Source of the DNA: an uncultured Flavonifractor sp. | GTDB taxonomy: Bacteria; Bacillota; Clostridia; Oscillospirales; Oscillospiraceae | Reading direction: 5' to 3' | Assembly: GCA_947346365.1 (NCBI GenBank) | Contig: CANAAV010000006.1 | Span: forward strand, 61,281 to 125,280 | DNA: 64,000 nt | Shown: positions 1 to 64,000 of the stretch, one piece after another | Layout of the letters: the number at the start of each line of letters is the position of its first letter | Position numbering within the stretch: position 1 is the stretch's first letter | The notes under the pieces: model-generated | Told to the model about the DNA's origin: nothing | Database searches by the model: none | What the model saw: the letters and a program-made list of their open reading frames with translations, nothing else | Program-made: the position numbers and the translations under genes

Positions 1-614
1 GCTTGAGCGGCGGCAGAGTTGAACCATCCCCGGTCCAGCACCGGTTCCGGCTCGCAGGCGCCCAAAAAGCGCCAGCGGCCGCCGCACAGAGCCTCCACCC
101 AGGCGTGGTTGTCGTCGCAGTGGGCCCAGCGGGGGGCGTAGACCTGCCGGGCGGCAAGGCCCACGCTGCGCAGGGCGGCGGTTAAAAAGGCGGATTCCTC
201 GCCGCAGCGGCCGCTGCCGCAGCGGAAGACGGTCAGCGGGGAGGCGGTGCGCTCGTCCTGAAGCTGATAGGACGCCTGCCGGGCGCACCAGCAGTTGACC
301 TCCAGTACGGCCTGCTCGGCGTCCAAGCCCTCCACCAGGGGGCACAGCGCCTCAAAAAATAAGGAGCGGTGGGGAGACAGGTCCTCGTCGTTGACCCGGG
401 GGCACAATACATAGTGGAAAAACAGCTCTTCCTCCAGCTGGGCGCACCAGGGGAAACGCCGCCGCACCATCAAAGCGTGATCGGCGCAGTGCAGAAAGTA
501 GGAAAACGGGTAGCAGTCCAGATCGCTGAGGGGGAGATTGTCCCGCAAAAAGGCCATGGCCCGCCTCAGGGCGGGAGAAAGCCCGGATAAATCCCATGAG
601 ACGATAAAAGCCAC
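1..614 (-). CDS. Transglutaminase-like protein (3' end beyond the window)
   Basis: This leftward gene runs off the window edge, leaving about 204 visible residues. A transglutaminase/cysteine-protease core is seen: Cys in CGEESAF, His in DDNHAWVEAL, then WRFLGACEPE, where an acidic residue would complete the triad. Such proteins cleave or crosslink peptide bonds; the substrate cannot be predicted here. The frame opens at a GTG (614) that overlaps its own AGGAGG, so the true start may be the ATC at 605 (eight bases after AGGAGG) or the ATG at 557. It is divergent from the SLH gene. Family assignment is fairly safe; the start is not. Confidence 0.7.
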   Translation of the reverse strand, partial: MAFIVSWDLSGLSPALRRAMAFLRDNLPLSDLDCYPFSYFLHCADHALMVRRRFPWCAQLEEELFFHYVLCPRVNDEDLSPHRSLFFEALCPLVEGLDAEQAVLEVNCWCARQASYQLQDERTASPLTVFRCGSGRCGEESAFLTAALRSVGLAARQVYAPRWAHCDDNHAWVEALCGGRWRFLGACEPEPVLDRGWFNSAAAQ

Positions 615-780
615 CTCCTGTCAATCATATTTGGCAAGAGAATATTATAACGAACCTGCCGGAAAAAGCAAGGCTGGATGATTGAGACCGCCGAAAAAAT
701 AAAAACGGGGCTTTGGGGGAATAAAGTGCAGCTCGAGACAGAAGCCGGGGAAGAAGCGGTAAAGTTTTACCCGATAACCC

Positions 781-809
781 TTGCAATTTCACTTGCAATC
801 AGATACAAT
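781..809 (+). promoter_or_regulatory. Sigma-A promoter before a non-coding stretch
   Basis: TTGCAA (781-786) and TACAAT (804-809) are separated by exactly 17 bases, a good sigma-A match. A transcript would begin near 816 and meets the hairpin terminator at 996-1031 before the SLH gene. Confidence 0.6.
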
Positions 810-815
810 ATGGGT

Positions 816-1032
816 GGAAACATAAAAGGCGGCAGGCCACGGGGTGTTGGCGCACCCCATGGCCCTGCGCGAGTGAGGGCACCACTCAACACAGCGATAT
901 TACATCGTACCACGGGTCTATTATATCCGTTTTTCTCCGGAATGGCAAGGCGGGAAACGGTGGATAGGCTTTGTGTTCGCATTGATTTTTTCAAGGCGGT
1001 GTTGGGTATTTAAAACTCGACACCGCTTTTTA
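816..1032 (+). ncRNA. Candidate structured RNA or leader, about 215 nt, unidentified
   Basis: The segment lies between a promoter (781-809) and an intrinsic terminator (996-1031) and has no convincing reading frame. Three local hairpins can be drawn. The first is strong (835-865: GGCCA, c, GGGGTG, loop, CACCCC, a, TGGCC). The others are GAGTG with CACTC just after it and CGAT with ATCG around 925-940. It matches no riboswitch, SRP RNA, RNase P or tmRNA signature that I can recall. It could be a small RNA of 6S size, or an attenuating leader for the SLH gene. Between 625 and 1114 I see nothing else. Confidence 0.35.
996..1031 (+). terminator. Intrinsic terminator / attenuator before the SLH gene
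   Basis: GCGGTGT (996-1002) pairs with ACACCGC (1020-1026), followed directly by TTTTT. It would end the transcript from 816, or attenuate read-through into the SLH gene at 1115. Confidence 0.6.
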
Positions 1033-1114
1033 TGTTTCCGACGGACCGTCGGGGCGGGGCGCGCGCCCGCCCTGAGCCGGTCTGTTGGAAATGAGAATAA
1101 AGGAGAAAGAAGAA

Positions 1115-2263
1115 ATGAAAAAACGCTTTCTGGCAGTATTCCTGGCGCTGGCACTGTGTATGGGGCTGGCTGTCCCGGCATTCGCGGCGGACGAAATGGT
1201 GGAAAATGGGGTCGACGGATCGCAATACAAGCTTGCCGTCCATCTCCCGGACGGTTACGTGATGACCAAGGAAGCGGGCCCGTATCGTACAAGAGGTCTT
1301 AAAGGGACCGGATTTTATGGCGAGGTGGGGCCGCTCACTGTTCCAACCTCTGTGCCGCTGGTCCCTACGGGCGTGGATATCACCTTAAGCGGGCTGAATC
1401 CCCAAAACGGCGCGCCGTTGGATAGGGTGTATTTCATGGCTTGGTCAGATCCGGACGGCGACGGTGTTTATGATGCGAGGCTTTTTATGAGCCTGTCTGA
1501 GAACGTCATCGGCGTTTTCCCCCTTGCAGACTCCTATTCATTGATGACCAATACAAATTACTGGCTTGGCCCGCCTGTGGGGGCGCTTGACTATGCGCTT
1601 AATTTTGCTGTGTCGCAGGACGCCTCCGGTTCTATGAGCGTTACGGTCTCCGCTGACCGCTTGTGCGCTATGTTCGGCCCTAATACCCTTCTCCATGTGT
1701 CGGTAAAAGACGAGCAGGATGGGGACATAACGGCGGGATTTACGATCCGGCTCACCGGTGAGGGCGTATCCCAGTCCGCGCCCGCCTTCACCGATGTTCC
1801 CGCCGGGGAGTATTACGCCGCCCCAGTGGCCTGGGCCGTGGAAAAAGGCATCACCAATGGTACCTCGGACGCCACGTTCTCCCCCGGCCAGAACTGTACC
1901 CAGGCCGAAATTTTGACCTTCCTGTACCGCGCGGCCCGGGGCGGGGGGACGGCCGCCGCCGGTGATATGGACAAGGCTGTCAGTTGGGCGCGGGAGGAGG
2001 GGATGATCGGAGCCTCCTTTGATGGCGGGAAGCCCTGTACCCGCGCCGTTGCCGTCAGCTATATCTGGCAGGCCCTGGGCAAAGAAACAGCGAAAGCCGG
2101 TATCTTTACCGACGTGCCTGCGGAGGCGGACTATGCCGATGCCGTATTCTGGGCCGTGGAGAGAGGCGTCACTAAGGGCACTTCGGACACCACCTTCTCT
2201 CCCGGTCAGGTGTGCACCCGGGGGCAGATTGTTACCTTCCTTCATCGAGCTTACGCCGGCTGA
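1115..2263 (+). CDS. Secreted surface protein with three SLH domains
   Basis: A 382-residue exported protein. The ATG at 1115 follows AAGGAG by 9 bases and begins a textbook signal peptide (Lys-Lys-Arg, hydrophobic core, cleavage near AFA, residue 24). The middle (about 25-220) has no domain I recognise. The C-terminal third carries three S-layer-homology repeats: FTDVPAGEYY..GITNGTSD, a weaker middle copy, and FTDVPAEADY..GVTKGTSD. SLH repeats bind pyruvylated secondary cell-wall polymer, so the protein is probably displayed on the wall. It is monocistronic, with its own terminator. The function of the N-terminal part is unknown. Confidence 0.85.
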   Translation: MKKRFLAVFLALALCMGLAVPAFAADEMVENGVDGSQYKLAVHLPDGYVMTKEAGPYRTRGLKGTGFYGEVGPLTVPTSVPLVPTGVDITLSGLNPQNGAPLDRVYFMAWSDPDGDGVYDARLFMSLSENVIGVFPLADSYSLMTNTNYWLGPPVGALDYALNFAVSQDASGSMSVTVSADRLCAMFGPNTLLHVSVKDEQDGDITAGFTIRLTGEGVSQSAPAFTDVPAGEYYAAPVAWAVEKGITNGTSDATFSPGQNCTQAEILTFLYRAARGGGTAAAGDMDKAVSWAREEGMIGASFDGGKPCTRAVAVSYIWQALGKETAKAGIFTDVPAEADYADAVFWAVERGVTKGTSDTTFSPGQVCTRGQIVTFLHRAYAG

Positions 2264-2288
2264 CTTTAACAGCGTTAAAGGATGGACC

Positions 2289-2329
2289 AAGCCCGGCGGC
2301 GGGAGACAAGCGCTCCTGCCGCCGGGCTT
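2289..2329 (+). terminator. Strong hairpin after the SLH gene
   Basis: A 17-base left arm (AAGCCCGGCGG.., 2289-2305) pairs with 2313-2329 with one wobble. The U-tract is weak (CTTAATT), so termination may be incomplete or factor-assisted. Confidence 0.6.
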
Positions 2330-2383
2330 GACCCTTAATTCATGCGCAGGAGCGCGCGCTGCGCGGCTTTTTCCGCAGGCCGA

Positions 2384-2412
2384 TTGACAAACGGGCCCAA
2401 ACTATTTATGAT
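2384..2412 (+). promoter_or_regulatory. Sigma-A promoter for the PEBP/cutC cluster
   Basis: TTGACA (2384-2389), a 17-base spacer and TATGAT (2407-2412) lie 65 bases before the GTG of the PEBP gene. No other clear promoter is seen before guaA, so the genes through guaA may be co-transcribed from here. Confidence 0.7.
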
Positions 2413-2477
2413 AAGGAAAACCGCCCCTTTCCCCGCTGAGAGAAGCGGAACGCCCGGGGCGGGAGGAGGGATAGGCA

Positions 2478-2966
2478 GTGAGCACGGCGGAGCTCTGGGT
2501 GGAATGCGTGGGAATCCGGGAAGGCGGAACCTTTCCGGCAGAATATACGGGCCGTGGAGAGGACCGCTCCCCGGAATTTGTGCTTCGAAATCTCTCTGCC
2601 CGGGCCCGGACCCTGGCGGTTACCCTTGAGGATGTAAGCCATGTAATCCCGGGGTTTTGCCACTGGGTTATCTGGAATATTCCCGCGGCGCAGCGGGTGC
2701 CGGGGGGAATTGCCAAGGGGCGGCGGCTGCCCGCGTTGGGCGGCGCAGTGCAGGGGCTTGGATACGGCCTGCACCGCTACGCCGGACCCAAGCCGCCCAG
2801 GGGGAAAACCCACCGCTACCGCTTTACGGTATATGCCCTGGACTGTGCGCTGAATCTGGGGCCGTGGGGAGGCAAACGGGCTCTCTTGCGGCGCCTGGAG
2901 GGGCATATCCTGCAAAAGGGATGTGTAACGGCGGAATTTACGTCAAATGCTGAAATTGACGGCTGA
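2478..2966 (+). CDS. PEBP / YbhB-YbcL family protein
   Basis: A 162-residue cytoplasmic protein of the phosphatidylethanolamine-binding-protein (Raf-kinase-inhibitor-like) family. Family landmarks are the opening F.AEYTGRGEDRSPEF, the DVSHVIPGFCHWVIWNIP segment, and YAGPKPPRGKTHRYRFTVYALD near the C-terminus. The bacterial family is small, has a conserved anion-binding pocket, and has no agreed enzymatic role. The GTG start is chosen because AGGAGG lies 9 bases upstream; the next gene follows after 16 bases. Confidence 0.85.
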   Translation: MSTAELWVECVGIREGGTFPAEYTGRGEDRSPEFVLRNLSARARTLAVTLEDVSHVIPGFCHWVIWNIPAAQRVPGGIAKGRRLPALGGAVQGLGYGLHRYAGPKPPRGKTHRYRFTVYALDCALNLGPWGGKRALLRRLEGHILQKGCVTAEFTSNAEIDG

Positions 2967-2982
2967 CAGAGGAGGAGCGGAT

Positions 2983-3750
2983 ATGAAACGGGTTGTTTTA
3001 GAAGTCTGCTGCGGCAGTGCCGATGATGTGGCAGAGGCCTTCCGCGCGGGGGCGGACCGGGTAGAGCTCAACAGCGATCTATTCCACGGGGGACTAACGC
3101 CCACAGTGGGCTCTCTAGTGGTGGCAAAGCGGACCACCGGCATGAAGATTATGACCATGGTGCGTCCGCGGGAGGGCGGATTTTGTTATACCGAGGGAGA
3201 GTTTGCCGTGGCGGTGGAGGACGCCGGGGAGCTTCTGCGCCATGGGGCGGATGGGCTGGTGTTCGGCTTCCTCCATCAGGACGGAACCTTGGACCGGGCG
3301 CGCACGAAGGTTTTGGCGGATCTGGCCCGAAGCGCCGGCAGGGAAGCCGTATTCCACCGGGCCATTGATGTGGTCCCGGATTGGCGGCAGGCCCTGGATA
3401 CGCTCATTGAGCTGGGGGTCACCCGGGTGCTCACCAGCGGTCAGGCCCCTGACGTGTCCCAGGCCACCCAGACTATCCGGGAGATGATCGACTATGCCGC
3501 CGGACGCATCGAAATTCTCCCCGGCGCGGGCATTACACGGGGCAACATGGACCGGGTGATTGCCCAGAGCGGCTGCACACAGATCCATTTGGCCGCCCAT
3601 AAGATCCAGTACGATCTCTCGGTTCAAAACAACCGGGCCATCTACTACGGCGGCTGTCTCTATCCGCCGGAGGACCGCTTCAATCTTATCGACGGGGAAT
3701 ATATCGGTGCGCTGGCCGCCCACCTGACGCAGCGCGGCGGGGAGGCGTAG
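2983..3750 (+). CDS. cutC: CutC family protein (copper homeostasis annotation)
   Basis: A 255-residue TIM-barrel protein with the CutC opening LEVCCGSADDVAEAFRAGADRVELN and the segment MVRPREGGFCY. ILPGAGITRGNM and the QIHLAAH segment are also typical. The family is named for copper tolerance in E. coli, though its reaction is unsettled. The ATG at 2983, 7 bases after GGAGGAG, is preferred to the upstream in-frame ATG at 2947, which lies inside the preceding gene. The stop is followed 3 bases later by rimI, so translation is probably coupled. Confidence 0.9.
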   Translation: MKRVVLEVCCGSADDVAEAFRAGADRVELNSDLFHGGLTPTVGSLVVAKRTTGMKIMTMVRPREGGFCYTEGEFAVAVEDAGELLRHGADGLVFGFLHQDGTLDRARTKVLADLARSAGREAVFHRAIDVVPDWRQALDTLIELGVTRVLTSGQAPDVSQATQTIREMIDYAAGRIEILPGAGITRGNMDRVIAQSGCTQIHLAAHKIQYDLSVQNNRAIYYGGCLYPPEDRFNLIDGEYIGALAAHLTQRGGEA

Positions 3751-3753
3751 GCT

Positions 3754-4251
3754 GTGCGCTATCGTCTGGTCCCCATGGACCGTTCCCACCTGGCCCAGGC
3801 GGCGGCGCTGGAGCGGGAGTGCTTTGCCCACCCATGGACACAAAGCCTGCTGGAGCAGGAGCTGTATAACGACATGATCTCCCTGGTAGCGGCAGAGGGA
3901 GAGGACGGCACGCTGCTGGGCTATGGCGAGGTGCGGGCTGTTTTGGACGAGGGCACGCTGGAAAAAATCGTGGTCAGTCCGGCTTACCGCCGGCAGGGAA
4001 TCGCAGAGGAAATCCTGCGGGCCTATCTGCGCTTTGGGCAGGCCCATCTGTCTTTTTTGACCCTGGAGGTCCGCGCCGGCAACGCCCCGGCCATCGCCCT
4101 GTATGAAAAGCTGGGGTTCCGCCCGGTGGGCCGCCGGAAAAACTATTACCGGGAGCTGGGCGAGGATGCTGTCATTATGACCGTTGAATTCGGGAGAGCA
4201 GAGGAGAGCGACGTCCCTGCCGCCGGTTCGGACGGTGTGGAAAAGAGCTGA
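3754..4251 (+). CDS. rimI: Ribosomal-protein-S18-alanine N-acetyltransferase
   Basis: A 165-residue GNAT acetyltransferase, expected to transfer acetyl from acetyl-CoA to the N-terminal Ala of S18. Motif A is visible as IVVSPAYRRQGIAEEIL (acetyl-CoA pyrophosphate loop) and motif B as LEVRAGNAPAIALYEKLGF. The GTG start sits after GGGGAGGCG. It lies directly upstream of tsaD, the common Firmicutes neighbourhood, which supports the name over a generic GNAT. The C-terminal 15 residues are an unstructured extension. Confidence 0.9.
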   Translation: MRYRLVPMDRSHLAQAAALERECFAHPWTQSLLEQELYNDMISLVAAEGEDGTLLGYGEVRAVLDEGTLEKIVVSPAYRRQGIAEEILRAYLRFGQAHLSFLTLEVRAGNAPAIALYEKLGFRPVGRRKNYYRELGEDAVIMTVEFGRAEESDVPAAGSDGVEKS

Positions 4252-4255
4252 AGGT

Positions 4256-5266
4256 ATGAATATTCTGGCAGTAGAATCCTCCTGCGACGAGACGGCGGTG
4301 GCCGTGGTGCGGGACGGGCGGACGGTGCTGGCCGACGCCGTGGCGTCCCAGGCGGATATGCACGCCATCTATGGCGGCGTAGTGCCTGAAATTGCCTCCC
4401 GTAAGCATATTGAGGCCATTGTGGGCCTGTCCGGCCAGGCCCTGGAGCAGGCGGGGATTGGGAAAACGGATTTGGACGCGGTGGCGGTGACCTACGCCCC
4501 GGGGCTTATCGGCGCGGTGCTGGTAGGGGTGAATTTTGCCAAAGCCGCCGCGTTTGCCCTGGAACTGCCCCTGGTGCCGGTGCACCATGTGCGGGGGCAC
4601 ATCGCCGCCAACTATATCGCCCACCCGGAGCTGGAGCCGCCCTTTGTCTGCCTGTGTGTTTCCGGGGGGAATACCCTCATCGTAGATGTACGGGGATATA
4701 CGGAGATGGAGGTTATGGGGGCCACACGGGACGATGCGGCGGGAGAGTGCTTTGACAAGGCTGCGCGGGTGCTGGGAATCGGCTATCCCGGCGGGGCTCC
4801 GATGGACCGGCTGGCCCAGGGAGGAGACGACAGGCGCTATGATCTGCCCCGCTCACATGTCAGCGGCGCGCCGCTGGACATGTCTTTTTCCGGGCTGAAG
4901 ACGGCGGTGATCAACCTGGTCCACAACGCCGGACAAAAGGGAGAGGCGCTGGACCTGCCCGGGTTGGCGGCCTCCTTTTCCGCCGCGGTCAGCGATACGC
5001 TGGTGCCCCGCACGATGGAGGCCGCCCGCCTGCGGGGGTACGGCAAGGTGGCGGTGGCCGGCGGGGTGGCGGCGAACAGCCGCATACGGGCCGATCTGGA
5101 GCGGGCCTGCCGACGCTCCGGCGACAAGCTGTACCTGCCACCGCTGTCCCTTTGCGGAGACAACGGGGCCATGATTGGCTGCCAGGGATATTACGAGTAC
5201 TTGGCAGGGGTGCGGGCCGGGATGGACCTGAACGCCTATGCCAACCGGGATATTGGAAAAGGCTGA
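4256..5266 (+). CDS. tsaD: tRNA N6-adenosine threonylcarbamoyltransferase
   Basis: A 336-residue ASKHA-fold enzyme that, with TsaB and TsaE, moves the threonylcarbamoyl group onto A37 of ANN-decoding tRNAs. Evidence: opening [16 protein letters not shown], the metal-binding HHVRGH (two His), CVSGGNT, the substrate loop GAPMDRLA, and [12 protein letters not shown] near the C-terminus. The ATG at 4256 is chosen over the upstream in-frame ATG inside rimI. Length is normal for the family. It is followed 13 bases later by guaA. Confidence 0.95.
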
Positions 5267-5279
5267 CACGGAGGATACT

Positions 5280-6815
5280 ATGCAGACGGTCATTATTTTA
5301 GATTTCGGTGGGCAGTATAATCAGTTGATTGCCCGCCGCGTGCGGGAATGCCATGTGTACTGCGAGGTAAAGCCCTACACCACGCCGGTGGAGGAGCTGC
5401 GGGCCATAGGACCGATTGGGATAATTTTCACCGGGGGACCCGGCTCCGTATACCTAGAGCATTCTCCCCAGGTGGACCGGGAAATCTTCCGCCTGGGCGT
5501 GCCCATCCTGGGCATCTGTTACGGCTGCCAGCTGATGGCTCACGCCCTGGGAGGCCAGGTCACGCCCGCTCAGGGAGACGCTGCCAGAGAGTATGGCAAG
5601 ACCTGCACGTATTATGATACCGCCTGTGCGCTGTTCCACGGCCTGCCTGCGCAGGGGATTTCATGGATGAGCCATGGGGACTACATGGCGAAGACACCAG
5701 ACGGTTTTGCCCTTGTGGCCCGCTCCGAAGCCTGTCCCAATGTGGGGATTGCTGACGAGACGCGGGGCTTTTACGGCGTGCAGTTTCATCCGGAGGTGGA
5801 CCACACCCAGGGCGGCGTGGATATGATCCGAAACTTTCTCTATAGGGTGTGCCATGCCAGCGGAGATTGGACTATGGGGGACTATAAGGCGGCGGCCATA
5901 GCCCAGCTCCGGGAGAAGGTTGGACAGGGTAGGGTGCTGTTGGCTCTCAGCGGTGGGGTGGACTCGTCCGTGGCGGCGGCGTTGCTGGCGGAGGCGGTGG
6001 GCCGCCAGCTCACCTGTGTCTTTGTGGACCACGGCCTGATGCGGTTAAACGAGGCAGACGAGGTGGAGGACGCCTTCTCTAAATGGAACCTCAACTTTGT
6101 CCGGGTGGACGCAGAGGCGCGCTTTTTGCTGAAGCTGGCGGGTGTGGACGAGCCGGAGCGGAAGCGGAAGATCATTGGCGAGGAATTTATTCGGGTCTTT
6201 GAAGAAGAAGCGAAAAGGATCGGAGCGGTAGATTTCTTGGCCCAGGGCACCATTTATCCCGATGTGATAGAATCAGGGGCAGGGGATGCGGCCGTAATCA
6301 AAAGCCACCACAACGTGGGCGGCCTGCCGGACTATGTGGATTTTCAAGAGATTTTAGAACCCTTGCGCATGCTGTTTAAGGATGAGGTGCGCCAGCTGGG
6401 CCGGGAGCTGGGCCTGCCGGAATATTTGGTATCGCGCCAACCCTTTCCCGGCCCGGGTCTAGCCATCCGCATTATTGGGGATATCACGAAGGAGAAAGCG
6501 GATATGCTCCGTCAGGCAGATTTTATTTTTCGGGAGGAACTGGCGGAAAGCGGTGAAGGCAACCGGTTGAGCCAGTATTTTGCCGTGCTGACCAATACCC
6601 GGTCGGTGGGTGTAATGGGGGATGGGCGCACCTATGACTACACACTGGCCCTCCGGGCGGTGACCACTTCTGATTTTATGACCGCAAATTGGGCGAGAAT
6701 ACCCTATGATGTGCTGGACCGGGTATCCACCCGTATCGTCAACGCGGTGAAGGGGATCAACCGGGTCGTGTATGATGTGACCAGTAAGCCGCCGGCGACG
6801 ATTGAGTGGGAATAA
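5280..6815 (+). CDS. guaA: GMP synthase (glutamine-hydrolysing)
   Basis: A 511-residue two-domain enzyme that converts XMP to GMP with ATP and glutamine. The class-I amidotransferase domain (1 to about 190) shows Cys80 in LGICYGCQ and the FHPEV His-Glu. The ATP-pyrophosphatase domain starts at the PP-loop [11 protein letters not shown], followed by the dimerisation domain ending KPPATIEWE. Translation starts at the ATG at 5280, after GGAGG. The last four codons and stop are the left attachment core of the prophage, so integration leaves the enzyme complete. Confidence 0.97.
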
Positions 6816-6816
6816 G
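6801..6816 (+). repeat. attL core at the guaA 3' end
   Basis: ATTGAGTGGGAATAAG recurs as ATCGAGTGGGAATGAG at 60836-60851, matching at 14 of 16 positions. Both copies read Ile-Glu-Trp-Glu-stop. Mobile elements that use the guaA 3' end are well known. A leftward integrase sits 75 bases away. The exact crossover bases cannot be fixed because the copies differ. Confidence 0.8.
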
Positions 6817-6824
6817 TATCAAAA

Positions 6825-6866
6825 CCCCTGTAGCCGTTGTGCCGCAACGGTTACAGGGGCTATTTT
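6825..6866. terminator. Bidirectional terminator between guaA and the integrase gene
   Basis: CCCCTGTAGCCGTTG (6825-6839) pairs with CAACGGTTACAGGGG (6845-6859) across a short loop, followed by TATTTTT on the plus strand and preceded by CAAAA for the minus strand. Its centre (6834-6850) is the reverse complement of 60869-60885 beside the right att site. Confidence 0.8.
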
Positions 6867-6890
6867 TGTTTCTGTGGCATTAAAATGGCA

Positions 6891-7958
6891 TTACCGCATC
6901 AAATCATCGAGTTTTTGGACCGCCTCACCGCCCGCCGTGGGGTAGAGATGTCCATAGGTCTTGAGCGTCGTCTCCACGTTCTCATGGCCCAGGCGCTCAC
7001 TCACCAGCAAGATCGGCGTCCCTAGCCGGATGAGGAGCGCGGCGTGGGAGTGTCGGAGATCATGCAGGCGGATTTTCTCCATACCGGCGGCGTCACATCC
7101 CTTCTGCATCTGCCGGTGGAAATAACTCTTTGTATACGGGAAAAGCCGGTCCCCCGGCTGCGGCTCATAGAGGGCGTCCAGGTAGGTCCTGATCTCATCA
7201 CATAGGGCCTCTGGCAGCGGGATGACCCGTCGGCTCCGGGGCGTCTTCGTGTCCATGATGAGCTCCTTCCCGTTGATCGTCTGGAAGCCCTTGTTCACCG
7301 TCAGGGTCCGGGCCTCCAAGTCGATGTCATCCGCCCGCAGGCTCAGGAGCTCGCTGATTCTCAGGCCGGTCCAGAACAGGATAGACAGCCCCGTCCTGGC
7401 CGGGAGCTTCGGCACGTTGGGGATGAAGGTCTTAAACTCATCCACGGTCCAGAAGTGCATCTCCTGGGCCTGCTTCTTGCCCACGCTGCCCGCGAGGCGG
7501 GCCGGGCTCACCGCAAGGCCGTAATACTTCGTGGCATAGTTGAAGATCGCGGCGAGCTGGTTGTTGATCGTCTTGACGTAGGTGGGCGACAGCTTCTCCG
7601 CCAATAGGCCGGACTGCCAGCGCCGGACGTGGGCCGGGGTAATCTGGTTGACGGGCAGGTCCTTGAAGAATGGCAGCACCCGCTTCTCGATGAGATACCG
7701 CTTGTTCTGCATTGTGGTGGGCTTGAGCCGGTGCTCCATGTCCGGGAGGTAGAGCTCCACCAGGGAAGCAAAGGTCATGTCGCAGGTCCGGGTCCCCTGC
7801 TTCAAAAACTCATCCTCAAAGGCTTTGGCCTCCCTGCGGGTGGCAAATCCCCGCTTCTTTTTCAGCTTCCGGTGGCCCTGCCAGTCCGTGTAATAGAACG
7901 ACGCATACCAGGTCCCGCGCTGCTTGTCCTTGTAAGCCGGAATTGCTATCACCCCCAC
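6891..7958 (-). CDS. int: Prophage tyrosine integrase
   Basis: A 355-residue tyrosine recombinase that would insert and excise the phage at guaA. It has an AP2-like arm-binding N-terminus (YKDKQRGTWYASFYY), a SAM-like core-binding domain (about 60-160) and a catalytic domain with Arg200 (TGLRISELL), Lys238, His299-x-x-Arg302 (HDLRHSH), His325 and nucleophile Tyr335. The listed start is GTG 7958. However, homology with the second integrase (62596) suggests initiation at an ATT codon (7943), preceded by GGGGGTG, giving a protein beginning Pro-Ala-Tyr-Lys. It reads toward guaA, as usual beside attL. Confidence 0.93.
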   Translation of the reverse strand: MGVIAIPAYKDKQRGTWYASFYYTDWQGHRKLKKKRGFATRREAKAFEDEFLKQGTRTCDMTFASLVELYLPDMEHRLKPTTMQNKRYLIEKRVLPFFKDLPVNQITPAHVRRWQSGLLAEKLSPTYVKTINNQLAAIFNYATKYYGLAVSPARLAGSVGKKQAQEMHFWTVDEFKTFIPNVPKLPARTGLSILFWTGLRISELLSLRADDIDLEARTLTVNKGFQTINGKELIMDTKTPRSRRVIPLPEALCDEIRTYLDALYEPQPGDRLFPYTKSYFHRQMQKGCDAAGMEKIRLHDLRHSHAALLIRLGTPILLVSERLGHENVETTLKTYGHLYPTAGGEAVQKLDDLMR

Positions 7959-7961
7959 GAT

Positions 7962-7982
7962 AAGCCAAACAAATAAGGAAAA
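7962..7982 (+). repeat. 21-base repeat, copy 1 (imperfect)
   Basis: AAGCCAAACAAATAAGG.. matches 19 of 21 positions of the two identical copies at 9985-10005 and 12441-12461. It lies just upstream of the integrase start, on the opposite strand to int. Confidence 0.7.
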
Positions 7983-7987
7983 TTACA

Positions 7988-8016
7988 TTGACATGGCATC
8001 GAAAAAAGCATATACT
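7988..8016 (+). promoter_or_regulatory. Sigma-A promoter of the toxin-antitoxin pair
   Basis: TTGACA (7988-7993), a 17-base spacer and TATACT (8011-8016). The inverted repeat CTAC-AA-GTAG (8015-8024) overlaps the -10 end and start site, a good place for autorepression by the TA complex. Confidence 0.75.
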
Positions 8017-8048
8017 ACAAGTAGAAACAGAGAAGGTGCGGGAGAAAA

Positions 8049-8408
8049 ATGGGAGCTTTTAAGGTCGTTTTCTACGAAAAAGAGGACGGGAGTAAGCCCG
8101 CAGAAGAATATTTGCACTCCATTTCTCCCAAAATGGTAGCTAAGATTTACTCCACAATCGGGATGCTAAAGGAACGCGGGAATCAGGTGCGGATGCCAAA
8201 GTCTGAGCATTTGCAGGACGGAATTTTCCAGATCAGGGCCCAGCAGGAAGGCAATATATCCCGCGTGTTATATTTCTTCACCATCGGGCAAACCATAGTT
8301 TTGACACACGGCTTTACCAAAAAGACCCCCAAAACCCCACCAGCAGAAATAGAGCTTGCGAAAAAGTATCGAGCCGACTATGAGCGACGGGAGGCGCAGC
8401 AGAAATGA
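8049..8408 (+). CDS. RelE/HigB-like toxin (phage Gp49-like family)
   Basis: A 119-residue protein with the Gp49/HigB pattern: VVFYEKEDGSKPAEEYL, then LKERGNQVRMPKSEHLQDGIFQIRAQQEGNISRVLYFF and a late HGFTKKTPKTP. In this family the Arg-rich strand and C-terminal Lys residues serve mRNA cleavage at the ribosome. It precedes its antitoxin, the usual HigBA order, and their frames overlap by four bases (ATGA). It lies between integrase and repressor, a region transcribed in lysogens, so it may stabilise the prophage. Confidence 0.85.
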   Translation: MGAFKVVFYEKEDGSKPAEEYLHSISPKMVAKIYSTIGMLKERGNQVRMPKSEHLQDGIFQIRAQQEGNISRVLYFFTIGQTIVLTHGFTKKTPKTPPAEIELAKKYRADYERREAQQK

Positions 8409-8653
8409 AAACTTTTGAAGAATCCCTGGCTGAGTTCATGCAGGACCCCGAGTTTCGGGCCGAATGGGAGGCCCTGGAACCCGAGAGGCAGCTTGTCCGC
8501 GCTATCCTGGACGGGAAGCCTCTGACCGGCTACACCGTGGAGCAGATCGCGGAGGCCGCCGATGTCAGCCTTGAGGAGGCCCGCATCATGCAGAAGGGCA
8601 GCCAGCCCCGCGCTATTCGGGCGAGCAAGCACCCGGCCCGCGTCTCTGTGTGA
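8405..8653 (+). CDS. HigA-like antitoxin, short form
   Basis: 82 residues. The N-terminal MKTFEESLAEFMQDPEFRAEWEALEPERQLVRAIL is typical of antitoxins paired with Gp49-like toxins and probably wraps the toxin. The XRE helix-turn-helix that usually follows is reduced to YTVEQIAEAADVSLEEARIM, and the C-terminus is a basic tail rather than the rest of the HTH. DNA binding may therefore be weak or altered. It overlaps the toxin by four bases and ends at a strong terminator. Confidence 0.75.
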   Translation: MKTFEESLAEFMQDPEFRAEWEALEPERQLVRAILDGKPLTGYTVEQIAEAADVSLEEARIMQKGSQPRAIRASKHPARVSV

Positions 8654-8659
8654 GACACC

Positions 8660-8686
8660 GCCGCCCCGGAAGGGGCGGCTTTTTTT
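8660..8686 (+). terminator. Terminator of the toxin-antitoxin operon
   Basis: Perfect 8-bp stem GCCGCCCC-ggaa-GGGGCGGC followed by seven T residues. Confidence 0.9.
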
Positions 8687-8690
8687 ATGC

Positions 8691-8939
8691 CTATACCACC
8701 CGGTAAGCTGCGGGCACGTCCTTGAGCCGGACGCGCTCCGAGCGTTGGTAGTCCCGGATGAGCTCCGCCACCCTGCTGGAGGCTCCAGGCTCCCCGGCAT
8801 CGACGGCGGCCTGATACCGGACTTGCAGATCGGCAAGACGGGCGACACGCTTCCGGGCGCAGGTGGGGCAGAGGCCCCCTACCAGGTCCGCGCAATTTCT
8901 CTCCTGGCCGCAGTCGCGGCAATGCAGATAACCGATCAT
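8691..8939 (-). CDS. Small zinc-ribbon protein
   Basis: 82 residues with two Cys pairs (LHCRDCGQ.. and LCPTCARKR) forming a likely zinc ribbon, followed by a charged helix. It lies downstream of the repressor on the same strand, separated by the repeat-rich 8940-9236 gap, and may belong to the lysogenic transcript. No specific function is recognisable. Confidence 0.6.
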   Translation of the reverse strand: MIGYLHCRDCGQERNCADLVGGLCPTCARKRVARLADLQVRYQAAVDAGEPGASSRVAELIRDYQRSERVRLKDVPAAYRVV

Positions 8940-9236
8940 TGTGGAAAACTCCCTTCCGAATCTTCTCCCTCGCGCACGCGCGCGTAAGGAGGAAGAAGAT
9001 GATGATATGTCTTAAAGAACGTCTTATATACTATATACGTCTTTATATGGGTGCAAAATTTACACTGTAAAAAATGCACCCTATTTCGTAAAATACAGTC
9101 TATTTTTTGCACCCTATTTTTTAGATAGGGTGCATTTTTTACACCCTATTTTTTTGGGGGATGCAAGCGCACTAAGTTTTCAACACTATTTCCACAGAGT
9201 TTTCCACAAATCACTTTCGCCGGAAGTCCACATAAA
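8940..9236. other. AT-rich gap with iteron-like repeats and DnaA-like boxes; possible origin
   Basis: No gene is visible. Five copies of TGCACCCTATTT or its core lie at 9049-9055 (inverted), 9075-9086, 9108-9119, 9123-9134 (inverted) and 9140-9151. TTTTCCACA, one base from the DnaA box, occurs at 8940-8948 (inverted) and 9200-9208, with ATTTCCACA at 9188-9196. A pair of ACGTCTTATA-like repeats lies near 9019-9047. This resembles an iteron origin or a multi-operator control region; it is an inference. Confidence 0.4.
9108..9140 (+). terminator. Hairpin with U-tract inside the repeat region
   Basis: TGCACCCTAT (9108-9117) pairs perfectly with ATAGGGTGCA (9125-9134), followed by TTTTTT. It is shaped like a rightward terminator but is also built from two of the iteron-like repeats, so either role is possible. 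Confidence 0.5.
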
Positions 9237-9899
9237 TCACACGGCCTTCCCGCCGGAGGGCTGGGCCCTTGTTGCCTTTTTGGGGCCCTCTTCCTTCGAG
9301 ACTTCAACCAGCGTTTGCAGACGGCCTATAGCCCGCTGCTGCTCCCTGTACGGGAGAGTGCGGAACAGCTCCAACATCTCAAGCTCATCCGGTGTCATTT
9401 CCTGGGTGGGCTCTTTTTTTGTTTCTGGGCTCCCTGTATTCGAGGAGCTTCCAGAAAGCGATTCCTGCTCAGGTCCGTAAACCGGGAAAGGAGATGTTAC
9501 AAGAATTTCTACGCCAGAAGGGTCAGACCCCATATCAATATCAACGCCAAAGGCCCAAACAAGTTTTGCGAGGGACAGGTTATCTACTCCGTTACACAAG
9601 GTTTTGGAAAGGTCCCCCATCATGCTTGAAATACTTGAGAGAATAGCCCCTTTGTGCTCAAGAATCAGGTCCCATTTAGCAAACACACCGGAACCGACAA
9701 TGTATTCCATTGGGACATCAAGCTCTGCTGCAATAGCGGCCAGTTTTTCAGAAGATGGCATACTGCCGAGCTTCATCCGGTCAACAACAGATTTTTTCAA
9801 TCCTGCATTTGCAAGGAGCTTATTTACAGAAATCCCTTTATTTGAGGCGATTTCTGTTATTCTGTCTGCTGCGAAGCGAGCTGATTCCTTGGATTCCAT
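9237..9899 (-). CDS. CI-like XRE repressor of the prophage
   Basis: 220 residues. An N-terminal helix-turn-helix (about 10-65: RITEIASNKGISVNKLLANAGLKKSVVDRMKLG) is followed by a helical oligomerisation region, a Ser/Thr/Pro linker (about 150-170) and an acidic helical tail. I see no Ser-Lys LexA-type peptidase, so induction probably uses another route such as an antirepressor. GGAGG lies 7 bases before ATG 9899. It is divergent from the early promoter at 9942-9970, where two matching operators lie, supporting the role of lysogeny repressor. Confidence 0.85.
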   Translation of the reverse strand: MESKESARFAADRITEIASNKGISVNKLLANAGLKKSVVDRMKLGSMPSSEKLAAIAAELDVPMEYIVGSGVFAKWDLILEHKGAILSSISSMMGDLSKTLCNGVDNLSLAKLVWAFGVDIDMGSDPSGVEILVTSPFPVYGPEQESLSGSSSNTGSPETKKEPTQEMTPDELEMLELFRTLPYREQQRAIGRLQTLVEVSKEEGPKKATRAQPSGGKAV

Positions 9900-9917
9900 A
9901 GAAGACCTCCAAAATAA

Positions 9918-9935
9918 TTCCTTATTTTTGAGGAA
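9918..9935. promoter_or_regulatory. Operator 1: TTCCT-N8-AGGAA
   Basis: Perfect inverted repeat with an 8-base spacer just upstream of the -35 of the early promoter and between it and the repressor RBS. A second copy (9947-9964) is centred 29 bases away. Confidence 0.6.
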
Positions 9936-9941
9936 ATAGTA

Positions 9942-9970
9942 TTGACTTCCTCGAATAAAAGGAGTATAAT
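9942..9970 (+). promoter_or_regulatory. Early rightward promoter with operator 2 in its spacer
   Basis: TTGACT (9942-9947), 17 bases, TATAAT (9965-9970). The spacer is almost filled by TTCCT-N8-AGGAG (9947-9964), so bound repressor would occlude RNA polymerase. Confidence 0.85.
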
Positions 9971-9984
9971 AACACCATAAGGAT

Positions 9985-10005
9985 AAGCCAAAGAAATAAG
10001 GTAAA
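9985..10005 (+). repeat. 21-base repeat, copy 2
   Basis: AAGCCAAAGAAATAAGG.. is identical to 12441-12461. It lies in the 5' leader of the early transcript, between the promoter and the first early gene. Confidence 0.85.
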
Positions 10006-10068
10006 CCCACACAGACGCCGGGTGCAACCGGCGCATGAAGCGCCCAAAGGCGCAGAGAGGAGCTAACC

Positions 10069-10839
10069 ATGAAAACCATCAAGCTGCAAGGCATCCACAA
10101 TCCTCAGCCTGCAATCGAGGCCCGAGAGCTCAAGCCCGGCATGACCCGCCTCTACAACTACGGCGAGAAGGGCGAGATCGTCAGCGTCGTCCCCTCCAAG
10201 ACCGGAAAGACCTTGACCGTCACCGTCCGGGAGAACGGCAAGGAGTACACCCACCGGATGAACGCCGGGACGCTGGTGGCGGTGGTCCAGCAGGACGCCG
10301 AGCCCGCTCCCAAGAAGTCCGAGGAGATCAAGAAGGCCATTGACGATCTGGAGCGCGAGAACGAGGAAGCGGTCCAGCGCATGGTCTACCAGGTCCCCGA
10401 GCGCACCGCTGAGAACCACGACGCCCTCTGGAAAGCCTACTGGGAAGCGGTGGGCCATGAGAACCGCCGGAGGTCTGAGAACCTGCGGACCGAGCTGCTG
10501 GTGCAGCTCAACCGGGAGATCGAGGTCGGGGACGGCGTGACCATGTACCTGTATAGCGATTCCCACGCCTGCACCGTCATCGCCCGGACCGACAAGACCC
10601 TCACCATTCAGCGGGATAAGGCAACCCGGGACCCGGCCTTCAAGCCCGAGTGGGTCCCCGGCGGCTTCTCCGCTATCTGCACGAACAACGACGCGCAGAA
10701 ATGGAACTGCGAGCCGGACCCGGACGGGGAGATCATCAAGTGCCGGTGGTCCGAAAAGCATGGGTGCTGGCAGACCGGCTCTGATGGGTCAATCAGGATA
10801 GGCCGGGGGCGGCATGAGCACCACGACTACAACTTCTGA
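10069..10839 (+). CDS. Phage early protein of unknown function
   Basis: First gene of the early transcript, 256 residues, starting at ATG 10069 after GGAG. The N-terminal 80 residues look like a small beta-rich fold (ELKPGMTRLYNYGEKGEIVSVV..). A charged helical linker follows, and a C-terminal part has another beta-like segment (VGDGVTMYLYSDSHACTVIARTDKTLTIQRDKA). No catalytic motif is visible. Its leading position suggests an immediate-early role. Confidence 0.6.
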   Translation: MKTIKLQGIHNPQPAIEARELKPGMTRLYNYGEKGEIVSVVPSKTGKTLTVTVRENGKEYTHRMNAGTLVAVVQQDAEPAPKKSEEIKKAIDDLERENEEAVQRMVYQVPERTAENHDALWKAYWEAVGHENRRRSENLRTELLVQLNREIEVGDGVTMYLYSDSHACTVIARTDKTLTIQRDKATRDPAFKPEWVPGGFSAICTNNDAQKWNCEPDPDGEIIKCRWSEKHGCWQTGSDGSIRIGRGRHEHHDYNF

Positions 10840-10852
10840 GGGGGGTGAGGGC

Positions 10853-11041
10853 TTGAAAATCTACGCCGTCGAGCAGTGTTACTACGACAACGGCAAGGTC
10901 GAAGCCAAGCTGTGGGCCTTCCACGCGGACGAAAAGCCGAAGCCGTACCAGAAGGAGGAACCGCAGTTGGACCTTTACATCGACTACTTTGTCGATGAGA
11001 CGCTGGCAAAGAAATTCCTGGAGGACGCCCAAAATGCGTAA
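10853..11041 (+). CDS. Small early hypothetical protein
   Basis: 62 residues from a TTG at 10853, with GGGGGTGAGG in front; an alternative ATG at 10814 would add 13 Ser/Thr-rich residues and overlap the preceding gene. Acidic with several aromatic residues, and no recognised domain. It overlaps the next gene by eight bases. Confidence 0.5.
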   Translation: MKIYAVEQCYYDNGKVEAKLWAFHADEKPKPYQKEEPQLDLYIDYFVDETLAKKFLEDAQNA

Positions 11042-11291
11042 ATATCCCAAGAACCATAAGGACGTCGAGTATTACGTCCCGGGCCGGAAACGCAGAGTGG
11101 CGGGCTCTACCGTCGCCACCAGCTACTTCCTGGCAATCGTCCACCAGGACAACCCCGCCGCGACGATCTCACAGATCAGGGAGATCATCACCGACGAAGC
11201 CAAATTCGTCCTGGCCCCGGAGGCCGTGGCCGTCCTGGACGCCCACATCAAGGCCGGATACGGGGACCACATTCCGAACTGGAGGTATTGA
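11034..11291 (+). CDS. Small basic early hypothetical protein
   Basis: 85 residues from ATG 11034, overlapping the preceding gene. A basic N-terminus (RKYPKNHKDVEYYVPGRKRRV) is followed by a helical segment. No family is recognised. The stop lies 2 bases before the next ATG. Confidence 0.55.
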   Translation: MRKYPKNHKDVEYYVPGRKRRVAGSTVATSYFLAIVHQDNPAATISQIREIITDEAKFVLAPEAVAVLDAHIKAGYGDHIPNWRY

Positions 11292-11293
11292 TT

Positions 11294-11998
11294 ATGGCTA
11301 AAGTATCTACTATCCGCGAGAAGATCGCGCACTTGCTGGCCCTGGCTGAGAGCCCTGAGCCGGAGGAGGCCAAGGCCGCGATGCTGCGGGCCCGGGAGCT
11401 GATGGCGAAGTACAAACTCCGCCCGGAGGAGTGCGTGGACGCCGAGAACACCAAGGTCATCCGGGAGACGGTGGGCGTGACCTGCACCGCGATGACCAAC
11501 CCCTGGGCCTGCGCCCTATCCGCCGTCATCGCCGAGCACTACTGCTGCCAGGCGTACCGGAGCCGGATGCCTGGGCGGAAGGTCGTCACCGTCGGCCTGG
11601 TGGGCCTGGAGGACGACTTCGAGATCGCCAAGCGGATTTTCCTGTACGCCTACGACTGCGTGATCTCCGCGATCAAGCAGAGCATCACCTGCGACCCGAG
11701 GGCGGAGCGCGGAACCTACCGGGAGAAGTGCAACGCCTACGGCTGGGGCTTTGTCGCTGGCGTGGAGGCCGCCTTCCGCGACCAGGAGGAGGAGCACAAG
11801 GACTGGGGCCTGGTGCTGGTTGTCCCCCAGGCCGTCACGGATTCCATGGCGGACATGGGCAAGAAGACCACCTTCGGCACGATCAAGAACAACCATGCCG
11901 ACTGCGGCGCCGCTGGATTCGAGGAGGGCCGGAAATTCGACCCCACCCGCCGCGTGGCCGGTGGGTCGGAGCAGATGGCGTTAGGGGGTGGCTGCTGA
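11294..11998 (+). CDS. DUF2786-type protein
   Basis: 234 residues. The N-terminus (IREKIAHLLALAESPEPEEAKAA..ARELMAKYKL) is the DUF2786 signature, common in phage and plasmid proteins of unknown function. The remainder carries a helical AEHYCCQAYRSR..VGLEDDFEIAKRIFLYAYD region typical of the same proteins. GGAGG lies 8 bases before ATG 11294. The stop overlaps the next start (TGATG). Confidence 0.75.
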   Translation: MAKVSTIREKIAHLLALAESPEPEEAKAAMLRARELMAKYKLRPEECVDAENTKVIRETVGVTCTAMTNPWACALSAVIAEHYCCQAYRSRMPGRKVVTVGLVGLEDDFEIAKRIFLYAYDCVISAIKQSITCDPRAERGTYREKCNAYGWGFVAGVEAAFRDQEEEHKDWGLVLVVPQAVTDSMADMGKKTTFGTIKNNHADCGAAGFEEGRKFDPTRRVAGGSEQMALGGGC

Positions 11999-12411
11999 TG
12001 AAGTGCAAACGCTGTGGGGCGGAGATCATCCGCATCGGAACCATGGGAGGTCCGGTCGTGTGCTGGGCTTCCCCTATCACCTACTGGCGGGTCCGGGGCA
12101 AACACGCCCGCGAGCTCTATACGCCAAACGGGGAAACCGTTCACGGAGACATGACCGGCGATCTGCAAAAGGCCGTCGGTATCGGCTACCTGCCTCATAC
12201 CTGCCACCAGCTTCCGGTCATCTTCAAGGGCCGGGATAGCTGGAGCAGGCCCGTGTACGAGGACCCGTCCGGGCGGCTGCTGGTTGACGTGGACCCGCGC
12301 AAGGACCGCAAGCCGGACATCTGCACCAAGCAGGGGAACACCTTCGACGGCGAGCCCTGCGACCCGGTGGAGGGAGATTTTGACTTCATCCCCTGTCGGG
12401 ACACCTGGTAA
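11998..12411 (+). CDS. Cys-containing early hypothetical protein
   Basis: 137 residues starting at ATG 11998, coupled to the gene before it. An N-terminal Cys pair (KCKRCGAEIIRIG) and scattered later Cys/His suggest a zinc ribbon. Two regions resemble a disulfide- or zinc-stabilised small fold. No function is recognised. Confidence 0.55.
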   Translation: MKCKRCGAEIIRIGTMGGPVVCWASPITYWRVRGKHARELYTPNGETVHGDMTGDLQKAVGIGYLPHTCHQLPVIFKGRDSWSRPVYEDPSGRLLVDVDPRKDRKPDICTKQGNTFDGEPCDPVEGDFDFIPCRDTW

Positions 12412-12440
12412 TGAGTATACCACTTCGCAACCCAAAAAAC

Positions 12441-12461
12441 AAGCCAAAGAAATAAGGTAAA
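12441..12461 (+). repeat. 21-base repeat, copy 3
   Basis: Identical to 9985-10005. It ends at the RBS (AAAGGAGG) of the following HTH gene, so it could act in the mRNA leader or as DNA. Confidence 0.85.
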
Positions 12462-12474
12462 GGAGGAACCGAAA

Positions 12475-12690
12475 ATGAGAACCGCGAACCGGACGAAGCC
12501 GAAGACGGCTTTTGGTATCGAGGTCCGCCTATTCACCGCTCAGACCGGCATGAACATGAAGGAGCTGGCGGAAAACGCCGGGGTGAAGTACACCACGCTG
12601 GTCGAGACGACCACCGGACGGTGCGCCGGACGGCAGCTCATCCCCGCAGTCCGGCGGTATATGGACGACTACCAGCGGGAGGAGACGTGA
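12475..12690 (+). CDS. Small HTH protein, possibly Cro-like
   Basis: 71 residues with a compact helix-turn-helix (TGMNMKELAENAGVKYTTLVETTTGRCAG) and basic ends. It is preceded by the 21-base repeat and a strong AAAGGAGG. A Cro/antirepressor or leader-binding role is possible from its early position, but nothing in the sequence proves it. Confidence 0.6.
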   Translation: MRTANRTKPKTAFGIEVRLFTAQTGMNMKELAENAGVKYTTLVETTTGRCAGRQLIPAVRRYMDDYQREET

Positions 12691-12692
12691 CC

Positions 12693-12923
12693 ATGGAGAG
12701 GGTGAAGACTGCCCGGGATATGTTCTACTTCGTGGAGGACGTCATGGCGATGCTGGGCTACTCCAAAAGTAAGAGCTATAAGATCATCGCCTCCTTGAAC
12801 CGGGAGCTGGAGGCAAGCGGCGTCTGTATCTGCGATGGCCGCATCAATAAGCGCTACTTCGATAAGCGCTATGGATTTACTGAACCGGAGCCCACCAAAA
12901 CGGGTCGCCGTGTATCAGTATGA
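12693..12923 (+). CDS. Excisionase-like winged-helix protein
   Basis: 76 residues from ATG 12693. The pattern FVEDVMAMLGYSKSKSYKIIASLNRELEASG...GRINKRYFDKRYG parallels the excisionase-like gene next to the second integrase (62406): V.EVADELGVSKPYAYKLIRQLNEEL...GRVNRQYFNERFYG. It is therefore a candidate excisionase for this phage, although it lies 4.7 kb from int. It could instead be a transcription factor. Confidence 0.6.
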   Translation: MERVKTARDMFYFVEDVMAMLGYSKSKSYKIIASLNRELEASGVCICDGRINKRYFDKRYGFTEPEPTKTGRRVSV

Positions 12924-12935
12924 GGGGGGAGCGGT

Positions 12936-13295
12936 TTGGAAGTCAAATACATAACCGTGAACATCAAACCGAAGTATCGTCCCCGGAGGAAGTGCTCAAA
13001 CGGATGGACAATCTATGCTCGACTGTCCGTCCTGGCTCTGGCGGCGATGATGACCGCCCGTCTGGTGCTGCTGATGATCGATGTCATCCAGGCCGGGGTG
13101 GATGCCCCCGGTGCCGTTGCCATTCCGCTCTATGCGGTGTGGTTCACCTTTACCGGCTGGAAACTCAGAGAGTGGATCGCCGGACCGTCTGAAAAGGAGA
13201 CTGAGAAATGCAATACAGAGAGTGCCCCCACTGTGGAGCTCACCTTGACCCCGGAGAGGTCTGCGACTGTCGGCAGAGAGGGGATGATGCGGTGA
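12936..13295 (+). CDS. Small membrane protein
   Basis: 119 residues from a TTG at 12936 after GAGGGGGGAG. Two hydrophobic segments (about 28-50 and 58-78) indicate a two-pass inner-membrane protein with a basic N-terminus, possibly exclusion- or host-related. Its last 88 bases overlap the following gene, an unusually long overlap. Confidence 0.5.
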   Translation: MEVKYITVNIKPKYRPRRKCSNGWTIYARLSVLALAAMMTARLVLLMIDVIQAGVDAPGAVAIPLYAVWFTFTGWKLREWIAGPSEKETEKCNTESAPTVELTLTPERSATVGREGMMR

Positions 13296-13594
13296 AGGAG
13301 AAGACCATGGAGGACCTGGCCGGGTCCCACGACTTCGAGGACGTTGTGAGCCCCGGGGACGCCGTATCGGAGGAGATTGTTTACGACTTCCTCTGCGACC
13401 TCCCACCCACCACCAACCGGGCGAACCTGATGCAGAGCGGCGAGCCGTCCGACTACAGCCTGGACCGCCGCACCGGCCAGATGAGGCCGACCTACATCAC
13501 CTTCCAGCGCCGCGAAGGCCGTTGGTATTTCTGCGGGCGCTGCTTCGAGGGCGACGCCGTGAGAGCAGACCAGATGGCGGGTGCAACCGCCTGA
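13208..13594 (+). CDS. Zinc-ribbon hypothetical protein
   Basis: 128 residues from ATG 13208, with AAGGAG upstream. The N-terminal ECPHCGAHLDPGEVCDC is a zinc ribbon, and a further Cys pair (YFCGRCFEG) lies near the C-terminus. The segment between is acidic. It may bind nucleic acid; no family is recognised. Confidence 0.6.
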   Translation: MQYRECPHCGAHLDPGEVCDCRQRGDDAVKEKTMEDLAGSHDFEDVVSPGDAVSEEIVYDFLCDLPPTTNRANLMQSGEPSDYSLDRRTGQMRPTYITFQRREGRWYFCGRCFEGDAVRADQMAGATA

Positions 13595-13616
13595 ACACGA
13601 AAAGGAGATAACTACC

Positions 13617-14726
13617 ATGTATCGCTACTACATCACGCGGAAGAACGCTGAGGGCATTATGGATTACCCGGCCCTCCCTATCCCCGAAACAGTCTACCAC
13701 TATGGAGAGAACGGGGTGGAATTTGGCTGTATCCGGGGAAGAATCTACGGGTACGTTGAGTATGAGAAGGAGCTTCCCTCTCCGGCTATCCAGGGCTGCG
13801 AGCTCATCCCCGGCCCCATCCCCACCTACTACTCCATCAACGAGGAGCTGGCCCGGCGGGCCCACGATATGATGAGCTACTGCGACTACAAGAAGGGCAG
13901 CAAAACCGCCGAGTATAGACGGTGCGTGGATGACGTCTACATGACCGCCCACCTGCACAAGCAGAGGGTGGACCCCATGTACCATGAGAAGATTGACTAC
14001 CTGGCCGACCTCTACGCTAAGAAGCTAGCGGACAACATGAACGAGGCCAGCAGCATCGGGACCCGTTGCCCGTCTGTGCTGATTGCCGGACCGGCCAATT
14101 TCCCGGTCTGCAAGAAGGAGAAGCAGAACGCCGCTTCCGACCGGAACATGGAGGAGTGGAGGCACATCCAGGGGCTCATCGAAAAGATCAAGGGGACCGG
14201 GACCGGCGGTATCAGCGGGGACGACCCGAACGCCCTGGAGAAGTTGCGGGAGAGGCGGGACAAGCTGGTGAAGCACCAAGAGCTGATGAAGGCCGCCAAC
14301 GCTGCAATCCGCTTGAAGGACACAGAGGAGGGTGATCGGCGGCTGGCCGAACTGGGCTTCGATGCACAGGAGATCGCGGGGTTGCGGAAGCCGGACTGGT
14401 GCGGGCGCGTCGGTTATCCGGCCTTTGAGCTCTCCAACAACAACGCCAACATCCGCCGCATTGAGGGCCGCATCAAGGAGTTGGAGAAGCGGGCGAGTGA
14501 ACCGGCCCCGGAGGGCTGGAAGTTTGACGGCGGTGAGGTCGTCATCAACCAGGAAGTAAACCGGGTCCAGATCGTCTTCGACGGGAAGCCGGACCCCGAC
14601 GTCCGCAGAGAGCTCAAGGGCGAGGGCTTCCGCTGGGCTCCGTCGCAGGGCGCGTGGCAACGTCAGCTTACGGACAACGCCCTCCGGGCCGTCAAGCGGC
14701 TCAAGTGCATTGCCCCTTCTGCCTAA
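13617..14726 (+). CDS. Hypothetical protein with a C-terminal plasmid/phage-type module
   Basis: 369 residues from ATG 13617 after AAGGAGATA. The middle (about 190-300) is a charged coiled coil (EEWRHIQGLIEKIKGT.., LEKLRERRDKLVKHQELM). The C-terminus (GKPDPDVRRELKGEGFRWAP, then AWQR) resembles a module at the ends of anti-restriction and polyvalent proteins on plasmids and phages. A DNA-handling or anti-defence role is possible. Confidence 0.55.
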   Translation: MYRYYITRKNAEGIMDYPALPIPETVYHYGENGVEFGCIRGRIYGYVEYEKELPSPAIQGCELIPGPIPTYYSINEELARRAHDMMSYCDYKKGSKTAEYRRCVDDVYMTAHLHKQRVDPMYHEKIDYLADLYAKKLADNMNEASSIGTRCPSVLIAGPANFPVCKKEKQNAASDRNMEEWRHIQGLIEKIKGTGTGGISGDDPNALEKLRERRDKLVKHQELMKAANAAIRLKDTEEGDRRLAELGFDAQEIAGLRKPDWCGRVGYPAFELSNNNANIRRIEGRIKELEKRASEPAPEGWKFDGGEVVINQEVNRVQIVFDGKPDPDVRRELKGEGFRWAPSQGAWQRQLTDNALRAVKRLKCIAPSA

Positions 14727-14758
14727 GAAAATAATACCACGGAAAGGAGTGGTTTTGA

Positions 14759-15265
14759 GTGCCTGAGACAACGAAAAAAGCGCCCCCCGCATATCTGCGG
14801 GAGGCGCGTGTGAGGGCCGGATTTGTCAGTCGGGGAACGGCGTCCGCCGCCGTTCCCTTCTCCCCGGAGACAATCGGACGGCATGAGCGCGGGGATGTGG
14901 AGATCGAGCCCGCTGACATCGTGCTCTATGCGGAGCGTTACCAGAGCCCGGACATCCTGCCCCGGTATTGTGCCGGGTGCCCAGTGGGGCGGGCGATGGG
15001 CAAGAACGCCACAGATCGGGAGCTCCCCCACGCGACCCTTCGCATCCGGCGGCTGATGACAGAGGGGCAGGCGGTAGCCAACCGCCTGGAGGAGATCGCC
15101 TTTGATGGCGTAATCGACCCGTCCGAGCGAAGCGACTTCGCGGATGCTCTGGCCTTCCTCCGAAAGCTGGAGGAGAGCATCAGCGACATCATGTTAATCG
15201 GCCTGGGAAATGGGAAGGCCGCCCCCGGTGCAACGGAGACGGCCAAACAGCGCAGAGATAACTAA
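14759..15265 (+). CDS. XRE-like regulatory protein
   Basis: 168 residues from GTG 14759 after AAAGGAG. The N-terminal 65 residues follow the XRE helix order (YLREARVRAGFVSRGTASAAVPFSPETIGRHERGDVEIEP). The rest is helical with a Cys pair (YCAGCPVG). It sits just before the recombination genes and may regulate this part of the early operon. Its target is unknown. Confidence 0.65.
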   Translation: MPETTKKAPPAYLREARVRAGFVSRGTASAAVPFSPETIGRHERGDVEIEPADIVLYAERYQSPDILPRYCAGCPVGRAMGKNATDRELPHATLRIRRLMTEGQAVANRLEEIAFDGVIDPSERSDFADALAFLRKLEESISDIMLIGLGNGKAAPGATETAKQRRDN

Positions 15266-15322
15266 CCTGCGCTTATAATACCATTTCCCCGGCTGCCTGT
15301 CAAGCAGAAAGGAGAAAAATCA

Positions 15323-16366
15323 ATGGATTATAGCCAAACCATCGTCCAGCTCAACAAGTTCCCACCGGACCGGTACAACGTGCTGGTCCCCGTCACCACC
15401 ATGCAGGTGGCGTCAAATCTCCAGCGCATCACCGTGTCGGAGGTCCAGCTCGACATCCGGCAGAATCAGGACAACAAGGGCCCCAGCAAGGACATCTACT
15501 TCGAGAAGTCCAGCGGGGCCTACGCGATCACGAAGGTGGGCGGGATGAAGCTGGCTGCTGCCGCCAATATCAGCATCGTGGACACCACGCCGGAACGGAC
15601 CGAGGGCTGCCAGCGGTGCATCGAGATGGCCCGCGCCACCGGAAAGCCCCGTGTCTGCGGTAACTGCGAGCACGTCCATGACGTGGCCGTCACCGTCACC
15701 ATCCGGGTGCCCGAGCCGTCCGGCGGCTTCCGGCTGATGAAGGCCACCAAGGAGATCGACTGCACCCTGGAGGCCAAGGGGATGGACGGCGGGATGAACA
15801 GCAAGCGATACCAGCGCTTCCTTCCCCACCGGACGGCCATAGCGGAAAGCAAGGCGTTCATGCGGGCGATCAGGGCGGCCCTGGGGCTGGCCGGTACATA
15901 CCAGTATGACGACCTGCGGAAGCCCTTTGTCGTGGCCCGTGTGGTCCCCAACCTGGACGCGCCGGAGATCAAGCAAGCCCTGGCCGGGAGCTATCTCCAG
16001 TCCATGGGGATGCTGTTCGAGATGCCGGACCAGCCGGGGGCTGCGGCTCTGCCCGCCCCCGCCGCCGCTGAGGCGGTCCCCGCCTTCCCTGATGAGCAAC
16101 CGGGACAGCTCCCGTGGGAAGAAGCCCCGGAGGAGCCCCCCGACACCTGGAGCAATAACGGCGACTATAACGGCTGGGGAGACCCGCCTCCGCCCCCTCC
16201 GCAGCGGATCACCTGCTCCCGGTGCCGCCGGGAGATCACCGGTGGGCAGTCCGGGACGGGGCGGCCCTGGACCCCGGAGGACATCGCCGGGTATAGCCAG
16301 CGGACCTTTGGCCGGGTCCTCTGCCCGGACTGCCAGAAGATTGAGAAGGGAGGACAGCGGAGCTGA
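15323..16366 (+). CDS. Possible single-strand annealing / recombination protein with zinc-finger tail
   Basis: 347 residues. The core (1 to about 220) has a Cys cluster (GCQRCIEMA..RVCGNCEHVH) and the helix FLPHRTAIAESKAFMRAIRAALGLAGTY, which resembles the AExxAxxRALR helix of phage annealing proteins. A Pro-rich linker leads to a C-terminal zinc finger (ITCSRCRREI..YSQRTFGRVLCPDCQ) like the one on Avd (57076-57170). Its place three genes before a DnaD-like initiator and next but one to the SbcDC fusion supports a recombination role. Family placement is inference. Confidence 0.5.
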   Translation: MDYSQTIVQLNKFPPDRYNVLVPVTTMQVASNLQRITVSEVQLDIRQNQDNKGPSKDIYFEKSSGAYAITKVGGMKLAAAANISIVDTTPERTEGCQRCIEMARATGKPRVCGNCEHVHDVAVTVTIRVPEPSGGFRLMKATKEIDCTLEAKGMDGGMNSKRYQRFLPHRTAIAESKAFMRAIRAALGLAGTYQYDDLRKPFVVARVVPNLDAPEIKQALAGSYLQSMGMLFEMPDQPGAAALPAPAAAEAVPAFPDEQPGQLPWEEAPEEPPDTWSNNGDYNGWGDPPPPPPQRITCSRCRREITGGQSGTGRPWTPEDIAGYSQRTFGRVLCPDCQKIEKGGQRS

Positions 16367-16992
16367 CGATAGACCTGACCGGGAAAACCTTTGGGGAGCT
16401 CACGGTCCTGGGACGGGGACCCTCTCCGGGAAAGAAGACAAACGCATGGTGGACCTGCCAGTGCTCATGCGGCTCTGTCATTACCGTGGATGGAAACAAG
16501 CTGAGGAACGGGAGAGCTAAGTCCTGCGGGTGCAAACGCGGGGAACATATCAGTGCGGCGAAGTTAGCCCACGGGGACAGCAAGAGGAAAAAGGTTGCTT
16601 CGCTTTACAAAAAGTGGGCCTCCATGAAGAAACGGTGCTTCAATCCGCATGAACAGAACTATGAGCGGTACGGAGGCAGGGGAATTACCGTCTGCAAGGA
16701 ATGGGCAGAAAGCTATGAGGCGTTCAAGACGTGGGCCCTATCCGCTGGCTACCGTGAGGGTATGTCCATCGACCGGATAGACCCAAATGGGCCCTACTGC
16801 CCCGAGAATTGCCGGTGGGTCCCGATTGCCGAGCAGGCGTCCAATACCCGCAAGAACATCTACGCAACCATGAACGGGGAAACCAAGACGGTCAAAGAAT
16901 GGTCACGCCATTTCGGAGTGAAATACGAAACGCTGAGATATAGGCTTCGCAAGGGCATGAGCCTGGAGGAAGCGGTGAAAGGAGATAACTGA
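16363..16992 (+). CDS. HNH-like homing-type phage protein, probable CTG start
   Basis: 209 residues if translation begins at CTG 16363, which overlaps the previous stop (CTGA) 9 bases after GGGAGG. The residues before the first ATG (16486) read TIDLTGKTFGELTVLG, then CQCSCGS and SCGCKRG, the conserved opening of this phage family, so the shorter ATG version is unlikely. The middle (WASMKKRCFNP..YGGRGITVCKEW..SIDRIDPNGPYCPENCRW) is a free-standing HNH/AP2-associated signature. A DNA-nicking or DNA-binding role is likely. Confidence 0.7.
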   Translation: MTIDLTGKTFGELTVLGRGPSPGKKTNAWWTCQCSCGSVITVDGNKLRNGRAKSCGCKRGEHISAAKLAHGDSKRKKVASLYKKWASMKKRCFNPHEQNYERYGGRGITVCKEWAESYEAFKTWALSAGYREGMSIDRIDPNGPYCPENCRWVPIAEQASNTRKNIYATMNGETKTVKEWSRHFGVKYETLRYRLRKGMSLEEAVKGDN

Positions 16993-16994
16993 CC

Positions 16995-19900
16995 ATGATT
17001 CGAGTGCTTCATACTGGGGATGTCCATTTAGGGGACATGGCTGGGCCAACCAAGGATGGCGTCAACCTGCGCCGCCTGGATACCCTGGCCTGCATGGACC
17101 ATATCGTCCAGACGGCCCGGGACCAGGGACCGCACCTGACCATCATCGCGGGGGACCTGTTCAACCGGTCCCGCGTGTGGGCCGACACCGCGCTGGACGA
17201 CGTGAACGACGCCCTGAGCCGGTTTATCCGGCCCCTGTGCGAGTATAGCGACGCTGTGGTGCTGCTGTTCGGGACCATGAACCACGACAACCCCAGGGCC
17301 TTCGAGGTCATCAAGAAGGCCACCGGGGACCTGGAAAACCTCCGCATCTACACCACTCCGAAGGTGGAGAAGATCACCACCAGCGCGGGGCCGGTACAGA
17401 TCATGGCCGTCCCCGGCTTTGACAAGGCCCGCCTCCGCCTGTTCAACCCTGGCGCCGACAAGGAGACAGAGAACCGGAACGCCACCGCGCTGGTCAATGA
17501 CATTGTGCTGGGGCTGTCCGCGCAGATCGACCGGTCCATCCCCTCCATCCTGACCGCCCATTACACGGTATCCGGTAGCGAATCGGAGAACGGCAGTACC
17601 TTCCTTGCTGGGCAGGATGTGGTCATCCTCCCGGCCACCATCGACGCGGCGCGGGTGGACCTTGCCTGCTTCGGCCATATCCACAAGCCCCAAAAGCTGA
17701 TGAGCAACACCCCGGCCTACTACTGCGGGAGCCCGAACCAACTCACCTTCAACGATGAGGGGGAAGATCACGGCTTCTGGATTCACGACATCTATAATCC
17801 TAAAAGCGAGGGCATAGGGCGTAGCGAGTTCGTACATACCCCGGAGCGCCGACACTTCACCCTCCGCATGAGCGCGGAGGATGTGGTCCAATTCATCTCC
17901 AGCGGGGAGTATGCGGCCCCGGCGGGCGTCAAGGACACCATCGTCCGCATCCGGTATAGCTGCACCACGGAACAGGAGAAAGCCTTCAACCGGGCCGAGC
18001 TCCAGAGACAGATCATGGCCGCCGGAGCGTTCTATGTGGCCGAGATTGTCCCGGAGGACATTGAGGACCTGGACGCCAAGAACCAGCTTACAGAGCATGA
18101 CGGACCGGCTGAGTGTCTGGCCCGCTGGCTGGAGGCCAACGAGATCACCGGCGAGAAGGCCGCCCGGCTCATGGAGCTGGCCGCCCCCATCATCAGGGGG
18201 GCAGACGACGGGCGGGATGACGGGAAGCATACCGGCGCTTTTGTCCCAAAGACGATTTTAGTGCGGAATTATCGGAGTTATACCGACGCATTCTTTGATT
18301 TCGAGCCGGTACACATGGCTATGGTCAATGGCCGGAACGGCGTGGGGAAGTCCTCCCTGTTCATGGACGCGATTGCCGACTGCCTCTATGAGGAGACGCG
18401 GAAGGAGGACATCGGCGGCTGGGTCCGGGATGGGACCAAGAGCGGGTCGATCACCTTCACCTTCGACATGGGCGGCCAGACCTACCGGGTGGTCCGTACC
18501 AGGACCAAGGCCGGGCGCGGGACCCTGGCCCTCCAGCGCTTCGATGCTGAGGCTGAGGAGTGGGCCGATGAGAGCGACACCACCATGAAGCTGACCCAGG
18601 CGAAGATCGTCCGGCTGCTGGGCATGGACTGTAATACCTTCTGCTCCATCGCCCTCATTCGTCAGGACGCCTACGGCCTGTTCCTGGACGCTGACAGCGA
18701 CCGCCGCATGGAGGTCCTGAGCGCCCTGCTGGGCCTGGACATCTACAACCGGATGAGCGAGGCCGTCAAGGCGAACGCCAAGGAACAGCGGCAGAAGATT
18801 GCCGCCTCCAAGGAGCGCGTCAAGCTGCTGGGCGATCAGGCGGCAGGCAAGGACCAACTCAAGGACGAAGATATGGTCCTTTGGGAAAAGACCCAAGAGT
18901 TGGAGAAGACCATCCAGGAGGCGGAGGCGGCCTTGCGGGTCGCAGAGAGCGAGGAGGCTCTTATCCGGGAGCTTGTGCGGCAGGCGGACGATAAAAAGCG
19001 GATGGCTGAGGAGATCAACGACGGAATCAAGAGAAAATGCGACGCCGTTTCCGAGCTAGAGGCCCGTGTGGCGACGAACTACACCCTAGCCAACGGCCTG
19101 GCCGCTGCTGAGGAGGCCGCCAAGACGCTGGAGGAGGCCGCCACCCAGGCTGAGGCCCTGAAACCGGCTGAGGACCGGGACAAGGAGGCCCTGAAAGAGC
19201 TAGGCACTAACCGGAAGGCGCTGGCCGACGCCGAAGCTGCAATCGGACGCCTAGAGAGCTCCAAGCTCCAGTATGAGGCAATCCGGCGGCGGCGCGGGGA
19301 AATCGAGGCCGCTGTGGAAGCACTCAGGACCATCGGTGAACGGGTGGAGGCCGCCCAGCGGAAGGTAGAACAGTTTGAGGTCGCCCAAAAAGCCACCCGG
19401 GATGCAAAGGACGCCGCAGATCAGCACGTCGCAGACAGCCGGGTCCGCATCGGTGAGCTGTCCGCCCGCCTGGAGGCCGCCAAGGCCGAGGCCGCGAAGC
19501 TGGCCGACAGCGGATGCCCTAGCCCGGAGACGGCCACCTGCAAATTCCTGACATCCGCCGTGGCCGCGCAGGCCGCTATCCCGGAGCTGTCCGTGGCCCT
19601 GGAGACGATGAAGGCGGACGACCGGGCCAAGTATCAGGCCCTCATGGATGCCTACCAGAAGTCCCGGGATGTCGAGATAGCCATGGGAAGCCCCATGATG
19701 GTCCTCATCAAGATCGAGGAGGACCGGCGCAAGCTCCAGGATGTTGCGGACCTGGCCCCGTCCTTGGCCGCTGCGGACGCCAAGGTGGAGGAGATTGCCG
19801 CCTCCCTGGAGGAAACCAGGGGCCGCGTCGCGGAGCTCAAGGACATCATCGACAGTCTGGAGCGCGAGCGTGAGGAGCTGGTGCCGGACCTCAATTCTCT

Positions 19901-20792
19901 GGAGGCGCTGAATCTGAAAATCTCTGGAGCGAAGCCTCTGGCCGCTGCCCTGGCTGACTGCAAGGCCGCCGCTTCTACGGTGAAAGCCCTTGAGCCTCAA
20001 ATCGTCAACATGAAGGTTGAGATCGAGGAGGACCGAAAGAAGGCCCTGGCCGTTACGCTGGAGGAACAGGAGATCAGGGGACGTATCCCCACCCCGCAGA
20101 ACGGCGGAGCTGACACTCTGCGGGCACTCATCAGCACCTACCGTCGGACCATCACCGACTACGCCACCCAGCGGGGGACCATCAAGGCGAAGCTGGACGC
20201 GATCAAGGAGGCAGAGGCTCAGATGGCGGAGCTGCGGAAGTCCATCGAGGAGACGGCGGCGGTCCTGGATGACTACACCATTTTGGGGCAGGCGTTCAGC
20301 ATCGACGGGATCCCCTACATGATTATCCGCGGCGTCGTCCCTGAGATCATGCGTCAGAGCAACGACATCCTGGCCGCCATGACCGGCGGGCGGATGGCGG
20401 TGGACATCCGCACCGAGAAGGAGCAGAAGTCCACCAAGCAGGTCGTCAACAGCCTGGAGGTATGGATAAATACCATCACCGGAGGCAACCGGCCCTATCA
20501 GTCCCACAGCGGCGGGGAGAAGGTCAAGATCGCCCTGGCCGTCACCCTGGGCCTGGCGGATGTCAAGGCCCGCCGGGCAGGCGTCCAACTGGGTATGCTG
20601 TTCATCGACGAGCCGCCCTTCCTGGATGGGGACGGTACGGAAGCCTACGCCGACGCGCTGGTGAGTATGGGAAGCAGAAACCCCAATATCCGCATCCTGG
20701 CTATCTCCCACGACCCCACTATGAAGGCTCGTTTCGCTCAGAACATCGTCGTGACCGGCGGCGATGACGGCAGTACGGTGGAAATGGAATAA
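16995..20792 (+). CDS. Single-chain SbcD-SbcC (Mre11-Rad50) fusion
   Basis: A 1265-residue protein joining both subunits of the DNA-end nuclease complex. Residues 1 to about 405 are the Mre11/SbcD phosphoesterase: Asp9 and His11 (GDVHLG), Asp54 (GDLFN), Asn96-His97 (MNHDN), His189, and GHIH (His228, His230). Residues about 418-1265 are the Rad50/SbcC ATPase: Walker A NGRNGVGKSS (445-454), long coiled coils, signature SHSGGEKVKIALA (near 1170) and Walker B MLFIDEP (near 1203). The hinge carries Cys841 and Cys849, a C-x7-C instead of the usual CxxC hook. It probably processes phage DNA ends for recombination with the preceding annealing-like protein. Confidence 0.92.
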   Translation: MIRVLHTGDVHLGDMAGPTKDGVNLRRLDTLACMDHIVQTARDQGPHLTIIAGDLFNRSRVWADTALDDVNDALSRFIRPLCEYSDAVVLLFGTMNHDNPRAFEVIKKATGDLENLRIYTTPKVEKITTSAGPVQIMAVPGFDKARLRLFNPGADKETENRNATALVNDIVLGLSAQIDRSIPSILTAHYTVSGSESENGSTFLAGQDVVILPATIDAARVDLACFGHIHKPQKLMSNTPAYYCGSPNQLTFNDEGEDHGFWIHDIYNPKSEGIGRSEFVHTPERRHFTLRMSAEDVVQFISSGEYAAPAGVKDTIVRIRYSCTTEQEKAFNRAELQRQIMAAGAFYVAEIVPEDIEDLDAKNQLTEHDGPAECLARWLEANEITGEKAARLMELAAPIIRGADDGRDDGKHTGAFVPKTILVRNYRSYTDAFFDFEPVHMAMVNGRNGVGKSSLFMDAIADCLYEETRKEDIGGWVRDGTKSGSITFTFDMGGQTYRVVRTRTKAGRGTLALQRFDAEAEEWADESDTTMKLTQAKIVRLLGMDCNTFCSIALIRQDAYGLFLDADSDRRMEVLSALLGLDIYNRMSEAVKANAKEQRQKIAASKERVKLLGDQAAGKDQLKDEDMVLWEKTQELEKTIQEAEAALRVAESEEALIRELVRQADDKKRMAEEINDGIKRKCDAVSELEARVATNYTLANGLAAAEEAAKTLEEAATQAEALKPAEDRDKEALKELGTNRKALADAEAAIGRLESSKLQYEAIRRRRGEIEAAVEALRTIGERVEAAQRKVEQFEVAQKATRDAKDAADQHVADSRVRIGELSARLEAAKAEAAKLADSGCPSPETATCKFLTSAVAAQAAIPELSVALETMKADDRAKYQALMDAYQKSRDVEIAMGSPMMVLIKIEEDRRKLQDVADLAPSLAAADAKVEEIAASLEETRGRVAELKDIIDSLEREREELVPDLNSLEALNLKISGAKPLAAALADCKAAASTVKALEPQIVNMKVEIEEDRKKALAVTLEEQEIRGRIPTPQNGGADTLRALISTYRRTITDYATQRGTIKAKLDAIKEAEAQMAELRKSIEETAAVLDDYTILGQAFSIDGIPYMIIRGVVPEIMRQSNDILAAMTGGRMAVDIRTEKEQKSTKQVVNSLEVWINTITGGNRPYQSHSGGEKVKIALAVTLGLADVKARRAGVQLGMLFIDEPPFLDGDGTEAYADALVSMGSRNPNIRILAISHDPTMKARFAQNIVVTGGDDGSTVEME

Positions 20793-20841
20793 CAAGTGGC
20801 TGGGCGGCTTCTGAAATCTGAATGAAAGGAGGGCCCGCCCG

Positions 20842-21552
20842 TTGAGCTATATCGACGAAATAAACGCATTTGACCGCCGGATGCACCGGGCCCCCCTTTC
20901 GCCCATTGCACAGCTTTTGTGGTATAAGCTCATGCAGTTTTCCAATCGACTGCACTGGCCCGAGGACTTCCAGATAGACAACAAGCGGCTCATGGCGGAA
21001 ATAAATGTGTCGGCGCTCCACACCTTGATAGCCGCCCGGCAAGAGCTGGTGGAAGATGGGCTACTCACCTTTACGCCGGGTGTCAGAGGAAGGCCGAGCA
21101 TATACCAGCTTCTATCTGTGGAAATGCTGGAGGGTGCTCACCCTGAATTGAGCACCGAAAATGACACGGAAGACTTCCTGTATGAGATCAAGGACGACAT
21201 CACCGGTTATTTCGGCTACAACGAAGCCCTGGGCAAGGAGCTCCAACAGACCGTCGAGGCGATCTGGAAGGAGTTCCTGCCCGGGGAAAAGCCGTCGGAG
21301 GCGGACGCCCGGGAGGTCTTCAATTACATCTACACCCAGGACCGGCAGGAAGACGGAACGGTCATTATGAGCTTCCCGAGAGAGCGGAAGGAAATGCTGG
21401 CCTATGCCTTCGAGATCGCCCGGAAAAAGAGGGCAATCAACTGGAAGTACATCGGAGGAATTTACCAAAACTGGGCCCGAGCTAACTTACACACCATGCA
21501 AGATATTGACGACCATGAGGAGGAGCGCTACCAGCGGCGTGGCGTTTCGTAA
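20842..21552 (+). CDS. DnaD-like replication initiation protein
   Basis: 236 residues from TTG 20842 after AAGGAGGG. The N-terminal winged helix (LSPIAQLLWYKLMQFSNRLHWPEDFQIDN..) and C-terminal helices (ALGKELQQTVEAIWKEFLPG..; WKYIGGIYQNWAR) are the arrangement of phage DnaD/DnaB-type primosome proteins. It would recruit the host helicase loader to the phage origin. No phage helicase or primase is seen in the window, so host DnaC-type helicase and DnaG are presumably borrowed. Confidence 0.8.
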   Translation: MSYIDEINAFDRRMHRAPLSPIAQLLWYKLMQFSNRLHWPEDFQIDNKRLMAEINVSALHTLIAARQELVEDGLLTFTPGVRGRPSIYQLLSVEMLEGAHPELSTENDTEDFLYEIKDDITGYFGYNEALGKELQQTVEAIWKEFLPGEKPSEADAREVFNYIYTQDRQEDGTVIMSFPRERKEMLAYAFEIARKKRAINWKYIGGIYQNWARANLHTMQDIDDHEEERYQRRGVS

Positions 21553-21566
21553 AGGAGGAAATCAAG

Positions 21567-22190
21567 ATGAAATCAAAAATCGTCGCGCTGCTGTGCCTGC
21601 TGGCCTGCACCGCGATCACGGCAAGCGTAGCCCTGTTCCCTGGCGGAGGGGACAAAGACCTGAAGCAGAGCGCCCCGCTTCCTGCCTGGAGTGCTGGGCC
21701 GCAGATCAGCACCACCGCCGGACTGGAGACGTTCCCAGTGGACGCCACCCCGGACACCTTCTCCCCCGACGACATGGAGGCTGTCATGCTGGCGAAGACC
21801 ATGTATGCGGAGGCCAACGTCCTGCGCTGGTATGGGGACCAATTCGGCATGAGCTACAAGGCCCGGCAGGCCGCCGTCGCCTGGGTAGCCCTCAACCGGG
21901 TGGACGCCGGTGGCTTTGGTGAAGACCTGTATGATGTCCTGACCCGGCCCAACCAATTCGCGTATGACCCGGACGCCCCTGTCACCGATGAGCTGCTGGA
22001 GCTGGCCTGGGATGTCCTGCATCGCTGGTGGGCTGAGAAGGACGGGGAGACGGACGTGGGCCGCACCATCCCAGCCGATTACCTGTACTTCGAGGGAGAC
22101 GGCAAAGAAAACTACTTCCGCAAGGAATACCAAGGAGATGGGGCCATGTGGGACTGGAGCCTACCAGACCCCTACAAGGAGGGCCAATGA
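21567..22190 (+). CDS. SleB-family cell-wall hydrolase, exported
   Basis: 207 residues with a signal peptide (1 to about 23) and a Hydrolase_2/SleB core: AKTMYAEANVLRWYG..KARQAAVAWVALNRVDAGGFG..LTRPNQFAY, with the catalytic-type Glu in MYAEA. SleB-like enzymes cut glycan strands in spore cortex or wall. It is embedded among early genes rather than the lysis cassette, so it may reshape the wall during lysogeny or early infection. Its stop overlaps the next ATG. Confidence 0.8.
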   Translation: MKSKIVALLCLLACTAITASVALFPGGGDKDLKQSAPLPAWSAGPQISTTAGLETFPVDATPDTFSPDDMEAVMLAKTMYAEANVLRWYGDQFGMSYKARQAAVAWVALNRVDAGGFGEDLYDVLTRPNQFAYDPDAPVTDELLELAWDVLHRWWAEKDGETDVGRTIPADYLYFEGDGKENYFRKEYQGDGAMWDWSLPDPYKEGQ

Positions 22191-22408
22191 AAAAAGGCGG
22201 AGAAATCAAAATCAACCTGGATTTTATACCCGAGACAATCCAGGCAGAGATCAAAGAAAGGATTCTTTCCGGTGTTTGCCCGTATTGCTTCGGGAGCGGC
22301 AGAGTAAAGGTCATGCAGAATTACATGACCTATGATGCCGGGACTATCCGTGGTCCAGACACCTACATTAGTTGCCCATTTTGCAACGGAACAGGAAGGA
22401 GGAAATAA
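22187..22408 (+). CDS. DnaJ-type zinc-finger small protein
   Basis: 73 residues from ATG 22187, overlapping the previous stop by four bases. Two CxxCxGxG repeats (CPYCFGSGR and CPFCNGTGR) form a DnaJ-like zinc finger with an insert between. Likely a small nucleic-acid- or protein-binding factor. Confidence 0.7.
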   Translation: MKKGGEIKINLDFIPETIQAEIKERILSGVCPYCFGSGRVKVMQNYMTYDAGTIRGPDTYISCPFCNGTGRRK

Positions 22409-22410
22409 GT

Positions 22411-22761
22411 ATGGAATTTTGCAGAAAGCATGATTGTCCGATTACAGACTGCAAGTACCACCAGAAGCGAGCTCCGTTTGGAATCGCCTATACTGCGCGG
22501 GATATGGACACGGGCTGCAAGCGCCTGGCCGATCACCTGGCCGAGGAGGCCGCCAAGGAGGAGCGCATACAGAAGATGGACATGGGAACGGCCTATGTCA
22601 TCTTCCAGAACATCGACGCCCCGGACATCTCCGATGAGGAGAAAGCGGCGGCCATTTTCAAGGTCGTCAATATGGAGACGCACAACAGCGTCACGAAGGC
22701 TTCGATGCTCAAGGTGCTGCGGTGGCTGCTGGAGTTTTCCTTCGAGATAAAGGAGGGATGA
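22411..22761 (+). CDS. Hypothetical helical protein with N-terminal Cys/His
   Basis: 116 residues from ATG 22411. The opening CRKHDCPITDCKYH may bind one zinc ion; the rest is helical and acidic. No domain recognised. It belongs to a run of five consecutive short Cys-rich genes (22187-23153). Confidence 0.5.
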   Translation: MEFCRKHDCPITDCKYHQKRAPFGIAYTARDMDTGCKRLADHLAEEAAKEERIQKMDMGTAYVIFQNIDAPDISDEEKAAAIFKVVNMETHNSVTKASMLKVLRWLLEFSFEIKEG

Positions 22762-22764
22762 CCG

Positions 22765-22953
22765 GTGGAAAAAGGCCGTATGCGCCGGTGCAAAAATTTC
22801 AACTGCGACCACCTCCATGGTCATTACTGCTGCACCGACTGCGAACAGCGGGCCACCTGTAAGAATCCCTGCCTGAACGACCCGAGCCGGTGCGGTCTGG
22901 AGGACACAGAGCCGGTGAAGCCGAGCCGGTGGAATAGGAGGCGGTCCCCATGA
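22765..22953 (+). CDS. Cys-rich small protein
   Basis: 62 residues from GTG 22765, with nine Cys (CKNFNCDH.., YCCTDCEQRATCKNPC). The spacing suggests a compact zinc-binding knuckle. It overlaps the next gene by four bases. Function unknown. Confidence 0.55.
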   Translation: MEKGRMRRCKNFNCDHLHGHYCCTDCEQRATCKNPCLNDPSRCGLEDTEPVKPSRWNRRRSP

Positions 22954-23153
22954 GTGACAGCGACATCTTCACCATCCCGGCCCGGCGGTGTAAGCGCTGC
23001 GGCGGCCTCCTTACCAGCAATCAGGCGTTGCGGGACGGCTATGGCCCCTGCTGCCTGCGGAAGATCAGGCAGGAAGCGAGGGCTAAGGAGGAGGCCAAGA
23101 ATCAGTACAGTTTGTTCCCTCCAGAGCCGGAGGGGGCAGAGAGGAGCGACTAA
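22950..23153 (+). CDS. DUF6011-type zinc-finger protein
   Basis: 67 residues from ATG 22950. RRCKRCGGLLTSNQALRDGYGPCCLRK fits the DUF6011 pattern (CxxC, then a Gly-Tyr-Gly-Pro-x-Cys turn). A short charged helix follows. Common in phages and mobile elements; function unknown. Confidence 0.65.
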   Translation: MSDSDIFTIPARRCKRCGGLLTSNQALRDGYGPCCLRKIRQEARAKEEAKNQYSLFPPEPEGAERSD

Positions 23154-23156
23154 CCC

Positions 23157-24182
23157 ATGAACCTACACAAAACCAAGATTGACTGGTGCTCCCACACCTG
23201 GAATCCAGTCACGGGCTGTCTTCACGGCTGCGAATATTGCTACGCCCGGCGGACCACCCAGCGCTTTGCCCCGCATCCCTGCGAGCGGCCCGGCGTGGCG
23301 CCGCTGGAGATACTGCCCAAGGGGTCCGGCTGCTTCTACGATGAGGAGCCGACCAAGCTCTACGATGAGACGGGGAAGTATGTCAGGACCACCCCCTATC
23401 CGGCGGGCTTCGCGCCCACCTTCCACCCCTACACTCTGGACTACCCGGCCAAGCGGGAAATCCCGTCTACGGTCTTTGTCTCCAGCATGGGGGACCTGTT
23501 CGGGGAATGGGTCCCGGACATCTGGATAGAGGACGTCTTTGCTGCCTGCAAGCGGGCCCCTCAGCATACCTACCTGTTCCTCACCAAGAATCCCAAGCGG
23601 TACATAGAGCTGGCCCGGTATGGGAAGCTCCCGGAAGTGCCGCAGTACAAGAACTTCTGGTACGGGACCACGATCACCACCCCGGATATGCCCTTCTTTT
23701 TCTGCGAGGAGGCGAACATATTCCTGAGCATCGAGCCCCTACTCGCCCCATTCCGCAAGGAGGACTACATCGACGCGCTGGATGATGTGGGCTGGATAAT
23801 CATAGGGGCCATGACCGGGCCCGGCAGCAGGGACCACCAGCCGAAGCGGGAATGGGTGGAGGACATCGTGAAGACCGCCCGGGAGGCGGGTGTCCCCGTC
23901 TTCATGAAGAAGAACCTGGCCCCGGTGTGGGGAGATGACCTTATCCAGGAGTTCCCGGCGGGTATGCCCATGCCCCAGGAGGGGCGGAAGCAGCTTCCCC
24001 GGTGCCGGGAATGCGAATACGCCACCGCCAAGACCCAGGGGAAGCGCGGGACTGGCTACGACTGCGAGATCGGCTGGGAGGCCGCAGGATACGACGACCG
24101 GGGGGCGCGACACGTCCCCGGACGATACACCAGGACATCCCCGCCCTGGTGTCCGATCAGGAAGAAAGGAGAAGGAAAATGA
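23157..24182 (+). CDS. Phage Gp37/Gp68 (DUF5131) family protein
   Basis: 341 residues. Opens KIDWCSHTWNPVTGCLHGCEYCYARR, a Cys-x3-Cys-x2-Cys that resembles a radical-SAM cluster site and defines the Gp37/Gp68 family. Other family landmarks are VFVSSMGDLFG, YLFLTKNPKRY and EPLLAPF. A late Cys group (CRECEYATAK..CEIGW..WCPIRK) may bind a second metal. The reaction is unknown; base modification is a recurring proposal. It precedes a PAPS-reductase-like gene. Confidence 0.8.
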   Translation: MNLHKTKIDWCSHTWNPVTGCLHGCEYCYARRTTQRFAPHPCERPGVAPLEILPKGSGCFYDEEPTKLYDETGKYVRTTPYPAGFAPTFHPYTLDYPAKREIPSTVFVSSMGDLFGEWVPDIWIEDVFAACKRAPQHTYLFLTKNPKRYIELARYGKLPEVPQYKNFWYGTTITTPDMPFFFCEEANIFLSIEPLLAPFRKEDYIDALDDVGWIIIGAMTGPGSRDHQPKREWVEDIVKTAREAGVPVFMKKNLAPVWGDDLIQEFPAGMPMPQEGRKQLPRCRECEYATAKTQGKRGTGYDCEIGWEAAGYDDRGARHVPGRYTRTSPPWCPIRKKGEGK

Positions 24183-24361
24183 GGAAACAGACCTATGTTG
24201 CGACGATCATCTACCACGGAGGGGCCTGCGACGTGAAGATCGTCAAGGCCAACGACCTGAAAGACGCCTGGCAGAAGGTGGTCAAGAAGGAGCTGGCCGG
24301 GGAGGTCCATATCCGGTCCATCGAGCTCTCCATCGTGGTGGATGACGCCGATCTGCGGTGA
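24179..24361 (+). CDS. Short hypothetical protein between DUF5131 and PAPS-reductase-like genes
   Basis: 60 residues from ATG 24179 after GGAGAAGG, overlapping both neighbours by four bases. Predicted beta-alpha-beta (TYVATIIYHGG..DLKDAWQKVVKKEL..SIELSIVVDD). Unknown role; tight coupling suggests it works with the flanking enzymes. Confidence 0.5.
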   Translation: MRKQTYVATIIYHGGACDVKIVKANDLKDAWQKVVKKELAGEVHIRSIELSIVVDDADLR

Positions 24362-25500
24362 CGCCCATGAGTGTGGAGCAAATGCTGGAGCTGTTTTCCG
24401 GCGATGAGAATAGGACCATTCAGGACGCCTTCCGAAAGCTCCACGCAAACCTGAAATTTAGGGCGGAGCGGACGGTGGTGGCGATCTCCGGCGGCTCTGA
24501 CAGCGACGTCATGCTGGATATGGTCCGGGCCCTGGAGCCGGAGAAAAACTATCCCGAAGCGAAGCTGTTCTATGTCTGGTTTAACACGGGGCTGGAGTAC
24601 ACCGCGACCAAGCAGCACCTTGACTATCTGGAAGAAAAGTATGGAATCACCATCGAGAGGAAGAAGGCAAAAACCCCTGTGCCGAAGGGCTGCAAGGACT
24701 ACGGGCTTCCGTTCCTGTCAAAACAGGCAGCGGCCTACCTGGGCCGTCTCCAGGAGCATGGCTTTAACTTCGCTGTGTGGGGAGACGAAACCTTCGACCG
24801 CCTGTATACCATGTTCCCGAAGTGTAAGGCGGCCCTCCGCTTCTGGTGCAACGAGTGGGGCGAGGGAAGCAGAATGAACATCAGTTGCTACCGGCTGCTC
24901 AAAGAGTTTATGATCGAAAATCCTCCGCAGTTCCGCATCTCCGATAAGTGCTGCAACGGAGCCAAAAAGGACGCCTCCCATGACTACATCCGGGAGATCA
25001 ACGCGACGCTGAACATGGTGGGTGTCCGCAGGGCGGAGGGTGGCGTGAGAGCAACGGCCTATACAAGCTGCTTCTCCGAGGCTTCCAAGCGTGGGGACAT
25101 CGCACAGTTTAGACCGCTGTTCTTCTTTACGGATGAGGACAAGGCGCGATACTGCCAGATCAGGGGTGTCGCTCACTCTGACCTTTACGAGAAGTACGGC
25201 TTTGTCCGAACCGGCTGCGCCTGCTGCCCCTTTGGGTCGCGCTTCGAGGATGAGCTCCAGACGGCGGAGAGGCTTGACCCTGGCCTGCGCCTGGCGGCGG
25301 CAAATATCTTTGGTCCGGCCTATGAGTACACCAGGGCATACCGAAGGTACAAAATCCAGCATGACGAAATGGGAAAACGAATCCCCGGGCAACTCAATCT
25401 GTGGGATGAAAAGGAGGATAAAACGTGGGCAAACGCAACTGTCGGAGGACCGACACTGAGCGCGAGCAGCATGAGCGGGCAACCCGCGTCCGTAGGATGA
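24358..25500 (+). CDS. PAPS-reductase-like adenine nucleotide alpha-hydrolase
   Basis: 380 residues from GTG 24358 (an in-frame ATG at 24367 is also possible). The PP-loop VVAISGGSDSDVMLDMV and VWFNTGLEY..TKQHLDYLEEKYGI are typical of the PAPS-reductase/DndC superfamily, with Cys-rich segments (DKCCNGAKKD, TGCACCPFG) that may bind metal or FeS. Members activate substrates through adenylation; phage relatives are linked to DNA modification. Its 3' end overlaps the next gene by 76 bases. Confidence 0.75.
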   Translation: MTPMSVEQMLELFSGDENRTIQDAFRKLHANLKFRAERTVVAISGGSDSDVMLDMVRALEPEKNYPEAKLFYVWFNTGLEYTATKQHLDYLEEKYGITIERKKAKTPVPKGCKDYGLPFLSKQAAAYLGRLQEHGFNFAVWGDETFDRLYTMFPKCKAALRFWCNEWGEGSRMNISCYRLLKEFMIENPPQFRISDKCCNGAKKDASHDYIREINATLNMVGVRRAEGGVRATAYTSCFSEASKRGDIAQFRPLFFFTDEDKARYCQIRGVAHSDLYEKYGFVRTGCACCPFGSRFEDELQTAERLDPGLRLAAANIFGPAYEYTRAYRRYKIQHDEMGKRIPGQLNLWDEKEDKTWANATVGGPTLSASSMSGQPASVG

Positions 25501-25703
25501 CGGACACCCAGCTCTGCCAGTACATAGACGACCTGGAGGCCGGCACTCGACCGGCGGCCCCCAACAAGACCGAAATCATTGAGCAATTCCTTGACGACCT
25601 GGCTATCCGGTCCGACACCGGGCTGCGGGTGAGCGACGCCACCATCCGCAAGATCAGGGCGATGGCGGAGGAGAACGGCTACTTCCAGCCCGGTAATATG
25701 TGA
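25425..25703 (+). CDS. Small basic hypothetical protein
   Basis: 92 residues from GTG 25425, chosen because AAGGAGG precedes it. The first 25 codons lie inside the preceding gene in another frame. Basic N-terminus, helical C-terminus (VSDATIRKIRAMAEENGYF). No domain recognised. The stop overlaps the next start. Confidence 0.5.
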   Translation: MGKRNCRRTDTEREQHERATRVRRMTDTQLCQYIDDLEAGTRPAAPNKTEIIEQFLDDLAIRSDTGLRVSDATIRKIRAMAEENGYFQPGNM

Positions 25704-26059
25704 TGCTGAGCTGGAGAGATCACAAAGCGCTCCAGCGCTACCGGGCGGATGAGGCGGCGGGACTGCTGCTTCGCCTCCCGGTCCCCCTGGGGGAAACCGT
25801 GTGGCGGGTCCGGGCAAATCCGGCCTGCCACTACGGCGTGAGGCAAGCAGAAATCTTCCTGTTTGGGAAGGTAGTGACACCGCGCCAGATCGTGGAGCCG
25901 GTCCCCTTCGCCCTGTCCATGCTGGACGCCTGGGGGAAGACCGTCTTCCAGACTGAGCAAGAAGGGAGGAACAAGATCAACCGTGACACCGCAAGAGCGG
26001 GCCAAGCTGGCCCGAAAGTATCAGGGGAAGGTCAACCGGGCCCAGGGGGCCTTCTTTGA
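25700..26059 (+). CDS. Hypothetical protein upstream of recU
   Basis: 119 residues from GTG 25700 (or ATG 25703). The first 80 residues read as a plausible small domain with GETVWRVRANPACHYGVRQAEIFLF, a pattern seen in short phage proteins. The last 26 codons overlap recU and are Gly/Pro-rich, so the effective product may matter only up to about residue 93. Unknown role. Confidence 0.45.
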   Translation: MMLSWRDHKALQRYRADEAAGLLLRLPVPLGETVWRVRANPACHYGVRQAEIFLFGKVVTPRQIVEPVPFALSMLDAWGKTVFQTEQEGRNKINRDTARAGQAGPKVSGEGQPGPGGLL

Positions 26060-26567
26060 ACGCATGATCGAGCAAGCCTGCGATTACTACCGGTCCCGGG
26101 GCATCGCGGACATCGAGAAGACCCCGGAACCCATGCAACCCACTAGGGACCTAGGCGGCGGGAAGTTTATCGCCCACTACACTGGAATGGCCCAGGCGGA
26201 CTACAAAGGCTTCCTGATGGGAGGCCGCGCCGTCAACTTCGAGGCCAAGTATACCGACACCGGGCGCATGGCCCAGGACCGGGTAATGCCTCAGCAGGTG
26301 GAGCGCCTGGAGAGGGCCCACCGGTACGGCGCCCTAGCCTTTGTCCTGTGTTCCTTTGGATCTGTGGCCTTCTACCGCATCCCCTGGGAGGTATGGCGGA
26401 ACATGAAGGCCCACTTCGGCCATAAGTACATAACGCCCCAGGAGGCCACCCCCTTTGAGGTCCGCATCGGCGGGCCGGGGGTGCCGATGTTCCTGGAGAA
26501 ACTGGAAGAACCGGAAAAGGTGACGTTTTACCTCACAAAAGAGGAGAAATCGGAGGAAGGAGTATGA
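25983..26567 (+). CDS. recU: RecU-type Holliday-junction resolvase
   Basis: 194 residues from GTG 25983 after GGGAGG. RecU landmarks are visible: GAFFERMIEQACDYYRSRGIADIEKTPEPMQ, YKGFLMGGRAVNFEAKYTDT (the catalytic Asp-Glu-x-Lys type core is YKG..NFEAK) and QQVERLERAHRYGALAFVL. It would resolve recombination or replication intermediates before packaging. It overlaps the preceding gene by 77 bases and the next by four. Confidence 0.88.
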   Translation: MTPQERAKLARKYQGKVNRAQGAFFERMIEQACDYYRSRGIADIEKTPEPMQPTRDLGGGKFIAHYTGMAQADYKGFLMGGRAVNFEAKYTDTGRMAQDRVMPQQVERLERAHRYGALAFVLCSFGSVAFYRIPWEVWRNMKAHFGHKYITPQEATPFEVRIGGPGVPMFLEKLEEPEKVTFYLTKEEKSEEGV

Positions 26568-27031
26568 AAGCTATCACCATCTGGCAACCATGGGCCTCGC
26601 TGCTGGCCTGCGGCGGGAAGCGGTTTGAAACCCGGTCGTGGGCGACGGCCTATCGCGGGCCTATCGCAATCCACGCCGCCAAGAAGGACGTGTTCGACGC
26701 CCTGCGTATGCTCCCCGTCCCCCTTGCCCTCAAGATGAAGGAGGTCATCGGGGCCGAGTGGAAGGACCTGCCCACCGGCGCGGTCATCGCCACCGCCACC
26801 CTGATCGGCTGCCATGAGATCGACCGCATCCAGGAAATGCGCTGCGCCCCGCGGGAAACGGGCTGCTGGGACTGCAACCGGCGCGGAACCTGGATTGACG
26901 CCTCCGACCAGGAGGTATCCTTTGGAGACTGGACCCCTGGCCGCTTCGCATGGGAGTTTGCCGATGTCAAGGCCATTACCCCGGTCCGGGTAGGTGGGCG
27001 GCAAGGCTTGTGGGACTGGAGGCGTACATGA
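26564..27031 (+). CDS. ASCH-domain protein
   Basis: 155 residues from ATG 26564. Opens with the ASCH signature MKAITIWQPWASLLACGGKRFETRSWATAYRGPIAIHAAK and closes with WEFADVKAITPVRVGGRQGLW. ASCH (EVE/PUA-like) folds bind RNA or modified bases; several phage members lie in DNA-modification neighbourhoods. A Cys group (GCWDCNRRG) is an extra. Confidence 0.85.
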   Translation: MKAITIWQPWASLLACGGKRFETRSWATAYRGPIAIHAAKKDVFDALRMLPVPLALKMKEVIGAEWKDLPTGAVIATATLIGCHEIDRIQEMRCAPRETGCWDCNRRGTWIDASDQEVSFGDWTPGRFAWEFADVKAITPVRVGGRQGLWDWRRT

Positions 27032-27399
27032 GCACCAGAAGAAGGCTGACCAAGGAGGAGCGCCGGGCCGTCTATGAGAAGATGGGCGGCCATTGTGCCT
27101 ACTGCGGTTGCAAGCTGCGGTACTCCGATATGCAGGTGGACCATGTGGTCCCCCTGAACGGCTATTCTGTCCAAGGCCCGGATGAGCTGGACAATATGCT
27201 GCCCGCCTGCCGGAGCTGCAACCACTACAAGGCCAGCGCGTCGCTGGAGGGCTTCCGCAAGCTGGTGGAGAATATGCCCTATGCCCTGGCCCGGGACAGC
27301 GTGACTTATCGGAACGCCGTCCGCTTCGGCCTGGTGGAGCCGAAACCGCATCATGTGGTATTTTACTTTGAGCTGATGGAAGGAGGGGACAGAGCGTGA
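27028..27399 (+). CDS. HNH endonuclease
   Basis: 123 residues from ATG 27028, overlapping the preceding stop. The HNH zinc-finger nuclease core is clear: GGHCAYCGCKLRYSDMQVDHVVPLN and NMLPACRSCNHYKASAS (His-Asn-His plus two CxxC). Small HNH enzymes in phages assist packaging or act as free-standing homing enzymes; the placement here fits a replication or repair role. Confidence 0.88.
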   Translation: MSTRRRLTKEERRAVYEKMGGHCAYCGCKLRYSDMQVDHVVPLNGYSVQGPDELDNMLPACRSCNHYKASASLEGFRKLVENMPYALARDSVTYRNAVRFGLVEPKPHHVVFYFELMEGGDRA

Positions 27400-27668
27400 A
27401 CGAAAGAACCGATATTCGCCCCAACGATACGGTGTTGCATAAGCCCACCGGGGAGAGATGGGTGGTCTGCGGCGTCAACCGCGATCTCAAGACCCTTATT
27501 CCCTGTGGATACCCGTTTCCTTCCATGGCCCGCATGGAGGACTGCGAGCTGGTCGAAAGGGCCTATGAGAAGGAGCCGCAGAGTATTGAGCAGATCGAGG
27601 CGTTGAAAAAGCACCACATGGAGAGCTACATCGACGTGAGGAGCGCCATGTTTCACGGAATCATTTAG
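27396..27668 (+). CDS. Small phage hypothetical protein
   Basis: 90 residues from GTG 27396. The first half (DIRPNDTVLHKPTGERWVVCGVNRDLKTLIPCGYPF) looks like a small SH3-type beta barrel of a kind common in gut-phage early regions. Function unknown. Confidence 0.5.
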   Translation: MNERTDIRPNDTVLHKPTGERWVVCGVNRDLKTLIPCGYPFPSMARMEDCELVERAYEKEPQSIEQIEALKKHHMESYIDVRSAMFHGII

Positions 27669-27679
27669 GAGGAAATGCT

Positions 27680-27976
27680 ATGCTGATTATGACACAATCC
27701 AAGACCGGGTTGGTCAACACAAACCAAGTCATCCGCGTCTTTGCTGCTGGCGGCGACGTGATGGCTGAGGACCGGAACGGCGCTATGACCCTGCTGGGGT
27801 CCTATGCGAAAGCCGAGCGCTGCGTGGAGATCGTGGCGGAAATTGCCGCGAAGTATGCGAGCTACATCAGGGTCGCGGGTGGCCCGTCTCTCACGGTCAA
27901 CGCCTACGTCCAACCCCTCATGTTCGAACCCCCGAAGCTCTACCAGATGCCGGAGGAGGTAGCGCAGGATGAGTAA
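27680..27976 (+). CDS. Small phage hypothetical protein
   Basis: 98 residues from ATG 27680 after TAGGAGG. Beta-rich (LIMTQSKTGLVNTNQVIRVF.., DVMAEDRNGAMTLLGSY) with one amphipathic helix. Similar proteins occur widely in Clostridia phages without a known role. The end overlaps the next gene by eight bases. Confidence 0.5.
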   Translation: MLIMTQSKTGLVNTNQVIRVFAAGGDVMAEDRNGAMTLLGSYAKAERCVEIVAEIAAKYASYIRVAGGPSLTVNAYVQPLMFEPPKLYQMPEEVAQDE

Positions 27977-28199
27977 ATTCGCCGATGATGTTAAGCTGCT
28001 GGGCGATCTCCAGTCCCTCATCGAGGAACAGAAGAAGACGGCTCAGATGAGCCCGTCCGCTCAGATGATCGTCAAGAAGGTCCTGCCCGGAGCCGGGCAG
28101 CTCCTCCCGGAGGCCCGGGAGAGAGCGGAACGCACCATCACCGTCCTGACCGCTGCCAAGGAGCGGCTGGCCGAGCTGATGGAGGAGGCCCACAAATGA
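27969..28199 (+). CDS. Short helical hypothetical protein
   Basis: 76 residues from ATG 27969, almost entirely helical and charged. Overlaps both neighbours. No domain recognised. Confidence 0.45.
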   Translation: MSKFADDVKLLGDLQSLIEEQKKTAQMSPSAQMIVKKVLPGAGQLLPEARERAERTITVLTAAKERLAELMEEAHK

Positions 28200-28408
28200 G
28201 CGCCCGGCGGGAGAAGCGTCTCCGTAAGCTGGAGGAAAAGCTCGAATACATGAACGGGCGGGTACACGCCCTGGAATTTAGAGTTCTTTCCATGGAGGAG
28301 AAGGCGGACGCCCTGGAGGTCCAGGACGCCGACTGGGCCCCGGCCCCTCCCCGGCGGAGCCTGTGGCGCCGACTGCTGGACGCGATCATGGGGAGGGATG
28401 AGCCGTGA
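28196..28408 (+). CDS. Short coiled-coil protein
   Basis: 70 residues from ATG 28196. Heptad-patterned Leu/Met (LRKLEEKLEYMNGRVHALEFRV..) suggests a coiled coil, then a Pro-rich turn and a basic helix. Function unknown. Confidence 0.45.
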   Translation: MSARREKRLRKLEEKLEYMNGRVHALEFRVLSMEEKADALEVQDADWAPAPPRRSLWRRLLDAIMGRDEP

Positions 28409-28644
28409 CCCCCGTACCGTTCCGAGAGCAAAACCATACCTTCCTCCCGCCTCCAGGCATGGAGGACAAGGTGGGCAACCTTCCCGCCTTCGTTGGGGAG
28501 GGACAGGTCATTTCCTGCTGGAAGCTGACCCTGTGGGAGAGAATCAAGCTGCTGTTCACTGGGCGGATGTGGTTTTCCGTCATCGGGAACGCCCAGCCCC
28601 CGATCTGGCTGGGCGTACACTGTCCGTTCATCCGGCGGCGGTAG
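28405..28644 (+). CDS. Small hypothetical protein with aromatic C-terminus
   Basis: 79 residues from GTG 28405. The C-terminal half is hydrophobic and aromatic (LWERIKLLFTGRMWFSVIG..IWLGV) and may associate with membranes. No family recognised. Confidence 0.4.
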   Translation: MTPVPFREQNHTFLPPPGMEDKVGNLPAFVGEGQVISCWKLTLWERIKLLFTGRMWFSVIGNAQPPIWLGVHCPFIRRR

Positions 28645-28660
28645 GAAAGGACGTGACAGC

Positions 28661-28855
28661 ATGAGCATTGAGCGTTTCCGCTGCTTCTTCACCCCGATCT
28701 GCGACGGCTGCGAGACGGAGCTCCCTGCCGAGGAGAGCTTCATGGACGCCGTGGAGGCCAAGCGCCGGGCCGGGTGGAAGACATCACGGGATGAGGGCGG
28801 CGAGTGGGTGGACCTTTGCCCTGAGTGCGCGAAGGCCGAGAGCATGAGCAAGTGA
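28661..28855 (+). CDS. Small zinc-ribbon protein
   Basis: 64 residues from ATG 28661 after AAAGGACG. CDGCETEL and LCPECAKAE form a zinc ribbon around an acidic helix. Common in Firmicutes phages just before the late regulator. Confidence 0.55.
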   Translation: MSIERFRCFFTPICDGCETELPAEESFMDAVEAKRRAGWKTSRDEGGEWVDLCPECAKAESMSK

Positions 28856-28921
28856 TAGGGCGGCCTCCCTTGTGGGGAGCGGCCAACCCCGGAATAACAT
28901 AGCAAGGGAGGCGACAAATCA

Positions 28922-29443
28922 GTGGGGAAGAAAACACCCAGCATCGAGGAGATCATCAAGAAGGCGGTGGACGCGGGCCTGGAGGCCGGTCGCCTGTCTG
29001 CGGAGCGGTCCACCCGCAACGCCTTCAAGGACACCGAGCGTCGGCTCTATGCCCTGCCCACCCTCCGCCAAAAGCTGGAGGATGACAGGGAGCGCCTGGA
29101 GGAGATCAAGACCTACGGCCCCAGGAGCCGGAGCAAGAGCATCACCCGATTTGGCAAAAGCAGCGTCCGGCTGACCCCGGAAGAAATCCTGGAGGCCGTG
29201 GTCACGGATATGGAGGCCACCATCGCTGCGGATGAATATGAGATCGAGCGCATGGAAAAGGCCCTGTCCATCATCGCCGACGATGAATATGTCAAAACCG
29301 TCACCGGACGGTACATCGAGGGCTTGACAGATGAGGAGATCGCGGACGACATTCACTGTGATACTTCCACCGTCTGGAGGAACCGCAAGAGGCTGGTGCA
29401 ACGCCTCTGCGTGTGGCTTTACGGGGCAAAAGCCGTGAGCTGA
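28922..29443 (+). CDS. RinA/ArpU-like late transcription regulator
   Basis: 173 residues from GTG 28922 after AGGGAGGCG. A coiled helical N-terminus is followed by a sigma-region-4-like helix-turn-helix (VTGRYIEGLTDEEIADDIHCDTSTVWRNRKRLVQRL). Position at the end of the early block, immediately before the repeat-bearing promoter at 29446-29505, matches RinA/ArpU activators that switch on packaging and structural genes. Confidence 0.8.
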   Translation: MGKKTPSIEEIIKKAVDAGLEAGRLSAERSTRNAFKDTERRLYALPTLRQKLEDDRERLEEIKTYGPRSRSKSITRFGKSSVRLTPEEILEAVVTDMEATIAADEYEIERMEKALSIIADDEYVKTVTGRYIEGLTDEEIADDIHCDTSTVWRNRKRLVQRLCVWLYGAKAVS

Positions 29444-29445
29444 GA

Positions 29446-29505
29446 TTGCAATTTACCGGTGCAAAAAACGTGCAATAGACTTGTGCAATTTACCTGTGTT
29501 ATAAT
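29446..29505 (+). promoter_or_regulatory. Late promoter with four phased TGCAA sites
   Basis: TGCAA begins at 29447, 29460, 29471 and 29484 (spacings 13, 11, 13), and TGCAATTTACC occurs twice (29447-29457, 29484-29494). TATAAT lies at 29500-29505, but the -35 (TAGACT, 18-base spacer) is weak. This suggests activator dependence, the likely activator being the RinA-like protein encoded just upstream. Confidence 0.65.
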
Positions 29506-29552
29506 ACTCCACAATAGGATTATTGGGGACAGGCAAATCCCTCTTTCCGAGG

Positions 29553-29588
29553 GCGGTCTTGCACGTTAAGCGCAAGACCGCTTTTCGT
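29553..29588 (+). terminator. Terminator within the late leader
   Basis: GCGGTCTTGC (29553-29562) pairs perfectly with GCAAGACCGC (29572-29581), then TTTT. It would end the 29512 transcript after about 75 nt unless antiterminated. Confidence 0.8.
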
Positions 29589-29619
29589 TTCAAAAATCCG
29601 TACTTTTTTGCAAAAACCT

Positions 29620-29648
29620 GTGACAACGACACGAAAAAGTGGTATAAT
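29620..29648 (+). promoter_or_regulatory. Second sigma-A-like promoter before the packaging genes
   Basis: GTGACA (29620-29625), 17 bases, TATAAT (29643-29648), followed 38 bases later by the HAD-like gene. It lies beyond the leader terminator and could supply late genes independently. Confidence 0.7.
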
Positions 29649-29686
29649 TATAGTGCGGAATAACTAACCGAAAAGGAGACATCACC

Positions 29687-30154
29687 ATGGAAAGAATTTG
29701 CCTGTTGGACCTGAACTATACCCTTGTGGGGAACCAGATGGACACCCGTTATCTGCGCCCCTTCGCCCGCCGGATGCAGGCGGAGGAGTATCGCACCGAT
29801 CTCATCGAGGCTATCCGCGATGATTATGTCATCATCATCACCGCCCGGCCGGACTACCAGATGAAGCAGACGATGGAGAACATCCGCCGGAAGACCGGCT
29901 GGCAGCCGGGGGAGTGGTACTTCAACGACATCGACGCCGAGCCCCCTGCCTTCAAGGAGAGCGCCCTCAAGCGCTTTGTCTTCCCCCGGCATGGGACGGA
30001 CGGCACTCTCTACTATGCGGTAGAGAGCAACCCCAGGACCCGGACCATGTACCGCCGGTACAATATCGCCGCTGCCCCCTACGATGTCTTCATCAAGGGG
30101 CGCGGGACAGCGCTCCCCATGGAGCCGGTATGTACCCAATGTAGCTTGTTCTAA
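29687..30154 (+). CDS. HAD-like phosphatase domain protein
   Basis: 155 residues from ATG 29687 after AAGGAGA. Motif I is atypical (LLDLNYTLVGN: Asp-x-Asn-x-Thr rather than Asp-x-Asp) and motif II is VIIITARPDYQ. The missing second Asp may alter catalysis. Related phage proteins resemble polynucleotide 3'-phosphatase or nucleotidase domains. It is followed by a terminator, so it may be expressed at a different level from the packaging genes. Confidence 0.6.
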   Translation: MERICLLDLNYTLVGNQMDTRYLRPFARRMQAEEYRTDLIEAIRDDYVIIITARPDYQMKQTMENIRRKTGWQPGEWYFNDIDAEPPAFKESALKRFVFPRHGTDGTLYYAVESNPRTRTMYRRYNIAAAPYDVFIKGRGTALPMEPVCTQCSLF

Positions 30155-30165
30155 ATCCAGCAGAG

Positions 30166-30194
30166 AGCGGGACGCCAAGTGCGCCCCGCTTTTT
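30166..30194 (+). terminator. Terminator after the HAD-like gene
   Basis: AGCGGG-a-CGC pairs with GCG-c-CCCGCT (one internal mismatch), followed by TTTTT. Confidence 0.7.
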
Positions 30195-30219
30195 ATATTC
30201 ACCGAAAGGAGACAAAAGC

Positions 30220-30834
30220 GTGGAGACAAAGATTGTCAAACTGGCGGACATCAAGCCCGCCCCGTACAATCCCCGAGTGCAACTAACCGAGAAAGATCAA
30301 GAGTACAAGGCCCTGGACGCGAGCATCGCCGAAAGCGGCCTGGTGCTGCCCCTGATCGTCAACCTGCGGGACAACTGCCTGATCGGCGGACACCAGCGCC
30401 TCTCTGTTCTGCTGGCCGCCGGGGAGACGGAGACAAACGCCGTGGTGGTGGACCTGGATGAGGCCCAGGCCAAGGCCCTGTGCATCGCCCTCAACAAGCT
30501 GGACGGCGAATGGGACTACGGCCAACTGTCTGAAATCCTTCAGCAGCTCACCGAGGACGGGGAAAACCTTCTGGCTACCGGCTTCACCGAGCAGGACATT
30601 GATGATCTGCTGGGCGACATCCGTGGAGAACTGGACGGCGACGATGAGGAGCCCCCGGCCAAGGGAAAGAAGGAGGACGACACCGACGGCATTAAGTGTC
30701 AGGTGGGCGACTTCAAGTTTACTCTGGATGAGGCAGAATTTGAGGACCTGATGGCAGACGTCCGGGAGAAGGTGGGCTTCACCCAGGCCCTTGTCTGTGA
30801 TGAGCTGAAAAGGAGGCTTTTCGATGAAATTTGA
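30220..30834 (+). CDS. ParB/Srx-like protein 1
   Basis: 204 residues from GTG 30220 after AAAGGAG. ParB-like fold: VKLADIKPAPYNPR, LVLPLIVNLRDNCLIGGHQRLSVLLAAG (catalytic-type GGHQR). It has a helical centre, an acidic linker, and a C-terminal segment also found on the next protein (VGDFKFTLDEAEFEDLMADVREK). ParB/Srx folds bind nucleotides; such phage copies lie beside DNA methylases or terminase and are thought to support DNA modification. It overlaps the next gene by eleven bases. Confidence 0.85.
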   Translation: METKIVKLADIKPAPYNPRVQLTEKDQEYKALDASIAESGLVLPLIVNLRDNCLIGGHQRLSVLLAAGETETNAVVVDLDEAQAKALCIALNKLDGEWDYGQLSEILQQLTEDGENLLATGFTEQDIDDLLGDIRGELDGDDEEPPAKGKKEDDTDGIKCQVGDFKFTLDEAEFEDLMADVREKVGFTQALVCDELKRRLFDEI

Positions 30835-31513
30835 AACCAGGTTTGAAACCCTCAAGCTGGCGGACATCATCCCGGCCCCCTATAATCCCCGGGAGGACAT
30901 CGAGCCCGGCACCGAGGAGTACAAGCGCCTCCGCAAGAGCCTGGAGGACCACGGCATGGTCGAGCCCCCGGTGGTAAACATCCACAATATGCGCTGCATC
31001 GGTGGAAACCAGCGGCTCACCGTCCTGCGGGACATGGGCGTCACTGAGGTCCTTTGCTCCGTGATCGACCAGCCGGATGAGAGCAAGGAGATGAAGCTCT
31101 GCCTGGCCCTGAATCGTATCGAGGGGCGCTGGGATACCGACAAGCTGGGCGATCTTCTCCGCGATGACGATGTGGTCCAGTTTGAAACCGGCTTTGACCC
31201 GGATGAGCTGGCCGTGTACCGCCACCTGGAGAACACCCCGGACCCGGATGACTGGCCGGAAGGCGACGACGACCCCTTCGGCGCAGATGACCCCGACGCC
31301 GAGGAGGATGGAGAGCCCGAGGACCCCGAGGAAGACGCCGCCGGTGAGGATGAGCCCGCCTTCAACCAGACAATCATCCGCATCGGCCATCTCAACTTCA
31401 AGATCGAGGTATACCGGTATAAGCGCCTGCTGGAGCAAATCCGGGATAGCGGAATCTTCGATGAGAAGGAGATCGCCGCAGAAATGAAACGGAGGCTTCT
31501 GGAAAATGATTAA
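30824..31513 (+). CDS. ParB/Srx-like protein 2
   Basis: 229 residues from ATG 30824. The same fold as its neighbours (LADIIPAPYNPRED; PVVNIHNMRCIGGNQRLTVL, here GGNQR). An unusually acidic linker (about 140-190) and a C-terminal module similar to ParB-like 1 (IGHLNFKIEVYRYKRLLEQIRDS) follow. The two proteins look like tandem duplicates that diverged and may form a hetero-complex. It overlaps the next gene by eight bases. Confidence 0.85.
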   Translation: MKFETRFETLKLADIIPAPYNPREDIEPGTEEYKRLRKSLEDHGMVEPPVVNIHNMRCIGGNQRLTVLRDMGVTEVLCSVIDQPDESKEMKLCLALNRIEGRWDTDKLGDLLRDDDVVQFETGFDPDELAVYRHLENTPDPDDWPEGDDDPFGADDPDAEEDGEPEDPEEDAAGEDEPAFNQTIIRIGHLNFKIEVYRYKRLLEQIRDSGIFDEKEIAAEMKRRLLEND

Positions 31514-33071
31514 ACTGGTCCCCATCGACGCCGTGAAAGCGTCGGACTATAACCCCAGGCGCAATGACGAAAAGCGCCTGGCCCTCACCGAGATGTCGCT
31601 CCGCAAGCTGGGCTTCCTACTTCCCATCTATGCGGATGATGACGGGGAAATCCTGAGCGGCCACCAGCGTCATACCGTCGCCACCCGCATGGGCTTCACT
31701 CAGATACCAGTGGAGTACGTCAGCGGCAAGGAGCTGGGAGAGCGGAAGGCGGTCAACGTCCTGTTCAACAGGGCGACCAATGACCTCCAAAAACAAGACA
31801 CCTGCGCGAAGATCAAGCGCCGCCTGTACGATATGGACATCGCGGCCATGACCGACACCCTGCCGGACATCGAGCCCGACAGCCCGGAATCCTTCCCCTG
31901 CGTCACTGGCCTGCGCCGTATGGACACCGTGAAACTGGCGAAGCTGAATCACCGGGGCTTTGACACCCACACCAAGCAGCTTGCAAAATCCCTGGAGCGG
32001 AGAATCCGGTGCTTCATGCCCATCGTCGTCGGAGAGGACGGGAACGTCATAAACGGGATAGGCCGCCTCCAGGCAGCGGCGGAGGCCAAGCGGAAAGTGG
32101 TCCCCTGCGTCCAGATCAGCAAGGCCCAGGAGGAATTTGCGTCCGCCATGCTTAACCTGCTCTCCATGGACTTCGACATGAAAAGCACCTATGCGGACGA
32201 TCTCCGCTACAACAGCTTTATGCGGGAGAGAAACACCCGGGAGACGGATGAGGCCGGAAACGCCGCCCTGGGGGACGGCTTCTTCAAAGGCGTGTTCCCG
32301 AAGAACAGAGGCCGGGACTTCTGCATCCTAGAAGGTGCGGCCCTGGAGGCGTGGCGCCGCCGATATGGCTCTTGCGTGGTTGACTTTGGAGCCGGGAAAC
32401 TGAACAACACTCGGACGCTGCGGAAGGCGGGCATCACCGTGTCGGTCTTCGAGCCCTACTTCGTGACCGTGGGAGAGAAAATCCACAAGGAAAAAAGCCT
32501 GGAGATCGCCCGGCGCTTCCTGGATGAGGTCGAGGACGGGAGGAAGTTCAACACCGTCTTCATCTCCAGCGTGTTCAACAGCGTCCCCTTCATGGAGGAC
32601 CGGAAGCAGATCGCCGTCATCGCGGCGGCCCTGTGCTACCCCGGAGGGATGACCGTCTGCTGGTGCCAATCCAACAAGGCCCCACAGTTCATCAACACCA
32701 AGAAGAAGTACGTCACGGCGGAGAAGACCTTGACCTTCGACCTCGACTATGAGCCCAACACCATCATGGGGGACCTGGGGAACCACCCGAAGGTCCAGAA
32801 GGGCCACACCGAGGAGGAGATGCGGGCCATCTTCGCCCCCTGCTTCTCGAAGGTCCGCCGCCTGGAGCTGATAGACAAATTCTGGTACATGGAAGTCGAG
32901 AAGCCGGTCCTGGACCCCGGGGCCCTGGCCGCCGCCCTGGACTTCGAGTTTGAGCTCCCCTATCCTGACGGGACCCGCATGGGACTGTCACAGAGAGCCC
33001 GGGAGGCTTTTGAGCACCGGCTGGGCATCAAGCTCCCGCCGCCGAAAGGAGATGTCACCAATGAGGGATAA
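31506..33071 (+). CDS. Double ParB-like plus methyltransferase-like fusion
   Basis: 521 residues. A first ParB-like domain (about 1-120, SGHQR at 51-55) is followed by a second (about 148-215: FDTHTKQLAKSLERRIRCFMPIVVG..GIGRLQAA). A Rossmann methyltransferase-like domain (about 285-480) has VVDFGAGKLNNTRTLRKAGITVSVFEPY. The classical DPPY/NPPY DNA-amino-methylase motif is not evident. Domain order suggests ParB-type nucleotide chemistry coupled to a SAM enzyme acting on DNA. The stop lies inside the start of the CmoA-like gene. Confidence 0.75.
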   Translation: MIKLVPIDAVKASDYNPRRNDEKRLALTEMSLRKLGFLLPIYADDDGEILSGHQRHTVATRMGFTQIPVEYVSGKELGERKAVNVLFNRATNDLQKQDTCAKIKRRLYDMDIAAMTDTLPDIEPDSPESFPCVTGLRRMDTVKLAKLNHRGFDTHTKQLAKSLERRIRCFMPIVVGEDGNVINGIGRLQAAAEAKRKVVPCVQISKAQEEFASAMLNLLSMDFDMKSTYADDLRYNSFMRERNTRETDEAGNAALGDGFFKGVFPKNRGRDFCILEGAALEAWRRRYGSCVVDFGAGKLNNTRTLRKAGITVSVFEPYFVTVGEKIHKEKSLEIARRFLDEVEDGRKFNTVFISSVFNSVPFMEDRKQIAVIAAALCYPGGMTVCWCQSNKAPQFINTKKKYVTAEKTLTFDLDYEPNTIMGDLGNHPKVQKGHTEEEMRAIFAPCFSKVRRLELIDKFWYMEVEKPVLDPGALAAALDFEFELPYPDGTRMGLSQRAREAFEHRLGIKLPPPKGDVTNEG

Positions 33072-33756
33072 CGTGAAGCCCGGAGAGAAATGGGAGTTCA
33101 ACGAGGATGTGGCCGCCTGCTTCGCCAATATGCTGGAGCGGAGCATCCCGGACTACAAATCCATGCGGGCCCTGGTCTACAAGGCCGGTGAGCGCTTCAT
33201 CCGCCCCGATACTCTGGTCGTGGACGTAGGGTGCAGCACCGGCCTGGCCGTGGAGCCGTTCGTGGAGAAATACCGGGACCAGAATGACTTCCTGCTGATC
33301 GACAGCGCCTACGCCATGGTGGAGGCGTCCCGGCAGCGTTTCATGGATGAGCCGAGCGTTACCGTGAGGCCCGGCTACCTGTGGGACCACCTGCCCTTCG
33401 CAGACCCCGCAAGCCTGGTCCTGTCGGTGCTGTCCCTCCAGTTCATGCCCACGTCGTACCGGCAAAAGATGATCTCCGACATCTATGACGGTCTGGTCCC
33501 CGGCGGGGCGCTCATCCTGGTCGAGAAGGTCGTGAGCGAAAACCTGGATGAGCTTATGGTACAAATGTACTATGAAATGAAGCGGGAGAACGGATACACG
33601 GAGGAGCAGATCATGGAGAAGCGGCGGAGCCTGGAAAATGTGCTGTCCCCGCTCAAGCCTGAGTGGAATGTGGATATGCTGCGGACGGCTGGCTTCCGCG
33701 AGGTCGGGATGTTCTGGCGCTGCCTGAATTTCTGCGGGTGGATAGCCGTTAAGTAA
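33061..33756 (+). CDS. CmoA-like carboxy-SAM synthase / SAM methyltransferase
   Basis: 231 residues from ATG 33061. It aligns through its length with CmoA, which makes carboxy-S-adenosylmethionine from SAM and prephenate: FNEDVAACFANMLERSIPDY, SAM loop VVDVGCSTG (53-61), LQFMPTSYRQKMISDIYDGLVPGGALI and GYTEEQIMEKRRSLENVL, the last holding the Lys-Arg region where CmoA contacts the extra carboxylate. A CmoA-like enzyme in a phage modification cassette suggests carboxymethyl transfer to DNA, but an ordinary methyltransferase remains possible. Confidence 0.75.
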   Translation: MRDNVKPGEKWEFNEDVAACFANMLERSIPDYKSMRALVYKAGERFIRPDTLVVDVGCSTGLAVEPFVEKYRDQNDFLLIDSAYAMVEASRQRFMDEPSVTVRPGYLWDHLPFADPASLVLSVLSLQFMPTSYRQKMISDIYDGLVPGGALILVEKVVSENLDELMVQMYYEMKRENGYTEEQIMEKRRSLENVLSPLKPEWNVDMLRTAGFREVGMFWRCLNFCGWIAVK

Positions 33757-33789
33757 CGGCCCCCTGCTCCGAAGGGAGGGTAGACCGGA

Positions 33790-34302
33790 ATGTCGAAGCG
33801 CAGCGATACCAACCCGTGGGAGCGCCAAGAGGGCGAGAGCGCGAAGGCTTATGAGGCGTTCATGGTCTACCTGAAATTGGGGGACGAAAGGAGCCAACAG
33901 GCAGTAGGCAAAGAGTTGGCAAAAAGTAGGCAGCTAATCAGTAGGTGGAGCGCAACCTACCGATGGGTCGAGAGGGCCGCTGCCTATGACGCCGACATCC
34001 AGAGAAAGGCCCACGCCGCTGCGGTCAGGAAGCAAAAGAAAATGGCCGAGCGCCACATCTCCATAGCCCTGCAATTACAGGACAAAGCGCTGGCCGCCCT
34101 GGCCGCGACAAAGCCCCAGGACATCGACCCGAGGGTCCTGGTTACGATGCTCAGGGAGGCCACCAAGCTGGAGCGCGAGAACCGGGTGGAGATCGTCCGA
34201 GAGAGTGACCCGGAGAGGGGCAGCGCAGAAAGCGCGTCAACCCTGGCCGACGTGATCTCCGAGGCATGGGAGAGGAGGCGAAACGGTGACACTGACAAGT
34301 GA
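33790..34302 (+). CDS. terS: Terminase small subunit
   Basis: 170 residues from ATG 33790. N-terminal DNA-binding HTH (SQQAVGKELAKSRQLISRWSATYRWVERAAAYD) followed by long helices for ring assembly, typical of small terminases. It overlaps the large subunit by 17 bases, confirming the pair. It recognises phage DNA for packaging. Confidence 0.85.
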   Translation: MSKRSDTNPWERQEGESAKAYEAFMVYLKLGDERSQQAVGKELAKSRQLISRWSATYRWVERAAAYDADIQRKAHAAAVRKQKKMAERHISIALQLQDKALAALAATKPQDIDPRVLVTMLREATKLERENRVEIVRESDPERGSAESASTLADVISEAWERRRNGDTDK

Positions 34303-35728
34303 CGCCATTCTCTACTATGCAGACAACCCCGTGGACTTCGTGGAGGACATCATCCTTGCGAAGCCGGACACCAACCAGCGGGAAATCCTAAACAGCGTCG
34401 CTCGCTACCCCATGACGACTGTACGCTCCGGACACGGCATCGGCAAGAGCGCGGTGGAGAGCTGGCTTGCCATCTGGTTTTTGACTACGCGCCCCTACCC
34501 AAAGATACCCTGTACCGCCCCCACGCAACATCAGCTATGGGACATCCTGTGGGCAGAAATCGCCAAGTGGCTGAGGTCCAACCCGGCGCTGTCCAAGGAG
34601 CTTATATGGACCAAAGAAAAGGTCTACATGAGAGGCCACCCCGAGGAATGGTTTGCAGTAGGCCGGACGGCGGTTAAGCCGGACGCCCTCCAGGGCTTCC
34701 ATGCGGACCATGTTCTCTACATCATCGACGAAGCCTCCGGCGTCAGCGATGACATATTTGAGCCCGTACTCGGCGCTTTGTCCACCGAGGGCGCAAGGCT
34801 GGTGATGTGTGGCAACCCCACGAAGATCACCGGCTTTTTCTATGACAGCTTCCACAAGAGCCGCAGCGCCTACAACACAATCCACGTTGACGGTCGGGAT
34901 AGCAGCAGGGTCGATCAGGACTTCATCGATAAAATCATTGATATGTTCGGTGAGGACAGCGACGTCTTCCGGGTCCGTGTGGCCGGGGACTTCCCGAGGG
35001 CCCTGCCGGACAGCTTCATCCCGATGGAGTGGGCGGAGAAGGCGAGCGAGGCCAAGGCGCCGGTCATCGAAAGGGCTGGCCGTGTGGATATTGGCATCGA
35101 CGTTGCCCGGTACGGCGACGACAGCAGCGTCCTATCCCCGGTCCTGGACAAGCGGGTCCAAGAGCAGCCGGAGATTTACCACCACAACGATACCATGGAG
35201 CTGACCGGTAAAGCGGTGCAGCTCATCAAGAAATACGCCCGCCTCCAGCCCTGGGCAGCGGTCCATGTGAAGATCGACTGCGACGGCCTGGGCGTGGGCG
35301 TTTATGATCGCCTGAGCGAGCTCAAGGACCAGATCGTCAATGAGGTCGAAGCCTGGAGGAAGGACAAGTACGAAGGCGCTGACCCCGACGACACCCCTCC
35401 CCCCTTCGTCCTGGAGATCGTGGAGTGTCATTTTGGGGGCGAGGGCGGGACCGTCAGCGACGACGACCCTATCGAGTATCAGAACAGCACCGGCGTCATG
35501 TGGGGTGCGGTCCGGGAAGCCCTGCGTGTCCAGAGCATCAAACTGTGGCCGGACGATAAGCAAATCAGCCAGATTTCCAACCGAAAGTATGTGGTGAACA
35601 GCGCGGGCAAGATCGAGCTGGAGCGCAAGGAGGCCATGAAAAAGCGTGGCCTGTCCTCCCCCGATATGGGCGACGCCCTGGCCCTGGCCCTGTACGCCCC
35701 GCTGTTGCCCACCTGGTCCCTCATATAA
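34286..35728 (+). CDS. terL: Terminase large subunit
   Basis: 480 residues from GTG 34286. Packaging motor ATPase with Walker A SGHGIGKS (48-55) and Walker B VLYIIDEA (Asp148-Glu149). The RNase-H-like headful nuclease has Asp272 (GIDVARYGDD), a second Asp in DCDGLGVGVYD and DMGDALALALY at the end. It cuts and pumps concatemeric DNA into proheads through the portal encoded next. Confidence 0.95.
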   Translation: MTLTSDAILYYADNPVDFVEDIILAKPDTNQREILNSVARYPMTTVRSGHGIGKSAVESWLAIWFLTTRPYPKIPCTAPTQHQLWDILWAEIAKWLRSNPALSKELIWTKEKVYMRGHPEEWFAVGRTAVKPDALQGFHADHVLYIIDEASGVSDDIFEPVLGALSTEGARLVMCGNPTKITGFFYDSFHKSRSAYNTIHVDGRDSSRVDQDFIDKIIDMFGEDSDVFRVRVAGDFPRALPDSFIPMEWAEKASEAKAPVIERAGRVDIGIDVARYGDDSSVLSPVLDKRVQEQPEIYHHNDTMELTGKAVQLIKKYARLQPWAAVHVKIDCDGLGVGVYDRLSELKDQIVNEVEAWRKDKYEGADPDDTPPPFVLEIVECHFGGEGGTVSDDDPIEYQNSTGVMWGAVREALRVQSIKLWPDDKQISQISNRKYVVNSAGKIELERKEAMKKRGLSSPDMGDALALALYAPLLPTWSLI

Positions 35729-35750
35729 CCCGAAAAGGAGGCGAATCACC

Positions 35751-37931
35751 ATGCCGATTTTCTCCCGCCGTAGCCGTGGCGTAGCCCGGCAATACCGAGG
35801 CGGGGAAGTAAGCATTATGATACCCCGCTACACCACCCCGCCGGAGCGGAACACGCGAGAGTGGTTTGAAACCTTCAGCAAGAATCCGCGCCTAGCTGTG
35901 GTGGACCGCATCGCCTCCGATCTGTCCACCGTCCCCGGGAAACTCTATCGCACCGACGAAAACACCGGGGAGGAAGTGGAAATCACACAGCACCCCTTCC
36001 TGTACCTCATGCAGAGGCCAAACCCCCTGTACGAGATGACATCCGCCTCCTGCTGGCGCCTGCTCCAGATTTACCTTGAGCTCAAGGGGGAAGGCTACTT
36101 CCTGATGGAGTTTGACGCCCTGGGCCGCCCGGCGGAGCTGTGGCCCCTGCCTACCCATTGGGTCCAGCAGACGCCGTACCTGGAGCATCCGTTTTACGAG
36201 ATCAGGACGACCGGCGGGCTCATCCGGCAAATCCCGGTGGATGATGTCTTCTACATGAAGGACCTAAACCCCCTGGACCCCTACAAGCGCGGCCTGGGCG
36301 CTGCTGAGGCGCTGGCCGATGAGGTCGAGACGGATGAGTATGCGGCGAAGTTTCAAAAGAAATTCTTCTACAACGACGCCACACCGGCGACCTTGATCTC
36401 CATGCCAAAGAGCAACCCGGACCAGAGGAAGCGTTTTCAGGAGGAGTGGCAAGCCCGCTTCCGTGGTCCCTTCAACAGCCACGGCATCGCCACCATCGAC
36501 GGCGATGTCACCGTCACCAAGCTGGCAGAGAATATGCGGGACATGGACATGATGCAGGGACGCGAGTTCCTGCGAAACGCCGTCCTTGAGCATTTTGGCG
36601 TCCCCCGCGAGATCATGGGCATCACCGAGAACAGCAACCGGGCGACGGCAGACGCGGCTCAGTACATCTACGCGCAGAACGTCCTAACCCCGCGCCTGGG
36701 CCGCCGGGAGGAGGCCATCAATACCCAAATCCTCCCCTTGTTCGGCCCTGGTCTGGTGTGGCACTTCGATGACATCATCCCCCGGTCCCAAGAGTTTGAC
36801 AAGGCCCTGGCAATAGACGGCTGGAACGCCGGACTGCTGATGAAGGATGAGGCCCGGGAGCTGCTGGGCCGGGAGCCCCTGGAGAGCGGCGGCAACGTCT
36901 TCAAGATTGCCATGACGGATGTTTACATCAATGCAGACGACGACCCCACCGAAGTCGTGGCCGAGCTGATGGAGGAGCCCGGCGGGGCCTGGGATGATGA
37001 GCCCGCCGGAGGCGGCGACCTGGAGATCGTCCCGGAGGCCGCTGCGGCGAAGCTGTCCCTGGAGCATAAGGACGCCGATGGGCCGGACGATGAGAAGGCC
37101 CGTGTCAAGAACATCGCCAACCTCCTCATGGCCGCTCAGAAGGAGCACCGGGCCCGGTTTGAGGTCGCCACCATGAAGTTTTTCCGCAAGCAGCGGGAAA
37201 GCCTGAAATCCTCGCTGGAGGGCGGCCAGAAGGCCGACTGGACCGTGTGGGATGTGCTGGACCCCTACCTGGGAGAGAAATTCGCAGAGAACGCCGAGGC
37301 GTGGCGCTCTATGGGCGATGAGGAGAAAAAGTCTCTGGTATCGTCCTTCCTGGGCGGCCTCATCGACTGGGGTGGAGAGGAAAAGGCCCTGGAAGACATC
37401 TTCAAGCCCCTGTGGAAATCCACCTACGCCGCAGGCGTGGAGGTAGCATACAAAGCCTATGGCCTCCGAGGCGTGGACCGTCCTGAGCTCCTGAGCCATG
37501 CGAAGCTGAGGGGCGCATCCCGCGTCGCTCACGTCACGCAGACCACCAAGGCCAACATCGCCCGCATTGTCATAAATGGCATTGATGCAGGTATCAGCCG
37601 GGAGGCCATGGCCCAGGAGATCATGCAAGAGCATGAAATCCAGAGCAAGAGCCGGGCCCGGCTGATCGCAGATCAGGAGACGATCACGACCCTGGAAACC
37701 GGACACTATGACATGATGCGGAGCACCGGCGCCGCCACCAAGACCTGGCATCACCGCCCGCAGAAGCACCCCAGGGACGGCAAGGATGGAGGGCCCAACC
37801 ACGTCGCCATGGACGGTGAGACAGTCCCCATCGACGGGCGTTTCTCCAACGGCCTGCGCTATCCCTGTGACCCGGACGGACCGGCCAAGGAAACCATCAA
37901 GTGTCACTGTTATGTGACCTACAACCGATAG
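35751..37931 (+). CDS. Portal protein fused to a MuF-like head-morphogenesis domain
   Basis: 726 residues from ATG 35751 after AAAAGGAGG. The first about 430 residues are an HK97-type portal (WFETFSKNPRLAVVDRIASDLSTVPGKLYR.., FGVPREIMGITENSNRATADAAQ). After an acidic linker, the last about 250 are a Mu gpF/SPP1 gp7-like domain (GVEVAYKAY.., SRARLIADQETITTLETGHYDMMRSTGAATKTW..NHVAMDGETVP..CHCYVTY). Usually these are two genes. Confidence 0.9.
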   Translation: MPIFSRRSRGVARQYRGGEVSIMIPRYTTPPERNTREWFETFSKNPRLAVVDRIASDLSTVPGKLYRTDENTGEEVEITQHPFLYLMQRPNPLYEMTSASCWRLLQIYLELKGEGYFLMEFDALGRPAELWPLPTHWVQQTPYLEHPFYEIRTTGGLIRQIPVDDVFYMKDLNPLDPYKRGLGAAEALADEVETDEYAAKFQKKFFYNDATPATLISMPKSNPDQRKRFQEEWQARFRGPFNSHGIATIDGDVTVTKLAENMRDMDMMQGREFLRNAVLEHFGVPREIMGITENSNRATADAAQYIYAQNVLTPRLGRREEAINTQILPLFGPGLVWHFDDIIPRSQEFDKALAIDGWNAGLLMKDEARELLGREPLESGGNVFKIAMTDVYINADDDPTEVVAELMEEPGGAWDDEPAGGGDLEIVPEAAAAKLSLEHKDADGPDDEKARVKNIANLLMAAQKEHRARFEVATMKFFRKQRESLKSSLEGGQKADWTVWDVLDPYLGEKFAENAEAWRSMGDEEKKSLVSSFLGGLIDWGGEEKALEDIFKPLWKSTYAAGVEVAYKAYGLRGVDRPELLSHAKLRGASRVAHVTQTTKANIARIVINGIDAGISREAMAQEIMQEHEIQSKSRARLIADQETITTLETGHYDMMRSTGAATKTWHHRPQKHPRDGKDGGPNHVAMDGETVPIDGRFSNGLRYPCDPDGPAKETIKCHCYVTYNR

Positions 37932-37944
37932 GAGGCGGTGAGCC

Positions 37945-38940
37945 ATGAAATTCACCGAGGAACACGCCGCCAAGGCGCTGCGCGACCTGGGCATTGACTT
38001 CGCCCAGGAAAACTTCCCCCTGTCTGCCCTGGTGGACGGGATGAACGCCGAGCTGCGGCATGGCCGGAAGGCCAGAGGGACCAACCTCACCGATGACGAC
38101 CCCACAATGACGGCGATGCTTGCGGTAAACAACCTGCGAGTGTCGCCGTCCTACTATTCCGGGCGCGTGGGGAAAAGCGCCTGGGAGCGTTCCCTATCCA
38201 GGGGAGTGAAGCATAGAGGCGGAAAAACAGAGGTCAAGACCATCGACTTCGAGCTGGAGGACATCAACACCGAGAGCGGAGTATTTTCCGGGTACGGCGC
38301 GGTCTTCTCCAACATCGACAGTGGCGGCGACATCATCGAGCCGGGAGCCTTCACGAAGACAATCGCCGAAGGCGTCGGAAGGGTAAAAATCCTGTCCGGC
38401 CATAATGAATCGCTGCTTCCCATTGGTGTACCCCTGGAGCTCCGCGAAGACGCCAAGGGCCTGTTCTTGAAAGCCAAGATCAGCGACACCACGCTGGGCA
38501 AGGATGTCAAGATTCTCATTCAGGACGGCGTTCTGTGCGAGCTCTCCATCGGCTACGACCCCGTGACCTTCGAGTATGACGCTGAGGGCATCCGGCATCT
38601 CAAGGAAGTCAAGCTGTGGGAGATCAGCGTCGTCACCTGGGCCATGAACGAGGAGGCCGTCATCACCGACTACAAGGGGGGCGAGGTAGCTGCCCGGGTG
38701 GAGGCGATGACGCAGGACGTTGTGACCGACATCAAGGCCGGTCGCAAAATCAGCGCTGCCCGTCTCAAGGCCCTAAAGGAAACGAGCGCCGCCATGAAGC
38801 AGGCCGCGAAGATGCTGGACGGCATCATCACCGAGGCGCAGGACAAGGGACCCCCGGCAAAATCCAACAACCACACCAAGCCCCCGGAACATAAGCCGGA
38901 GGCAAGCAAGCAAAAACCGACCGTTGAAATCTTTTTCTGA
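37945..38940 (+). CDS. Prohead protease with N-terminal DUF5661-like domain
   Basis: 331 residues from ATG 37945. Residues 1 to about 75 (AAKALRDLGIDF..DGMNAELRHG..TNLTDDDPTM..SPSYYSG) match the DUF5661 pattern and are an unusual addition. Residues about 95-240 are an HK97-family protease: GYGAVFSNIDSGGDIIEPGAF, His153 (LSGHNES) and Ser201 (CELSIGYD). It trims the scaffold of the capsid protein during maturation. The Lys/Pro-rich tail may be self-cleaved. Confidence 0.88.
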   Translation: MKFTEEHAAKALRDLGIDFAQENFPLSALVDGMNAELRHGRKARGTNLTDDDPTMTAMLAVNNLRVSPSYYSGRVGKSAWERSLSRGVKHRGGKTEVKTIDFELEDINTESGVFSGYGAVFSNIDSGGDIIEPGAFTKTIAEGVGRVKILSGHNESLLPIGVPLELREDAKGLFLKAKISDTTLGKDVKILIQDGVLCELSIGYDPVTFEYDAEGIRHLKEVKLWEISVVTWAMNEEAVITDYKGGEVAARVEAMTQDVVTDIKAGRKISAARLKALKETSAAMKQAAKMLDGIITEAQDKGPPAKSNNHTKPPEHKPEASKQKPTVEIFF

Positions 38941-38956
38941 TAGGAGGACATTCAAA

Positions 38957-40600
38957 ATGGCAAAACCTGTAACCCGTGAAACCAAGGCGGCCACCAGCAA
39001 GGGTGCGCCTGCCGCCAAGACCCCGAAGGCCCAGCAGTCCGAGCAGCAGTCCAAGTCCATGAAGATGGGCACCGATGAGCTCAAGGACCTCATCAAGAGC
39101 GCTGTCAAGGAGGCTATGGGCGGCGACGGCGATGAGCTGACTGGCGACGCCCCCCTGGAGGGCGTGACCACCGGCGATGTCATGTCTATCATCGAGCAGG
39201 CTGTCCAGGCCGTCGATGAGAAGCACAAGTCCCGCAAGGAGGCGGGCGAGGAGGACGTGGGCGAGATCACCGCCGAGGAAGTTCTCCAGGAGGCCGCCGC
39301 CATGCTGGATGAGCTGGCCGCCACCTCCGATGAGGGCATGAGCGACGACCCCGACGATGAGTGCAAGGAGGGCGAGGAGGAGCCCGAGGAGAAGGAGGAC
39401 GGCGCGGACGATGAGGCCAAGCGCCGGAAGTCCGCCCCTGCCCGGAAGCGCCAGACCAAGGCCGCCGCCCGGCCTGCCCCCACCCAGCGCAAGTACGCCG
39501 ACGTGTTCTTGAACGGCGGCGCCCGCAACGGCGCCCGCAAGCAGCAGAAGACCATCCCTCCCATGGTCCAGCTTGCCCGGGCCATCAAGTGCCTGGATGT
39601 CTTTGGCCGGAACGACCCGGAGCGGGCCGCCTTCTACGCCCGGAAGCACTACGATGACGCCGCTATGGAGCGGGAGTTCAAGGCCCTGTCTGCCACCAAC
39701 CCCGTGAACGGCGGCTTCCTCATCCCCGAGGTCTACACCGACGACATCATCGAGCTGCTTTACAACAAGACTGTCATCAAGGAGCTGGGAGCCCGCACCA
39801 TCCCCCTGGAGACGGGCAACCTCAACATCCCCCGGATGACGTCCGGCACTCGCGCCCGGTGGGGCGGTGAGGCCCGCAAGATCGGGACCACTCAGCCTTC
39901 CTTCGGCAACCTGCGCCTGTCTGCCCACCGGCTGGAGGCCATCGTGCCGCAGACCCGCGAGCTCATCATGTCCACCAAGTACAGCGCTGATGAGATGTTT
40001 GCCGCCGATCTGTCCCGCCGGATGCAGCTCGGCCTTGACTGGGGCGGCCTGTATGGGACTGGCGGTGAGTTTCAGCCCACCGGCATCGCCAACACCAAGG
40101 GCATCGAGATCGTGGACGCCAAGAAGATGGACGCCCAGTATGCGGACGCCACCGGCAAGGTGACTGCTGACTTCCCCGTCTACATCAAGGCTCTGGTAAT
40201 GAGCAAGAACGTGGACGATCAGGCGCTCGGCTGGGCCTTCAACAGCTTCATGGAAGCCTACCTGATGAACCTCAAGACCACCACCGGCGACTATCTGTAC
40301 CGCGAGGAGATGAACGGCGGGAAGTTCCTGGGCATCCCCTACGCCGTCACCAACCAGATTCCGTGGACCAAGGAGGGTCTTACTGACATCTTCTTCGGCA
40401 ACTGGGCGGATATGCTCATCGGCGACCAGATGGGCCTTGAGACGTTCACCACCCTGGAGGGTAGCTGGACCGATGAGGACGGGGTGCAGCACAACGCCTT
40501 CGAGGAAAACCTCACCGGCACTCGCGCCCTCATGTACGACGACATCGGCGTCCGCCATGTCGAGAGCTTTGTCTATATCAAGAACGTCAAGGCGTTCTAA
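38957..40600 (+). CDS. HK97-fold major capsid protein with acidic scaffold arm
   Basis: 547 residues from ATG 38957. The first about 190 residues are a low-complexity, strongly acidic delta domain (scaffold) ending in a basic Arg/Lys stretch suited to protease cleavage. The mature shell part starts around KYADVFLNGG and contains NPVNGGFLIPEVYTDDIIELLYNKTV and FGNLRLSAHRLEAIVPQTREL, typical of the HK97 fold. It follows its protease directly, the standard order. Confidence 0.93.
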   Translation: MAKPVTRETKAATSKGAPAAKTPKAQQSEQQSKSMKMGTDELKDLIKSAVKEAMGGDGDELTGDAPLEGVTTGDVMSIIEQAVQAVDEKHKSRKEAGEEDVGEITAEEVLQEAAAMLDELAATSDEGMSDDPDDECKEGEEEPEEKEDGADDEAKRRKSAPARKRQTKAAARPAPTQRKYADVFLNGGARNGARKQQKTIPPMVQLARAIKCLDVFGRNDPERAAFYARKHYDDAAMEREFKALSATNPVNGGFLIPEVYTDDIIELLYNKTVIKELGARTIPLETGNLNIPRMTSGTRARWGGEARKIGTTQPSFGNLRLSAHRLEAIVPQTRELIMSTKYSADEMFAADLSRRMQLGLDWGGLYGTGGEFQPTGIANTKGIEIVDAKKMDAQYADATGKVTADFPVYIKALVMSKNVDDQALGWAFNSFMEAYLMNLKTTTGDYLYREEMNGGKFLGIPYAVTNQIPWTKEGLTDIFFGNWADMLIGDQMGLETFTTLEGSWTDEDGVQHNAFEENLTGTRALMYDDIGVRHVESFVYIKNVKAF

Positions 40601-40615
40601 GAAGGAGGAGCCAAC

Positions 40616-40987
40616 ATGAAAAGAGCACTTTTCGACACTGTGACCGTCCTGCCCTTCGAGAGCGGGAGCGTCACCGCCCGCCTGGGCTATGAGAGCGCGG
40701 TCCTGGCTGTGACCGTGGCCGCTGGGGCCACCGCCACTGTCAAGGTGGAGCACTCCGACACTGAGGACGGGACCTTTGCGCCGGTCCCCGATACCCGCCT
40801 GTTCATTGACAACAAGATGGATAAGGACGGCAACGCCCTCATCGTCAACGAGGCGGAGGCGGAGGCTGTCGCCAATCTGAACATCGATCTGATCGGGTGC
40901 AAGGAGTACGTCAAGATCACCGTCACCGGCGGCGAGGCCGGGGCGCTGGTCCTGGGCGACGCCACCGACCACCCGACCCACCAGTAA
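40616..40987 (+). CDS. Capsid-associated structural protein, putative decoration
   Basis: 123 residues from ATG 40616 after GAAGGAGG. Beta-rich, Ala/Val/Thr-rich (AVLAVTVAAGATATVKVEHSDTEDGTFAPVPD..), similar in style to small head proteins that follow the capsid gene. No motif is decisive. Confidence 0.6.
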   Translation: MKRALFDTVTVLPFESGSVTARLGYESAVLAVTVAAGATATVKVEHSDTEDGTFAPVPDTRLFIDNKMDKDGNALIVNEAEAEAVANLNIDLIGCKEYVKITVTGGEAGALVLGDATDHPTHQ

Positions 40988-40997
40988 GGAGGCCACT

Positions 40998-41135
40998 ATG
41001 GCTAATATGTTCACGCCCGCCAAGAAGGCCGGGCCCAGCAGCAACAAGAAGACCGGCCCCGGCCAGGACCCCAAGAAGCCGAAGACCGACGGCAAGGGTC
41101 CTGAGAGGCCGGAGGAGCCGTCCGAGGATGACTGA
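40998..41135 (+). CDS. 45-residue Lys/Pro-rich structural-region protein
   Basis: A short gene: ATG 40998 follows TAAGGAGG by 5 bases and ends at TGA 41133. The product opens MANMFTPAKKAGPSS and is rich in Lys, Pro, Gly and Asp/Glu throughout, probably disordered. Good RBS and spacing between structural genes argue that it is real. A perfect 10-bp hairpin (41141-41165) without a U-tract follows. Confidence 0.55.
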   Translation: MANMFTPAKKAGPSSNKKTGPGQDPKKPKTDGKGPERPEEPSEDD

Positions 41136-41192
41136 GTATTAGGGGGCGGGGAGGGCCCGCCCCCTGCCTAAAACGAAGCGGGAGGGCCTGCC

Positions 41193-41909
41193 ATGAGCAC
41201 AAAATCCATCAATGACGTGGAGCCGGTCGAGCCCGACATCCCTGTGGAGCCGGAGGAGCCGGAGAAGCCCGTCTTCAAAATCCCTCTGAGGGAAAACGCC
41301 CTCACCACCCTGGAAGCCGTCAAGGTCTTCATGGGCATCGACCTGGAGACTGAGGACCCGCAGCGGGACGCGGCTCTGTCTCAGCTCATTAACGCCGCGT
41401 CTGCGTGGCTGGAAACCACGCTAGGCCGGAAGCTGGGCCGCAGGGACTACCGGGAGCGCTATACCGCCCCCGGGACGCAGCGGCTTGTCCTGGAGCAGTA
41501 CCCCATCCGAAAGATCGCCAAGATCACAGACACCGACAATGACGTGGAGCTGGACGGCTACTACTGGGACGACGACGGCCACATCGGCGTGGTCTACCGG
41601 GAGGACGGCTGGACCTACCACGGGCACATCGGAGGTCTGGCCCGGGACTACATCGCCCCCCGGCGCTATCTGCTGGTGGAGTACACAGCAGGGTACATCC
41701 TGCCCAAGGACGCCACCGATGAGGAGCCGTCCGACTTCCCGGCGGACCTGGAGGCCGTTCTCTGGAACATGATCGCGCAACAGTGGTCTATCATGGACCA
41801 CGACGCCGCCGGGCTGGCCGCCTTTAGCATCTCCGACGTCTCCTGGACCTTCGATAAGGAGATCAGCGGGACGTGGCAGTCCGTCATTTCTGCTTACAGG
41901 CGGTGGTGA
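41193..41909 (+). CDS. Head-tail connector (gp6-like)
   Basis: 238 residues from ATG 41193. After a Pro/Glu-rich N-terminal extension, the segment TTLEAVKVFMGID..DAALSQLINAASAWLETTLGRKLGRRDYRERY.. and YPIRKIAKITD is typical of phage head-tail connector (DNA-packaging gp6-like) proteins forming a ring under the portal. The position is standard. Confidence 0.8.
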   Translation: MSTKSINDVEPVEPDIPVEPEEPEKPVFKIPLRENALTTLEAVKVFMGIDLETEDPQRDAALSQLINAASAWLETTLGRKLGRRDYRERYTAPGTQRLVLEQYPIRKIAKITDTDNDVELDGYYWDDDGHIGVVYREDGWTYHGHIGGLARDYIAPRRYLLVEYTAGYILPKDATDEEPSDFPADLEAVLWNMIAQQWSIMDHDAAGLAAFSISDVSWTFDKEISGTWQSVISAYRRW

Positions 41910-41910
41910 T

Positions 41911-42609
41911 ATGAGGGTCCTGCGAGATACCGTCCGACCGGAGCTGGACCGCATCAAGCGGGAGCTGGCCGCCCTTCGCTCCATGCAAATTCATGTGGGC
42001 ATCATGGGGGACGCCGAGAGCGACCTTTTGATGATTGCCCATGTGCATGAGTATGGGGCGACCATCACCGCGAAGAACGTCCGAAACCTCACCATCCCGC
42101 TGACCGATGAGGCCAAGAAGGCGGGGAGCCCCCGGTCCTTCAACGACCTGGAGTGGGTCCCCGGGCGTCAGCCGGGGGTGAGTTTCCTTGTTCGGCCCCG
42201 CAAGCGCAAGGCCAGGAGCAAGGACCACCGGACGGTCACAAGTACGATCAGCACCCGCAGCGAGTACGACCCGAGGGACTATGACTGGCTTTATATGCTG
42301 GTCAAGAGCGTCAACATCCCCGAGCGCAGCTTCATCCGGGCCAGCTTCGATGCAGGCCGGGCGGAGCTGTCTGCGGCCTGCAAAGAGGCCGTCACCAATA
42401 TCATCCGCAAGGGCTGGACGGCCCAGGAGGCGGCGGACCATGTGGGGCGCATCGCCACCAACATGACCCGTCAGTTTATGAACGCCGGGCTGGAGCCTCC
42501 GAAGTCCAAGATAACTCAGCTCACCACCACCCAGCAGCAGCCCCTTTATGATACTGGGCGGCTGATAGGAAGTATCGCCTACAAAGTGGAAGGAGGCGGT
42601 CAGTCATGA
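41911..42609 (+). CDS. Head-tail / tail-completion protein (gp10 or Mu G-like)
   Basis: 232 residues from ATG 41911. Landmarks are MQIHVGIMGD..MIAHVHEYGATI, NIPERSFIRASFDAG and QPLYDTGRLIGSIAYKV, the features of HK97-gp10/Mu-gpG-type tail-completion proteins. It ends four bases into the next gene. Confidence 0.75.
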   Translation: MRVLRDTVRPELDRIKRELAALRSMQIHVGIMGDAESDLLMIAHVHEYGATITAKNVRNLTIPLTDEAKKAGSPRSFNDLEWVPGRQPGVSFLVRPRKRKARSKDHRTVTSTISTRSEYDPRDYDWLYMLVKSVNIPERSFIRASFDAGRAELSAACKEAVTNIIRKGWTAQEAADHVGRIATNMTRQFMNAGLEPPKSKITQLTTTQQQPLYDTGRLIGSIAYKVEGGGQS

Positions 42610-42974
42610 GATCGTTGCGCGGCCCTAAGCTCCCCCGGAACCTCTTGCACACCATGTACCGCATCACCCGAGAGGAAGGGCGGTATGACCCCGAGAAGGG
42701 CGGCCAGTTCACCGGTGGTAAGCCTGTGGAGGTTCCTTTCCAGGGTGTAGTCATGCCTATGAACAATGAGGACTTGCAGTACATGGACAGCGGGACATCC
42801 ACCATCAACGTCCAAAAGGTTTATACCAACGGCGAGACGCTGGAAATTGGGGCACAGTTCCGGGACGGCTATGACGATCAGGTCTACACCGTCAAACAGG
42901 AGCTTACCCACGGCCCAATTCACTCCATGAAGCGCTACATGGTCGAAAAGAAAGGGGGCAGTAAGCCGAAGTGA
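42606..42974 (+). CDS. Putative neck / head-completion protein
   Basis: 122 residues from ATG 42606. Beta-rich, with PVEVPFQGVVMPMNNEDLQYMDSGT and DGYDDQVYTVKQEL, a pattern seen in short head-closure proteins at this position. Overlaps both neighbours by four bases. Confidence 0.65.
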   Translation: MRSLRGPKLPRNLLHTMYRITREEGRYDPEKGGQFTGGKPVEVPFQGVVMPMNNEDLQYMDSGTSTINVQKVYTNGETLEIGAQFRDGYDDQVYTVKQELTHGPIHSMKRYMVEKKGGSKPK

Positions 42975-43501
42975 CACCTGTTTTCCTGAGAAATCAGATC
43001 GTGAAGTTGCTGTGGAGCTACCTGAAAATCCCGGTTATCCTTTCTGATCAGGCACAGCCGGAGGCGGTCCCTCCCTTCTGCATCTACTCTGTCACGTCCC
43101 CGTACTCCGGTGGTGGGGAGCTGGGGGACATCACCAACCGGGATGCCGAGGACCCCATGGAACTCCTGGAGGACCGAACGGAAATGCCTTCTGCAACCTT
43201 TTCCTTCACCCTTTGCAGCGAGAACCGCGTAGAGGATGACGGGGAGGAGATCAGCGGCGCAGATGAGGCGGAGGAGCTGGCCGACAAGGCCGTGGGCTTC
43301 TTCAAGCAGATAGGATACGATGACTTTGCCCGTCTAGGCATCTGTATCGTGGATGTCGGGCCGGTCCAAGACCGCTCCACCCTTATGGTGGATGAGGAAT
43401 CTAGGCGGAAGGGCTTCGACGTCCGCATCCGGTACACCCGGACCGACACCCGCACTATTCAAACAGTTCAGCACACCACTATCATACCGAAAAAGGAGTG
43501 A
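42971..43501 (+). CDS. Tail terminator / neck protein (LIC_12616-like)
   Basis: 176 residues from GTG 42971. PVFLRNQIVKLLWSYLKIPVILSDQAQPEAVPPFCIYSVTSPY and the TFSFTLCSENRVED..AVGFFKQIGYDDF core resemble the LIC_12616 phage neck terminator family. It lies directly before the tail sheath, as expected for a tail terminator. Confidence 0.75.
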   Translation: MTPVFLRNQIVKLLWSYLKIPVILSDQAQPEAVPPFCIYSVTSPYSGGGELGDITNRDAEDPMELLEDRTEMPSATFSFTLCSENRVEDDGEEISGADEAEELADKAVGFFKQIGYDDFARLGICIVDVGPVQDRSTLMVDEESRRKGFDVRIRYTRTDTRTIQTVQHTTIIPKKE

Positions 43502-43508
43502 ATCCGCT

Positions 43509-44939
43509 ATGAGTAAGGACATCCAAGTCTATACCGCCATTGACGCCAAGATCAAGCCTGCGGAGCGCCTTGACATCCTGGTGCTTTCCACCGAGGGCAA
43601 GGCGGAGATGAAGACCTACAACGACCTGGAGCTCATCAAGCAGGCGTTCGACGGTAAGAAGATCGCCAAACAGATTGACCGGCTATTTAACCAGGACCAC
43701 ACCCTAGCCGACACGCTCATTCGCAAGGTCCGCACTGCTGGCATCGACAACCCGCAGAATGAGGGCGGCAAGCCCTCCGTTCTCACCGTTACTTTCAGCG
43801 AGGCCAATACCGCGACCCCGCTGGAACCTTCCACCACCTACTACGCCAAGCTGGGCGGTAAGCCTGTGGTGTCGGTCACGACCGGAGAGGCGGCCCCCAC
43901 GGACGACACATGCTTTGCGGGGCTGTTTGAGGACGTTGCCTTTACCGAGGACTATGTGGAATTTACCGCGGAGATCAACGGCAGCTCCGTGGCCTTCACG
44001 TCCACTACTCGGACACCCGTGTCCGGGTACGATGAGACGGTCGGCCTGTATGCCGATGAGGACTGCATGGTGAGCCTGGGCCTGACCGGCGCTCAGTTGT
44101 CGGTCGAGAGTGGCCGGGAGGATGTGACCAAAGCGCAGAACCTCATCGCGGCTCTGGAGGCCCTGCGGGACATCGACGACGACTTCTACATCGTCCTCAC
44201 CGATGTCATCGACGAAGACTGCGTGGAAGCCCTCTGCGCGTGGGCGGAGAGCACCGAGCCCACCGAAGCGGCCCTGGGTGCGGGCGTCGAAGATCACCGG
44301 AAGTTCTACTTCGGCCAGACCGACAACAAGAATTACAAGAACACCCACGGGCGTAGCGCTGTGATCTACACCGACAAGCCTCTGGAGGAGTGGGCGGACG
44401 CCGCCTGGCTGGGCTGTGTTGGTCCCTTCTGGCCGCAGTCTGTCACCTGGAAGTGGAAGATCCCCGACGGCCTCACCCCGCCCGATCTGCGCGACAGCGA
44501 GCGCGACATCCTGGAGGAGAACCTTGTCAACTTCTTCACGGTGGAGTACAAGCACGAATATGTCAAGAACGGCATTTGCGGCGATGGGAATTTCATCGAC
44601 AACGTGCTGGGGGCCGACTACATCACCTACCAGATGAGGGAAAACCTCTACGCCATCTTCATGGAAAACCCCAAGATCGGCTACACCGACGCGGGCTTCG
44701 CCATTGTGGCGTCCGGCGTATATGCTGCCCTGAACCGGGCGACAGCTCTGTCCATCATCGCCAAGGACCCGGAGAACAATTCCGGCATCTACACCGTCAC
44801 CATCCCCAAGCGGGCCGAGGCCACGGATGAGCAGGCCCGGAATCGCATCATGCCCAATATTGAGTGGGAGGCCCAGCTCGAAGGGGCCATTCACAGCGTC
44901 AAGGTCCGGGGCGTCCTGCGCGTCACCCTGAACCGGTAA
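43509..44939 (+). CDS. Tail sheath (DUF3383-like)
   Basis: 476 residues from ATG 43509. The order (SKDIQVYTAIDAKIKPAERLDILVLST.., central DDDFYIVLTDVIDEDCVEALCAW, GPFWPQSVTWKWKIPDGLTPPDL, C-terminal PNIEWEAQLEGAIHSVKVRG) matches DUF3383 sheath-type proteins of contractile-tailed phages. This gene, with the tube and spike genes, makes the phage a myovirus type. Confidence 0.85.
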   Translation: MSKDIQVYTAIDAKIKPAERLDILVLSTEGKAEMKTYNDLELIKQAFDGKKIAKQIDRLFNQDHTLADTLIRKVRTAGIDNPQNEGGKPSVLTVTFSEANTATPLEPSTTYYAKLGGKPVVSVTTGEAAPTDDTCFAGLFEDVAFTEDYVEFTAEINGSSVAFTSTTRTPVSGYDETVGLYADEDCMVSLGLTGAQLSVESGREDVTKAQNLIAALEALRDIDDDFYIVLTDVIDEDCVEALCAWAESTEPTEAALGAGVEDHRKFYFGQTDNKNYKNTHGRSAVIYTDKPLEEWADAAWLGCVGPFWPQSVTWKWKIPDGLTPPDLRDSERDILEENLVNFFTVEYKHEYVKNGICGDGNFIDNVLGADYITYQMRENLYAIFMENPKIGYTDAGFAIVASGVYAALNRATALSIIAKDPENNSGIYTVTIPKRAEATDEQARNRIMPNIEWEAQLEGAIHSVKVRGVLRVTLNR

Positions 44940-44950
44940 GGAGGTAAACC

Positions 44951-45373
44951 ATGGCTACTAATGCAAACGGCATCGAGGTCGCAACCTACGACCCCCGAAA
45001 GGTCAATCTCATCCTGAATGGGAAGGTTATCACCGGCTTTTCTGCGGACGGCGTTGTCACCATCACCCGGAATGAGGACATCGTGACCACCGCCGTCGGC
45101 GTCAAGGGCGATGTTGCCTACTCCGAGAACGCCAACGAGAGCGGGAACATCGCCTTCACCCTGATGGAATCCTCCAGCTCCCTCCCCTATGTCCGGGAGC
45201 TGTCCCTCAAGCGGCGCCCGGTCCAAGTCACCATTACCGACGCCAACGACGTGGGCGCGGTCCAGGTGGCCGAGGAGGACTGCCGGGTCCTCAAGCCCGC
45301 AGACGCCAACCGCTCCAAGGAAGTGGGCGGGGAACAGGTCAACATCTTTGTCCCGTTCCTGAATTTCCGTTAA
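44951..45373 (+). CDS. Tail tube protein
   Basis: 140 residues from ATG 44951 after GGAGG. Beta-sandwich-like (VNLILNGKVITGFSADGVVTITRNED.., GNIAFTLMESSSSLPYVREL) and in the canonical place after the sheath. Length and pattern match myophage tube proteins (phage structural protein family). Confidence 0.85.
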   Translation: MATNANGIEVATYDPRKVNLILNGKVITGFSADGVVTITRNEDIVTTAVGVKGDVAYSENANESGNIAFTLMESSSSLPYVRELSLKRRPVQVTITDANDVGAVQVAEEDCRVLKPADANRSKEVGGEQVNIFVPFLNFR

Positions 45374-45439
45374 TCCATGCCCGGCAAAAACTGGCCCAAC
45401 AGGCCGAAAAGTCTATCTGAAAAGGGGTACAGAAAGTAT

Positions 45440-45709
45440 ATGGCTAGAACCAAAGACGTGACCATCAACGGTCAGAAATTTACCCTCCAGAGCGTTTCCC
45501 CGTCCTGGTACTACAACTTCAACGATGAGTGTGGCAACACCGGCGGCGGCAAGCGCAAGAGCGTCCAGTACATGGACGGTATGTTTCGCAACTGCGTGAT
45601 CTCCCCGGCTGAGGTCAAGGCGGACGGCATGGGCTACTTCGACGAAAAGGAAGACCTGAGTACCGCCGAGAAGCTGATCGCAGAGATCGAGCGGTTTCTT
45701 CGCGGATGA
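45440..45709 (+). CDS. Tail assembly chaperone, G-type, with frameshift signal
   Basis: 89 residues from ATG 45440, ending ERFLRG-stop. It sits between tube and tape measure, where gpG/gpGT chaperones lie. The downstream open frame (45678-45905) has no usable start, so ribosomal slippage is expected. UUU-C at 45695-45698 followed by CUU allows a +1 slip of Phe-tRNA; a -2 shift gives the same frame. Confidence 0.8.
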   Translation: MARTKDVTINGQKFTLQSVSPSWYYNFNDECGNTGGGKRKSVQYMDGMFRNCVISPAEVKADGMGYFDEKEDLSTAEKLIAEIERFLRG

Positions 45710-45905
45710 GCTATCTGTAAAGGCGGCCATCCGCCGGGCCAAGGCCAAAAAGGAATTTTGGTGCATGGTATGGTCCGGGAACGGCGTCACCTACACCGAG
45801 ATGATGCAGATGGACCTTGCGGAATACCGCGAAGCAGTACAAGCGAAGATCCTCTACATTGACGTCTGGAGGCCGGAGGCCAAGAAAAACGCTAAAAACA
45901 GGTAG
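45678..45905 (+). CDS. Frameshifted T-type extension of the tail chaperone
   Basis: Open frame entered by a +1 (or -2) shift near 45698 and ending at TAG 45903-45905. The added 68 residues (FADELSVKAAIRRAKAKKEFW..YIDVWRPEAKKNAKNR) make a fusion of about 154 residues. Basic content and position fit the T domain that binds the tape measure. It has no RBS and no early ATG. The stop overlaps a terminator hairpin. Confidence 0.75.
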   Translation, partial: SQRSSGFFADELSVKAAIRRAKAKKEFWCMVWSGNGVTYTEMMQMDLAEYREAVQAKILYIDVWRPEAKKNAKNR

Positions 45906-45933
45906 CTTCCCTGCGGGGAGGCTACCTGTTTTT
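45898..45933 (+). terminator. Terminator between tail chaperone and tape measure
   Basis: ACAGGTAGC..TTCCC (45898-45910) pairs with GGGAG..GCTACCTG (45915-45928), followed by TTTTT. A terminator inside a late operon implies read-through or control over the ratio of tube/chaperone to tape-measure transcripts. Confidence 0.75.
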
Positions 45934-45952
45934 CGTAAAGGAGGCGAACACA

Positions 45953-48900
45953 GTGGACGACGCGAGAGAGCTGCAATATGGCATCGAGTTTGAAACCAGC
46001 GAGGCCGACGGCTCGATAGACCAGCTAGGCGAGGGCCTAGACCGCCTGGAACAGCGCATAGGCGCAGCCGAGATGGGTGCTCAGAGAATGGGCGCGGGCG
46101 TCGTCTCCGCCTGTGATAGCGGGGCGGCCGGTGCTGACCGTTTCACCGGAGCCGTGGACCGCACCAGCGGGGCCATGGAGGACATGGCCGACAGCACCAG
46201 ATCAGCGGCGGACACCGCCCGCCTATTCGGTGGGGGACTGGACGACGCCGAGGAAGACGCTGAGGCCCTTCGCTCCAGGCTCAGGGAGACAGCGGAAGGG
46301 GCTGAGGACCTGGGCGCCGCCTTCCGAGAAACTATGGCCGACGGCCTGGAGGCCGGGCAGAGCATCGCAAAGAGTTTTGGAAGCGGACTGACCGGCGCAA
46401 TCGACTTCTCCCGGAACAAGGTCAAGACCTTTGTAAACGATACGGTCAAGGGCGCTCAGAATATTGCAACAAAATTCAAGCACCCAATCCAGACCATCCG
46501 CACCGGACTTGTAAAGGCCCTGCGCGGAGCCCAGGACAGCACCGAGGACCTGGGAGACGCCGCAGGGGATACGGAGGACGACCTCCAAGAAATGGGCGAC
46601 GCCGGGGAGGAAGCAGGAAATCAAGTCTCCGAGGCCATCAAGAGCGTGGTCGCTTCCTTCATTGGCCTGGAGGCCATCAAACAAGGCATCGAGCTCCTAA
46701 AGCAGTTTGGAGCGTCTGCCCTGGACGCCTTCTCCGCTGCGGAAACCACCACCAAGCAGTTTGACGCCCTGTTTTCCACATCTGCATCCGAGTGGGTGGA
46801 TAACTACGCCAACGCGGTACATCGGAGCACCAGCGAAGTTATGAGCTTCATGGTGCAAAACAAATCCATGTACCAGGAGATGGGGATAACCGGGGAAGCA
46901 GCGGAGGAGCTGTCCACCCTCACCACGTCCCTGGCCTATGACTTCGGCAACGCCTTTTCGATGGACGATGCTGAGGCCCTGGGCCTTGTCCAGAGCGCCA
47001 TCCAGGGCGACACGGCGGCCCTCAATGCCTACGGAGTAACCCTGGATGAGACGGCCCTCAAACAGAGCGCGGCGGCCCTGGGGCTCAGTGATAACATCGA
47101 CGCGCTGGATGACGCCGCCATGGCCCAGGTCCGGCTAAATGCCATCCTGGAGCAGACGTCGGATATTCAGCAGGCCGCCATCAACCAGACCGGCGGGCTC
47201 ACCAACAGCATGAAAAGCCTAAATGGCGTGTGGTCCAATTTTGTGACCACGGCGGGCGGCAAATTCGCGCCTGCCGTCGAGAGCGTCATAGGCGCTGTTC
47301 TGGACGACTGGCCCACCATCGAGCCCATGCTCCTGTCCTTTGTCGATGTGCTGGCCGACGGGATAGGTGGCGTCGCACCGACTTTGATCGAGCTGGCGCA
47401 AAATCTGATTCCGTCGGTCACATCCGTCCTGGGGACGCTGGTGGGTGCTGCCGGGCCGGTCCTCTCGGTATTCACCGATATAGCGAGCTCCGCGCTGCCG
47501 CCGCTGGTCGAGATTGTCGAAAGCCTTGTTTCCTACGTCTTGCCGCCGTTTTTGTCCACCCTGGAGACACTGAACACCAACGTCATTCAGCCCCTCATCC
47601 CCGTCATTCAGCAAATCGCCGCTCAAGTGCTGACGGTATTCGGCCAAGCCTTCTCTGCGGCCGGCCAGATCATAGGGCAGATAGCAACGTCTGTTATCCC
47701 GCCCCTGACCCAAATTTTAGGGGTGCTGATTCAGGCGATGCAGCCCATTATTTCTGCGGTCCAGAGCTTCATCTCCGCGCTCCTGCCGCCCTTGATGTCC
47801 CTGATCTCCACCGCTGGAAAGTTACTTTCCGGTGTCATTCTCCCTGCCGTGAGCGCCCTATCCCCAGTCTTGAGCGTGGTGGGCGACATCCTAGGCGTGA
47901 TAGGCGACGTCCTGGGCAAGGTGGTCGGCTGGCTGGCCGACGGCGCGAGCAAGGTGGTGGACTTCTTCTCCGGCCTGTTCGGAGGAGCGAAAGAAAGCAG
48001 CGCTGCCGTGGAGGAGCTGGGCAACAGCGTCACGGACCTGGGGGCCGCCACCGAGAGCGTCAAGTCCCCGGACATCGAGATACCCACGCCGGAGGTCCCG
48101 GATATTCCGACGATCACTGTACCGGTGGAAACCACCCCCTTCGAGCTGCCAGACTTCACGGCGGAGATCACGCCCCTGGACCTCCCCATCACAGCAGAGG
48201 TCCCGGAGATTGTTCCGCCTGCGGTCGAGGCCGTCAACATCCCGGTCACGGTGGATACTCCCGTTATCCCCGAGCCGGAGGTCACGGCGGTCGAGTTGCC
48301 TGTCACCGTCCAGAAGCCGGTTATCCCGGAGCCGGACCCGCCGGATATGCCCACTCTGACGCTGGGGCCGGTAAATACCGCCCCATTCAACCAGTCTATC
48401 ACAAAAGCCATGCAGGACACGGACGCCGCCGGGCAGGCATCCTCCAAGGCGCTCCAGACCTTCTATGAGAGCTCCATGGACAACATCGGGACGGCGGCCT
48501 CCAGCACCTTCGCCCGGGCTGCCTCCGATGCAGAAAATAGCTGGTCCCGCATGGTGGACGCCGCCCGGGAGGGAGCCCGGAACATCGTTTCCAGTTTCCA
48601 GGACATTGGAGTTGCTGCCAATAAGGCGGGAAACACCAAACTGTCCATTTCCTCTGCAAGCATCCCGAGCCACGCCAGCGGAACGCCGTCCTTTGAGGGC
48701 GGATGGACCCGGATGAATGAGGAGGGCGGAGAGCTGGCCTATCTGCCCAGCGGGACGGCCATCATCCCTGCGGACCAGACGGACAAGATCATCAACGATT
48801 CTACCACCAACAACAGCGCTGTGGAGTACACAGACAGCTCTACCTTCTCCCCACAGCTCAGTATTGTGATGGGCGAAGGTGGCGGGGGCGTCGATGAGGA

Positions 48901-49003
48901 AGCCCTTCTGGCCCGTATCCGCGACCAGATGGAGCAATTCTGGCGTGAGAAGAAAGAGGAAGAATACCACAAGAGGGCCCTGCAAGGCGCTCACGCACGA
49001 TAG
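45953..49003 (+). CDS. Tail tape measure protein
   Basis: 1016 residues from GTG 45953 after AAAGGAGG. The N-terminal third is helical coiled coil rich in Ala/Glu/Asp. The middle (about 460-680) has repeated hydrophobic helices (LADGIGGVAPTLIELAQNLIPSV..). It is followed by a Pro/Val/Ile/Thr-rich repetitive stretch (about 700-805, PEVPDIPTI.. units) and a helical C-terminus. Length sets tail length; at about 1.5 angstrom per residue a tail near 150 nm is implied. Confidence 0.93.
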   Translation: MDDARELQYGIEFETSEADGSIDQLGEGLDRLEQRIGAAEMGAQRMGAGVVSACDSGAAGADRFTGAVDRTSGAMEDMADSTRSAADTARLFGGGLDDAEEDAEALRSRLRETAEGAEDLGAAFRETMADGLEAGQSIAKSFGSGLTGAIDFSRNKVKTFVNDTVKGAQNIATKFKHPIQTIRTGLVKALRGAQDSTEDLGDAAGDTEDDLQEMGDAGEEAGNQVSEAIKSVVASFIGLEAIKQGIELLKQFGASALDAFSAAETTTKQFDALFSTSASEWVDNYANAVHRSTSEVMSFMVQNKSMYQEMGITGEAAEELSTLTTSLAYDFGNAFSMDDAEALGLVQSAIQGDTAALNAYGVTLDETALKQSAAALGLSDNIDALDDAAMAQVRLNAILEQTSDIQQAAINQTGGLTNSMKSLNGVWSNFVTTAGGKFAPAVESVIGAVLDDWPTIEPMLLSFVDVLADGIGGVAPTLIELAQNLIPSVTSVLGTLVGAAGPVLSVFTDIASSALPPLVEIVESLVSYVLPPFLSTLETLNTNVIQPLIPVIQQIAAQVLTVFGQAFSAAGQIIGQIATSVIPPLTQILGVLIQAMQPIISAVQSFISALLPPLMSLISTAGKLLSGVILPAVSALSPVLSVVGDILGVIGDVLGKVVGWLADGASKVVDFFSGLFGGAKESSAAVEELGNSVTDLGAATESVKSPDIEIPTPEVPDIPTITVPVETTPFELPDFTAEITPLDLPITAEVPEIVPPAVEAVNIPVTVDTPVIPEPEVTAVELPVTVQKPVIPEPDPPDMPTLTLGPVNTAPFNQSITKAMQDTDAAGQASSKALQTFYESSMDNIGTAASSTFARAASDAENSWSRMVDAAREGARNIVSSFQDIGVAANKAGNTKLSISSASIPSHASGTPSFEGGWTRMNEEGGELAYLPSGTAIIPADQTDKIINDSTTNNSAVEYTDSSTFSPQLSIVMGEGGGGVDEEALLARIRDQMEQFWREKKEEEYHKRALQGAHAR

Positions 49004-49015
49004 GAGGGACCACCT

Positions 49016-49645
49016 ATGGCTTATACCCTCACTGGGAAGAAATGCGGTGTGGTACGCCTGGACCCCCGGAAAACGGGCATTGTTTCAGCGGAGAGTGCCC
49101 AATATTCCAGTAAGGCAACATCCAATCCCATCGAAAATGGGAGTAACATCAACGACCACGTTGTCCGGGACCCTGAAAAGTACACACTCGTTGGAGTGAC
49201 CATCGGCGGAAGTGCTTCCACTGATACCCTCAAGCGAATGTGGAAAGAAGGAGACATCCTGGAGTACACCGGCCGCATCCGCATCTCCTCCTGTGTCATT
49301 ATCAGCATGAAGCAGGATATTTCCGCGAAGAACAAAACCGGTGTTAGCTTTACCATCCAGCTCCAGGTCGTCAATATCACGTCTGCCGGTTATGTCGCGT
49401 CCGGGGAGCAGCTTATGAGCGCCCAGGACGCCGACACCGGCGAGAGCGCTGCCCCCATGAATAACACTACCCGGTCCAGCGGGACAAATCAGAAGAAGGC
49501 TACGACGGCAGACGGTTTGAAAACCACAACCGCCCAGTCCATCAGCTCCAGCGCCTATGCCCGGTATGTCCAGAGCTACGCATCCAAGCCGGATAGCAGC
49601 GGCGGGCCTTCCTCCCGCAGGCAGGCATCCTTTAGCGCGGCGTAA
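49016..49645 (+). CDS. Baseplate/tail-tip associated protein
   Basis: 209 residues from ATG 49016. The first about 140 residues are beta-rich (VVRLDPRKTGIVSAESAQYSSKATSNPIENG.., LQVVNITSAGYVASGEQLM), a pattern of Dit-like or LysM-position baseplate proteins. The tail is Ser/Thr-rich. It follows the tape measure, where a distal tail protein is expected. Exact family uncertain. Confidence 0.6.
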   Translation: MAYTLTGKKCGVVRLDPRKTGIVSAESAQYSSKATSNPIENGSNINDHVVRDPEKYTLVGVTIGGSASTDTLKRMWKEGDILEYTGRIRISSCVIISMKQDISAKNKTGVSFTIQLQVVNITSAGYVASGEQLMSAQDADTGESAAPMNNTTRSSGTNQKKATTADGLKTTTAQSISSSAYARYVQSYASKPDSSGGPSSRRQASFSAA

Positions 49646-49659
49646 GGGGGTGGGCATCC

Positions 49660-50028
49660 ATGGATGACGGACGCGAATTGATTGACCTGAGCAATACCGT
49701 GGAGTACATCGACGTGGACACGTCGAAGGTCCCCTACAACTTCTCTGTGAAGCTGGAGGACCGGACCTATACCTTCTGCATCCGCTACAACCCGTGGGGA
49801 GACTTCTTTACGGCGGACCTGTCCATCACCGCCACGGGGGAAATGCTGGTGTATGGGGATGTCATCCGGTATGGGCGTCCCCTGTTCAACTCCGTGGAGG
49901 ATGAGCGATTCCCCATCCCCGTCATCATTCCCCTGTGCCTGTCCGGCGATAGCATCCACGAAATCACCTGGGACAACTTTGGGAAGCAGGTCCGCCTTTA
50001 CCTGTACGAAAGGCGGGTGAGCGCATGA
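49660..50028 (+). CDS. Baseplate plug-like protein
   Basis: 122 residues from ATG 49660. VPYNFSVKLEDRTYTFCIRYNPWGDFFTADL and the closing WDNFGKQVRLYLYE are typical of phage baseplate plug proteins. It overlaps the gpD-like gene by four bases. Confidence 0.7.
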   Translation: MDDGRELIDLSNTVEYIDVDTSKVPYNFSVKLEDRTYTFCIRYNPWGDFFTADLSITATGEMLVYGDVIRYGRPLFNSVEDERFPIPVIIPLCLSGDSIHEITWDNFGKQVRLYLYERRVSA

Positions 50029-50864
50029 CGTTTTGGGACCGGGCCGCCACCTTGCAGATCGGGCCGAAGCTCTACGACCTCTCAAAGCTCTACTTCACCT
50101 TCGACATCCCGTTTGTTGATTCCGAGGAGCTGAACACGGGCACGATCACGGCACATAACCTGTCCAAGGCCACCCGGAGCGAGATCAAGAAGGGGATGGT
50201 CGTCATCATCAACGCAGGCTATGTGGGGGACCTGGGCTGCATCTTTGTCGGGAAAGTCTCCCGGTGCGTTTCCAAGCAGCAGGGGACGGAGTGGATAACC
50301 ACCATCACCGCCGCCACGGCCCTGGATGAGTGGCTGACATCAGAGGTAAACAAGACCTACGCCGCCGGAAGCAAGGCCAGCTCCATCCTGAAAGACCTGT
50401 TGAACATCTTCGGGGTGGAAATCGGGACCTTCGAGCTGGTGGTGGATAAGGACTACCCCCGGGGGAAAGTCTGCAAGGGCAAGGTCAAGGATGTCGTGCG
50501 AGAGATCGCAACCCTGGACTGCAAAAGCCGCTTCCTCATCCGCAACGGGACGGTCATCATCAACGACCCCACCAAGGGCCAGAACATGGGCTATCTGCTG
50601 TCCTCCGCCACCGGGCTGCTGAAAGCCACGGATGAGATGGAGGACACCGAGCCCGTCACCAACCAGACCACCATAGACGACGGCGGCGAGGCTGAGGAAC
50701 AGACCTACACCCGGCGCTGCCTCCTCAACTACCATCTGGCCGCTGCCGATGTCGTCACAATTCAGGAAAGAATCCTGAACGGCGCGTTCCTCATCAAGGC
50801 CGGGCGGCACACTGGGAATCCGACCGGGGACTGGGTAACAGAAATCGAGGTAAAGCCGGTATGA
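50025..50864 (+). CDS. Baseplate hub protein, gpD/gp43-like
   Basis: 279 residues from ATG 50025. Beta-rich hub architecture (IPFVDSEELNTGTITAHNLSKATRSEIKKGMVVIINAGY.., KVSRCVSKQQGTEWITTITA.., GKVKDVVREIATLDCKSRFLIRNGTVII) resembles phage protein D and gp27-like rings that carry the spike. Placement directly before the spike supports this. Confidence 0.75.
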   Translation: MTFWDRAATLQIGPKLYDLSKLYFTFDIPFVDSEELNTGTITAHNLSKATRSEIKKGMVVIINAGYVGDLGCIFVGKVSRCVSKQQGTEWITTITAATALDEWLTSEVNKTYAAGSKASSILKDLLNIFGVEIGTFELVVDKDYPRGKVCKGKVKDVVREIATLDCKSRFLIRNGTVIINDPTKGQNMGYLLSSATGLLKATDEMEDTEPVTNQTTIDDGGEAEEQTYTRRCLLNYHLAAADVVTIQERILNGAFLIKAGRHTGNPTGDWVTEIEVKPV

Positions 50865-51469
50865 GCAGAGAGAGCTACAACGTAGACAACCGAGAAAATA
50901 AGGCCCTTCTGGAGAGCGTCCGTGTGTCCGCCCTCTGCAAGGTGACCAAGTTCGACGCATCCACCATGACGGTGGACGTTCAGCCTCTTTCCAAGGCCCT
51001 GGACGGCGGCGTCTACCGGACGCCGCCCCCGGTGCTGGGCGTCCCCGTCGCCATGATACGGGGCGGGGGCTTCTTCCTCCGCCCCTGGTACAAGTCCGGG
51101 GACGTGGGCGTCATCGTCTATGCGGACCACGATATTGACCGCATAGCCGAGGCGGGCCAGGAGTGCCAACCGAATACAGAGCGCAATCACGGGGACGAAG
51201 ACGGCATCTTTGTCGGGGCCTTCGTCCCCAAAAGCAACCCCATTTCCGGTGTCCCTGACGATACACTGGTCGTGTCCACCGAGGGCGGGAGCGTCTACAT
51301 CGCCCTGCACCATGACCACATCGAGATCAAGGGGGACATCAAGCACACTGGCAACACAGAGCAGACGGGCCGGACTGATGTGACCGAGGATGTCACCGCC
51401 GCCGGGATAAGCCTGGCACACCACACTCATACCGGCGACAGCGGAGGGTCTACCTCTCAGCCACATTAA
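50861..51469 (+). CDS. Gp138-like membrane-puncturing spike
   Basis: 202 residues from ATG 50861. An OB-fold-like N-terminus (VSALCKVTKFDASTMTVDVQPL..WYKSGDVGVIVYADHDID) is followed by a beta-helical needle. A His-rich tip (LAHHTHTGDSGG) probably binds iron or zinc, as in P2/phi92 spikes. It pierces the host envelope on contraction. Confidence 0.85.
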   Translation: MSRESYNVDNRENKALLESVRVSALCKVTKFDASTMTVDVQPLSKALDGGVYRTPPPVLGVPVAMIRGGGFFLRPWYKSGDVGVIVYADHDIDRIAEAGQECQPNTERNHGDEDGIFVGAFVPKSNPISGVPDDTLVVSTEGGSVYIALHHDHIEIKGDIKHTGNTEQTGRTDVTEDVTAAGISLAHHTHTGDSGGSTSQPH

Positions 51470-51482
51470 GGGGGCAGCAACC

Positions 51483-51854
51483 ATGGCAAAGATAACCGTT
51501 TTGAAGCTGGACCCGGAAAGCCGGGACCTCTGCTTTGATGCTGATGGCATCATGGACCAACTTGAGGACGGTGAGGCCATCGCGCAGAATATCCGCAACA
51601 ATCTGAACACCTGGAAGGGCGAATTTGAGCTTGATACCTCCCATGGAACAGCATGGGAGCGCATCGTGGGACAGCACTCCTCCGGCATCGAGGATGAGGC
51701 AGACGACGTGCTCAGAGCCTCTATCTTCCAGGAGCCATACGTCCGGGAAATCGAAAGCCTCACACCCCTTGTGGAGGGGCGCAAGATCGGGGCGGAGTTC
51801 TATGGCACATTGTATGACGGCTCTACCGTCAGAGTGGAGGCGAAAAGCGAATGA
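51483..51854 (+). CDS. Gp25-like baseplate wedge protein
   Basis: 123 residues from ATG 51483 after AAGGGGGCA. DADGIMDQLEDGEAIAQNIRNNLNTWKGEFELDTSHG follows the gp25/W pattern. It sits between spike and gpJ, the conserved order in contractile systems. It overlaps gpJ by four bases. Confidence 0.8.
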   Translation: MAKITVLKLDPESRDLCFDADGIMDQLEDGEAIAQNIRNNLNTWKGEFELDTSHGTAWERIVGQHSSGIEDEADDVLRASIFQEPYVREIESLTPLVEGRKIGAEFYGTLYDGSTVRVEAKSE

Positions 51855-53038
51855 ACGAAAAAGGCTGGGGCTTAACCTCCCTGGGCTTCCGCAGGCCGAC
51901 CTATGTGGAGCTGCTGGACGCCCTGGAGTACAAGGCCCGGGAGCTGTTTGGTAGCACCGCCAATTTGACCGTGAGGAGCCCCCTGGGCTTGTTCCTGCGG
52001 ATTTACGCATGGATGCTGAATATCCTGTTCTCCGTCCTGGAGGATGTCTACAACAGCCGTTTCGTGGACACCGCGGTCGGTACATCCCTTCTGAACCTGG
52101 GCCGGGCCATTGGCCTGCGGGTCCTCCCGGCTCAGAAGGCGACCGGCTACCTCACAGTCACCGGGCCGCCCGGGACACTGATACCTGCGGGGTGGTTGGC
52201 CGAGACTGCTGCTGGCATCCAATTCTACGCCGTCACCGATACCGAGATCAAGGCGGCCGGGACGGCGCTCATCCCGGCCATGGCCGTGGAGAAGGGGCCC
52301 TATGGCAACGTCGAAGCCGGGACCGTGACTACGATCACCAACCCCGGCGCCGTCGCTGGCCTGGAATCCGTCACGAACCAAAAGCCCTTTACAGGGGGCC
52401 GGGAGCGCGAGACGGATGAGGAATACCGCGACCGCTACTACATCTCCGTAGACTACGCCGGGGGCGTCAATGCGGACGCCATCCGGGCCGCCCTGCTCCA
52501 GGAGGTTGAGGGCATCATGGAGGCCAAAGTCTTCGAGAACGACACGGACTTTGAAGACGAACACGGCCTTCCCCCTCACTCCATCGAGGCCATTGTCTAC
52601 GGCGGCCTGGAGAGCGACATCGCCCGCGTGATCTATGACAAGCTGGGGACCGGTATCCAGACCAAGGGCGATATTGTGGTCCCTATTATCACTCTGAGCG
52701 GGAACACCAAGGACATCCGCTTCAACCGCCCGCACCCCGTCCCCATCTATGTCCAGATCACCAACCTGTCTACGGACGGGAACTTTCCGAAGGATGGAAA
52801 CAACCGCCTGATTGCTGCTGTCGTTCAGTATATTGGAAACCGCGAAAGCGGAGGCGTCGGCGTTGGTGAAATTCTATACCACCAAAAGCTGCCAGCAGTC
52901 CTTTACGCTGTTCCCGGTGTCCTGGACTTTGACGTCTATCTTGGGACCGACCCGGATAACCTCCAGATGGAAAACATCCGAGTGGATAGCCGCAGCAAGG
53001 TGGTCACAGATGAGGGGAAGGTGAGCATCGTTGAATAG
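51851..53038 (+). CDS. Baseplate J-like protein
   Basis: 395 residues from ATG 51851. GpJ landmarks are FRRPTYVELLDALEYKARELFG, RFVDTAVGTSLLNLGRAIGLRVLPAQKATGYLTVTG, KPFTGGRERETDEEYRDRYY and the late GVGVGEILYHQKLPAVLYAVPGV. It forms the outer baseplate wedge that triggers sheath contraction. Confidence 0.92.
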   Translation: MNEKGWGLTSLGFRRPTYVELLDALEYKARELFGSTANLTVRSPLGLFLRIYAWMLNILFSVLEDVYNSRFVDTAVGTSLLNLGRAIGLRVLPAQKATGYLTVTGPPGTLIPAGWLAETAAGIQFYAVTDTEIKAAGTALIPAMAVEKGPYGNVEAGTVTTITNPGAVAGLESVTNQKPFTGGRERETDEEYRDRYYISVDYAGGVNADAIRAALLQEVEGIMEAKVFENDTDFEDEHGLPPHSIEAIVYGGLESDIARVIYDKLGTGIQTKGDIVVPIITLSGNTKDIRFNRPHPVPIYVQITNLSTDGNFPKDGNNRLIAAVVQYIGNRESGGVGVGEILYHQKLPAVLYAVPGVLDFDVYLGTDPDNLQMENIRVDSRSKVVTDEGKVSIVE

Positions 53039-53948
53039 ATATGGATTTTGGGGCCGTATGCTGGATATGCTCACCAGTGCCTATGCCCGGTCCGACATCC
53101 GTAACGCCAAGAGGGGATTGCCTCCAGAGACAAACATAGGCCGCCTATTCTATCTCATTGCCGAAGGATTTGAGATCATCTTTGAAAACGCACAACGCGT
53201 TAAAGAATGGGATGACCTGGACAACGCTCAAGGTGCTATTCTGGACCGATATGGTGCGAATTTCGGTGTTGCCCGAGGTTCTGCCAGCGACGCACTGTAC
53301 CGCATTTTTATCAGGGTTAAGATGATTGCCCAGTTGTCCGGCGGCGACAACGATGCCATCATCAATGCTGCTGCGGAGCTGCTGGGGGTGGATTACTCTG
53401 ACATCCTCGTAGAGGATATTTACCCGGCGAAGATTGCCTTATATGTAGACCAGACCCTCTTGAGCGAGGAAAGACTTGAGCTCATTGAGCAAATCGCTCA
53501 TGCGATCAAACGCGCCCTGATTGCGGGTGTTGGCATCCACCTGTATCTCAGGACCTACCGCACCTATCGTTACGACTTGCCTGTCTATCACGGCGGCGCC
53601 ATAATGACACGTTTCCAGTATAGCCCGATCAGCCAAGATCGCCGAGAGATATGGGACGTTAATGTAGCACATGGCGGCGCTGTCATAGCCCGGTTTGCTG
53701 CTCCTCCCATCGGAGAAGATAGGAGACATCTGCACCCTCTTTCGGTCGCACACGGGGGAGCTGTTGGGACAAGTTTTTCTTATCCGCCAACAGGTGCAAC
53801 CAGAAGCCATGCGCAGCCCGTTTCTGTGGCCCTAGGAGGCGTTTTGCAACCCACCATAAGCAGAGTACAAAAGGCCGCTGAGGGCCGTCAAAACGGCGCA
53901 GGTGGGGCTTACACCCGTGTTCATATCAAGCCAAGGCGAATTGATTAA
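53031..53948 (+). CDS. Baseplate gpI / DUF2612-like protein with 27-residue repeats
   Basis: 305 residues from TTG 53031 (GGTGAG upstream). Residues 1 to about 170 resemble gpI/DUF2612 (IGRLFYLIAEGFEIIFENAQRVKEWDDLDNAQGAILDRYGANFGVAR). Residues 185-265 are three 27-residue repeats beginning VYHGGA, VAHGGA, VAHGGA and a partial fourth (VALGG). They may fold as a beta-prism or trimeric adaptor that holds the fibres encoded next. Confidence 0.8.
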   Translation: MNRYGFWGRMLDMLTSAYARSDIRNAKRGLPPETNIGRLFYLIAEGFEIIFENAQRVKEWDDLDNAQGAILDRYGANFGVARGSASDALYRIFIRVKMIAQLSGGDNDAIINAAAELLGVDYSDILVEDIYPAKIALYVDQTLLSEERLELIEQIAHAIKRALIAGVGIHLYLRTYRTYRYDLPVYHGGAIMTRFQYSPISQDRREIWDVNVAHGGAVIARFAAPPIGEDRRHLHPLSVAHGGAVGTSFSYPPTGATRSHAQPVSVALGGVLQPTISRVQKAAEGRQNGAGGAYTRVHIKPRRID

Positions 53949-53962
53949 GAGGAGGAATCGAC

Positions 53963-54595
53963 GTGGAGAAATACGAAGACGGCTGCTATGGCAACGTCAA
54001 GGGGATCGCCCTCATTGGAAAGGTCCTGGCTGGCCGTTGCAAGATGCACTATACCCGTGTGGCGGTCGGAAAAGGCTCTCTGCCGGAGGACATGACCCCG
54101 AAGGTCCTGGAGGAACCGCCTGAATATGTGATGGATGCCATGATTAACTCTGTCACCAACCCGGTGGACGGCGAGTGCCAGGTCTCCGTCCAAATCAACA
54201 GTTCAAAAGTGGAGAAGGGCTTCCATGCGACATGGCTCATTCTGTATGCAGAGGACCCGGACGACGGAGAGGTCCCCTACACGGCCCTGCGGCTGGAAGA
54301 TGAGCCGGAATGGATTAGACCCAAAACCTCTATCGTCGGGAAGCTGGCGCACTTCGACATCATCGCTGCTGTTGGCGATGTGGATGAGGTGTTTGCCTCC
54401 ATTGACCCTGACGCTTTGGTCACTACGGAAACTGTTAAGCAACTCATCGCCGAGCACAACCAGGACCCGGAAGCCCATCCGGACATTATCCGAGCCATTA
54501 TGATGGGAGAGGTTACGTCCCCTTTGACAACACAGGATGATGTTGAGCTTGTTACTATGGACGGTACGGTTATTTCTGCCGTTAAAAGATTATAA
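53963..54595 (+). CDS. Putative tail fibre/collar protein
   Basis: 210 residues from GTG 53963 after AGGAGG. The N-terminus (CYGNVKGIALIGKVLAGRCKMHYTRVAVGKGSLPED) is shared by proteins that begin tail-fibre cassettes. A helical C-terminus follows. Base composition from here to 58670 is clearly more AT-rich than the packaging genes, suggesting a separately acquired fibre/DGR module. Confidence 0.65.
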   Translation: MEKYEDGCYGNVKGIALIGKVLAGRCKMHYTRVAVGKGSLPEDMTPKVLEEPPEYVMDAMINSVTNPVDGECQVSVQINSSKVEKGFHATWLILYAEDPDDGEVPYTALRLEDEPEWIRPKTSIVGKLAHFDIIAAVGDVDEVFASIDPDALVTTETVKQLIAEHNQDPEAHPDIIRAIMMGEVTSPLTTQDDVELVTMDGTVISAVKRL

Positions 54596-54610
54596 GGAGG
54601 ACAACAGAAA

Positions 54611-55045
54611 ATGAGCATCAGAACAGGTGAATTGCCGCAGGCTTCGTCTGTGACTGCCAAAAACTCCATGCTTGTGAACACGGACAATGGTACAGAGCAA
54701 CTGGAGTTTGGCAAGGCCAGTCAGTTTTTCCAGGAAGCTCTTAAACCCGCCATGCGGGCTGAGGCTGCTGCACAGGTACGGAGTGCAGACGGATTTGAAA
54801 GCGGGAGCGTCAGGCTTACCAATAGCCAGGCGTACCCGTTCAACGCCGGAACGGCCACGGTCGTACTTAACACCCCCAGGCAGAATATGGACTATGTTGT
54901 CAACGTCGAGGTGACTGCGGCCGCAGGCAACATCCAGACCGTTGAAGTGTATGATAAGCAGCTCAACGGTTTCAAACTTCGTTATGATGGGTCGGCAACG
55001 TCCGCCACCATTAAATATTATGTTACAGGAGGAATGCAGGCATGA
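54611..55045 (+). CDS. Putative tail-fibre associated protein
   Basis: 144 residues from ATG 54611 after AAGGAGG. The N-terminal 50 residues (SIRTGELPQASSVTAKNSMLVNTDNG) resemble fibre attachment segments. A beta-rich C-terminus (TVVLNTPRQNMDYVVNVEVTAAAGNIQTVEVYD) could be a trimeric shaft. It overlaps the next gene by four bases. Confidence 0.55.
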   Translation: MSIRTGELPQASSVTAKNSMLVNTDNGTEQLEFGKASQFFQEALKPAMRAEAAAQVRSADGFESGSVRLTNSQAYPFNAGTATVVLNTPRQNMDYVVNVEVTAAAGNIQTVEVYDKQLNGFKLRYDGSATSATIKYYVTGGMQA

Positions 55046-55377
55046 ATATCATCCACAAGAACGAGGGGCCCAAAATTCCCTATACTGTGAGGGGCAGCAA
55101 GATCACTTTCGACGATGAGGTGATGTATAACCTCTCCAAGTACGAGCGGGATGAGGCCAGCCACATCGACCTGTGCCGGGATAAATTCGGCAATCTGGTG
55201 TCCGGTGTGATTCCCGGCTCTGCGGAGCGGTATGTGGCGCAGATCGACATTCCGGCCCGCAGCTATAACTATGTGCCGGACGGCGAGGATGAGGACGGCA
55301 ATCCCAAGAAGAAGCAGGTGGCCGTCCCGCTGGATATGGACGACGTGACGCTTACGCTCTGGAGCATGGAGGACTGA
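55042..55377 (+). CDS. Small beta-rich protein before the DGR target
   Basis: 111 residues from ATG 55042. YTVRGSKITFDDEVMYNLSKYERDEASHIDLC and IDIPARSYNYVP indicate a beta fold. Its position just before the variable protein suggests a fibre adaptor or chaperone for it. No family recognised. Confidence 0.5.
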   Translation: MNIIHKNEGPKIPYTVRGSKITFDDEVMYNLSKYERDEASHIDLCRDKFGNLVSGVIPGSAERYVAQIDIPARSYNYVPDGEDEDGNPKKKQVAVPLDMDDVTLTLWSMED

Positions 55378-55381
55378 TGTA

Positions 55382-56494
55382 ATGTTTAACAATTTTGACA
55401 CACTCAAGCTGGCCGTGGAAACGGTACATCCGAACAACACGGTGTTGCTGGACGATATGGGGATGCCTTCCATTATGGTCCGTATTCCCAAATTCAAAAT
55501 TTCGGATGTGATTGAGGGAGGGTCTACGGCCACTTTTCCCGCTTTCATCGTGAATGGTGTGGAGGTTCCGGAGATTTTGATTTCCAAGTACCCCAATATC
55601 GTTATGAATGAGCGGGCCTATAGCCTTCCCATGCGTGACCCCAGGGCTTATGTGAATTACGACCAGGCCAAGCAGTATTGCCAGAACAAGGGGACTGGAT
55701 GGCATCTGATGTCCAATGCGGAGTGGATGGCTATTGCGTATTGGTGTAAGAAAAATGGCTTTGTGCCTGGCGGAAATACCAGCTATGGTTGCAATCATGC
55801 GGCGCCCCATGAAAAGGGAACTCCCAGCTATACATACGGTGAGGGAACGATTGGCCGGACCTTTACAGGGTCCGGCCCTGTTACTTGGGCGCACGATGGT
55901 ACGGCTGCCGGTATCTTTGACCTGTGCGGGAATGTGTGGGAATGGGTGTCTGGCCTGCGGCTGCACAATGGAGAAATCCAGGTGATTCCGGACAACAATT
56001 CTGCCAGGGGCGTGGATGAGAGCGCAACCAGTCCCTTGTGGCGGGCGATGTTGCAGGATGGTACTCTGGTAGCTCCTGGGCCTGCTGGGACGTTGAAGTA
56101 TGATAACTCTATTACCGGCGATGCAACGCAGACCAACCACGATATTGGTGGTGCTGCTGAGTTGAGCACGGTAAGGAATAACCCGATGTATACCGGTGGG
56201 GATGTGGACGACTATTACGGTTATCAGTATCAGACATATGAAAGCCTGGCGGCAAAAGCTGGTATCACAGTCCCGGAGATCGCCAAGGTGCTGGGTTTGT
56301 TCCCCACCAATCCTACGGCTGGCGGCCATGATGGTGATGGGCTGTGGGTTCGGAATTACGGAGAGCGGCTTCCTTTGCGCGGCGGCTACTGGGGCACTGC
56401 TTCCAGGTCCGGCGTGTTCGCGCTCTACCTGGCTGTCTCGCGCGCGAGCAGTGACCACCATGTTGGTTTCCGCGCCGCTTTTGTAAATCTGTAA
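55382..56494 (+). CDS. DGR target: lectin-fold tail-tip protein with variable repeat
   Basis: 370 residues from ATG 55382. The C-terminal about 280 residues have a formylglycine-enzyme/C-type-lectin fold (QYCQNKGTGWHLMSNAEWMAIAYW, GIFDLCGNVWEWVSG). The final 37 residues (330-366) are the variable repeat, LRGGYWGTASRSGVFALYLA..GFRAAF. It differs from the template at nine codons, all Asn, Asp or Glu codons in the template. This is the expected form of a DGR-diversified receptor-binding protein displayed at the tail tip. Confidence 0.93.
   Translation: MFNNFDTLKLAVETVHPNNTVLLDDMGMPSIMVRIPKFKISDVIEGGSTATFPAFIVNGVEVPEILISKYPNIVMNERAYSLPMRDPRAYVNYDQAKQYCQNKGTGWHLMSNAEWMAIAYWCKKNGFVPGGNTSYGCNHAAPHEKGTPSYTYGEGTIGRTFTGSGPVTWAHDGTAAGIFDLCGNVWEWVSGLRLHNGEIQVIPDNNSARGVDESATSPLWRAMLQDGTLVAPGPAGTLKYDNSITGDATQTNHDIGGAAELSTVRNNPMYTGGDVDDYYGYQYQTYESLAAKAGITVPEIAKVLGLFPTNPTAGGHDGDGLWVRNYGERLPLRGGYWGTASRSGVFALYLAVSRASSDHHVGFRAAFVNL
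56368..56479 (+). repeat. Variable repeat (VR) of the DGR
   Basis: 112 bases aligned without gaps to TR 57204-57315 (offset 836). There are 11 differences: all lie at adenines of TR (five A to C, four A to G... direction by site given in the findings). The 3' end TTTCCGCGCCGCT is invariant and serves as the initiation-of-mutagenic-homing sequence. Confidence 0.93.
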
Positions 56495-56517
56495 ATCTGG
56501 TATTTGTAATCTGGTTT

Positions 56518-56535
56518 CCGACGCGGTAGCGTCGG
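56518..56535 (+). other. DGR hairpin/cruciform after VR
   Basis: CCGACGC-GGTA-GCGTCGG: 7-bp stem with a GRNA-type tetraloop, 38 bases after the VR end. Such hairpins stimulate retrohoming in studied DGRs. Confidence 0.75.
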
Positions 56536-56539
56536 TTTA

Positions 56540-56566
56540 CCCCTCCGGGGCAAAGCCCCGGAGGGG
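56540..56566 (+). terminator. Hairpin after the DGR target gene
   Basis: CCCCTCCGGGGC-aaa-GCCCCGGAGGGG, a perfect 12-bp stem without a clear U-tract (TCGCGTAAAATTTT follows). Likely limits late transcription into the avd/TR/RT part. Confidence 0.6.
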
Positions 56567-56652
56567 TCGCGTAAAATTTTGAAAATGGGGGTATTTTTTT
56601 CTATGCCTTTGTGGTAAAATTTTAAGCAATTCCTGTCGAAGGGGGATGGAGG

Positions 56653-57183
56653 ATGCCAGAAGGAGACGCTAACGAGCAGTTAGATTCGGAGAAATTGGTC
56701 GTTCAGAAAGGCGATCTGCTTATCCAACAGAAAATCTATGACATGATACTCTACGCATACCCAGCGCTGGAGCAGATGCCTAAATCGCAAAAATTTAGCC
56801 TAGCGCAGGATATGAAACACTGTATGGATAAAATTATGCGATTGACCATTTCGGCCAATAAGAAATATACAAAGCGCACCACGCTCCAAGAGCTTGACGT
56901 CGAAATTGCTGCCCTCAAGATTTATCTGCGGATAGCTTACGACTTGAAGTACCTCCCTCCCAAAAAATATGAAGTTTGGACAGGGATGATGGTGGAGATC
57001 GGGAAAATGGTGGGCGGCTGGATTCGGTCCCAGCGGGAGGCTGCCGAGCCGCCAAAACCGGATGCCGAGAAGCGGTACTGTTCTGAGTGTTCAGCAGAAA
57101 TCCCGGAGAAGGCGTTCAAGTATTCCATGGACCATTTTGGGCGGGCTTTGTGCTACAAATGCCAGAGGAAAAACAAAAAGTAA
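56653..57183 (+). CDS. avd: Avd accessory protein with C-terminal zinc finger
   Basis: 176 residues from ATG 56653. Residues about 15-130 are the Avd four-helix bundle (LLIQQKIYDMILYAYPALEQMPKSQKFSLAQDMKHCMDKIMRL.., LDVEIAALKIYLRIAYDLKYLPPKKYEVW), which forms a pentamer that binds RT and template RNA. Residues about 140-173 add a zinc finger (RYCSECSAEIPEKAF..MDHFGRALCYKCQ) not found in classic Avd. The same finger type ends the annealing-like protein at 15323. Confidence 0.88.
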   Translation: MPEGDANEQLDSEKLVVQKGDLLIQQKIYDMILYAYPALEQMPKSQKFSLAQDMKHCMDKIMRLTISANKKYTKRTTLQELDVEIAALKIYLRIAYDLKYLPPKKYEVWTGMMVEIGKMVGGWIRSQREAAEPPKPDAEKRYCSECSAEIPEKAFKYSMDHFGRALCYKCQRKNKK

Positions 57184-57203
57184 ATCTATGGGGACAAATC
57201 GGC

Positions 57204-57315
57204 GCTTCCTTTGCGCGGCGGCAACTGGGACAATGCTTCCAGGTCCGGCGTGTTCGCGCTCAACCTGAATGAATCGCGCGCGAACAGTAACCACAATGTT
57301 GGTTTCCGCGCCGCT
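57204..57315 (+). repeat. Template repeat (TR) of the DGR
   Basis: 112 bases, mostly non-coding, 20 bases after avd. In the VR frame it reads LRGGNWDNASRSGVFALNLNESRANSNHNVGFRAAL: adenine-rich AAC/AAT codons at the diversified sites, which avoid stop codons when A is mutated. The rest of the 57184-57491 gap would form the template RNA that primes cDNA synthesis; no other gene is seen there. Confidence 0.93.
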
Positions 57316-57491
57316 CTACCCTCCAAGCCAGATATTCAAGGCTTACGGGCCTGGTTTCAGTGCAGAGGGGATAAAGGGACTTATATCCGGCCTATCCTTC
57401 GGGATGGCAAAAACCGATTTCATGGAAGCCGTTAGTAGCCTGCCGAAAAGCAGGTGAACGCCGTGACACATGAACCCTTCGGGGGGAGAAT

Positions 57492-58670
57492 ATGAAATCT
57501 ATTAAGCACATCAAAGAGAAGGTTACAGAGTACGAAAATCTGTACAACGCCTATCTCCACTCCAGACGAAGCAAGCGGTTTAGAAATGAAGTTTTGGAGT
57601 TCTCTGCAAATTTAGAGGACAACCTTCATGAACTGCAAACAGCTCTTCGTAACCAAACATATCGTCCGGGCCCTTACAAAAAGCGAGTGATTCATGATCC
57701 TGTTGATCGACTTATCATGTGGCAGGATTTTGTGCATCGCGTTGTTCAATGGGCAGTATATCAGATTGTCAATCCGGAATTTGTGAGAGGCTACATTGAG
57801 GATTCCTATGCCTGCATCAAAGGTCGTGGCTCTGATGCTGCCGCCCAGCGGTTGTTTTATTTCATGCAGCAGGCCGGGCGTCTGGAGAAAAATGCGGGAG
57901 TTGATGTGCATGGTAAACCGAATAGACGTTTTTATTTGGAAAAGTTAGATACCAGCAAATTTTTTTATCGGATAGATCATCAGGTCTCTATGGATTTAAT
58001 CGGTCGTAAATGCAATTACGACCCATGGCTCATGTGGCTAATGGATCTTTTTGTTAATGCAGAAGGGGAAAAATTTGGATTTCCTCCGGGGATGGGCGTC
58101 AAGGATGTAACGCCCGATGAGATGGTAGCGGATAAGGGATTAGCGGTTGGCAGCCTTCTCAATCAGATGCTCGCAAATGTAAATCAAAATGAAGTGGACC
58201 ATTTCGCAAAGCGGCAACTGCGGATTCATTACTATGTGCGATACATGGATGACATTGTAATTCTCTCCGATAGCAGGGAGCAACTGTGCGACTGGCGTCG
58301 CCAAATTGAGGGGTTCATGCGTGATCGTCTCAAACTGGAGTTAAACCCTAAAAAGTCGTTTATCCAGCCACTTTCCCACGGTATTGATTTTTGCCAATAC
58401 CGTATCTATCCAGATCATGTACGTTTGAAAAAAGGAACCGCTCTACGGATGAAGCGGAATCTGAAACGGATTCAGAAGCTATATGCCGAGGGGAAGATCG
58501 ACCTTGAGCGCGCCCAGCGGACGGTAACTTCTTACATGGGGCTGCTGTCCCACTGTGACAGCTACCAGCTTCGGAAAACTATTTTCGGTGAGTACAGTGA
58601 AACGGAGTGGATAGAGGGTTGGTTTGTCTTAAAGCGAGATAGTGAGAAAATAGAGGCACACGGCGAGTAA
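57492..58670 (+). CDS. DGR reverse transcriptase
   Basis: 392 residues from ATG 57492 after GGGGGGAG. RT motifs: RPGPYKKRVIHDPVDRLI (motif 1), GYIEDSYACIKGRG (motif 2), KLDTSKFFYRIDH (motif A, Asp153), GLAVGSLLNQMLANV (motif 4), YYVRYMDDIVIL (catalytic YMDD 251-254) and LELNPKKS. No maturase or endonuclease domain follows, as in DGR enzymes. Motif 4 reads NQ where most DGR enzymes read SQ. It copies TR RNA with adenine-specific error and, with Avd, delivers cDNA to VR. Confidence 0.95.
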   Translation: MKSIKHIKEKVTEYENLYNAYLHSRRSKRFRNEVLEFSANLEDNLHELQTALRNQTYRPGPYKKRVIHDPVDRLIMWQDFVHRVVQWAVYQIVNPEFVRGYIEDSYACIKGRGSDAAAQRLFYFMQQAGRLEKNAGVDVHGKPNRRFYLEKLDTSKFFYRIDHQVSMDLIGRKCNYDPWLMWLMDLFVNAEGEKFGFPPGMGVKDVTPDEMVADKGLAVGSLLNQMLANVNQNEVDHFAKRQLRIHYYVRYMDDIVILSDSREQLCDWRRQIEGFMRDRLKLELNPKKSFIQPLSHGIDFCQYRIYPDHVRLKKGTALRMKRNLKRIQKLYAEGKIDLERAQRTVTSYMGLLSHCDSYQLRKTIFGEYSETEWIEGWFVLKRDSEKIEAHGE

Positions 58671-58745
58671 TCGACCGTGTGCTTTTATTTTAGCCTCCGG
58701 GTTTTCCGGGGGCATTTATTTTGGACAGAAAGGTGGTGAATTTGC

Positions 58746-59096
58746 ATGGAAGCGGTGACATTCAGCCTAGGCCAGATCGTTTTTGCCTTCATCGCGGCGA
58801 TGGGTATTCCATCTGCGATTATGGGTTTTATGATCTGGAAGCTGGAGCAGCGTATCACCAAAAGGGAAAAGCAACTGGAGGACCGGGAGAAGGCCCAGGA
58901 GGACTTCCTCATCCTCATGGTGCAGAGTACCGGGGCGTCCATCGCTTTGGGGGAGGCGACGGCCAGAGCGGTGCAGCGCATCCCGGACGCACACTGTAAT
59001 GGTGATATGAGCGCTGCGCTTGATTACGCCTCTGAGATGAAGCACAAGCAAAAAGACTTCCTTGCCAAGCAGGGAATACGGGCCATTTGGGACTGA
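58746..59096 (+). CDS. Membrane-anchored phage protein before the holin
   Basis: 116 residues from ATG 58746. One hydrophobic segment (about 6-31) is followed by a charged coiled coil (KLEQRITKREKQLEDREKAQE) and a conserved-looking TGASIALGEATARAVQR. Similar proteins precede holins in Firmicutes phages (XhlA-like position). Possible lysis accessory. Confidence 0.6.
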   Translation: MEAVTFSLGQIVFAFIAAMGIPSAIMGFMIWKLEQRITKREKQLEDREKAQEDFLILMVQSTGASIALGEATARAVQRIPDAHCNGDMSAALDYASEMKHKQKDFLAKQGIRAIWD

Positions 59097-59107
59097 GGAG
59101 GAGACTT

Positions 59108-59413
59108 GTGAACGACCGAAATAACAGCCGGGGGAGACGCAGGCGCAAGCCTTACCGGCGCCGTCCCTGGGAATTTTCCAAGAAGTTGGCCGCCTGGGCC
59201 GTCGCTGTTGCTACTGCTTCGGCGGCGGCCTCTTTCTTTCTGGCAGCCCACGACAAACAGACGGTCAGCGATGTGTCCGCCACGATCTTTCAGGCGTGTA
59301 TCGGCTATCTCATTACTTATGCGGCCAAGAGCACCACAGAAAAGATCAGCCGGAACCGACATGGCTTAGACGCCGATGGAGAACCCATCGAGCAAAACAA
59401 TACGGAGGATTAA
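59108..59413 (+). CDS. Small membrane protein, holin-like
   Basis: 101 residues from GTG 59108 (GAGGAGGAG upstream). An Arg-rich N-terminus and two hydrophobic helices (LAAWAVAVATASAAASFFLAA and ATIFQACIGYLITYAA) fit a class-II-like holin. Four bases separate it from the next gene. Confidence 0.6.
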   Translation: MNDRNNSRGRRRRKPYRRRPWEFSKKLAAWAVAVATASAAASFFLAAHDKQTVSDVSATIFQACIGYLITYAAKSTTEKISRNRHGLDADGEPIEQNNTED

Positions 59414-59416
59414 CAC

Positions 59417-59767
59417 ATGAATTTTATCGTCGAATACTGGTACATCATCGTGGCCCTCGCCGTCGTTGTGGCGGGCGCGGGAATCGCGGTGGTCTGGTTT
59501 TTGGGCCTGCCCCGTGGGGCCCAGCTCAAGAAGGTCCGGGAGTGGCTTCTCCTGGCCGTCACTCAGGCGGAAAAGGAGCTGGGCAGCAAGACGGGCAAGC
59601 TGAAATTGAGGACGGTCTATGACGCCTTCCTCACAAAATTCCCGTGGTTGGCCCCGGTCGTCTCCTTCGAGCGGTTTTCTAAACTGGTGGACGACGCCCT
59701 GGATGAAATGCGGGATATGCTGGAGAAAAATGAGGCCGTCAAGGCCCTGGTAAATGGGGAGGAGTAG
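59417..59767 (+). CDS. Phage holin (LLH-type)
   Basis: 116 residues from ATG 59417. One N-terminal hydrophobic helix (about 4-30: [21 protein letters not shown]) and an amphipathic C-terminal part ([42 protein letters not shown]) match the LLH phage-holin pattern. It lies just before the endolysin, whose release it would time. Confidence 0.75.
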
Positions 59768-59772
59768 TAGTC

Positions 59773-60711
59773 ATGACCGAACAGGAATTGAGAAACAAAG
59801 TGGTTAGTATCGCCCGGGGCTGGATTGGAAGGAAGGAGAGCGACGGCTCCCACCGGGAGATCATCGACCTTTACAACAGTCACAAGCCCCTGGCCCGGGG
59901 CTACCCCGTGAAGTATACGGACGCCTGGTGCAGTACCTTCGCCTCCGCCGTCGCCATCAAGGCGGGGCTGACCGACATCATCCCGACCGAGTGCGGCTGC
60001 GGGAAGCACATCGAGCTTTTCAAGAAGCTGGGGAGCTGGGAGGAGAACGACGCCTACGTCCCCAAGCCCGCCGACTACATCTTCTACGACTGGCAGGACG
60101 GGCCCAACTACGCCACCACCGACAACCAGGGCGGCGCCGATCATGTTGGCATCGTGGAAAAGGTGGTGGGCCAGACCATTACCGTCATTGAGGGCAACTA
60201 CTCCAACGCCGTGAAGCGGAGACAGCTCAAGGTGAACGGGAGGTACATCCGGGGATACGGCGTACCCAAGTATAGCAAGAAGGCGACGGCGGGCGGCTCT
60301 GCGCCTGCTGCTCCCTCCACCCCGGCGGCCCCCTCCGGGGAGACAGTCCACACCGTCCAGAAGGGGGAAACACTGTCCAGCATCGCCAAGAAGTACGGGA
60401 CGACCTATCAGAAGATCGCCCAGTACAATGGCATCGCAAACCCGAATCTCATCCGAGTGGGGCAGAAAATCAAAATCCCCGCCGCAGATCGGCCGGGGAA
60501 GGTCGTGGCCGTGGGCAGCAGGGTAACGATCAAGACCGGCGCCGTCTACGGCGGGCTGACGGTATCCAGGGGGGCGCGGGTCCCGGACTACGTTTCCGGC
60601 CCGAACCGGCGGTACACCGTCAAGAGCATCGCCACCCACAAGGGGGCTGAGGAAGCCCTCCTGGAGGAGATCACAAGCTGGATCGCCACTTCCTACTTGA
60701 CGGTTGTGTGA
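59773..60711 (+). CDS. Endolysin: CHAP/NlpC-like + LysM + SH3-like domains
   Basis: 312 residues from ATG 59773. An N-terminal cysteine amidase/peptidase (Cys in [10 protein letters not shown], His in [10 protein letters not shown], Asn in EGNYSN) spans about 1-165. An Ala/Pro linker leads to LysM ([30 protein letters not shown]), then an SH3-like cell-wall-binding segment with repeated Tyr-Gly. It cuts peptidoglycan at the end of the lytic cycle. Confidence 0.9.
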
Positions 60712-60775
60712 GCTGGTGGTATTATTTTGGCATCGCGGGACCTGGAAGCGATGGAGAACGGGGAGAATAAAACGC

Positions 60776-60850
60776 ATGAAACTGTTTAAGATTGCCTCCA
60801 AAAACGCCATGAAGACGCAAAAATACCTTTACCCAATCGAGTGGGAATGA
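60776..60850 (+). CDS. 24-residue ORF ending in the GuaA C-terminus (IEWE)
   Basis: ATG 60776 after GGGGAG; the product opens MKLFKIASKNAMKTQ and ends PIEWE at the att core, like GuaA itself. It may be translated only because attP carries the IEWE-stop codons. In a circular phage the same codons would join another context. A real peptide is possible but unproven. Confidence 0.35.
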   Translation: MKLFKIASKNAMKTQKYLYPIEWE

Positions 60851-60851
60851 G
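60836..60851 (+). repeat. attR core
   Basis: ATCGAGTGGGAATGAG, 14 of 16 identical to attL (6801-6816). Eighteen bases after the core, 60869-60885 is the exact reverse complement of 6834-6850, which lies at the same distance from attL. Confidence 0.75.
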
Positions 60852-61018
60852 TTTTTGAAACTCTGAACCCGTTGCGGCACAACGGATAGACGGTTTTTCG
60901 CCTCTCTTTTGATAACGATTTGATAACGCTCCCCATAGGCCGTATCATTCTGTATCCCCGGTGGATTGCAGGTGAAAAGTGTTCCTTTGCGGCTTGTGGG
61001 TGACAAAATCCATATTAC

Positions 61019-61055
61019 AAAGCCCTTACCGATGTTGCCATCGGTAAGGGCTTTT
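61019..61055. terminator. Bidirectional terminator
   Basis: AAAGCCCTTACCGATG-ttgc-CATCGGTAAGGGCTTTT, a 16-bp perfect stem, with T residues on either strand. It ends the leftward transcript of the repressor/membrane genes. Confidence 0.85.
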
Positions 61056-61062
61056 GCCGTAT

Positions 61063-61668
61063 TTATGCAGCCTGCTCAAAAATCTGTTTTTGCATATTTA
61101 AGTAGTATTTTAAGTCGTCAGAAGTCTTCTTGTGGAAGTACTTGGGACGGTTTATAGACTTTGTGCTAACATTATTGGCCTCTGCTAAACGCATAGTGTA
61201 GTCAAATATGCAATTTATCAAATCGCCAAATTGAGCTGCTGAAATATTGAGGTTGATGGATTTTTTCGGATTTTCTTTTTCAATAGCCTCAATAGAGCAG
61301 ATAAGAGTGTTCAAAATGTCAACATTCAAACTCCCGTTTCGAGCAGAATCTAAATACTCTTCTAAAGCTGCTCCAAATTGTTTGTCAAGTTTTCGTTGCT
61401 TTCGGTGTGTTACATACCCAATGGTACCAGCAACTGTGCCCCCTATGATAAGTACGCCCCCTAATATGATAGTTCCTTTTTGATGTGATCTGACAAAATC
61501 AATCGCTTTAGATGCGCCTTCTTTAGCGGCATCAGCAACCGCAGGAATATGCTTTGCAACCCTTTTGCTATCTACATTTTTTGCTAAGCCGCATAGCTCA
61601 AAAATACCTGCCTTGACCCCTGCATACGTTTTTTCGTCTATATCGAGATAAATTGGAACAACGGGCAT
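61063..61668 (-). CDS. Low-GC single-pass membrane protein of unknown function
   Basis: 201 residues. One hydrophobic segment (about 64-86: KGTIILGGVLIIGGTVAGTIGYV) lies between helical charged regions. Its GC content (about 40%) is far below that of neighbouring genes (about 60%), indicating recent acquisition. It follows the repressor on the same strand (16-base gap), so it is expressed in the integrated state. It could be a defence or exclusion cargo gene; no domain supports a specific claim. Confidence 0.55.
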   Translation of the reverse strand: MPVVPIYLDIDEKTYAGVKAGIFELCGLAKNVDSKRVAKHIPAVADAAKEGASKAIDFVRSHQKGTIILGGVLIIGGTVAGTIGYVTHRKQRKLDKQFGAALEEYLDSARNGSLNVDILNTLICSIEAIEKENPKKSINLNISAAQFGDLINCIFDYTMRLAEANNVSTKSINRPKYFHKKTSDDLKYYLNMQKQIFEQAA

Positions 61669-61684
61669 TTTTGCATCAACTCCT

Positions 61685-62215
61685 TCATTCGTCTTTCAAG
61701 CGATCCTTGAACGCTTCTACAAGGAAATCGCTCAATTCCTTGGAGGGGACTTTGACCCATTTCCGGGTGGTGTCGTACTTGGGGTAGTTGTAGCGCCAGC
61801 GGTCATAGTCCTCCCTGGTGATCTCCCCGGCCTCCAGCTTCTTGGCCTGCTCTGCCCAGGCGGACAGCATTTCAAGCATATCAACATAGGTCTTGCCTTT
61901 GGACTTGTCCAGCTTCAAACAGATTTCGCCGTCAATCTCTCCGATGGTAAGGCCCCGTATGTCCTCCAGCGCAAAGAGGGTGTGCATGAGGCCAATGTCG
62001 CTGTCTATGTCAGGGACGGTCAAGGCGTCGGTGGAGACTTCAAAGAAGCCCGCCAGCGTCCTGGTCAGGTCGGCCTTGGGGGTGCGGCTCCCGGTTTCAT
62101 ACTGCGCCATACGCACATCGGCGGAGCGTTCCGGGAACCCCACCACCTGACCGAGATACTTTTGCGTGACACCTTTCTTATTGCGGAAAAAGCGAATACG
62201 TTCACCAATCGCCAT
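61685..62215 (-). CDS. XRE-family repressor of the second element
   Basis: 176 residues from ATG 62215. N-terminal helix-turn-helix (IGERIRFFRNKKGVTQKYLGQVVGFPERSADVRMAQYETGSRTPK) with a C-terminal regulatory region of unknown type. It is divergent from the xis-int-mob operon. The palindrome at 62285-62310 and the consensus promoter at 62326-62354 between them are its probable control sites. Confidence 0.85.
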   Translation of the reverse strand: MAIGERIRFFRNKKGVTQKYLGQVVGFPERSADVRMAQYETGSRTPKADLTRTLAGFFEVSTDALTVPDIDSDIGLMHTLFALEDIRGLTIGEIDGEICLKLDKSKGKTYVDMLEMLSAWAEQAKKLEAGEITREDYDRWRYNYPKYDTTRKWVKVPSKELSDFLVEAFKDRLKDE

Positions 62216-62284
62216 AACTGCCAACTCCAATCTATGTAATGGGGACACTCGGAGTATAACAGATATGTTTAGAACTGTCAAGCG

Positions 62285-62310
62285 AAATATAAATAAATTT
62301 GTTTATATTT
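62285..62310. promoter_or_regulatory. 26-base operator palindrome
   Basis: AAATATAAA..AAATTT..TTTATATTT, a near-perfect inverted repeat with one mismatched pair, located upstream of the promoter for xis-int and close to the repressor gene start. Confidence 0.7.
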
Positions 62311-62325
62311 CCTCCTTGGAAAGCC

Positions 62326-62354
62326 TTGACATAACGGAATAGAGTTAGTATAAT
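62326..62354 (+). promoter_or_regulatory. Consensus sigma-A promoter of xis-int-mob
   Basis: TTGACA (62326-62331), 17 bases, TATAAT (62349-62354): a perfect consensus with ideal spacing, 50 bases before the xis-like gene. Confidence 0.9.
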
Positions 62355-62405
62355 GAGATCGACGTTAAACAAATAGCGTTATTATTCAAGAAAGGAGGAA
62401 CCAGC

Positions 62406-62609
62406 GTGGAGAACAAATTTATCCGGGTGGACGAGGTAGCGGACGAGCTGGGCGTGTCGAAGCCCTACGCCTACAAGCTCATTCGGCAGCTCAACGAGGA
62501 GCTAAAAGGAAAGGGCTTCATCACCATTGCGGGGCGGGTCAACCGCCAGTATTTCAACGAGCGGTTCTACGGGGCCGGAAAGGAAGTGAACGAAAATGCC
62601 GGTATTTAA
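62406..62609 (+). CDS. xis: Excisionase-like winged-helix protein
   Basis: 67 residues from GTG 62406 after AAAGGAGGA. The winged-helix pattern (VDEVADELGVSKPYAYKLIRQLNEEL..GRVNRQYFNERFYG) matches small excisionases encoded before Tn916/phage-type integrases. It overlaps int by 14 bases. A paralogue lies in the prophage (12693). Confidence 0.75.
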   Translation: MENKFIRVDEVADELGVSKPYAYKLIRQLNEELKGKGFITIAGRVNRQYFNERFYGAGKEVNENAGI

Positions 62610-63672
62610 GGACGAAAAGCGGGGCACATGGTACGTCATGGCGTGGTATCGGGACTGGACGGGGGAGCGTAAGCAGAAGTGCAAGCGGGGCTTTCCCACC
62701 AAGCGGGAGGCCCAGGACTGGGAGCGCAGCTTTCAAATGCAGACCGCCGCCGACATGGATATGACCTTTGCAGCCTTTGTAGAACTTTACACCAAGGATG
62801 TGAAGCCCCGGCTGAAAGAGAACACCTGGCTGACAAAGGAGAACATCATCCAGAAGAAGATTCTGCCCTACTTCGGCAAGCGGAAAATCAGTGAAATCAC
62901 CACCAAGGACGTGATCGCATGGCAGAATGAGCTGCTGGCCTACCGGGACGACCAACGCAAGCCCTACGCTCAGACCTATCTTAAAACCCTGCACAACCAA
63001 CTCAGCGCCATTTTCAACCACGCTGTCCGCTTCTATGAGCTTCGCTCCAATCCCGCCGCCAAAGCCGGGAACATGGGGACGGAGGAGCGAAAGGAAATGC
63101 TGTTCTGGACGAAAGCGGAGTATCAGCGGTTTGCAGAGGCCATGATGGACAAGCCCCTCTCCTACTACGCCTTTGAAATGCTCTACTGGTGCGGTATTCG
63201 GGAGGGGGAACTGCTGGCCCTCACCCCGGCGGACTTCGACTTCGAGGCCGGGACGGTGAAGATCAGCAAGTCCTACCAGCGGCTCCACGGCGAGGATGTG
63301 ATTACCACCCCGAAAACCAAGAAAAGCAATCGTACCATCAAAATGCCCAATTTCCTCTGTGACGAAATGCGGGACTACCTGGGGATGCTCTACGGGGTCA
63401 AGAAGAAAGACCGCATTTTCACCGTTACGAAAAGCTATCTCCACCACGAGATGGACAGAGGGGCGAAAGAGGCTGGCGTGAAGCGTATCAGAATCCATGA
63501 CCTCAGACATTCGCACATTTCACTTCTGATTGATATGGGCTTCTCCGCTGTGGCGATTGCCGACCGGGTAGGTCATGAGAGTATCGAAATCACTTACCGC
63601 TACGCCCACCTGTTTCCGTCCAAGCAGACGGAAATGGCGGACAAGCTGGACTTTGAAAGGACGGGAGCATAA
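62596..63672 (+). CDS. int: Tyrosine integrase of the second element
   Basis: 358 residues from ATG 62596. It is related throughout to the prophage integrase (6891). Catalytic Arg202 (CGIREGELLAL), Lys240, His301-x-x-Arg304 (HDLRHSH), His327 and Tyr336. It reads rightward into the element, unlike the usual outward placement at the attachment end. Its target is probably the same guaA site, given the stacked arrangement. Confidence 0.93.
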   Translation: MPVFKDEKRGTWYVMAWYRDWTGERKQKCKRGFPTKREAQDWERSFQMQTAADMDMTFAAFVELYTKDVKPRLKENTWLTKENIIQKKILPYFGKRKISEITTKDVIAWQNELLAYRDDQRKPYAQTYLKTLHNQLSAIFNHAVRFYELRSNPAAKAGNMGTEERKEMLFWTKAEYQRFAEAMMDKPLSYYAFEMLYWCGIREGELLALTPADFDFEAGTVKISKSYQRLHGEDVITTPKTKKSNRTIKMPNFLCDEMRDYLGMLYGVKKKDRIFTVTKSYLHHEMDRGAKEAGVKRIRIHDLRHSHISLLIDMGFSAVAIADRVGHESIEITYRYAHLFPSKQTEMADKLDFERTGA

Positions 63673-63992
63673 TGTCGGCTAAGAATTTGGACAATCACAA
63701 CCGTTGGCGGAACAAGACCGTGGCGTTCCGGGTGTCACCGGAGGAGGACGAACAGCTTGAGATTGCCGTCCGCCTGTCCGGGCTGACCAAGCAGGACTAC
63801 ATCACCCGGCGGCTGCTGAACCGGGACATTGTTGTGCAAGGCAATCCCAGGGTCTACAAGGCCCTGCGTGATCAGCTCGCCGCCGTCCTGGGGGAGCTGC
63901 GGCGCATGGAGGCAGGGGGCGGGGTGGATGATGAACTGCTCGCCACCATCCGCCTTATCACCGTGACGCTGGACGGCATGAAGGAGGATTGA
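63672..63992 (+). CDS. MobC-like relaxosome protein
   Basis: 106 residues from ATG 63672, overlapping the int stop (TAATG). Opens with a ribbon-helix-helix-type segment (NKTVAFRVSPEEDEQLEIAVRLSGLTKQDYITRRLLNRDIVVQGNP) as in MobC/relaxosome accessory proteins of small Firmicutes ICEs and mobilisable elements. It implies that the element can be conjugatively mobilised. Confidence 0.75.
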   Translation: MSAKNLDNHNRWRNKTVAFRVSPEEDEQLEIAVRLSGLTKQDYITRRLLNRDIVVQGNPRVYKALRDQLAAVLGELRRMEAGGGVDDELLATIRLITVTLDGMKED

Positions 63993-64000
63993 TAGATTGA

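Follow-up and report, generated by a model that had tools for sequence, protein, structure and literature searches.

The window, as the whole analysed stretch of 64,000 nucleotides is called here, carries two closely similar repeats, VR and TR, one inside a phage tail gene and the other in front of a reverse transcriptase (RT) gene. This raised the question of whether the locus is a complete diversity-generating retroelement (DGR), whether it has been at work, and how it relates to the DGRs of other phages. The relevant features are as follows.

55382..56494, plus strand: target gene, 370 aa; phrog_2889 / FGE-sulfatase (C-type-lectin-like) tail protein with VR near the C-terminus
56368..56479, plus strand: VR, 112 nt; four codons remain between its end and the target stop codon
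56466..56479, plus strand: GC-rich 3' end of VR, GTTTCCGCGCCGCT, same in TR; presumed IMH site by analogy with BPP-1 (accessible part of PMC3240598)
56518..56535, plus strand: hairpin CCGACGC-GGTA-GCGTCGG, GC-rich 7-bp stem with GGTA (GRNA-type) loop, 38 nt after VR
56539..56567, plus strand: second inverted repeat, 13 bp with a 3-nt loop, terminator-like
56653..57183, plus strand: avd, 176 aa, extended at the C-terminus
57079..57162, plus strand: CxxC...CxxC ribbon of Avd (Cys143, 146, 167, 170)
57204..57315, plus strand: TR, one unit, 112 nt
57316..57491, plus strand: TR-RT spacer, with a conserved RNA structure that recurs in the full-length TR spacers of related loci
57492..58670, plus strand: DGR reverse transcriptase, 392 aa, YMDD at 58242-58253

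VR and TR aligned without a gap over 112 nt and their likeness ended at the borders of this stretch. All 11 differences fell on TR adenines (three A-to-T, four A-to-G and four A-to-C), against none at other bases; nine of the 20 TR adenines were unchanged, and no difference lay on a VR adenine. Nine target codons were altered from TR to VR (N-Y, D-G, N-T, N-Y, N-A, E-V, N-S, N-D and N-H). If the differences were scattered at random among the 112 positions, the hypergeometric probability of finding all 11 on TR adenines would be p = 3.2e-10. Our realignment reproduced the coordinates, length, gaplessness, substitutions and codon changes given in an earlier note on this DNA, and its claim of past mutagenic homing is well supported by the exclusive placement on adenines and by this p value. 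The window pair is of the adenine type that marks a DGR. VR and TR were the only two copies in the assembly of the genome of origin (2.59 Mb in 44 contigs, 85.8% complete).

The reading frames of target, avd and RT are all open. The target family profile matched PDB 5vf4 (5vf4_A, profile positions 5-367, E 5e-98), which we take to be a DGR variable protein with the C-type-lectin fold. VR thus lies at the C-terminus of a C-type-lectin-type protein with putative ligand binding, and the nine changed codons belong to a lectin-like surface of a tail protein that is probably the receptor-binding tip. The location at the tail tip, asserted in the earlier note, stands as a prediction: the gene follows those of the baseplate and is homologous to one annotated as Mtd-like in the Faecalibacterium phage FP_Lagaffe (MG711461, our locus L083).

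The window Avd matched NCBIfam NF033474 DivGenRetAVD at 119.7 bits (cut-off 80) as well as Pfam bAvd, and its family profile matched PDB 4dwl. Residues 121-176 were covered by phrog_13782, and the four ribbon cysteines were invariant in seven aligned Avds. The RT belonged to PHROG 1423 (phrog_1423, E 3e-114); among PDB entries its family profile matched chain A of 8ub7 best (E 1.6e-48), and another chain of this entry bears the name Avd. Both 4dwl and 8ub7 are presumably BPP-1 proteins. These family models and solved structures bear out the identification of Avd and of a YMDD-bearing RT, and they place a DGR-type RT and an Avd accessory protein beside TR. DGR RTs typically carry the motif GxxxSQ; the window RT reads GSLLNQ at this position, which counts against the assignment.

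The GGTA-loop hairpin, expected from the earlier note, was found 3' of the target stop codon, and GGTA fits GRNA. The distance between VR and hairpin in other phage DGRs is 4-34 nt according to the accessible part of PMC3240598, so the 38 nt of the window lie slightly outside this range and count against a canonical arrangement. Among the fetched loci, a GRNA-loop hairpin with a 4-nt loop was situated 3' of 63 of the 91 distinct VRs, versus 0 of 89 in the 5' control; the one counted for L021 is its second, terminator-like hairpin, and by the same rule L083 has none. The spacer RNA model comprises 31 pairs, with both sides changed in 17 (21 spacers, 20 distinct), and pairing was kept in 92.2% of cells versus 82.6% after shuffling and 34-50% when the alignment was slid. 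A covarying structure is thus conserved in the spacer RNA behind TR. Rfam gave 0 matches on the whole window and a tRNA search of the window detected none.

The element lies in a gut-bacterial prophage that has genes for tail sheath, tape measure, baseplate J, baseplate hub, endolysin and integrase (PHROG integrase family 1), and the designation temperate myophage therefore holds. With target, VR, TR, Avd, RT and hairpin all found, the element can be called complete, and it is almost certainly a canonical single-template DGR of a temperate myophage, whose VR was rewritten from TR. In such an element, TR and the structured spacer would be transcribed, and RT, aided by Avd, would reverse-transcribe this RNA with mistakes at adenines. 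The resulting cDNA would take the place of VR in the 3'-terminal part of the target gene, a step in which the GRNA-loop hairpin downstream of VR and the GC-rich 3' end of the repeat would presumably act as guides. Observed are the parts, the adenine-only differences, the conserved hairpin and spacer RNA structure and, in sister phages, VR variation over a constant TR; transcription, the chemistry of cDNA synthesis, binding to a receptor and continuing activity are predictions for the window DGR.

No sibling of the window phage was encountered in the searched sets. The TR-junction pattern hit one locus only in viral contigs (the contig of L017) and one of 400 family genomes, a sample of a larger group, this being the genome of origin; TR plus spacer DNA likewise hit only the genome of origin among 394 order genomes, again a sample of a larger group. 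Ten phage records were retrieved by DNA similarity, each covering at most 6% of the query. Since no sibling phage was found, the evidence for activity of the window DGR consists of one VR. In six pairs of sister phages with identical TRs, the VRs differed at 7-18 sites over the constant TR, with 74 of 78 differences on TR adenines. In four of the six pairs the compared flanks were also identical and only VR differed (42 of 45 differences on TR adenines); in the other two they were not.

Two alternative accounts of the pair were considered. The 112-nt likeness could be the relic of an ordinary gene duplication, with the adenine bias produced by chance or codon bias; TR is indeed readable in the VR frame (LPLRGGNWDNASRSG...), as expected of any copy. 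Against this stand the p value of the adenine bias, the adjoining RT and Avd, and the recurrence of the pattern in 91 distinct related VR/TR pairs, in which 1096 of 1119 pooled differences fall on adenines, a figure that is partly circular because the pairs were preselected for at least five adenine and at most two other differences. We regard a duplication relic as extremely improbable and, for practical purposes, refuted. An element that worked once and is now silent in the prophage, with VR frozen, would agree with the single known VR, the lack of sibling genomes in the searched sets and the incompleteness of the assembly. It is nevertheless unlikely, as the three genes are open, the YMDD motif, the hairpin and the spacer RNA structure are retained, and VRs vary in sister phages; moreover, a possibly decayed relative, L020, looks otherwise, with a stop in RT and no avd match upstream of it.

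Having preferred a canonical single-template DGR for the window, we compared it with its nearest relatives. Tandem arrays of two to four TR units were present in seven of ten loci with a ribbon-bearing Avd and in 0 of 99 others, counting loci with a complete avd-RT interval and using a screen independent of VR. The first array screen was seeded by VR/TR pairs with at most two non-adenine differences, and this limit made it miss L018, L019, L023, L070 and L181, whose arrays were found by other means. The VRs of L021 and L181 are two-template mosaics in which one crossover fits 7/7 and 17/17 informative sites, respectively. The VRs of L020, L024 and L070 were unexplained by their own known TR units; L024, a near relative that has one TR only, shows 29 non-adenine differences between VR and TR, which counts against the canonical reading of the window. 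Besides the window, L024 and L071 are single-unit members of the group. The window Avd carries the ribbon, and a single TR unit occupies its 312-nt avd-RT interval.

Several neighbouring observations were set apart. In L023 the VR equals array unit T3, and in L024, from the same bin, it is one base off T3; these likenesses may be assembly trouble. In L019, from Anaerotruncus sp. G3, VR appears identical to array unit T2. L017 and L020, where VR is joined straight to an array spacer, were tried as avd-deleted DGRs, but assembly collapse is as likely; owing to this and to the possible identity of VR and an array unit (and, in L020, the RT stop) they were not counted as arrays. A second RT of the genome of origin (L015, contig C8) was rejected as a second DGR: the surrounding 16 kb held no convincing adenine-type pair, the one 64-nt pair having four of nine differences at adenines.

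Several of the nearest relatives have two to four different templates in a row, which they seem to mix. Our joint reading, to which we give about an even chance, is that the window represents a single-template state, ancestral or collapsed, of a ribbon-Avd phage DGR lineage in which the template has been multiplied in tandem into alternative versions. A single RT would serve the array, and VR would derive from one chosen unit or from a two-template mosaic switching in the conserved repeat centre, so that template halves would be shuffled in addition to adenine point mutation. Some members have adenine-poor array units that equal or resemble VR, as if they were stored variants. The narrower proposal that the window itself once had several units, of which phage recombination or assembly collapse left a single one, is tentative, and we lean against it. 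The prevalence of arrays in the group speaks for such a loss, as does the window spacer, whose closest counterpart (75%) is the RT-proximal one of L019/L017, and the window RT groups with those of array-bearing loci in a clade that has full support, though the branching order within it is not resolved. On the other side, the lone TR fully accounts for VR (11 adenine and 0 non-adenine differences), L024 and L071 are also single, and the 312-nt interval is free of internal repeats, its best 70-nt match being 43% identical, as in single-unit loci.

Among known systems, FP_Lagaffe shares the gene order (baseplate J, baseplate I, three small genes, target, Avd, RT, endolysin). Its target is of the same family, with 43% identity over 99% of the window target, and its RT is 38% identical; as in the window, one TR lies between Avd and RT, and 13/13 VR/TR differences are on adenines. 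The two systems are far apart in sequence, and the ribbon pattern we applied does not match its Avd. For this phage, the accessible part of PMC5883640 describes virions, reads in which VR varies, and an integrase of IS30 type, different from that of the window. With the Bordetella phage prototype BPP-1 the window has in common the adenine mutagenesis from TR to VR and the GRNA-loop hairpin behind VR, as far as the accessible part of PMC3240598 describes them, in addition to the profile matches to 4dwl and 8ub7. The BPP-1 Avd is devoid of the ribbon: with its 131 residues, the 4dwl chain aligns to no more than positions 12-123 of the profile. The BPP-1 target, Mtd, belongs to another subfamily.

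DGRs with several TRs are on record, such as that of Stenotrophomonas sp. SKA14 with two TRs and six VRs; of 271 multi-VR DGRs, 216 have one TR and, by subtraction, 55 have more (accessible part of PMC6642488). These published multi-TR systems have several VRs or target genes, and the window has one TR; the same part of PMC6642488 does not describe tandem TR units feeding one VR, or mosaic VRs. A literature search on these features and on zinc-ribbon Avds and template switching, in which subscription journals were thinly covered, returned no tandem TR array with mosaic VRs. The tandem-TR, multi-template variant in the lineage of the window is apparently undescribed.

Taken alone, the window is one more well-formed phage DGR among many known. 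Within its group, whose members have between one and four templates, it is the plain one, and comparison of single- and multi-template members could show whether DGR RTs switch templates, how these are gained and lost, and which role the Avd ribbon has. If mosaic VRs prove general, the diversity generated by DGRs would exceed the adenines of one template.

Taken alone, the diversity-generating retroelement (DGR) of the window is a complete, single-template phage DGR of the ordinary kind, with the following parts:

55382-56494, target gene, 370 aa; phrog_2889 over residues 3-369, FGE-sulfatase domain over residues 82-191
56368-56479, variable repeat (VR)
56518-56535, hairpin with a 7-bp GC-rich stem and a GGTA loop, 38 nt 3' of VR
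56653-57183, avd; the product exceeds the NCBIfam cut-off for DGR Avd
57079-57162, part of avd for the C-terminal CxxC...CxxC pattern (Cys143, 146, 167 and 170), called the ribbon here
57204-57315, template repeat (TR)
57492-58670, reverse transcriptase (RT) with YMDD; top PDB match of the RT family profile, 8ub7 chain A

The alignment described in the earlier note was recomputed from the window and reproduced: VR and TR pair over 112 nt without a gap, all 11 differences fall on TR adenines and nine codons are altered. Since the TR holds 20 adenines, 11 random differences would all land on them with p = 3.2e-10. The likeness of VR and TR stops at both edges of the 112 nt, and no copy beyond these two was detected in the genome (2.59 Mb, 44 contigs, 85.8% complete). 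The claimed Avd, YMDD-bearing RT and GRNA-type (GGTA) hairpin were all found. The hairpins of other phage DGRs have stems of 7-10 bp, GRNA loops and spacings of 4-34 nt, according to the portion of PMC3240598 concerned with them. Among the genes near the DGR are those for the tape measure, the baseplate hub and baseplate J, and for fibre-like proteins. The profile of the target family matched PDB 5vf4 (E 5e-98), which we take to be a DGR variable protein with the C-type-lectin fold. The assignment of the prophage to a temperate myophage also held, because genes for tail sheath, major head protein, terminase, endolysin and integrase are present. A second RT (L015, L186; phrog_1423, YADD) lies on contig C8 of the same genome at 75263-76153, near apparent phage tail genes; no convincing adenine-type VR/TR pair was detected inside 16 kb of it.

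Among 50,697 phage records, relatives of the RT, the target and Avd were found in 110, 54 and 21 records, respectively, none reaching 60% identity to the window protein. The Faecalibacterium phage FP_Lagaffe (MG711461) has the same gene order as the window DGR; it makes virions and its VR is variable in reads, as stated in part of PMC5883640. Viral contigs and genomes provided nearer relatives: RTs 73-84% identical to that of the window (loci L017-L024), 41 target relatives (L025-L065) and, from a profile search that gave 301 RT relatives, the best 80. In 91 distinct VR/TR pairs from the fetched loci, preselected for at least 5 adenine differences and at most 2 others, 1096 of 1119 differences were at TR adenines, of which a mean of 51% were changed. 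Six TRs were each found with two different VRs, which differed at 15, 18, 15, 7, 11 and 12 sites, with 13, 18, 14, 7, 10 and 12 of these, respectively, at TR adenines. The flanks compared were wholly identical in four pairs (L031/L033, where just 23 nt 3' of TR were comparable, L074/L075, L076/L077 and L096/L097). Those of L035/L037 differed at 0/600 sites before VR and at 9/476 and 1/921 behind it, and those of L058/L060 at 79/600, 8/443 and 27/1200. The adenine-type VR variation over a constant TR that the earlier note had proposed as a check was therefore seen in relatives, but no sibling of the window phage was found in the viral contigs and genomes searched. The window DGR is probably working.

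A scan of 118 Avds for the ribbon pattern behind the helix-bundle detected it in 13, including one repeat contig: besides the window, in L018, L019, L021-L024, L069-L072 and L181. It was not detected in the remaining 105 Avds from the fetched loci, a few of which are truncated at contig ends. The ribbon is invariant across seven aligned Avds and matches phrog_13782, and the literature search found no published account of it. The tandem arrays of TR units that we counted in complete avd-RT intervals were confined to loci with a ribbon-Avd. Among the nearest relatives, several have more than one unit between avd and RT: two in L021 and L022, three in L018, L019 and L181, four in L023 and L072, at least two in L070 and at least three in L089 (the last two contigs end there); the other testable DGRs of the family have one. 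The stretches from target to RT in array loci, or the part present on the contig for L070 and L089, are free of N except in L019 (Anaerotruncus sp. G3), whose VR at 4258-4477 is interrupted by 176 N. The 44 nt 3' of that gap equal the end of its own unit T2 (T1, T2 and so on denote units of an array), which is adenine-poor (6 A in 114).

The arrays were screened in 109 loci with avd and a downstream RT, after removal of 20 ids, of which 19 duplicated other loci and one was L181, used as its reverse complement. Arrays were present in 7/10 ribbon-Avd versus 0/99 ribbon-less loci (Fisher p = 4e-9), counts that are not independent events since most of the ten belong to one RT clade, and near-copies remain among the 99 (82 distinct RTs). 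The avd-RT interval was 608-1168 nt in the seven and 275-312 nt in the window, L024 and L071, versus 273-471 nt in ribbon-less loci, L006 excepted (609 nt, one TR). The best 70-nt internal match in the interval was 73-97% identical where an array is present, but 43-44% in the window, L024 and L071 and at most 51% across the 99. The RT of L181 (reverse strand) has YNDD instead of YMDD, and an apparent insertion of some tens of residues ahead of the catalytic part.

L072 and L089 come from separate assemblies, have RT genes 96% alike (40/1119 nt differ) and share the unit order. Their TR units differ at 6/293 sites and their spacers at 33/536 (Fisher p = 0.009), which suggests that the units are under constraint; the contrast stems from T2, T3 and the first two spacers and is absent from T4 (5/114) versus the last spacer (5/172). 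TR units look as if they were now and then targets themselves, judging from a few differences: 2/2 between L020:5724-5834 and L019:5724-5834, and 2/5 between L072:6473-6586 and L089:544-657, are adenine-to-other.

Twelve VRs of the ribbon-Avd group were fitted to TR units with adenine changes left free. A single own unit suffices for five: the window (11 A, 0 other), L071 (11, 0), L017 (9, 0), L022 by T2 (9, 0) and L072 by T2 of four (9, 1). Two VRs, those of L021 and L181, are mosaics of two templates. The former combines the 5' half of T1 with the 3' half of T2 (8 A, 0 other; best lone unit 5 other), the latter T2 followed by T3 (6 A, 1 other; best lone unit 7 other). When one partner was swapped for units of foreign loci, the best values were 2 (112 combinations) and 5 (162), respectively. 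At sites where the templates differ and neither has A, one crossover fitted 7/7 in L021 and 17/17 in L181, the template pairs having been picked beforehand as best-fitting. The L018 VR fits the 5' half of its own T2 plus the 3' half of an L019/L017-type unit (11 A, 1 other) that is missing from its own array. L017 and L019 have no differences in RT (1164 nt), T3 (111 nt) and T2 spacer (181 nt). The crossover windows span columns 29-65, 38-65 and 43-59 of 117, with the conserved repeat centre common to all. In both L021 and L181, it is the unit nearest to RT that supplies the 3' half.

Such mosaics could arise by a switch between two units on one transcript, by two partial homing events in succession or by ordinary recombination. 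In BPP-1, the Bordetella phage prototype, information transfer begins at the repeat 3' end, and the 5' junction requires TR/VR homology and may arise by template switching, as the relevant portion of PMC3240598 states. All three routes alike would leave a VR whose 5' and 3' halves stem from different templates. Four VRs count against the mosaic reading. Those of L020 and L070, whose contigs may be missing units, show at least 19 non-adenine differences from any single known own unit, and that of L024 shows 29 from its one TR, in a complete interval. The L023 VR (4327-4438) is identical over 112 nt to its own T3 (5572-5683), which has 11 A, and is hardly a product of adenine mutagenesis from it. 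The L024 VR (4910-5021) is one base off that of L023, on a different contig of the same bin; the sharing may reflect storage of a variant, exchange between phages or an assembly problem. In L017:3601-3900 and L020:5429-5723, VR is fused straight to an array spacer and avd is missing; the L020 RT contains a stop.

The 176-nt TR-RT spacer of the window is alignable with those that follow the TR units in relatives (an alignment of 21 spacers, 20 of them distinct; the truncated spacers of L018 T1, L019 T1, L023 T2 and L023 T3 were omitted). RNAalifold gave 31 pairs, of which 17 show one or more changes on each side. Paired cells amounted to 92.2% versus 82.6% in shuffles (0/500 as high) and 34-50% in slid versions, a control biased in favour of the structure, which was derived from the very sequences tested. 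The count of further pair types was not exceptional (60/500 shuffles equally high).

DGRs with more than one TR have been published, as part of PMC6642488 indicates. Neither a tandem TR array feeding one VR nor a mosaic VR was found in the literature search, which included portions of PMC8144416, PMC4891356, PMC3521204, PMC11792537 and PMC12875486, and a search of PMC10053308, PMC8867640 and PMC10907252 with a few terms of this kind gave nothing on either. The window DGR is of interest as the plain member of a lineage with ribbon-Avds where both template arrays and mosaic VRs are seen.
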